Shown here: positions 1-24,159 of the stretch, piece by piece
Layout: each line of letters opens with the position of its first letter
Numbering within the stretch: the first letter of the stretch is position 1
Source: a bacterium
Lineage (GTDB): Bacteria > UBP18 > UBA7526
Direction of reading: 5' to 3'
Assembly (NCBI GenBank): GCA_030619985.1
Contig: JAUXAI010000012.1
Span: forward strand, 1-24,159
Length of the DNA stretch: 24,159 nucleotides
The notes under the pieces: generated by a model
Seen by the model: the letters and a program-made list of their open reading frames with translations, nothing else
The model's database searches: none
What the model was told of the DNA's origin: nothing
Position numbers and translations under genes: made by a program

Positions 1-2
1 GT

Positions 3-137
3 GGGAAATGGTTTTATCCTAAAGATATCCAAAAGGCGAAACGATGTTCTGTTAAAATAACTTCGCAAATTCAAACCCTCGCTATGTCAGATACGATTGA
101 CGTTGACAAATTGGAAGAACTTGCAAAGGAAGTATGA
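3..137 (+). other. Open frame at window edge, possible foreign gene tail
   Basis: From base 3 one frame stays open to a TGA at 135-137 and would encode a peptide starting GKWFYPKDIQ and ending DKLEELAKEV. It overlaps the trpS reading frame, which begins to look like TrpS only at about base 103. The first 100 bases do not encode the HIGH-motif segment that should precede trpS, so this may be the tail of another gene joined to trpS by rearrangement or by misassembly. I recognise no family. Coding status is uncertain because the last part of the frame lies in trpS DNA. Confidence 0.25.
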
Positions 138-1011
138 ATGCTTCTATATGGCGGCCGATTTACATGCCCTGACCACGGATTACGCAAATACCAGAGAGAT
201 AAAAAGAAACATTAGGGAGATGGTCGTTGACTGGTTGGCTAGTGGCATCGATCCCAAAAAGTCTACCATCTTCATCCAATCCCAGATCCCGGAACATTCT
301 GAACTCCATCTTCTCTTATCCATGTTCATCCCCATTCCCTGGCTTGAGCGGTGCCCCACATATAAGGAACAGTTAAAAGAGATTAAAGGGAAAGACCTCT
401 CCACCTATGGCTTTCTGGGCTACCCCGTTCTTCAGGCAGCAGATATTTTAATCTATAAGGCAGGGGTGGTACCGGTGGGGGATGACCAGTTACCTCATCT
501 GGAACTGACCCGGGAGATTGCCCGAAAGTTCAACCATCTCTATAAGCCAGTCTTTCCCATTCCTCAAGCGAAATTAACTAAGGTTCCTCGACTTCCCGGG
601 AGAGATGGAAGAAAGATGAGTAAGAGTTATAACAACTGCATCTATCTCTCTGATAGTGATGAAGTAATCAGAAAAAAGGTGGAAGAAACGATTACTGACC
701 CAGCAAGAAAAACCCTCAAGGACCAAGGCCATCCCGATATCTGTACCATCTTCAAGTTCCATCAGATCTATAATAGAAAGAAAGTCCCAGAGATTGAAGA
801 GAGATGTAAGAAAGCGGAGATGGGCTGTAAGGAGTGCAAAAAGGACCTGGCTGACATCTTGGTGAATGCCCTCTCTGACCTCTATAAGAAAAGAAAAAAA
901 CTTTCACAGAATCCAAAAATAATTGACAAGATTCTGGAAGAGGGAAGAAAGAAAGCGAGTAGAATCGCCAAGCAAACCTTAGAAGAAGTGAAGAAGGTAA
1001 TGGGCATCTGA
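97..1011 (+). CDS. trpS: Tryptophan--tRNA ligase, N-terminally truncated
   Basis: Class I aminoacyl-tRNA synthetase that charges tRNA-Trp in the cytoplasm. The body is clear: ADLHALTTDY near the start, the FLGYPVLQAADILIY and GDDQLPHLELTREIARKFN segments that bind tryptophanyl-adenylate, and the ATP-binding KMSKS loop (GRKMSKSYNN). A lysine-rich helical C-terminus follows. The first roughly 20-25 residues of a normal TrpS, which carry the HIGH-type motif, are missing. Homology starts at LTNWKNLQ, and the in-frame DNA upstream has a TAA at 58-60 and no HxGH sequence. The TTG at 97 is therefore only a formal start. Without HIGH the protein should be inactive, so this is either a gene broken by recombination or a chimeric contig end. 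The stop overlaps the scpA start by one base, so it heads the operon. Family assignment is near certain; the 5' end is not. Confidence 0.9.
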   Translation: MTLTNWKNLQRKYECFYMAADLHALTTDYANTREIKRNIREMVVDWLASGIDPKKSTIFIQSQIPEHSELHLLLSMFIPIPWLERCPTYKEQLKEIKGKDLSTYGFLGYPVLQAADILIYKAGVVPVGDDQLPHLELTREIARKFNHLYKPVFPIPQAKLTKVPRLPGRDGRKMSKSYNNCIYLSDSDEVIRKKVEETITDPARKTLKDQGHPDICTIFKFHQIYNRKKVPEIEERCKKAEMGCKECKKDLADILVNALSDLYKKRKKLSQNPKIIDKILEEGRKKASRIAKQTLEEVKKVMGI

Positions 1012-1709
1012 TGGCGTATCACGTTAAGTTAGAGGCCTATGAAGGGCCCCTGGATTTACTCCTCTATCTGATTAAAAAGGAAGAGGTAGACATCTGGGAT
1101 ATACCTATCGCCCAGATTGCGGGAGAATATTTAGGATACATCAACATGATGAAGCTGTTGGACTTAGATGTAATAGGTGAATTCTTGGTCATGGCCTCAA
1201 CATTAATGAAGATAAAGTCTCGCATGCTCCTCCCTCAAGAAGAGGGAATAGAAGAAGAGATTGAGGATCCTCGCTCAGAACTGGTGGAGCAACTTTTAGA
1301 ATATGAGATGTATAAGGAAAGGGCAAAGACTTTAGCAGAAAGGGAAGGGGCACAATTCAAACTCTTCACCCGACCACCAGCTGAAATTCCTCCTTCCCAA
1401 CCGACCTTTGAGGCCAGCCTCTTCAATCTTCTGACCGCTTTCCACAATGTGCTAAAGGAGAAGGCTCCCGAGATCGTAAGGGAGATCGAGCCTTTTAAAA
1501 TCACCTTGGAAGAGAAGGTGGAGGAGATTCTCAAGAGACTGGAGAAAAAGGATAAGATTAGTTTTTCTTTGCTCTTCAAAGAGTGTCTATCTAAGGGGGA
1601 ACTCATCGTTACCTTCTTAGCCCTCTTGGAACTCATAAAGCAAAAAAGGGTGAGGATTCGCCAGCCAAAACTCTTCGGCGAGATCGCACTCTACCGTGCT
1701 CCGGCCTAG
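1011..1709 (+). CDS. scpA: Segregation and condensation protein A
   Basis: ScpA is the kleisin subunit that bridges the Smc heads and, with ScpB, forms the bacterial condensin that compacts and segregates the chromosome. The N-terminus (YHVKLEAYEGPLDLLLYLIKKEEVDIWDIPIAQIAGEYLGYI) is the typical ScpA opening, followed by a helix rich in methionine and leucine (EFLVMASTLMKIKSRMLLP). An acidic linker around residues 80-90 is followed by a helical middle and a C-terminal winged-helix segment (TFLALLELIKQKRVRIRQ). The length of 232 residues is normal. The start overlaps the trpS stop (TGATGG) and scpB follows directly. The smc gene is not in the window. Confidence 0.95.
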   Translation: MAYHVKLEAYEGPLDLLLYLIKKEEVDIWDIPIAQIAGEYLGYINMMKLLDLDVIGEFLVMASTLMKIKSRMLLPQEEGIEEEIEDPRSELVEQLLEYEMYKERAKTLAEREGAQFKLFTRPPAEIPPSQPTFEASLFNLLTAFHNVLKEKAPEIVREIEPFKITLEEKVEEILKRLEKKDKISFSLLFKECLSKGELIVTFLALLELIKQKRVRIRQPKLFGEIALYRAPA

Positions 1710-1713
1710 GAAT

Positions 1714-2364
1714 ATGGAGAGAGAGAAGATTAAATTAATCATTGAAGCCCTGCTCTTTACCTCTCACGAGCCACTCAGCGAAAAGAGACTGGCCGAAGTC
1801 CTGGAGGGGATAGATAAAGAATCTTTGAGGAATGCCTTAGAAGAACTGAGAAGGGAATATCAAGAGAAGGAGAATTTAGAGATAAGAGAGGTAGCTGGAG
1901 GATACCAGATCTTCACCCGTCAAGATTATGCTTCCTGGATAGAGAAATTACATAGGACGAGACCTACCAGGCTCTCCCGGGCAGCTTTAGAGACCTTAGC
2001 CATGGTGGCCTACAATCAGCCCATCATACGGGCGGAGATTGAATCCATCCGGGGGGTGGATACCAGCGGGGTACTTTATACCCTACTCGAGAAGAACCTG
2101 ATCAAGATACTGGGGAAAAAGAAGGTTATCGGCCGGCCGCTCTTATATGGCATTACAGATGATTTCTTAAAGTATTTTGGTCTGAAAGATATTGATGAAT
2201 TGCCCAGCCTCAAAGAAGTAAAAGAGATGATTCCGAACCACAAAAGCGCAGAAACTTCGCAAAAGACGCAAAAATCTTTGCGTTCTTCACGGGTCTTTGG
2301 CGCCTTAGCGGTTGCAAAGGAGGAAACTGATGAAGAAGTTAAAGAGTCTGAGGAAGAGAATTGA
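1714..2364 (+). CDS. scpB: Segregation and condensation protein B
   Basis: ScpB is the winged-helix partner of ScpA in the Smc complex. It opens with MEREKIKLIIEALLFTSHEPLS, then the family core TRPTRLSRAALETLAMVAYNQPIIRAEIESIRGVD and LLEKNLIKILGKKKVIGRPLLYG. I choose the ATG at 1714. An in-frame GTG at 1696 lies inside scpA, has no ribosome binding site and would add six untypical residues. The core ends near FLKYFGLKDIDELPSLKEV. The last 40-odd residues (about from 2236) are polar and encoded by DNA with the composition of a dispersed repeat (CGCAAAAGACGCAAAAATC, then GCGGTTGCAAAGG), so the tail looks like a repeat-derived extension. The 3' end overlaps pheA by 35 bases and carries its Shine-Dalgarno sequence. 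Confidence 0.93.
   Translation: MEREKIKLIIEALLFTSHEPLSEKRLAEVLEGIDKESLRNALEELRREYQEKENLEIREVAGGYQIFTRQDYASWIEKLHRTRPTRLSRAALETLAMVAYNQPIIRAEIESIRGVDTSGVLYTLLEKNLIKILGKKKVIGRPLLYGITDDFLKYFGLKDIDELPSLKEVKEMIPNHKSAETSQKTQKSLRSSRVFGALAVAKEETDEEVKESEEEN
2236..2326. repeat. Dispersed CGCAAA-type repeat inside the scpB 3' end
   Basis: This stretch contains a 7-bp perfect hairpin, ACGCAAA-AATC-TTTGCGT (2266-2283), and ends in GCGGTTGCAAAGGAGGAA. The minus strand of 21249-21331 ends in the near-identical GCGGTTGCAAGGGAGGAA and also has TTTTTGCG and GGCG blocks. Both copies end in a strong Shine-Dalgarno sequence just before an ATG, here that of pheA. Confidence 0.6.
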
Positions 2365-3394
2365 TGAAATCGATGGTCAGATATTAGAACTTCTCAATAA
2401 AAGGGCAAGAACCTCTCTTGAGATTGCTAAGGTGAAGAAGGGGGAGGGAATGGAATACTATCTTCCCCATCGGGAAGAAGAAATCTATAAGAGATTGAAG
2501 AAAAAAAATAAAGGGCCCTTTCCCAATAAGGCTCTGGGGGAAGTATATCGGGAGATTATATCGGGTAATCTCTCTTTAGAGAAACCTTTGAGAATCGCCT
2601 ATCTTGGACCGGAGGCCACCTTCACTCATTTAGCGAGTATGCAAAAGTTCGGTTCCTCTCCTACCTACCTTCCGGCAAAATCCATCGCAGATGTCTTCAG
2701 TGAGGTAGAAAGGGGAAGGGCGGACTACGGAGTGGTTCCCATTGAAAACTCAACAGAGGGGGTAATTAACTATACCCTGGATATGTTCATCGATTCTGAC
2801 TTGAAGATCGTCTCTGAAATCCTCTTAGAGATTTCACATAACCTTCTTTCAAGAAGCAGGTTGAAAGATATTAAGAAGATCTATTCTCATCCCCAGGCCA
2901 TCGCCCAATCGAGGAACTGGGTGGAAAGCAACCTGCCCAATGCCAAGATAATTGAGGTCTCCTCTACCGCCCGGGCGGCGGCTCGAGCGGCTAAGGAAAA
3001 AGATTCTGGTGCCGTTGCTTCGGAGTTAGCGGCCAAACTATATAATCTAAAGATTGTCGCCTCCCGCATTGAGGATACTAAGGAGAATGTTACCCGCTTC
3101 TTAGTCATCGGCAAGACCCTTAGCAAGAGAACAGGAAGGGACAAGACCTCCATCATGTTCTCTATTAAAGATAGGCCGGGAGCCTTACATGATATGCTTC
3201 GCCCCTTTGCAAAAGAAAAGATCAACTTAACCAAGATAGAATCTCGGCCTTCGAAAAAGAAGGCCTGGGACTACTATTTCTTTGTCGATTTTCAGGGGCA
3301 TATTGAGGATGGTAGGGCGAAGAAGGCCTTGAAGGAACTGGAGAGGGGGTGTCTCTTTCTAAAGATTCTAGGCGCTTATCCCATAGCCAGGTAA
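2330..3394 (+). CDS. pheA: Chorismate mutase / prephenate dehydratase (P-protein)
   Basis: Bifunctional enzyme converting chorismate to prephenate and then to phenylpyruvate for phenylalanine synthesis. Residues about 1-85 are an AroQ-type chorismate mutase (LRKRIDEIDGQILELLNKRA, then YREIISGNLSLE). From about 92 the prephenate dehydratase domain starts (RIAYLGPEATFTHLASMQKFG, VPIENSTEGVINYTLD, and NVTRFLVIGK near its end). A C-terminal ACT domain follows, with the phenylalanine-binding ESRPSKKKAWDYYFFVDFQG motif, so feedback inhibition by phenylalanine is expected. I place the start at ATG 2330: AAAGGAGG at 2317-2324 is ideally spaced, whereas an in-frame TTG at 2312 lies upstream of that site. 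The product is 354 residues, normal for the family. Confidence 0.95.
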   Translation: MKKLKSLRKRIDEIDGQILELLNKRARTSLEIAKVKKGEGMEYYLPHREEEIYKRLKKKNKGPFPNKALGEVYREIISGNLSLEKPLRIAYLGPEATFTHLASMQKFGSSPTYLPAKSIADVFSEVERGRADYGVVPIENSTEGVINYTLDMFIDSDLKIVSEILLEISHNLLSRSRLKDIKKIYSHPQAIAQSRNWVESNLPNAKIIEVSSTARAAARAAKEKDSGAVASELAAKLYNLKIVASRIEDTKENVTRFLVIGKTLSKRTGRDKTSIMFSIKDRPGALHDMLRPFAKEKINLTKIESRPSKKKAWDYYFFVDFQGHIEDGRAKKALKELERGCLFLKILGAYPIAR

Positions 3395-3422
3395 AAGCAG
3401 AAGGGAATAAGTTAACAAGGAA

Positions 3423-3506
3423 AACTAATCAACTTGTTCACTTATTAACTTGTCAACTAATCAACTTGTTCACTTATCAACTTGTCAACTAGTCAACTTA
3501 TTAACT
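3423..3506. repeat. Tandem 32-bp repeat, 2.6 copies
   Basis: Units 3423-3454 and 3455-3486 begin AACTAATCAACTTGTTCACT and differ at one base by my reading. A third, partial unit follows at 3487-3506. They are head-to-tail with no unique spacers and fill most of the pheA-hisC gap. The same vocabulary occurs in opposite orientation at 16871-16902. I see no gene in the gap. Confidence 0.85.
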
Positions 3507-3533
3507 GATTCAAATTTTAAGGAGTAAATCAGG

Positions 3534-4628
3534 ATGAAGAGATTGGCCCGTAAGTCTATCTTAGAGATAAAGACCTATAAGCCAGGGAAGCCGATTGAGG
3601 AAGTGAAGAGGGAACTGGGCCTGAGGAAGATTATCAAACTGGCTTCCAATGAGAATACCTTAGGACCTTCCCCCCGAACCATAAAGGCTTTGAGGGATTA
3701 CTTACCCAAGATATACCTCTATCCTGAAGACTCCTGTTTCTATCTGAAAGGAGAATTGGCCAAGAGATTGAAAGTAAGAATGGAGAATCTCATCATGGGC
3801 AATGGCTCGGATGAGATCATGGAACTGATTCCCAAGACCTTTTTAAACCCTGGGGAGGAAGTGATCTATGGTCATCCCTCCTTCCTAATCTATGAGATAG
3901 TAGTTAGGATCATGGGTGGAAGACCGGTTCCTATCCCCCTAAAGGACTATACCTATGATCTAAAGGGAATGCTAAAGGCCATTACCAGAAAGACCAAGAT
4001 AATCTTCATCTGCAATCCAAACAATCCCACGGGAACTATGGTCAGTGAGGAAGAGATTAGAGCATTTTTGAAGAGAGTGCCTGGGAGAATCATTGTGATA
4101 CTCGATGAGGCCTACAAAGACTATGTTGAGAGGAAGGATTTTCCGGATAGCATTAGATTATTGAAGAAGAATAAAAATATCATCATCCTGCGCACCTTTG
4201 CCAAGATCTATGGCCTGGCGGGCCTGAGGATTGGCTATGGCATTGCCCGCACAGAAGTAATCAATCTTCTTTCTAAAGTGCGCCTCCCCTTCAATGTCAA
4301 TTCCCTTGCCCAGGCAGCTGCCTTAGCAAGTCTTAAGGATAAAGAACAGGTGAAAAGGACAAGGAGGATGAACGCCTTAGGAAAGAGGTTTCTCTATGAA
4401 GCCATTAGAGGTCTTGGTCTGGAGTACATTCCTACTCAGACTAACTTCATTCTCATAAATCTAAAAAGAGGTAGCAGGAGGATCTGCCAAGCATTGCTAA
4501 AGGAAGGGATCATTGTGAGGGAGATGAGCGCTTGGGGGCTGAATAATTATATGCGTGTGACCATTGGAAGAGAAGAAGAGAATAGAAGATTTATCCAGAC
4601 TTTGAAGAAGATATTAAGAGATTTCTGA
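3534..4628 (+). CDS. hisC: Histidinol-phosphate / aromatic aminotransferase (HisC family)
   Basis: Fold-type I PLP aminotransferase of 364 residues. Visible features are KLASNENTLGPSP (substrate binding), ICNPNNPTGT around 160-167, ILDEAYKDY with the PLP-contacting Asp191, and TFAKIYGLAGLRIGYG with Lys224 as the likely Schiff-base lysine. The family standard is TFSK, so the residue before the lysine is Ala instead of Ser. HisC proteins convert imidazole-acetol phosphate to histidinol phosphate, but many also transaminate phenylpyruvate, hydroxyphenylpyruvate or prephenate. Its place between pheA and aroF/tyrA, with no other his gene nearby, favours an aromatic role; this is inference from context. 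AAGGAG at 3519-3524 precedes the ATG by nine bases. Confidence 0.88.
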   Translation: MKRLARKSILEIKTYKPGKPIEEVKRELGLRKIIKLASNENTLGPSPRTIKALRDYLPKIYLYPEDSCFYLKGELAKRLKVRMENLIMGNGSDEIMELIPKTFLNPGEEVIYGHPSFLIYEIVVRIMGGRPVPIPLKDYTYDLKGMLKAITRKTKIIFICNPNNPTGTMVSEEEIRAFLKRVPGRIIVILDEAYKDYVERKDFPDSIRLLKKNKNIIILRTFAKIYGLAGLRIGYGIARTEVINLLSKVRLPFNVNSLAQAAALASLKDKEQVKRTRRMNALGKRFLYEAIRGLGLEYIPTQTNFILINLKRGSRRICQALLKEGIIVREMSAWGLNNYMRVTIGREEENRRFIQTLKKILRDF

Positions 4629-4640
4629 AAAAATCCAAAA

Positions 4641-4732
4641 TCTCTGATTCCACAGATAAAGTATAGATTACACAGATTTCTTTATCGTCGAGGTGATCGG
4701 TGTAATCTTCTTATAATCGGTGTAATCAGAGG
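4641..4732. repeat. Imperfect palindromic repeat in the hisC-aroF gap
   Basis: CTCTGATT at 4642-4649 is matched by AATCAGAG at 4724-4731. Inside, AGATTACAC at 4665-4673 is matched by GTGTAATCT at 4700-4708. Direct copies of ATCGGTGTAATC occur on the right side. The whole stretch can fold as a long broken stem and looks like a dispersed repeat, not coding DNA. Confidence 0.7.
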
Positions 4733-4758
4733 TCTCTGAAACTTTTTTCAGAGACCTC
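4729..4758 (+). promoter_or_regulatory. 13-bp perfect hairpin just upstream of the aroF RBS
   Basis: GAGGTCTCTGAAA (4729-4741) pairs perfectly with TTTCAGAGACCTC (4746-4758) around a CTTT loop. AAAGGAGG (4762-4769) begins three bases after the stem and the aroF ATG is at 4776. No U-tract follows the stem, so it is a poor intrinsic terminator. It could affect ribosome access or mRNA stability. Its right arm also extends the palindromic repeat upstream. Confidence 0.6.
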
Positions 4759-4775
4759 ATTAAAGGAGGTAGGAA

Positions 4776-5792
4776 ATGATTCTTACTCTGAAATCGGGAA
4801 TAAAGAAGAAGGAGATAGATAAGATAGTCTCCAAAATAAAGCAATTAGGATTCTCTGCTCATATCTCTAAGGGAAGAGAGAGGACCATCATCGGGGTCAT
4901 CGGGGCCAATGCTATCCGGGCCCGAGAGATATTCGAGGCTTTATCAGCAGTGGAATCCATAACCCCTATTTCCAAGCCCTACAAGCTTGTCTCCCGAGAG
5001 TTTAAGAGAGAGAATACCATTATTCCCATAAAGGATGGTCTGAAGATCGGGGGAAAGAGAATTGTAATTATGGCCGGGCCGTGCGCAGTTGAGGAGAAAA
5101 ATCTTCTCATCTCCATCGCTAAGAAGGTAAAGGAGGCTGGAGCAACAGTATTAAGGGGAGGGGCCTTTAAGCCCCGGACCTCCCCCTACTCCTTCCAGGG
5201 GCTGGGAAGGAAGGGGTTGGAATATCTTAAAGCAGCAAAGGAGGCCACCGGTCTGGCAATTGCTACCGAGGTTATGGATACCAAGGATGTGGAACTGGTA
5301 GCAAAATGTGCCGATATCATCCAGGTCGGGGCAAGAAATATGCAGAACTTCAACCTCTTAAAAGAGGTGGGGAAGTGCCAGAAGCCCGTTCTTTTAAAGA
5401 GGGGAATGGCTGCCACCTTAACCGAGCTCTTTATGAGCGCCGAGTACATCCTATCCAGTGGAAATAAGGAGGTCATTTTATGTGAGCGGGGAATAAGGAC
5501 CTTTGAGGATGCCACTAGGTATACAGTAGATATCAGTGCCATCGGTTTAGTGAAGGAGCTAAGTCACTTGCCCATTATCGTTGATCCCTCTCATGCCACG
5601 GGAAGAAGGGAATTGATCGCTCCGGTTGCTAGGGCAGCGATAGCGGCTGGGGCGGATGGCTTACTCATTGAGGTCCATACTCATCCCGAGGAAGCCCTCT
5701 CTGATGGCGCTCAGAGCCTATTGCCCAAGGATTTTGAAAGGCTAATGAAGGAACTGAGAAAAATAGCAAAGGCCGTAGGAAGGAGCATCTAA
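4776..5792 (+). CDS. aroF: 3-deoxy-7-phosphoheptulonate (DAHP) synthase, type I-beta
   Basis: Catalyses the first shikimate step, condensing phosphoenolpyruvate and erythrose 4-phosphate to DAHP. Residues 1-70 are a ferredoxin-like regulatory domain of the Thermotoga type. The TIM barrel begins near 90 and carries MAGPCAVEE (99-107), [35 protein letters not shown], the ERG segment, [16 protein letters not shown] and [19 protein letters not shown]. These supply the PEP- and metal-binding residues. At 338 residues it is full length. In the family the N-terminal domain confers feedback inhibition by tyrosine or phenylalanine; that is expected here but not shown. The ribosome binding site AAAGGAGG is strong. 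The stop lies one base before the TTG of tyrA. Confidence 0.96.
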
Positions 5793-5793
5793 A

Positions 5794-6636
5794 TTGGCAA
5801 AGATAGATAGAGTAGCTATTATAGGGGTGGGTCTTATTGGTGGCTCTTTAGGGTTGGCACTCAAAGAGAAGAGAATTGCCAAGAGAATAATTGGCGTGGG
5901 GAGGAGAGAGGAATCCTTGAAGATTGCTTTGGAGAAAAAGGAGGTGGATGAAGTAACTACTGATCTGGCCTCTGGAGTCAAGGATGCCGACCTGGTAGTA
6001 ATTGCCACCCCCCTTGAGCTCACTGTAGAGACCTTTAAAAAGATTATTCCTCACCTGAAGAAGAGATGTGTGGCGACTGATGTGGGGAGTGTGAAAGGAT
6101 CCATCCTTAAAAGAATAGATCACCCCCTCTTTATTGGTGGTCATCCTCTGGCAGGGAGTGAGAAGAGAGGACCTCAATCAGCGAGGGCCGATCTCTTTAA
6201 GGAGGCTACCATTGTCTTAACCCCGGTAGAGAAAACAGATGAGAAAGCACTTGCCCTGGTGAAGAGTATGTGGCAGGACCTGGGAGCAAAGGTCTTATTC
6301 CTTCCACCTGAAGTACATGATGAACTGGTGGCCTTTACCAGCCACCTTCCCCATATCTTGGCCACCTCTCTCACCAACCTCATCGCAGCATTGGCGGAAA
6401 AAGAAGAGAAGGTCCTCTCTTTGATGGGAGAGGGTTTCCGGGATACCACGCGCATCGCTGCCAGCCCCCCCAATATGTGGCAAGAGATCTGTCTTGCCAA
6501 TAGAGAGGAAATCTCTAAAGCGATCAAGAGATTTAAGGAGATCCTCTCTGAAATGGAAGAAGCCCTTTCCAAAGAGGAGAAGGATAAGCTCCTCCATAAG
6601 TTTGAAAAGGCAAAAGAGACCAGGGATAAACTGTGA
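5794..6636 (+). CDS. tyrA: Prephenate dehydrogenase
   Basis: NAD(P)-dependent oxidative decarboxylation of prephenate to 4-hydroxyphenylpyruvate in tyrosine synthesis, or of arogenate in some family members. A Rossmann fold opens the protein (VAIIGVGLIGGSLGLALKEK, GxGxxGG). It is followed by DLVVIATPLE, TDVGSVKGSI, GGHPLAGSEKRG with the substrate-binding His, and FTSHLPHILATSL in the helical dimerisation domain. At 280 residues there is no ACT domain. The start is TTG at 5794, with GGAAGGAG at 5778-5785 eight bases upstream and the Rossmann strand starting at residue 6. The last four bases overlap aroA (GTGA). Choice between prephenate and arogenate as substrate cannot be made from sequence. 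Confidence 0.94.
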   Translation: MAKIDRVAIIGVGLIGGSLGLALKEKRIAKRIIGVGRREESLKIALEKKEVDEVTTDLASGVKDADLVVIATPLELTVETFKKIIPHLKKRCVATDVGSVKGSILKRIDHPLFIGGHPLAGSEKRGPQSARADLFKEATIVLTPVEKTDEKALALVKSMWQDLGAKVLFLPPEVHDELVAFTSHLPHILATSLTNLIAALAEKEEKVLSLMGEGFRDTTRIAASPPNMWQEICLANREEISKAIKRFKEILSEMEEALSKEEKDKLLHKFEKAKETRDKL

Positions 6637-7913
6637 GTGAGATTAGGGTCAAACCGGTCAAATGTCTAAGGGGCGAGCTCACCCTCCCGGGAGATAAGTC
6701 CATCTCCCACCGGACCATTATGCTTGCTTCCCTGGCAAGGGGGAAAACCTCAGTCTCCGGGATCTCAAAAGGAGAGGATATTCTAAAGACTGCTCACGCC
6801 TTTCAATCTATGGGGATTGAGATCCAAGGACTGGGAAGCGATTCTCTTACCATTCAAGGAAAGGGGTTAAGGGGTTTATCCCAACCAAGGGATATCGTAG
6901 ACTGCGGAAATTCGGGCACTACCATGCGCCTCCTCTCGGGCATTCTGGCTGCCCAAAATTTCTCTTCCACCCTCACGGGAGACGAGTCTTTAAGAAAGCG
7001 GCCCATGGATCGGATAGTCGAACCCCTGGAGAAAATGGGAGCCAGGATAAAAGGAAAATTTGCTCCCCTTAAAATAGAAGGAAAAAGGTTAAAGGCCGTC
7101 TCCTATCGAATCCCTATTCCCAGCGCCCAGGTGAAGTCCTGTATCCTTTTGGCTGGTCTTTATGCTCAAGGGAAGACAGAGGTCACAGAGCTCGCAAGAT
7201 CGAGGGATCATACAGAAAGGATGCTCAAGTATCTGGAAGCAGATATAGAAGTCAGAGATCTGACAGTGAGTATAACTGGAGAAAAGGAATTAATTGCCAA
7301 ACCAATTAATATTCCTGGCGATATTTCAAGCGCCTCCTTCTTTGTGATAGGCGCTATTTTTCTGCCCGGTTCTCATATTAGGCTCTCTGGAGTAGGCCTC
7401 AATCCCACCCGCATGGGAATAATAGATATATTAAAGGAGATGGGAGCAGAGATAGAGATAGAAAATCTAAGGGAGGCGAATAATGAGCCCCGAGGAGACG
7501 TGGTAGCCCGGGGAAGTCGATTAAAGGGAATAACCATCGGTGGAGAGATGATCCCCAGGGTCATCGACGAGCTTCCCCTTCTGGCCCTGGCTGCTACAAA
7601 GGCAGAAGGAGAGACGATAATAAAGGATGCTCAGGAGTTGAGAGTAAAGGAGACGGACAGAATCCGGGCCTTAAGCATTAACCTTTCTAGGATGGGAGTG
7701 GAGGTAGAGGAGAGAGAAGATGGCCTCATCATTCAGGGATCTTGCCAGCTGAAGGGAGCAAAGGTAGATAGCTTCGGGGATCATCGGATGGCCATGGCTT
7801 TGGTCATGGCTGGATTGATTGCTCGAGGAAAAACAGTAGTATCTGATACCGATTGCATCAAGACCTCCTTCCCAGAGTTTGAAGCAATCTTAAAAAGATT
7901 AAAAGTGGTATGA
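6633..7913 (+). CDS. aroA: 3-phosphoshikimate 1-carboxyvinyltransferase (EPSP synthase)
   Basis: Transfers the enolpyruvyl group of PEP to shikimate 3-phosphate. Family signatures are GDKSISHRTIMLASLARG near residue 20, DCGNSGTTMRLLSG near 90, RKRPMDRIVEPLEKMGA, IPSAQVKSCILLAGLYA, ELRVKETDRI and FGDHRMAMALVMAG near the C-terminus. The 426-residue length is normal. The PEP-loop stretch reads GNSGTTMRL, as in class II-like enzymes, whereas class I has GNAGTAMRP; this is judged by eye. It starts with GTG inside the end of tyrA and ends in an ATGA overlap with the next gene, which suggests translational coupling. Confidence 0.96.
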   Translation: MSEIRVKPVKCLRGELTLPGDKSISHRTIMLASLARGKTSVSGISKGEDILKTAHAFQSMGIEIQGLGSDSLTIQGKGLRGLSQPRDIVDCGNSGTTMRLLSGILAAQNFSSTLTGDESLRKRPMDRIVEPLEKMGARIKGKFAPLKIEGKRLKAVSYRIPIPSAQVKSCILLAGLYAQGKTEVTELARSRDHTERMLKYLEADIEVRDLTVSITGEKELIAKPINIPGDISSASFFVIGAIFLPGSHIRLSGVGLNPTRMGIIDILKEMGAEIEIENLREANNEPRGDVVARGSRLKGITIGGEMIPRVIDELPLLALAATKAEGETIIKDAQELRVKETDRIRALSINLSRMGVEVEEREDGLIIQGSCQLKGAKVDSFGDHRMAMALVMAGLIARGKTVVSDTDCIKTSFPEFEAILKRLKVV

Positions 7914-9190
7914 AAAGATTAACCGTCACCATCGATGGTCCAGCAGGTGCCGGAAAGAGCACCTTAGCGAAATTGATAGCCAGGAGGCTGGGTTACTCCT
8001 ATCTGGAGAGCGGCCTCCTCTATCGCGCCCTCACCTATGAGGCGCTTCAGAAAGGAATTGACTTCGGAGATGAGAAGGCTCTGATAAAATTGGCCTCTGT
8101 GATAAAGATAGAGATTAAAGAATTAGATGGAGAATGGCGTATCTTTCTAAATGGCGAGGATATCTCAGAAAAAATAAAAACCCCTGAGGTGGATGAGAGG
8201 GTAGCCAGAGTAGGGAAGATAAAGGGAGTGCGGGAAGAGTTTCTAAAGTTTCAGAGGAAGATGGCAAGAAGGGGAGGGATTGTTGTAGAGGGAAGGGATA
8301 TCGGAACCGTAGTCCTCCCTGAAGCAGATAAGAAGTTCTACATAGATGCCTCCTTAGAAGAGCGGGCAAAGAGGAAGTGCCAGGAACTGAAAGAAAAGGG
8401 CTATGAGGTTTTCCTCTCTAAAGTTCTGAAAGAGACGAGAGAGAGGGACCTAGCGGATATGACAAGAAAGGCCGGCCCCCTGAAAAAAGCAGCCGATGCC
8501 ATTAGGATCGATACCACAGATCTCACCGTTGAAGAAGAAATAGAGGCGGTTTTAAGAGAGATAAAAAAGAAAAAGAAGAGGTGGATTCTCTATACCATTC
8601 TCCACTTCATAGGAAGGTTACTCTTCAAACTCCTCTTCAGAGTAGAGGTCAGAGGAAGAGAGAATATACCAAGAAAGGGACCGCTCATCATCGCCTCCAA
8701 TCACTTAAGCTTCTTAGATCCTCCACTGGTGGGCGTTTCCTCTCCCCGAAGGCTCCATTATATGGCGGTAGTAGAGACCTTCAAATTTTTCTTCATCGGT
8801 AATCTAACAAGAAGGCTGGGTGCCTTTCCGGTAAAGAGAAGGGGAGCGGACATAGAGGCCACAAAAAAGGCCCTAAAGATCTTAAAAGATAGAGAAGCCA
8901 TGCTCATCTTCATTGAGGGGACGAGGAGTCCAAGCGGTGAACTGCTCGAACCAAAACCAGGGGCAGGAATGCTCGCCTATAGATCAGGAGCCACGATAAT
9001 CCCCGCCCTCATCGTTGGTTCCCACCGCGCCCTTCCCTTCAAGGGCAAGTACATCCGACCAAGGAAGATAAAGGTCTCTTTTGGTCGGCCTTTGACCATT
9101 GAGAGATTCTCTCACCTCAAGCCCAAAGAGGCCTATCAGGCAATGAGCGATGAAATTATGAATAGAATAAGGGAAATGCAAAGGGAATGA
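7910..9190 (+). CDS. Cytidylate kinase - 1-acylglycerol-3-phosphate acyltransferase fusion
   Basis: Two enzymes in one 426-residue frame. Residues 1-215 are cytidylate kinase (Cmk), phosphorylating CMP/dCMP with ATP: GPAGAGKST P-loop at 10-18, YLESGLLYRALT, and VVEGRDIGTVVLPEADKKFYIDAS. The usual D-T-G of the CMP-site motif is E-S-G here. A lysine-rich linker and a hydrophobic segment (WILYTILHFIGRLLFKLLF, about 224-242) lead to a PlsC acyltransferase of phosphatidic acid synthesis. PlsC shows NHLSFLD at 264-270 (catalytic HxxxxD), GAFPVKR, EGTRS at 336-340 and the downstream IIPALIVG. The hydrophobic segment may anchor the fusion at the membrane. Cmk next to plsC, ispH and rpsA is a known neighbourhood; the fusion is less usual. 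The linker DNA has long A runs, so a sequencing slip at the junction should be considered. It overlaps aroA and ispH by ATGA. Confidence 0.92.
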   Translation: MKRLTVTIDGPAGAGKSTLAKLIARRLGYSYLESGLLYRALTYEALQKGIDFGDEKALIKLASVIKIEIKELDGEWRIFLNGEDISEKIKTPEVDERVARVGKIKGVREEFLKFQRKMARRGGIVVEGRDIGTVVLPEADKKFYIDASLEERAKRKCQELKEKGYEVFLSKVLKETRERDLADMTRKAGPLKKAADAIRIDTTDLTVEEEIEAVLREIKKKKKRWILYTILHFIGRLLFKLLFRVEVRGRENIPRKGPLIIASNHLSFLDPPLVGVSSPRRLHYMAVVETFKFFFIGNLTRRLGAFPVKRRGADIEATKKALKILKDREAMLIFIEGTRSPSGELLEPKPGAGMLAYRSGATIIPALIVGSHRALPFKGKYIRPRKIKVSFGRPLTIERFSHLKPKEAYQAMSDEIMNRIREMQRE

Positions 9191-10014
9191 GAGTGATCGT
9201 TGCAAAAGGATCAGGTTTTTGTTTTGGGGTGAAGAGGGCCCTGAAGATAGTAGAGAAGGCACTTGCCAAAAGAAAGGGTCCCTTCTATAGCCTGGGCCCT
9301 TTAATTCACAATCCCCAGGTAGTAGAGAGGCTATCCCGAAAGGGACTTAAGGTAATAAATAATTTAACCGGGATTAAAGAAGGGGCCTTTGTCATTCGCT
9401 CTCATGGCCTACCTATTACCACTATTGAGCTAGCTAAGGAAAGGGGGTTGAAGATTATCGATACTACCTGCCCCTATGTAAAGCGTGCTCAGGAAAGGGC
9501 AAAGGAGTTAGAAGCAAGGGGTTATCAGCTAGTAATCGTAGGCGACAGGGGCCATCCAGAGGTAAAGAGCATGGCCTCGGAAAAAAGCATCGTTCTCCAG
9601 AGGCCTTCCCAGGTAGAGAAGGTGAGGTCCTATCCCAGAATGGGGGTGGTGGCCCAAACCACTCAGTCCCTGGAGAATTTCAAAGAGATTGTTAAGAGAT
9701 TACGAAGTAAGGCGAAGGAACTCAAGGTCTATGCCACCATCTGTAATGCAGTATCCAGACAACAGCGTTCCACCAGAGAGTTAGCCCGGGAGGCAGATCT
9801 GGTGCTCGTCGTTGGGGGAAGGAATAGTGCCAATACCAAGAGACTTTTCCAGATCAGCAAAGGATTGACCAAGGCCCATCACATCGAGAAAGCATCCGAA
9901 ATAGATAAAAGATGGCTAAGAGATAAAGAAATAGTCGGGATTAGTGCTGGAGCCTCAACCCCAAAATGGCTAATAGATGAGGTAGTAAGAAAGGTAGCCG
10001 CTTATGGCAACTAA
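9187..10014 (+). CDS. ispH: 4-hydroxy-3-methylbut-2-enyl diphosphate reductase
   Basis: Last enzyme of the MEP isoprenoid pathway, reducing HMBPP to isopentenyl and dimethylallyl diphosphate with a [4Fe-4S] cluster. The three cluster cysteines are in GSGFCFGVKRA (Cys12), TTCPYVKRAQ (Cys95) and TICNAVSRQQ (Cys186). Conserved histidines are seen in LIHNPQV, RSHGL and GHPEV. The late VVGGRNSANTKRLF and ISAGASTPKWLIDEV motifs are intact. At 275 residues it is a standard-length enzyme. The start lies in an ATGA overlap with the cmk-plsC gene and the end overlaps rpsA by 11 bases. Confidence 0.96.
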   Translation: MRVIVAKGSGFCFGVKRALKIVEKALAKRKGPFYSLGPLIHNPQVVERLSRKGLKVINNLTGIKEGAFVIRSHGLPITTIELAKERGLKIIDTTCPYVKRAQERAKELEARGYQLVIVGDRGHPEVKSMASEKSIVLQRPSQVEKVRSYPRMGVVAQTTQSLENFKEIVKRLRSKAKELKVYATICNAVSRQQRSTRELAREADLVLVVGGRNSANTKRLFQISKGLTKAHHIEKASEIDKRWLRDKEIVGISAGASTPKWLIDEVVRKVAAYGN

Positions 10015-11635
10015 GAAAGAACTGGCCAAACTATACGAGGAATCCTTTGCCCGGGAATCCATTCGCCAGGATCAGATAGTAGAAGGAAGGGTCATTCAAG
10101 TAGGGGATGAGGGGGTCTTAGTCGATATCGGATATAAAGTAGAAGGGATCATTCCCAAAGGAGAGTTCAAGAAACTTCCTCGGGCTGGGGAGAAGGTCTC
10201 GGTCTATATTGTGAAGAGGGAAGGGGAAGGGGGACTTGTCCTCCTCTCTAAGAAGAGGGCAGAAGAGACCATCATCTGGAAGAATCTAAGTGAGTCTTTT
10301 GAAAAAAAGAAGACGCTGGAAGGAGTAGTGAGGCGAAGGATCAAGGGTGGACTCATGGTCGATGTTGGCTGGGAAGGATTCCTTCCCGGTTCCCACCTGG
10401 ATCTCTTTCCCAGGTATAATCTGGAAGAGTTTATTGGCCAGAAGATTAAAGTACGGATTATTAAATTAGATAGGAGAAGAAAGAACCTGGTTCTCTCGCG
10501 CAGGGTGATCTTAGAAGAAGAGAAAGCGAAAGCAAAGGAGAGGATCTTCTCCCAGACCCAGGTAGGGGATATCTTGAAGGGAAAGGTAAAAAGCCTGACC
10601 AGCTTCGGGGCCTTCATTGATCTGGGAGGATTCGATGGCCTCATCCATATCAAGGACCTCTCCTATGCCCACCTGAGACATCCTTCAGAGCTCCTTTCTA
10701 TCGGAGAAGAGGTGGAGGCCTTAGTCCTCTTCCTGGACAAAGAGAGAGAGAAGATCTCTCTGGGGTTGAAGCAACTCAAGCCAGACCCCTGGGAAGAGGC
10801 AGAGAAGAAGTATCCTCCGGGCTCTATAGTAGAAGGGAAGGTTACCACCTTAACAGAGTATGGAGCCTTTATAGAATTGGAGGAAGGCCTGGAGGGACTT
10901 TTGCATGTTTCGCGTCTTTCATCCTCTAGCTATTTGGAACATCCTTCTCAGGCCTTAAAGGTGGGAGAGAAGGTTGGGGTAAAGGTTTTGAATGTTGATT
11001 CCCAAAATCAGAGGATGACTTTGGATAGGAAGAGCCTCTTATGGGAAGAGATGGAGAAGAAGTATCCCATAGGTTCCAGGGCAAAGGGAAAAATAACCGG
11101 GATTACCAGATTCGGGGCATTCTTGAAATTGGAGGAGGGCCTGGAGGGCCTCATCCACATCTCTGATCTATCCTGGGAAGGAAGAATCCCCCATCCTTCA
11201 AGAATAGTAAAGGAGGGAGAGGAACATGAGGTTGTAGTATTGGATGTCAATCCAGAGGAAGAGAAGATTTCACTTGGCTTGAAGCAGCTTACTCTAGACC
11301 CCTATGAGAAATTCAAAGAGGGGATGCATCTCAAGGTCAAGGTAATAGATATCGTCCCCTTCGGAGTCTTCGTGGAACTGGAGAGGGGAGTGGAAGGATT
11401 GATCCACATCTCCCAATTGGCAAAGAGGGGGGTGGAATCCTGTGAGGATGTCATCTCCCTGGAAGAAGAGGTGAGGGCCAAGATAATAAAAGTAGACAGG
11501 AAGAAAAGAAAAATCGCCCTAAGCATCAAGGAATATCTCCTAGATAAAGAGGCGGAGGAGATGAGAGAATATATGGGAAGTGAGAAGGAAGCAAAGACCA
11601 GTTTGAGAGATTTAATGAAGAAGAAAAGGAGGTAG
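10004..11635 (+). CDS. rpsA: 30S ribosomal protein S1, six S1 domains
   Basis: RNA-binding protein that helps mRNA dock on the 30S subunit. Six OB-fold S1 repeats are visible at roughly 24-84, 104-168, 188-257, 272-342, 359-429 and 443-512. Repeats 3 to 6 are the most regular, with pairs such as FGAFIDLGG...GLIHIKDLS and YGAFIELEEGLEGLLHVSRLS. The 543-residue length matches six-domain S1 proteins. In some lineages ispH and S1 are fused; here they are separate frames overlapping by 11 bases. The ATG at 10004 follows a weak upstream purine stretch, as expected for a coupled start. The C-terminal tail is highly charged. Confidence 0.95.
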   Translation: MATKKELAKLYEESFARESIRQDQIVEGRVIQVGDEGVLVDIGYKVEGIIPKGEFKKLPRAGEKVSVYIVKREGEGGLVLLSKKRAEETIIWKNLSESFEKKKTLEGVVRRRIKGGLMVDVGWEGFLPGSHLDLFPRYNLEEFIGQKIKVRIIKLDRRRKNLVLSRRVILEEEKAKAKERIFSQTQVGDILKGKVKSLTSFGAFIDLGGFDGLIHIKDLSYAHLRHPSELLSIGEEVEALVLFLDKEREKISLGLKQLKPDPWEEAEKKYPPGSIVEGKVTTLTEYGAFIELEEGLEGLLHVSRLSSSSYLEHPSQALKVGEKVGVKVLNVDSQNQRMTLDRKSLLWEEMEKKYPIGSRAKGKITGITRFGAFLKLEEGLEGLIHISDLSWEGRIPHPSRIVKEGEEHEVVVLDVNPEEEKISLGLKQLTLDPYEKFKEGMHLKVKVIDIVPFGVFVELERGVEGLIHISQLAKRGVESCEDVISLEEEVRAKIIKVDRKKRKIALSIKEYLLDKEAEEMREYMGSEKEAKTSLRDLMKKKRR

Positions 11636-11638
11636 AAG

Positions 11639-12280
11639 ATGCCTAGAAAAAGAAGAGAAGAGGAGGTTGTATCCTTGATGGACCAGCATCTGGAGAAAAT
11701 AGGGGAATGTCTGGAGAGTATGAGAAAAACTATTGAGGATTATCTGGGAGGAAATATCGATTCGGCCAAGGCAAATGCTCTCAAGACCCATAACTTAGAA
11801 GGGGCAGCAGATGGCCTAAGGCGTAGGATAATAGCGGAATTCTATAGGGGCGCTTTCCTTCCCGCCCTGCGAGAAGGCCTGATTGACCTGACGTTGGCCG
11901 TGGATAAAATCGCCGATCGGGCAGAATCAACTTGTGACTTTATTATACTCACCCGACCAGATATCCCAGAGGAGTTTAAAGAGGATTTTAGAAAGATTAC
12001 CATCAATTCCATAGCCGTCTTCTCCCCTTTGAGAGAAGGAAAAACGAGTCTCTTTAAAGACTTTTCTCTTTCCCGGGAAAAAACGATCGAGGTCCATGGG
12101 CTGGAGGCCAAGGTGGATGATGAGGAATGGAAGTTAAACCGCCGCGTGTTCACCTCTGAGCTACTCCTATCTCAGAAGATGCTCTTGAGGGAAGTCATCT
12201 GGCACATAGCAAGCATCTCCGATGTGATAGAGGATGCTGCAGATGTCTTAGAGGTCTTGATTATTAAAAAACAGGTTTAA
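11639..12280 (+). CDS. DUF47 / PhoU-like phosphate transport accessory protein
   Basis: Member of the PhoU-like DUF47 family, usually encoded beside Pit transporters and thought to modulate them. The protein is all-helical, with the acidic metal-binding style of the family: LEKIGECLESMRKTIEDYL, KTHNLEGAADGLRRRIIAEFYRGAFLP, DLTLAVDKIADRAESTCDFI near residue 85, and IASISDVIEDAADVLEVLIIKK at the C-terminus. The 213-residue length fits. AAGGAGG at the end of rpsA serves as its ribosome binding site, and the phosphate transporter begins 26 bases downstream, so the two are very likely co-transcribed. It is soluble, with no membrane segment. Confidence 0.88.
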   Translation: MPRKRREEEVVSLMDQHLEKIGECLESMRKTIEDYLGGNIDSAKANALKTHNLEGAADGLRRRIIAEFYRGAFLPALREGLIDLTLAVDKIADRAESTCDFIILTRPDIPEEFKEDFRKITINSIAVFSPLREGKTSLFKDFSLSREKTIEVHGLEAKVDDEEWKLNRRVFTSELLLSQKMLLREVIWHIASISDVIEDAADVLEVLIIKKQV

Positions 12281-12306
12281 GAATTTAGAAAAAAGGGACG
12301 GAACAA

Positions 12307-13260
12307 ATGTTTAGATTTCTTATTCCTCTTCCTGGCCTCTATATGGGCTGGGGCCTGGGCTCCAACGATGCCGCCAATGTCTTCGGCCCTCAGGTTAACT
12401 CTGAAGTTATAAAGTATCGCAGAGCCGTTATTCTGACTGCGATCTTTGTTATTATTGGTGCTCTCTTGGAGGGAAGGAAATGTTTTGAAACTGTGGGGGG
12501 AATTACTAATTTAGTCATCTGGACCGCAGTAGTCTCCACTCTGGCTGCGGCGCTGACCGTAAACCTGATGAGTTACCTCAAGATTCCTGTTTCTACCTCG
12601 CAAGCAATTATTGGAGCCATTATCGGGGTAGGTTTGCTAAGACATACCAAGATAGAATATACCCTGGTAAGAAAGGTCTTCCTCTGCTGGATATTAACCC
12701 CTCTGGGAGCGATAGTCATCGCTTATCTTCTCTATAAATTCTTAGCCTTCGTCTGGCAGAGGAGGGTCAAGAACTTAATGGTCTTCAATAGAATAGTGGG
12801 AATCTTCTCCATTATTATTGGTTGCTATGCTGCCTATACTTTGGGAGCGAATAATGTTGCCAACACCACAGGGCCCTTTGTGGGGGTAGTGCCCGGCTTC
12901 TCTCCTCTTATGGCTACTCTTCTGGGAGGAGGAAGCATCGCCCTGGGTGCTCTAACCTATTCCCGAAATGTAATGTATACTGTGGGAAAGAAGATAACAC
13001 CTCTGGATCCTTTTTCTGCCCTAATAGTGGTCTTAGCACTGGCCATTACCCTCCATATATATGCCCAGCTTCATGTTCCCGTTTCCAGTTCTCAGGCAGT
13101 GGTTGGTGCCGTAGTAGGCGTAGGATTGGTGAAGGGGATGAGGATGGTTAATAAGAAGACGCTGGGCAATATCTTTACTGGCTGGATTTTTACTCTTATC
13201 GGATCTGGAGCAGTAGCCTATTCTTTGGGGTGGATAGTAAGACTCTTTATTTCTGAGTGA
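12307..13260 (+). CDS. pit: Inorganic phosphate transporter, PiT family
   Basis: Low-affinity cation-coupled phosphate uptake in the inner membrane. The inverted-repeat topology of the family shows in two signature motifs, GLGSNDAANVFGPQV near residue 18 and LGANNVANTTGPFVGV near 181. Each is followed later by a serine-rich loop, PVSTSQAIIGAIIGVGLL and PVSSSQAVVGAVVGVGLV. About nine or ten hydrophobic segments can be counted. At 317 residues it is a compact member, close to archaeal and Gram-positive forms. It pairs with the DUF47 gene just upstream. The ribosome binding site is weak (AAAGGGACGGAACAA). Confidence 0.93.
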   Translation: MFRFLIPLPGLYMGWGLGSNDAANVFGPQVNSEVIKYRRAVILTAIFVIIGALLEGRKCFETVGGITNLVIWTAVVSTLAAALTVNLMSYLKIPVSTSQAIIGAIIGVGLLRHTKIEYTLVRKVFLCWILTPLGAIVIAYLLYKFLAFVWQRRVKNLMVFNRIVGIFSIIIGCYAAYTLGANNVANTTGPFVGVVPGFSPLMATLLGGGSIALGALTYSRNVMYTVGKKITPLDPFSALIVVLALAITLHIYAQLHVPVSSSQAVVGAVVGVGLVKGMRMVNKKTLGNIFTGWIFTLIGSGAVAYSLGWIVRLFISE

Positions 13261-13286
13261 TAGCAAAGAAAGAGACAACTTACTTG

Positions 13287-13314
13287 GCTCATTTCTGAAT
13301 GAAGCGAAGAAACG
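13287..13314 (+). repeat. Single copy of the GAAGCGAAG repeat before the THEP1 gene
   Basis: CATTTCTGAATGAAGCGAAG (13288-13307) closely matches the minus strand of the tandem repeats at 19613-19725, which read ATTTCTGAGCAAAGCGAAG and ATTTTTGAACGAAGTGAAA. It runs directly into the ATG at 13315, so this dispersed repeat forms the leader of that gene. Confidence 0.55.
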
Positions 13315-13836
13315 ATGAAGAATATTTTATTAACTGGTAGGCCAGGCATTGGAAAGACATCCATCATTAAAGAGGTAATTGATATTTTAAAGATAAACGC
13401 TGGAGGATTTTATACCAGAGAGATCAGAGAGGAAGGAATAAGAAAAGGATTTGAAATCATTACCTTAAATGGAAAGAGAGGAATCCTGGCTCACGTAGAT
13501 TGCAGAAGTCCTTATCGAGTAAGTAAATACGGAGTGAATATAAAAGACTTAGAAGAGGTTGCTGCCCCTGCTATAGAAGAGGCATTAAGAAATAAAGAAT
13601 GTATCATTATTGATGAGATAGGAAGGATGGAGCTCCATTCCCCGAAGTTCTGCTCCTTAGTAAAGAAGGCCTTGGATAGCGAAAAAAGGGTCTTGGGAAC
13701 CATACAGGCCAGGCATAATGAATTCCTGGACTCCATAAGAGAAAGAAAAGACACCAAGGTAATTGAAGTAACTTTTGAGAACAGAAAGAGAATTGTAAAA
13801 GAAATCAAGGAGATTTTGAAATGGAGAGAACCTTAG
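13315..13836 (+). CDS. THEP1-type nucleoside-triphosphatase
   Basis: P-loop NTPase of the THEP1/DUF265 family, studied mainly from Aquifex, archaea and as human NTPCR, which hydrolyses nucleoside triphosphates slowly. Its cellular role is not settled. Walker A is GRPGIGKTS (8-16) and Walker B is IIIDEIGRMELHS near residue 100, with the family's GGFYTREIREEGIRKGFEIITL between them. At 173 residues it is full length. The end overlaps ndk by 16 bases, placing two NTP-handling enzymes in one transcription unit. A dispersed repeat lies immediately upstream, and only a weak purine stretch is available as a ribosome binding site. Confidence 0.92.
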   Translation: MKNILLTGRPGIGKTSIIKEVIDILKINAGGFYTREIREEGIRKGFEIITLNGKRGILAHVDCRSPYRVSKYGVNIKDLEEVAAPAIEEALRNKECIIIDEIGRMELHSPKFCSLVKKALDSEKRVLGTIQARHNEFLDSIRERKDTKVIEVTFENRKRIVKEIKEILKWREP

Positions 13837-14288
13837 TCCTAATAAAACCAGATGGGGTACAGAGAAAGTTGGTGGGAGAGATCATTAAGAAATTTGAGAA
13901 TAAGGGCTTGAAGATTATTGGATTAAAAATGATTAACATCTCAATCCCTTTAGCCAAAAAACTCTATGAGATGCATAAAGATAAACCATTCTTCAGATGT
14001 CTCATTAAATTTACTACTGCTGGGCCGAATGTTGCTTTGGTCTTAGAAGGCAGGGAGGCGGTAAGTATGATACGCAAGATAATCGGAGAAACCACTCCTG
14101 AAGAGTCAAGGCCAGGAAGTATTCGAGGGGACTATGCTATTCATGAGAGGTTCAACTTGGTGCACAGTGCGGACTCGAAAGAGAATGCAGAGAGGGAAAT
14201 CCGTTTACTTTTCAAACCACAAGAACTCTGTAAATACTCCCAGATTCTTCATCCCTGGCTCTATGGGGGGAAGGGAATCGACAGGTGA
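13821..14288 (+). CDS. ndk: Nucleoside diphosphate kinase
   Basis: Moves the gamma-phosphate of ATP to NDPs through a phosphohistidine. Signatures are TLVLIKPDGVQRKLVGEII at the start, PFF in MHKDKPFF, GPNVALVLEG, PGSIRGDYA, and the active-site His115 in FNLVHSADSKENAEREI (most relatives have HGSDS or HASDS). The protein is 155 residues. The C-terminal extension of about 15 residues ending ILHPWLYGG is common in thermophile and archaeal-type Ndk, and a few more residues (KGIDR) follow. AAGGAG (13808-13813) within the upstream gene precedes the ATG by seven bases. Confidence 0.95.
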   Translation: MERTLVLIKPDGVQRKLVGEIIKKFENKGLKIIGLKMINISIPLAKKLYEMHKDKPFFRCLIKFTTAGPNVALVLEGREAVSMIRKIIGETTPEESRPGSIRGDYAIHERFNLVHSADSKENAEREIRLLFKPQELCKYSQILHPWLYGGKGIDR

Positions 14289-14408
14289 GTGAGATGGAGA
14301 AACGGAGAATCGGGGAATCGGAGACAGTGGGAAAGTGAGCAGGTGAGAAAGTCAATAGTCATTGTTCAATGCTCAATGTTCAATGTAAAATGAAAGTAGA
14401 GGGATAAG
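14289..14408. repeat. Short-motif direct repeats in the ndk-aldolase gap
   Basis: No gene is seen here. The left half repeats GGAGAAACGGAGAATCGGGG-like purine words, and the right half repeats CAATG words (ATTGTTCAATGCTCAATGTT). Both look like low-complexity dispersed repeats. No clear promoter or terminator could be placed. Confidence 0.5.
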
Positions 14409-14999
14409 TTGGGATTGGAAGAGGATTTTATAAAGATCGGTAGGGAACTTTTCATTCGGGGGCTCATCGCCTCTCACAGTGGGAACCTGAGCGTGAAGAG
14501 GGGAAACGAGATTCTTATTACCCGCCGGGGTTCCATGCTGGGAAATCTAACAAAAGAGGATATCGTCTCTGTCCTTCTAAAAGCCGATAAGGTGGAGGCT
14601 GCCTCGCGAGAATTGGTGGTCCATCGAGCAATCTATCAGGCAACCTCCGCCTTAGCCTGCGTCCATGCCCATCCTCCCTACGCTATCGCTTTATCTCTCA
14701 TAGAGAATGAGATCATCCCCATTGACGAAGAGGGCGCCTTCTACCTACCCCGGGTTCCCATCTTAGCCATTGAGGATACTATCGGTTCAGAGGTTGTTGC
14801 TTCTCAATTAGCAAAACTCTTCAATGGAAATAAGATCGCCATGATCAAGGGACATGGTAGCTTTGCTATTGGAGAGACTCTGGAAGAGGCCTACCTTAAG
14901 ACCTCTTCCTTGGAACATTCCTCTCAGATAATCCATCTGGTGAAGACCGTGAGCCCCAGCCTCTATCACCAGAGAATCCTCAGGATGAAGAATAAATAA
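14409..14999 (+). CDS. Class II aldolase/adducin-family protein
   Basis: Zinc-dependent aldolase-fold enzyme related to L-fuculose-1-phosphate aldolase, L-ribulose-5-phosphate 4-epimerase and methylthioribulose-1-phosphate dehydratase. Visible features are GLIASHSGNLSVKRGNEILITRRGSMLGNL (phosphate-binding loop), SRELVVHRAIYQ with Glu68 where the family has its catalytic acid, VHAHPPYAIALS with zinc ligands His86 and His88, and KGHGSFAIGETLEEAY with His149. At 196 residues it is at the short end for the family. The substrate cannot be named. No sugar or methionine-salvage genes flank it. The TTG at 14409 has GAGGG shortly upstream; a second TTG at 14415 is possible. The stop is adjacent to the next ATG. 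Confidence 0.85.
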   Translation: MGLEEDFIKIGRELFIRGLIASHSGNLSVKRGNEILITRRGSMLGNLTKEDIVSVLLKADKVEAASRELVVHRAIYQATSALACVHAHPPYAIALSLIENEIIPIDEEGAFYLPRVPILAIEDTIGSEVVASQLAKLFNGNKIAMIKGHGSFAIGETLEEAYLKTSSLEHSSQIIHLVKTVSPSLYHQRILRMKNK

Positions 15000-15974
15000 A
15001 TGATTCTGCTCTGGCTTAAGTTTATTGTTACTGCATTAATTATTATCTTCTCTGGGATAAGGCTCTGTCATTATGGAGATTTAATTGCCCAGAGAACAGG
15101 TCTGACTAGAGCCTGGATCGGGATAATATTAATCGCTGCTATAACCTCCCTTCCTGAAGTGGTAACCAGTATGGGTGCTGCTTTAATGGTAGGAGCTCCG
15201 GACCTGGCCCTAGGAGATCTTCTGGGAAGCAATGCCTTTAACCTTATGGCTCTGGGGTTATTACTTGTCATCTATCGTCAGAAGCGGCCTACATCCAAAA
15301 TAGTTGGTGGGGCAATATGCAGCCTCTTTGGTATTATCCTGGTTGGCATAGTGGGAGGAGGCATTCTGTCTCATTCTCCCTTCTCTTTAGGATGGTTCGG
15401 CCTGGATAGTCTCTTAATCCTCATTATCTATCTTCTGGGTATGAGGTTTGTCTATAGATACGAGCATAGGAATGAAGGGCCGCGGGTTAAGGGCCAAGGG
15501 TTAAGAGAGAAATTACCGATTACTAAATTTGTGGCTGCTGCTCTATTCATTGTGGGGGCGGGAATCTGGCTGGCTAATCTGGGAGAGGAGATTGCGCTAA
15601 AGACTCACTGGGGAAGAACATTTGTGGGCAGCCTCTTCTTGGCAGTAACTACTTCTCTTCCTGAAGTGGTGGTGGCGGGAACGGCTCTCAAGATAGGTGC
15701 TTTAGATATGGCCATTGGGGCTCTACTGGGAAGCAATATGTTCAACTTAGCTATCATTCCTTTAACCGATATTTTCTATCGCCCTGGGCCGATACTGGGG
15801 CAGGTATCCTCTACTAATCTTCTCACTGCTGGGATAGTAATTGCCTTAACCATCGTTACTTTAGGAGGTCTCCTCTATCGCTCGAAAAAGAAGGTTCCCC
15901 GTTTCAGCCCGGATAGTCTACTCATCATCACCGTCTACCTGATCGGGATGTATTATCTATTCAAAATGAGATAG
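15000..15974 (+). CDS. Sodium/calcium exchanger (CaCA family, YrbG-like)
   Basis: Integral membrane cation exchanger of 324 residues with the internal duplication of the CaCA family. The two alpha repeats are AAITSLPEVVTSMGAALMVG...GDLLGSNAFNL (about 40-80) and AVTTSLPEVVVAGTALKIG...GALLGSNMFNL (about 215-250). These hold the glutamates and asparagines that bind the cation. About ten hydrophobic segments are apparent. The loop between halves, around residues 155-172, is encoded by repeat-like DNA (GGGTTAAGGGCCAAGGGTTA at 15484-15503), which may be a small insertion. The ATG starts on the base after the aldolase stop, and sppA follows after nine bases, so the three genes look like one operon. 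Ion specificity is not certain. Confidence 0.9.
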   Translation: MILLWLKFIVTALIIIFSGIRLCHYGDLIAQRTGLTRAWIGIILIAAITSLPEVVTSMGAALMVGAPDLALGDLLGSNAFNLMALGLLLVIYRQKRPTSKIVGGAICSLFGIILVGIVGGGILSHSPFSLGWFGLDSLLILIIYLLGMRFVYRYEHRNEGPRVKGQGLREKLPITKFVAAALFIVGAGIWLANLGEEIALKTHWGRTFVGSLFLAVTTSLPEVVVAGTALKIGALDMAIGALLGSNMFNLAIIPLTDIFYRPGPILGQVSSTNLLTAGIVIALTIVTLGGLLYRSKKKVPRFSPDSLLIITVYLIGMYYLFKMR

Positions 15975-15983
15975 GAGGAAAAC

Positions 15984-16853
15984 ATGAAGAAAGGAAAGAA
16001 AAAAAGGAAGGTAGCGCTCATCGTGGGAATAGTTGCGGGAGGAATTATTTTTCTCATTCTGCTTGTGGAGATAGTCGTCCTCTCAGTATTCCTGGCACGG
16101 AAGGCAGAGCTTGGGGTGGGGAATGTAGCCATCATTGACATCAAAGGGCCCATCTATACTTCAAGAGGGATAATTGAAAAGATTCATAAATATAAAAAGA
16201 ATCGCAGGGTCAAGGCCTTAGTCATCAGGATTGAAACCCCGGGTGGGGGAGTGGCTGCCTGCCAGGAGATTTATGAGGAGTTGAACAAGGTCAGGGAGAA
16301 GAAGAAAGTAGTGGTCTCCATGGGTGGGGTGGCAGCCTCTGGGGGATACTATATCGCCTGTGCTGCAGATAAGATCATCGCCAATCCAGGAACAGTAACT
16401 GGTTCCATCGGAGTGGCCATGCACATCTCAAATCTGGAGGAACTATTTAAGAAAGTGGGACTGAAGTTTGAGGTGATAAAGAGTGGCGCCCATAAGGACA
16501 TTGGCTCACCTTCCAGGGCTATGACCCCCAGGGAAAGAGCTCTCCTGCAGAGAGTAATAAACGACGTTCATAATCAGTTCATCGAGGTCATTGCAAAAGA
16601 GAGGAATTTAGATAAACGAAAGGTGCGCTCTTTAGCAGATGGAAGGATCTTTACTGGGAAGCAAGCCAAGAAATTGGGCCTGGTAGATGAGTTAGGTAAC
16701 CTGGATGACGCCATAAAGATAGCCGGAGAACTGGCCAAGATAAAGGGTGAACCGAAGGTCATCAGGGAGAAAGAGAAAAGGAGGCTCACCATCTTCGATC
16801 TCATCCGCCCCCGAGATAGGGGCAATTTCTCTTTGGAATACATCTTTGAATAA
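15984..16853 (+). CDS. sppA: Signal peptide peptidase SppA (short form)
   Basis: Membrane-bound serine protease of the S49 family that degrades released signal peptides. A positively charged N-terminus (KKGKKKRK) is followed by one membrane segment (about 10-38). The catalytic pair is Ser119 in GGVAASGGYYIACAADKI and Lys171 in KSGAHKDIGSP; the 52-residue spacing equals that of the Bacillus short-form enzyme. The TPGGGV loop near 85 and VTGSIGV near 138-144 are also typical. At 289 residues there is no duplicated N-terminal domain of the E. coli type. AGGAGG just upstream of the ATG is a strong ribosome binding site. It closes the operon with the exchanger. Confidence 0.94.
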   Translation: MKKGKKKRKVALIVGIVAGGIIFLILLVEIVVLSVFLARKAELGVGNVAIIDIKGPIYTSRGIIEKIHKYKKNRRVKALVIRIETPGGGVAACQEIYEELNKVREKKKVVVSMGGVAASGGYYIACAADKIIANPGTVTGSIGVAMHISNLEELFKKVGLKFEVIKSGAHKDIGSPSRAMTPRERALLQRVINDVHNQFIEVIAKERNLDKRKVRSLADGRIFTGKQAKKLGLVDELGNLDDAIKIAGELAKIKGEPKVIREKEKRRLTIFDLIRPRDRGNFSLEYIFE

Positions 16854-16870
16854 TAAATATAAAGTTGGTA

Positions 16871-17036
16871 AGTTAACAAGTTAACAAGTTGATTAGTTGA
16901 TAAGAAGTCATTCGGTTATGGTTAAGGTTAGGTTGTTAGTTTAGTCGTTGGGTTAAGTAGTTGGTCTTTAAAACTCCTTAACCTTTACCGAACTACCAAA
17001 CCCACTACCTTGCCCTAACCCAACTACCAATGACTT
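16871..17036. repeat. Repeat block: inverted copy of the AACTTGTTAACTT family plus a large imperfect palindrome
   Basis: Bases 16871-16902 (AGTTAACAAGTTAACAAGTT and onward) are the opposite-strand form of the 32-bp repeats at 3423-3506. From 16905 to 17036 lies a broken palindrome. AAGTCATT (16905-16912) pairs with AATGACTT (17029-17036), and GGTTAAG (16951-16957) with CTTAACC (16977-16983). The left arm is GT-rich and the right arm AC-rich throughout. Nothing coding is seen. Confidence 0.7.
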
Positions 17037-17091
17037 CAAACATTGGACATAGGACTTTGGACAATTACTCTCTTTATTTTGCGGAAAGAAG

Positions 17092-17952
17092 ATGAAAGCT
17101 TTTATACTGGCCGCGGGACTGGGAACCAGACTGCGGCCTTTAACATTTAAGAAACCAAAACCATTGATTGAAATCAATGGCCGACCGATCATAGACTATG
17201 TCTTAGAATGGTTAGTTAATCAAGGAATAAAAGAGGTCATTATCAATCTTCATTATATGCCGGATATGATTAAGAGATATCTCGGAGCATTGGAATTTGT
17301 TAAAATTCCCATGCGGATTAGGGGGTCTGGGGGAAAGAATCTGCTTCCCCCCAGGGGGGTGACAGGGAGGCAAGGCATGACTTTGCCGACCGCCAGAGGG
17401 GTGAAACCCCCATGGAAGTATCCCCGAAGGGGATATCTTAGGGAAGGGGAGTTTGGTCTAAAGATTACCTATTCCTACGAGAAGAATATTCTGGGTACCG
17501 CTGGGGCCTTAAAGAAGAAAAAAAAAGAATTAAAGGAAACCTTCCTGGTTGCTGCCTGTGATTCCTTAACCAATATAGATATTAAAAAAGCTCTTGCTTT
17601 CCATAAAAATAAGAAGGCCCTGGCCACCATGATCTTAAAGAAAATCAAAAACCTTGAAGAGTATGGAATCATTGGATTAGATAACCAAGGAAGGGTCTGC
17701 CAGTTTTTAAATAAATATAAAAGCAAAGAACCAGCGACTAAAGCGGCTCATACCGGGATCGCTATTTTAGAGCCAAGGATCCTGAAGTATATCCCGTCTA
17801 ATAAATTCTATGGCTTGGAAAAGGTATATCTCCAGATGCTTGAGAAGGGAGATCCCCTCTTCGGATACCTGGCAGGGGAGTTCTGGCAGGAGGTGGGAAG
17901 CCTGAAAGGCCTCGAAGAAGCCTCAAAAATCGCCTCTAAGGGCCTTTTTTAA
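17092..17952 (+). CDS. Sugar-phosphate nucleotidyltransferase with in-frame insertion
   Basis: Member of the NTP_transferase family that makes activated sugars (NDP-sugar) from sugar-1-phosphates for envelope or polysaccharide synthesis. MKAFILAAGLGTRLRPLTFKKPKPLIEINGRPIIDYVLEWL is the nucleotide-binding start, followed by EVIINLHYMPDMIKRYLG, SYEKNILGTAGAL and VAACDSLTNIDI, where the metal-binding Asp lies. The substrate cannot be fixed; mannose-1-phosphate guanylyltransferase and MurNAc-1-phosphate uridylyltransferase relatives look alike. Relatives normally pass from YLG directly to a short FGLKITYSYE strand. Here about 50 residues (66-119) intervene, arginine-, glycine- and proline-rich, encoded by a palindrome-rich DNA segment without stops. 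The insert sits between the HYMPDMI helix and the SYEK strand, where a surface loop could tolerate it. The frame after it is normal. Confidence 0.87.
   Translation: MKAFILAAGLGTRLRPLTFKKPKPLIEINGRPIIDYVLEWLVNQGIKEVIINLHYMPDMIKRYLGALEFVKIPMRIRGSGGKNLLPPRGVTGRQGMTLPTARGVKPPWKYPRRGYLREGEFGLKITYSYEKNILGTAGALKKKKKELKETFLVAACDSLTNIDIKKALAFHKNKKALATMILKKIKNLEEYGIIGLDNQGRVCQFLNKYKSKEPATKAAHTGIAILEPRILKYIPSNKFYGLEKVYLQMLEKGDPLFGYLAGEFWQEVGSLKGLEEASKIASKGLF
17321..17435 (+). repeat. Multi-hairpin palindromic element inserted in the nucleotidyltransferase gene
   Basis: Four consecutive hairpins can be drawn. CTGGGGGAAAG (17327-17337) pairs with CTTCCCCCCAG (17344-17354), with one mismatch. GGCAA (17369-17373) pairs with TTGCC (17383-17387). 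GGGG (17398-17401) pairs with CCCC (17407-17410) around TGAAA. TATCCCC (17419-17425) pairs with GGGGATA (17429-17435) around GAA. The stretch is much richer in G and C than the surrounding gene. Exact boundaries are uncertain, and the inserted coding stretch may span 17287-17449. Confidence 0.75.
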
Positions 17953-17976
17953 GAATACCAATGGTTTGATATGGGC
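17928..17976. repeat. 49-bp direct repeat, copy A (gene 3' end)
   Basis: This copy covers the last codons and stop of the nucleotidyltransferase and 24 bases beyond. It matches 18601-18649 at 40 of 49 positions without gaps by hand alignment. Mismatches are concentrated at the stop codon region, and AAGGGCCTTTT and ATGGTTTG are identical in both. Confidence 0.75.
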
Positions 17977-18600
17977 TAAATGGCTGTTTTGGCCTAATTA
18001 ATCAGCGAACAAGCATTTTAAGATGCCGAATATCTATATAAAAGGATGGGTCGGCATTTTTTATTGCCCTTAAAAATGATTTAAATAGCCTAATTGCTAT
18101 CTTCTCTACGATATTTAGCTATAAAAATGGGTATTACAATAGGGAAATGATAAAATCCTAAAATGCGGAGAGATCAAGTAGTTACGTTATTTAACTTGAG
18201 AAATCACTTGAAGAAAAATAGCCTCAGAGAAAGGAAATTATAAACCCTTATATTACGCTTATTTCTGCTCATTTTATGCTTATTGTGATACTGTGAAGTT
18301 ACCATAACATATCTTATGGGATGTAGTGCGACATTCCCCAAAATAGCCCCTTTTCGAGAATAATCCCCTACCAGTACTAAGAATTCTAAAGAATAAGAAC
18401 CCGCTAAGCCCTCGTAATGATTAGACTTAGCGGAAATATCGCTATCTATGCTCGTTACCCGCTATTCGTAACTCGCCACTGATAATCTTCGAATACCCCC
18501 CCATTAAAATCACATTTTTTCTTATTGACCCCTGCTCACTATTAAATACCCCTTTTTTGAGGCATGGCCAGGGTATTAATATCGTCGTGGGACGCACGAG
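17977..18600. other. AT-rich non-coding region between direct repeats
   Basis: I see no convincing gene in this roughly 620-bp stretch on either strand. It is visibly more AT-rich than its neighbours. It holds several hairpins: ATGCCGA/TCGGCAT (18023-18057), a perfect 8-bp CCGCTAAG/CTTAGCGG (18401-18433) and ATTAAATACCC/GGGTATTAAT with one bulge (18541-18580). Being bracketed by copies of the upstream gene's 3' end, it may be an inserted, decayed element, or it may encode an RNA that I cannot recognise. Confidence 0.5.
18023..18063 (+). terminator. Possible intrinsic terminator downstream of the nucleotidyltransferase
   Basis: ATGCCGA (18023-18029) pairs with TCGGCAT (18051-18057), followed at once by a run of six T on the + strand. 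The 21-base loop is long, so efficiency is doubtful, but position and polarity suit the end of the rightward operon. Confidence 0.45.
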
Positions 18601-18649
18601 AATCGCTTCTAAGGGCCTTTTCCCAATATACCTATGGTTTGGTATGGCC
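18601..18649. repeat. 49-bp direct repeat, copy B
   Basis: Second copy of the nucleotidyltransferase 3'-end sequence, 673 bases downstream of copy A. It is not in an open gene. The bases equivalent to the stop codon differ (TCCC in place of TTTA). Confidence 0.75.
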
Positions 18650-18723
18650 GAATTTGAGGATCCCGGGCTTTTCTATGTCAAAATTGCTAAAATGAGCTAA
18701 AAATAACCTGCCAATCCTCTATC

Positions 18724-18757
18724 AAACAAAAAAGCAGGGTTTAAAACTCCCCTGCTT
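18724..18757 (-). terminator. Intrinsic terminator of the HTH gene
   Basis: Read on the minus strand, AAGCAGGG (18757-18750) pairs perfectly with CCCTGCTT (18739-18732) around a 10-base loop, followed by a T-rich tail (TTTTTTGTTT, part of it in the stem end). It lies about 40 bases past the stop of the small HTH gene. Confidence 0.8.
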
Positions 18758-18795
18758 ACTTATAATCTACAAATGACTATTAGTTAAATAGTTTC

Positions 18796-18990
18796 CTACG
18801 CTGTCTTTTTCCCATCAAGATATTTTTTTATCTCTTTTAACTGTTCCTTACTGGGCTGGGCTTTACCACTTAGCCAGCGCTCAACCGTTTTGCGGCTTAT
18901 GTTCAATCGCTTTGCCAAGTCGCTGATCTTATAATCAACATATAGATAAATCTTATGAAGTTCTCTAAACTCCTCAATTTCCTTTGCCAT
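18796..18990 (-). CDS. Small helix-turn-helix protein
   Basis: A 64-residue protein that is essentially one DNA-binding domain. The helix-turn-helix is YKISDLAKRLNISRKTVERWLSGKAQPSKEQLKEIKKYL, with an XRE-like recognition helix (SRKTVERWLSG). The N-terminal 19 residues form another helix, and there is no sensor or dimerisation domain. It starts at ATG with AGGA a few bases upstream. A plausible promoter lies at 19008-19041 and an intrinsic terminator at 18724-18757, so it appears to be a stand-alone transcription unit. It lies just outside the direct repeats that flank the AT-rich region, so it may be a regulator left from a mobile island. Targets are unknown; autoregulation of the upstream promoter would be usual for such proteins. 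Confidence 0.75.
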   Translation of the reverse strand: MAKEIEEFRELHKIYLYVDYKISDLAKRLNISRKTVERWLSGKAQPSKEQLKEIKKYLDGKKTA

Positions 18991-19007
18991 GAATCCTAAC
19001 CTGCCTG

Positions 19008-19041
19008 ATTATATTCTACCATATTCCCTTAATAGGCGCAA
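19008..19041 (-). promoter_or_regulatory. Probable promoter of the HTH gene
   Basis: On the minus strand TTGCGC (19041-19036) is followed after 17 bases by TAGAAT (19018-19013), which runs into an alternative -10, TATAAT (19013-19008). The start codon is at 18990. Spacing is ideal for TAGAAT; the -35 is only a partial match. Confidence 0.5.
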
Positions 19042-19091
19042 ATTTTATTTCCTTACTTCTTCACCTTTCTTCCCTATTATTCTTCCATTTC

Positions 19092-19123
19092 TTGCTTCCA
19101 AATTCTTAAGAATTTGGAAGCAA
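19092..19123. repeat. 32-bp perfect palindrome
   Basis: The arm TTGCTTCCAAATTCTT (19092-19107) is exactly reverse-complementary to 19108-19123, with no central spacer, and a run of A follows on the + strand. It lies between the membrane-protein gene and the HTH gene. On the minus strand the T run precedes the stem, so it is not a standard terminator for either gene. Confidence 0.85.
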
Positions 19124-19140
19124 AAAAAAGGAGAAAGGAA

Positions 19141-19539
19141 TTATTTGATTTCTCTATGGCAAAGGATTAGAGAAATGAGCATGGCTAGGCCAAAGGGTAG
19201 GGTGTAGATAAGGGAATGCATCCAGTCCTGAGGAGTGAAAATAGGAATTAAGATGGCCATGACTAACATATAGAAGGTGGGAATGAAGGCCAGTCCCCAA
19301 ACCCTCCTCTCTCCCCTCTTGAGTCCCTTAGAGATACATATTGCTAAGACACCATTTGCTCCAAAACCCAGGAGGAAGAGGTACTCTATCAAAAATATTC
19401 TATTCCGCATGTAGGGTTCTATATCCTCTGTTACCCTGAGGAGTCTGGGAATGAAATCCTGAATCTGTCCCATCACGCCAATAAGCATCATTATTCCGCT
19501 AACAAAAAAGATCCAGCCGGCTATTTTCTTTCTGTCCAC
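19141..19539 (-). CDS. Small hypothetical membrane protein
   Basis: I do not recognise a family. The 132-residue product has four likely membrane segments: IAGWIFFVSGIMMLIGVM near the start, IFLIEYLFLLGFGANGVLAI around 50-70, VWGLAFIPTFYMLVMAILIPIF around 82-103, and LIYTLPFGLAMLISLIL near the C-terminus. Charged loops lie between them and the tail ends CHREIK. The frame uses a GTG start with no well-spaced ribosome binding site, so the true start could be a little downstream. It lies between a repeat-rich gap and a perfect palindrome. Frame length and the regular hydrophobic pattern argue that it is real, but the function is unknown. Confidence 0.6.
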   Translation of the reverse strand: MDRKKIAGWIFFVSGIMMLIGVMGQIQDFIPRLLRVTEDIEPYMRNRIFLIEYLFLLGFGANGVLAICISKGLKRGERRVWGLAFIPTFYMLVMAILIPIFTPQDWMHSLIYTLPFGLAMLISLILCHREIK

Positions 19540-19612
19540 CTTATATTCCCTTCTTGCTTAATTTTGGTCGGCTTTAAAAAAGAAAGGCCACCGCAATTTT
19601 ACGATGGGTCAA

Positions 19613-19725
19613 AATAAGAAAGCCTTTCGCTATCGCTCAAGAACCTTGTCTCTTCGCTTTGCTCAGAAATAAGAAAGCCCCCGATTTCATCGGAGAACCT
19701 TGTTTTTTCACTTCGTTCAAAAATA
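19613..19725 (-). repeat. Two tandem copies of a 55-58-bp repeat
   Basis: Both copies (19613-19667 and 19668-19725) begin on the + strand with AATAAGAAAGCC, pass through a variable short palindromic segment (CCGATTTCATCGG in the second copy), then share GAACCTTGT and a CTTCG(C/T)T block, ending TCAGAAAT or TCAAAAAT. A third copy seems to start at 19723. A single related copy lies at 13288-13307 in the other orientation. Confidence 0.75.
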
Positions 19726-19729
19726 GTTT

Positions 19730-20377
19730 TCAACATCTATTCGCTATCTCTTGGGCATTTTTGAAGAGGGCTTTTATCTCCTTCTCAGAAAGCCCGGCGG
19801 CCTTGGCTACCTTTATCGCCTCTTCCTTGGTTATTAGGTCAGTGTAGTAATGGGCATCAGTACAGAGGATTAGTTTGGCTCCGGTCTCTCTCGCCATCTT
19901 TGTCACATGGCCATTGGCCAGGGAGTGGCCCTTTCTTGTGGATAGTTCTAAGTATATCCCCTTCTTCGCTGCTAAGAGAGCATCCTCTTTTGTGATGTGG
20001 CCTGGATGGGTGAGGATATCGATATCACTCTCCAAGGCAGTGCGGTTCGTTCCCGGCTCCACCGGCTCGACAATGGTCTCTCCATGAACCAGAACTAACT
20101 TCGCTCCTAATTCCCTGGCCTCCTTTACTAAAGAAGGAATGAGCTTTGGGGGAACATGGCTTATCTCAATTCCCGGAATGGCCTTTATCTTCTTATTCAC
20201 TTTATTGAGATCATTACAGACCTTTACCACCCGGGGAATGATGAAATCTATGTTGGATGAATCGGCATGATCGGTGATGGCGATGGCCCGATATCCCTTT
20301 ATCTCTGCCCGATGGATGAGTTCTGAGGGAATTAATGCTCCATCACTAAATAGGGTATGGGTGTGAAGATCGATCAT
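19730..20377 (-). CDS. PHP-domain phosphoesterase-like protein
   Basis: Metal-dependent hydrolase of the PHP (polymerase and histidinol phosphatase) superfamily, closest in look to short YcdX- or histidinol-phosphatase-like proteins. The metal motifs are visible: MIDLHTHTLFSDG (His5, His7), AIAITDHADSS, PGIEISH, LVHGET, ILTHPGH and LCTDAHY. The start is the ATG at 20377, preceded by AGGAG at the right spacing, giving 215 residues. The open frame continues further upstream, but that part is the antisense-like reading of the tRNA-Arg gene in the same strand and is not protein. It lies downstream of apt and tRNA-Arg on the minus strand. The substrate cannot be assigned. Confidence 0.88.
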   Translation of the reverse strand: MIDLHTHTLFSDGALIPSELIHRAEIKGYRAIAITDHADSSNIDFIIPRVVKVCNDLNKVNKKIKAIPGIEISHVPPKLIPSLVKEARELGAKLVLVHGETIVEPVEPGTNRTALESDIDILTHPGHITKEDALLAAKKGIYLELSTRKGHSLANGHVTKMARETGAKLILCTDAHYYTDLITKEEAIKVAKAAGLSEKEIKALFKNAQEIANRC

Positions 20378-20414
20378 ATTATCTCCTAGCGCCCCCGGCA
20401 GGATTTTCACCCCG

Positions 20415-20436
20415 CCCTGAACCGTCTGGTACAGGG
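20415..20436 (-). other. Hairpin between tRNA-Arg and the PHP gene
   Basis: CCCTG-A-ACC and GGT-A-CAGGG pair with one mismatch around a GTCT loop. It abuts the left GGTGCGGGG-family repeat. There is no T run on the minus strand, so it could be an RNA processing or leader structure rather than a terminator. Confidence 0.45.
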
Positions 20437-20447
20437 CCCCGCACCAT
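20436..20447. repeat. GGTGCGGGG-family inverted repeat, left of tRNA-Arg
   Basis: GCCCCGCACCAT here is the exact reverse complement of ATGGTGCGGGGC at 20542-20553. The pair brackets the tRNA-Arg gene at a distance of about 10 bases on each side. Confidence 0.8.
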
Positions 20448-20458
20448 ATTTCATTCCG

Positions 20459-20532
20459 CCTCCCCGGAGCGATTCGAACGCTCGACCTTCCCCTTAGGAG
20501 GGGGACGCTCTGTCCAGCTGAGCTACGGGGAG
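20459..20532 (-). tRNA. tRNA-Arg (anticodon CCT)
   Basis: Cloverleaf read from the minus strand: acceptor CTCCCCG/CGGGGAG, D-arm GCTC/GAGC, anticodon stem TCCCC/GGGGA with loop CTCCTAA (anticodon CCT, reading AGG codons), variable AGGTC, and T-arm GAGCG/CGCTC with TTCGAAT. The discriminator is G. CCA is not encoded, so the CCA-adding enzyme would be needed. The gene lies between apt and the PHP gene. I see no clear own promoter; read-through from apt is possible. Confidence 0.96.
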
Positions 20533-20541
20533 ATATTGATA

Positions 20542-20553
20542 ATGGTGCGGGGC
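20542..20553. repeat. GGTGCGGGG-family inverted repeat, right of tRNA-Arg
   Basis: ATGGTGCGGGGC, partner of 20436-20447. Bases 20567-20640 beyond it are low-complexity direct repeats (CAAAATGCAAAATGAAAAAT, then TTACTTCTTACTTTTTACTT) reaching the apt stop. Confidence 0.8.
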
Positions 20554-20622
20554 GGGCCTTATTGAAATTCAAAATGCAAAATGAAAAATTTAAAATGATT
20601 ATTGTTACTTCTTACTTTTTAC

Positions 20623-21138
20623 TTAATACTGGATGAGAGAGAAGACTTTATAGGGCTTTAATTTCTCTCGACCTTTCAAGAAGGTAAGTTCAATTAAGAA
20701 GGTGGTCTCTACGATCTCTCCTTTCAATTTCTCAACGAGATTGATAGCTGCCTTGACCGTTCCTCCAGTAGCTAAGAGGTCATCAGCAATGAGCACCTTA
20801 TCTCCAGGCTTTATGGCATCGATGTGGACCTCTAAAGCATCCTTCCCATATTCTAATTCATACTCTGCCCTGTGTGTCTTATAGGGAAGTTTTCCTGCCT
20901 TTCTAATGGGAATGACCCCGGCCTTTAATTTATAGGCCAGAGCAGCGCCCATAATGAATCCCCTGGCCTCTACTCCCACAACGACGTCTATCTTCTTGTT
21001 CTTGTAGCGGGCGGCCATGAGATCGATGACCCTTCTGAAGGATGGCCCGTCCTTTAGTAAAGTAGTGATATCCTTAAAGACCACTCCCTTCTTGGGAAAG
21101 TCTTTGATATCCCTTATCAATTTCTTTGCTTTTTTCAC
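20623..21138 (-). CDS. apt: Adenine phosphoribosyltransferase
   Basis: Purine salvage enzyme making AMP from adenine and PRPP in the cytosol. [25 protein letters not shown] is the typical N-terminus. [19 protein letters not shown] is the adenine/phosphate region, and [21 protein letters not shown] is the PRPP-binding loop. At 171 residues it is standard. The start is GTG at 21138, inside the last bases of an inverted repeat (AAGGTGCGGGGT); GGAAGG in the repeat edge is the only ribosome binding candidate. A 37-codon frame upstream ends in a TGA that overlaps this GTG (GTGA), so coupled translation is possible. A TTG eight codons or so downstream is a weaker alternative start. Confidence 0.95.
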
Positions 21139-21248
21139 CCCGCACCTTCCTTAATAAGATTTTGTATTCTACTCAGTAAGACGAATAGAGATCTTCTCAT
21201 TCCTTTATTTTCAGAATTTTCAGATATAATAGAAGGTGCGGGGTTCAT
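21135..21248 (-). CDS. Possible 37-codon ORF coupled to apt
   Basis: Read on the minus strand, ATG at 21248 follows GGGAGGAATAG, a strong and well-spaced ribosome binding site. The frame runs through the whole inverted-repeat unit to a TGA at 21135, overlapping the apt GTG by four bases. The peptide begins [16 protein letters not shown], continues [18 protein letters not shown] and ends GAG. The ends are encoded by the repeat arms (AACCCCGCACC and AAGGTGCGGGG). The middle could form an amphipathic helix. No family is recognised. It may be a leader peptide, a repeat-borne ORF or coincidence. Confidence 0.4.
21137..21244. repeat. 108-bp unit with 12-bp terminal inverted repeats
   Basis: ACCCCGCACCTT (21137-21148) and AAGGTGCGGGGT (21233-21244) are perfect inverted repeats enclosing 84 bases of AT-rich DNA. 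The unit has the shape of a miniature inverted-repeat element and covers the start of apt. Confidence 0.8.
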
Positions 21249-21331
21249 CTATTCCTCCCTTGCAACCGCCAAAACGCAAAAATAATTTGGCGTCTTCGTC
21301 TTAAATTTTAGCGATTTGACGTTTAGCGGTT
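21249..21331 (-). repeat. Dispersed repeat with AACCGC/GCGGTT ends
   Basis: AACCGCCAAAACG (21264-21276) is matched by CGTTTAGCGGTT (21320-21331), and inside, CGCCAAA (21267-21273) pairs with TTTGGCG (21286-21292). On the minus strand it ends GCGGTTGCAAGGGAGGAA, as does the repeat at the scpB 3' end. It begins two bases after the tRNA-Gly CCA end. Confidence 0.6.
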
Positions 21332-21332
21332 C

Positions 21333-21406
21333 TGGAGCGGGTGAAGGGAATCGAACCCTCGCATTCAGCTTGGGAAGCTGATATTCTACCATTGAATCAC
21401 ACCCGC
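21333..21406 (-). tRNA. tRNA-Gly (anticodon CCC), CCA encoded
   Basis: Minus-strand cloverleaf: acceptor GCGGGTG/CACCCGC, D-arm ATTC/GAAT with loop AATGGTA, anticodon stem TCAGC/GCTGA with loop TTCCCAA (anticodon CCC, reading GGG), and T-arm GAGGG/CCCTT with TTCGATT (first pair G-T). The discriminator T and CCA follow in the DNA (21336-21333). A consensus promoter lies about 45-75 bases upstream, with a partial 5' tRNA-Gly copy and repeat arm between promoter and gene. Confidence 0.96.
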
Positions 21407-21421
21407 CTTAAAGGTGCGGGG

Positions 21422-21441
21422 TACCATTGAATCACGTCCGC
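21422..21441 (-). pseudogene. 5' remnant of a tRNA-Gly gene
   Basis: The minus strand reads GCGGACGTGATTCAATGGTA, matching the first 20 bases of the intact tRNA-Gly (GCGGGTGTGATTCAATGGTA) except at two acceptor positions. It then breaks off in the repeat arm. No D-arm 3' side, anticodon or T-arm follows. It may derive from a second glycine isoacceptor. Confidence 0.75.
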
Positions 21442-21451
21442 CCAATAAAAT

Positions 21452-21480
21452 ATTATACTTCAATAGGCAAAAAAAGTCAA
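21452..21480 (-). promoter_or_regulatory. Sigma-70 promoter for tRNA-Gly
   Basis: On the minus strand TTGACT (21480-21475) and TATAAT (21457-21452) are separated by exactly 17 bases. The expected transcription start is near 21445-21441, at the 5' end of the tRNA remnant. The first base of the -35 box belongs to the inverted-repeat arm. Confidence 0.85.
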
Positions 21481-21531
21481 CCCCGCACCTTTAATTTTTA
21501 AAGCATTACTTTGTAGCAGAAAGGGGCAGGG

Positions 21532-22938
21532 TTAACTGGTTAATAACTCCTGAACGAATTTAAAAGCCTCTTTTTTTGTCTTAACCTTTCCCTCAGCTTG
21601 GGCCTCGCTTAGTGCTTCAAGGATTTTTCCTATCTTCGGTCCCGGAGAAAGTTTAAACCTTTTCATAATCTCATTTCCATTGATTAGTCTCTTGGGCTTG
21701 ACGATGGATTTTTTCTCATAGTAATCCCCGAGCATCTCTTCTACTACCTCCTTATGTCTCTTAATCATCCGAGGAGTAGCCAGAGGGCCACAAGCAGCCA
21801 ATCTATCCCCATAGGATAGGATCAGGGTCTCGATCCCCTCTTCCTTACAGTCCCGGAAGAATCTGAAGATGGCCCGATTGGTCACCTTGGGAACTTCGCT
21901 CAAATTGCCTGGTCGCATATGATGAAGGATCTCTCTCTTTACAGTTTCAATCGCTTTCCGGGAGAGCCTCAGCCTTTCCCCAATCTCCTCTGCCATCTCC
22001 ACTCCCTTCTCTTCATGGCCGATGAACCTCATCCTTCCTTCAGGAGTGATGCTCTGTGTCTGAGGTTTTCCCAAGTCATGAAAAAGGGTAGCTAACTTCA
22101 AAAGGGTGATCCTGGGTTGCTTATCCGCCACTTCCTCTTTCAGGTGCTTATCAATCTTTCTGTAAAATTTAGGAAAAAGTCTTTTTAAATCCTCCAGTAT
22201 CTTTTCCGTATGCTCTAAGGTCTCGAGGGAATGTTTCCAGACATCGAGATGATGGAAGCCCTCCTGGTCTGTTTTTCTTAATGCTTCTATCTCTGGAATG
22301 ATCTGGGTAAGGAGCTTTAATTCGTCCAATTCTCTTATAAATTGATGGCTCTCCTTCAGGGCCAGGATCCCGAAGAGCTCTTCCCTTATCCTTTCTCCAG
22401 AGACTTTCTTAAGTAGAGTGGCTTTCTGTAAGATCAATTTTCTTGTTTTTCCCTCGATTTTAAAATTCAAGAGGGCTCGGAAGCGAATGCTGCGCAGAAG
22501 ACGCAAAGGGTCATCAGTAAATGCTTCTTCGCTGACCATTCTAATTGTTCTCTTTCGAATGTCCTCTCTTCCTTTACAGGGATCAATGACCTTTGAAAGA
22601 ATGGGCCTCTCAAGATCTAAGGCCAAAGCATTGATGGTAAAGTCCCTTTTCCTCAAATCTTTCTCTATTGATCTACCACGTATTCTGGTAAAGTCGTAGG
22701 TCAGACCATTCTTCTTGTCAATGACCCGGTTCGTTTGGTATCTATCATTTAAGAGGAAGAAGGTACCATTTATCTTCTCAGCGAATTCCTTTACAAAGTC
22801 TGTGAGTCTGCCAGCAAGAACAAAGTCCAGATCCTTGTTCCCTCTTTTTAAGATTAGGTCTCTTAGGTAACCTCCGACCAGGTAGACTTTCCCCTTTCTT
22901 TTCTTGGCCAAGGAATTTAACAATTTAAAGGTCTTCAT
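21532..22938 (-). CDS. CCA-adding / poly(A) polymerase family nucleotidyltransferase with HD domain
   Basis: Class II tRNA nucleotidyltransferase family enzyme of 468 residues. The head domain has GGYLRD (22-27), KDLDFVLAG with the metal-binding DxD (36-38), and DFTRIRGRSIEKDLRKRDFTINALALDL. DPLRLLRSIRFRALLNFKIE starts the RNA-binding neck, and a C-terminal HD domain carries LATLFHDLGKP near residue 287. These proteins add CCA, only CC or A, or poly(A); the specificity cannot be told here. The HD domain suggests phosphohydrolase activity as in E. coli Cca. One nearby tRNA (Arg) lacks encoded CCA, so such an activity is needed. The ATG overlaps the thiC stop (ATGA). Confidence 0.92.
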   Translation of the reverse strand: MKTFKLLNSLAKKRKGKVYLVGGYLRDLILKRGNKDLDFVLAGRLTDFVKEFAEKINGTFFLLNDRYQTNRVIDKKNGLTYDFTRIRGRSIEKDLRKRDFTINALALDLERPILSKVIDPCKGREDIRKRTIRMVSEEAFTDDPLRLLRSIRFRALLNFKIEGKTRKLILQKATLLKKVSGERIREELFGILALKESHQFIRELDELKLLTQIIPEIEALRKTDQEGFHHLDVWKHSLETLEHTEKILEDLKRLFPKFYRKIDKHLKEEVADKQPRITLLKLATLFHDLGKPQTQSITPEGRMRFIGHEEKGVEMAEEIGERLRLSRKAIETVKREILHHMRPGNLSEVPKVTNRAIFRFFRDCKEEGIETLILSYGDRLAACGPLATPRMIKRHKEVVEEMLGDYYEKKSIVKPKRLINGNEIMKRFKLSPGPKIGKILEALSEAQAEGKVKTKKEAFKFVQELLTS

Positions 22939-24159
22939 CTAAAGTATTCCTTCACCTTCTTTATGGCGCAGTATTTACCACACATGGTGCAGGTCTCTTC
23001 CTTTAGTGAGGGATGGTATCTCTTGGCCTTTTTGGTATCCAGGGCAAGATTAATCATCTTCTTCCATCTTAGGTCTCCCCTTGCTCTTGATAGCTCATCA
23101 TCCCAATCCCTTGCTCCCTTTATTCCCTTAGCGATATCTGCGCTGTGGGCGGCAATACGAGTAACGACTACCCCCTCCCAGACATCCTGAGCAGTGGGTA
23201 GTCTCAGATGCTCAGCAGGAGTAACATAGCATAGGAAATCCGCCCCTCTCCAGGCAGCCAGGGCTCCACCAATAGCCCCGGAGATATGATCATAGCCACT
23301 GGCAACATCCGTGGTCAATGGACCTAAGACATAGTAAGGAGCTCCACGGCAGAGCCTCTTCTCTAAGTCGACATTGGCCTCTATCTGGTTCAAAGGCATA
23401 TGGCCTGGTCCCTCGATCATAACCTGTACCCCAGCCTTCCTTGCCCTCTCTGCCAACTTCCCCAAGGTTACCAGTTCCTCTATCTGGGCTTCATCAGAGG
23501 CATCGGCCAGGGAGCCAGGTCGCAGACCATCCCCCAGGCTCAAGGTGACATCATACTTTTTAGCAATCTCGAGAACTTCATCATACTCCTCATAGAGAGG
23601 ATTCTCTCTCTTGTTAAAGATTATCCATTCTGCCAGGAAGGCCCCTCCCCTACTGACGATGCCCGTCATCCTCTTCTTCTTTCTTAAAATCTCTAAGGTC
23701 TTCTGGGTTACTCCAGCATGAAGGGTCATGAAGTCCACCCCATCTCTGGCCTGTTCTTCAATCACTTCCAAGATATCCTCCTTCGTCATCTGGCCAATGA
23801 ACTTCTTTCTCTTCACGCTATTAATGGCTGCCTGATAGATGGGCACGGTGCCCAAGGGTAGATCGGTGGCACTCAGTATCCTTCTTCTTATTTTTCCCAG
23901 ATCTCCCCCAATACTTAAGTCCATAACGGTATCTGCGCCGGCCTCCTGAGCAGCTTTAAGTTTGGCCAATTCATCTCTAATATTCACTACTTGAGGAGAG
24001 GTTCCGATATTGGCGTTTACCTTTGTTCTCAATCCCTTGCCGATCCCACACCATCTAATCTTTTTGCGCCCGATATTTGCGGGAATGACGATCTCTCCTT
24101 TTGCTATTCCTCTTTTTATCACTTCTGGCTTCAGGCCCTCTTGTTTGGCAACATAGCGC
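22935..24159 (-). CDS. thiC: Phosphomethylpyrimidine synthase ThiC, 5' end outside the window
   Basis: Radical-SAM enzyme that rearranges aminoimidazole ribotide to hydroxymethylpyrimidine phosphate for thiamine. Visible motifs are IAKGEIVIPANIG, GLRTKVNANIGTSP, DTVMDLSIGGDL, FMTLHAGV, SRGGAF, LSLGDGLRPG, MIEGPGHMPLNQI, GPLTTDVASGYDHI, CYVTPAEHLRLP, and the C-terminal CTMCGKYCAIK with the CxxCxxxxC cluster ligands. The GTG at 24122 is internal: the frame continues to the window edge as YVAKQEGLKPEVIKRG, which is normal ThiC sequence. The start and any TPP riboswitch would lie beyond base 24159. About 407 codons are visible. It overlaps the downstream nucleotidyltransferase gene by four bases. 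Confidence 0.97.
   Translation of the reverse strand, partial: RYVAKQEGLKPEVIKRGIAKGEIVIPANIGRKKIRWCGIGKGLRTKVNANIGTSPQVVNIRDELAKLKAAQEAGADTVMDLSIGGDLGKIRRRILSATDLPLGTVPIYQAAINSVKRKKFIGQMTKEDILEVIEEQARDGVDFMTLHAGVTQKTLEILRKKKRMTGIVSRGGAFLAEWIIFNKRENPLYEEYDEVLEIAKKYDVTLSLGDGLRPGSLADASDEAQIEELVTLGKLAERARKAGVQVMIEGPGHMPLNQIEANVDLEKRLCRGAPYYVLGPLTTDVASGYDHISGAIGGALAAWRGADFLCYVTPAEHLRLPTAQDVWEGVVVTRIAAHSADIAKGIKGARDWDDELSRARGDLRWKKMINLALDTKKAKRYHPSLKEETCTMCGKYCAIKKVKEYFR

Follow-up and report, generated by a model that had tools for sequence, protein, structure and literature searches.

A nucleotidyltransferase gene with 51 extra codons

The window, a 24,159-nucleotide stretch of DNA from a bacterium of the UBA7526 lineage (contig JAUXAI010000012.1), carries a PF00483-family nucleotidyltransferase gene, encoding a sugar-nucleotide enzyme, with 51 extra codons inside its open reading frame (for coordinates, see Table 1). 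Orthologs from CSMAG_2709 (L010) and UBA7526 (L011) have exactly 153 bp fewer at this site, and the ortholog from the sister genome CSMAG_2684 (L009, genome G001) contains the same extra block. Alignment of the enzyme to solved homologs is lost at residues 64 to 66 and regained at residues 114 to 120, between which the homologs have 0 residues, and this break places the insert between a helix and the next strand. These comparisons confirm the initial annotation of the sequence, which had described about 50 extra residues between a helix and a strand and a reading frame that stays open. An AlphaFold2 model of the enzyme, made from an alignment 4 rows deep, is of too low quality to be informative (pLDDT 39.5). 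A separate palindromic-looking repeat lies upstream of the enzyme gene, at positions 16,920 to 17,030 of the window; it is also found in G004:C9 (89% identity), and smaller partial matches to it occur at positions 3,423 to 3,490.

Table 1. Features of the enzyme gene and of the element within it (positions in the window)
Feature	Position	Strand	Remarks
PF00483-family nucleotidyltransferase gene, host of insertion	17092..17952	+	286 aa ORF
Left target tetranucleotide	17281..17284	+	CTCG in window copy; YTTG is family consensus
Mobile element copy	17285..17440	+	156 nt; net 153 nt versus empty orthologs
Hairpin 1 (left-end hairpin)	17287..17314	+	covarying across family
Pseudoknot 5' strand GATT	17316..17319	+	covariation
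Hairpin 2	17327..17354	+
Pseudoknot 3' strand AATC, within hairpin 2 loop	17338..17341	+	covariation
Motif GGGTGACAG	17357..17365	+	highly conserved
Hairpin 3	17369..17387	+	whole module differs among copies
Hairpin 4	17393..17415	+	CCAGAGGGG...CCCCCATGG
Terminal hairpin 5	17416..17440	+	5' foot AAG paired with terminal CTT
Right terminus of window copy	17437..17440	+	CTTA

The palindromic element that had been annotated at positions 17,287 to 17,449 is real, with its right border drawn 9 bases too far. It does consist of successive hairpins; there are five of these rather than four, plus a pseudoknot. From left to right, the element comprises the left-end hairpin, GATT, hairpin 2 with AATC in its loop, the motif GGGTGACAG, the variable hairpin 3, and a 3' part made up of CGCCA with a GGGGC/GCCCC hairpin followed by the terminal hairpin with its CTTG end. 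The predicted fold of the segment has a z score of -3.0 relative to dinucleotide shuffles, none of which (0/200) folds equally well. In a 31-sequence alignment across carriers, 96.6% of the cells for hairpin 2 and the GATT/AATC pseudoknot are paired and 12 of the 15 pairs show double changes, values that were reached by 0 of 500 shuffles. The two pseudoknot pairs are double-changed in 9 and 10 sequences, and control structures shifted by 1 to 3 columns on the same alignment collapse. The first and last hairpins of the element also covary in the alignment of copies. Compensatory changes thus maintain the hairpins and pseudoknot of the element. Conservation of its sequence reaches outside the hairpins, and entire hairpin modules vary from copy to copy; at one site common to two related genomes, comparison of the printed flanks by eye indicates that the first hairpin has been replaced.

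Dispersed copies and their insertion sites

A search for other genomic copies, in-frame ones included, had been set beforehand as a test, and it was positive. The window's own genome gave 11 BLAST segments, corresponding to ~10 copies, and four other genomes of the same family gave 13, 7, 22, and 1 segments; the DNA search found 0 segments in family genome G004. Twenty-four full copies, alignable over ~155 to 167 nt, were used to build a covariance model, which detects multi-copy relatives beyond the phylum (best E value, 6e-39) in at least a dozen genomes, including 4 of 6 genomes of one outside phylum. A second covariance model detects the element in 19 of 385 sampled genomes. The carriers are mostly draft metagenome assemblies. 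No Rfam family matches the element, even by permissive cmscan, at 17 loci with copies. The exact core patterns were absent from viral contigs, a similarity search of phages and plasmids gave no element, and no autonomous version was found among the carriers. The family is absent from Rfam and from the literature searched and is apparently undescribed.

The copies are therefore dispersed across genome sites, which is the opposite of the outcome named beforehand as contrary to a mobile repeat, namely conserved protein sequence with no further copies. Presence of the insert in the sister genome would be predicted if it were simply a protein insertion peculiar to the lineage, with GC-rich codons, but this explanation is refuted by the recurrence of the DNA between genes at unrelated sites and within further genes, antisense orientation included, and we give it essentially no credence.

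Some copies are associated with further repeats. In G213 and its relatives, the element lies within dispersed ~400-bp repeats, at least one of them palindromic (L132, L200, L204, and L205; L126, L127, L192, and L206). An extra module of 60 to 90 nt (GCGACGAATAAGGAGC...GGGCGCGAGACGGTGAGCGCCCCGGA) lies inside the element at L129, L130, L131, L132, L188, and L040; it occurs in relatives of G213, and a similar module is present in G001, which belongs to another phylum-level group. At L129/L189, reading by eye places the element directly after the apparent start codon (TTG) of an nrdR-like gene and ahead of codon 2, with the TTG restored by the terminal CTTG of the element.

The right end of the element is CTTG or CTTA in all 28 copies compared and CTTG in 25 of these, although the right-border pattern requires ATCTT, so that part of the conservation at those letters is built into the comparison. 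The left neighbor is mostly TTTG, CTTG, or CCTG and is identical to the right end in only 5 of the 28 copies. Because the right end is constant and the left tetranucleotide so seldom equals it, we assign the right end to the element and the left tetranucleotide to the target. Empty sites bear this out. In the comparison of L048 with L050, the empty sequence ...CGTGCTTG/TGCC corresponds to ...CGTGCTTG/element...ATATCTTG/TGCC, and the empty amidase sites ...AAGGTTTTG/ATCGGG and ...AATTTCG/ATTGGG (L082/L083) correspond to ...ATCTTG/AGGCATCGG...ATCTTG/ATTGGG at the filled site (L081). The enzyme gene, with its orthologs that lack the 153 bp, is another clean comparison of this kind. Insertion takes place precisely 3' of (C/T)TTG, the right end CTTG is the element's own, and no faithful target duplication is made.

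These borders bear on whether the element could be a classical MITE, a miniature inverted-repeat element that a DDE transposase moves and whose insertion duplicates the target. The element is short, nonautonomous, and multicopy, and some copies do have CTTG on both sides. However, its two ends are not mutual inverted repeats, the left and right tetranucleotides seldom agree, and a copy at a CCTG target within a tRNA-like sequence, read by eye, still terminates in CTTG. We consider a DDE element improbable.

In-frame copies and constraint on the nucleic acid

Three independent insertions into protein genes of the same bacterial family are read in frame. The first is in the nucleotidyltransferase gene and is common to two species. 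The second is in the gene for an O-antigen ligase/TPR protein in G000 (the window's own genome) and G002, where the element is antisense; the G001 and G003 orthologs lack it. The third is in a cell-wall amidase gene of G001, where the element is in the sense orientation and contributes 162 nt, which is 54 codons, near the start of the signal peptide; five amidase orthologs lack it. The extra sequence is predicted to be translated and so kept as protein in the enzyme gene and at least two other genes. Two of these genes have additional features. The amidase gene (L081) contains a second, unrelated palindromic in-frame insert at ~2700 to 2777 on the minus strand (AACCCTGTTAGAGG...TCTAACGGGGT, peptide NPVRGKSSEATASDKYRGTSNG), in place of which G002 has a shorter, different peptide and other orthologs have none. 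The O-antigen ligase of G001 (L072) has an extra peptide, TRFFTPPLKEERG, at a site distinct from that of the element; this peptide may come from a further small repeat in frame.

Each of the three coding copies is read in a different frame of the element, so no peptide is common to the three genes. Among 25 copies counted, only the two enzyme copies are free of stops in the frame that the enzyme uses, and the other 23 have stops in it. Alignment with the other copies shows an additional G and three missing bases in the copy within the enzyme gene, consistent with the survival of rare variants that keep the frame. Insertion can also be damaging, since in another phylum a copy lies in a gene, identified by eye as GH31-like, whose frame is broken there.

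The frame would be irrelevant if the insert were a self-splicing intron or were otherwise removed from the RNA. Its structure, and the sense orientation of most copies, would suit such a removal. However, Rfam gives no match to group I or group II introns, the enzyme frame has stayed open where nearly all copies have stops, and three genes have three different open frames; from these sequence comparisons, removal appears very unlikely.

Substitutions in the enzyme gene indicate what is conserved. Between the window and the sister ortholog L009, all 5 differences in the insert are nonsynonymous (0 synonymous), and the rest of the gene has 30.5 nonsynonymous and 37.5 synonymous. Synonymous changes thus affect 0 of 39 sites in the insert versus about 38 of 152 sites in the remainder (p = 8e-5). 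Across three pairs of sites treated as orthologs, differences occur at 12 of 457 element positions versus 123 of 899 positions in the downstream flanks (p = 3e-12). These counts suggest that the nucleotide sequence of the insert is held and that the peptide shows the same drift as the remainder of the protein, although gene conversion between copies could also lower divergence of the insert. Use of three frames in three coding copies likewise suggests that it is the nucleic-acid structure that is constrained and that the peptide is merely tolerated. The earlier proposal of a repeat selected both as structured RNA and as tolerated peptide therefore stands in its first half, which pseudoknot covariation and synonymous-site conservation strongly support. 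Selection on the peptide does not stand: three frames are used, other copies have stops, and all 5 of the 5 insert differences change an amino acid, which leaves tolerance only.

Orientation, movement, and comparison with known systems

With ORFs of at least 120 aa standing in for genes, intergenic copies that are co-oriented with neighboring genes outnumber those that are not by 33 to 4 in the family and by 58 to 15 elsewhere. This bias fits an RNA-level role or tolerance, and it also fits insertion of single-stranded DNA with a replication bias. In the sole complete carrier genome, GC skew tracks gene strand and does not separate these two readings.

A rival reading, which this bias favors, is that the element acts in sense within transcripts, mainly as a functional RNA such as a mobile regulatory RNA, a ribozyme, or the guide-RNA scaffold of a nuclease, and that its mobility follows from RNA function. 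Conservation of the pseudoknot, of the motifs GGGTGACAG and CGCCA, and of sequence outside the hairpins is consistent with this, as are insertions, read by eye, that adjoin start codons in another phylum. Against it, no Rfam family matches the element, TnpB-like domains in the family genomes score only below the cut-off, the O-antigen ligase copy is antisense, and lagging-strand insertion of single-stranded DNA combined with gene strand bias could also give the orientation bias. We regard a primarily RNA-level function as a tentative alternative. A stronger form of it, a mobile class of structured, pseudoknotted RNAs of 150 to 240 nt in several uncultured phyla that would spread by their own RNA-dependent means (as ribozyme or guide RNA) and be functional as RNA as well as readable as protein, seems to us unlikely.

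On balance, we favor by a modest degree of confidence a nonautonomous structured mobile element that is moved as single-stranded DNA by a Y1/HUH-type reaction in trans. Movement by a Y1/HUH-like transposase is the inferred part of this explanation, drawn from analogy. Tyrosine transposase-like activity supplied in trans would mobilize the element as single-stranded DNA, with the terminal hairpins as putative recognition structures and CTTG as the putative cleavage site. Most copies landing in genes would be lost; survivors would be those that keep the frame, at times via a small compensating indel, and that sit in a surface loop, a periplasmic loop, or a signal peptide, where they would be translated. 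A search for a Y1 partner in 16 genomes in all gave no linked gene. Y1 transposase was absent from all 6 family genomes searched, which are 53 to 93% complete. All 10 of the other carriers tested have Y1 genes, for which the base rate is 81/145 (56%), and none of the Y1 genes examined there is flanked by the element or by element ends. No nuclease gene linked to the element was found.

A similar geometry is known from IS200/IS605-type miniature elements, with IS608 as the example compared, and from REP/RAYT (GTAG) repeats: insertion is 3' of a fixed tetranucleotide, the target is not duplicated, and there are subterminal hairpins, the 5' foot of the end hairpin being complementary to the cleavage site. 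Here too a fixed short target lies directly 5' of the insertion and no duplication is made, the first and last hairpins covary, and the 5' foot of the terminal hairpin is complementary to the putative cleavage site. The origin of the right end in the element and of the left end in the target thus suggests, by analogy, an insertion geometry like that of IS200/IS605. The element differs from the IS200/IS605 group in that no cognate Y1 gene with matching ends was found among these genomes and in that an internal pseudoknot is conserved. Unlike REP sequences with their RAYT genes, the element ends in CTTG rather than GTAG, and no flanked RAYT-type gene was found. HEARO and the omega RNAs of IscB and TnpB are RNA-like structured scaffolds in mobile elements with a fixed flanking motif. 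The element shares both properties, but it has no Rfam match, no linked nuclease, and no TnpB above the cut-off in the family. It differs from DDE miniature elements by having neither terminal inverted repeats nor target duplication.

The initial annotation had compared the insert with the Rickettsia palindromic elements (RPEs), which are ~150 bp long and lie in frame within unrelated genes, with no known transposase (PMC10969869, PMC3733652). The principle carries over, since a short palindromic repeat is in frame inside several unrelated genes here as well; membership in the RPEs does not, since neither the termini nor a peptide frame is shared. RPE termini are CGTC (PMC3733652), in contrast to CTTG/CTTA in 28 of 28 copies here, and each RPE encodes a conserved peptide (PMC10969869), in contrast to three frames here and stops in the enzyme frame of most copies. 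The multihairpin structure with a covarying pseudoknot is a further difference. Intragenic palindromic repeats as such were already known (PMC3733652), Rickettsia being the best-known case, and the mobilizer of those repeats is not known. What is apparently new is a family that spans several phylum-level groups, whose structure and target are defined and for which clean empty sites and three insertions in frame are available; its pseudoknotted core is unusual and widely distributed. The family makes it possible to test by what means in-frame repeats are mobilized and to what extent selection acts on structured nucleic acids inside translated genes, and the covariance model allows the element to be detected elsewhere.
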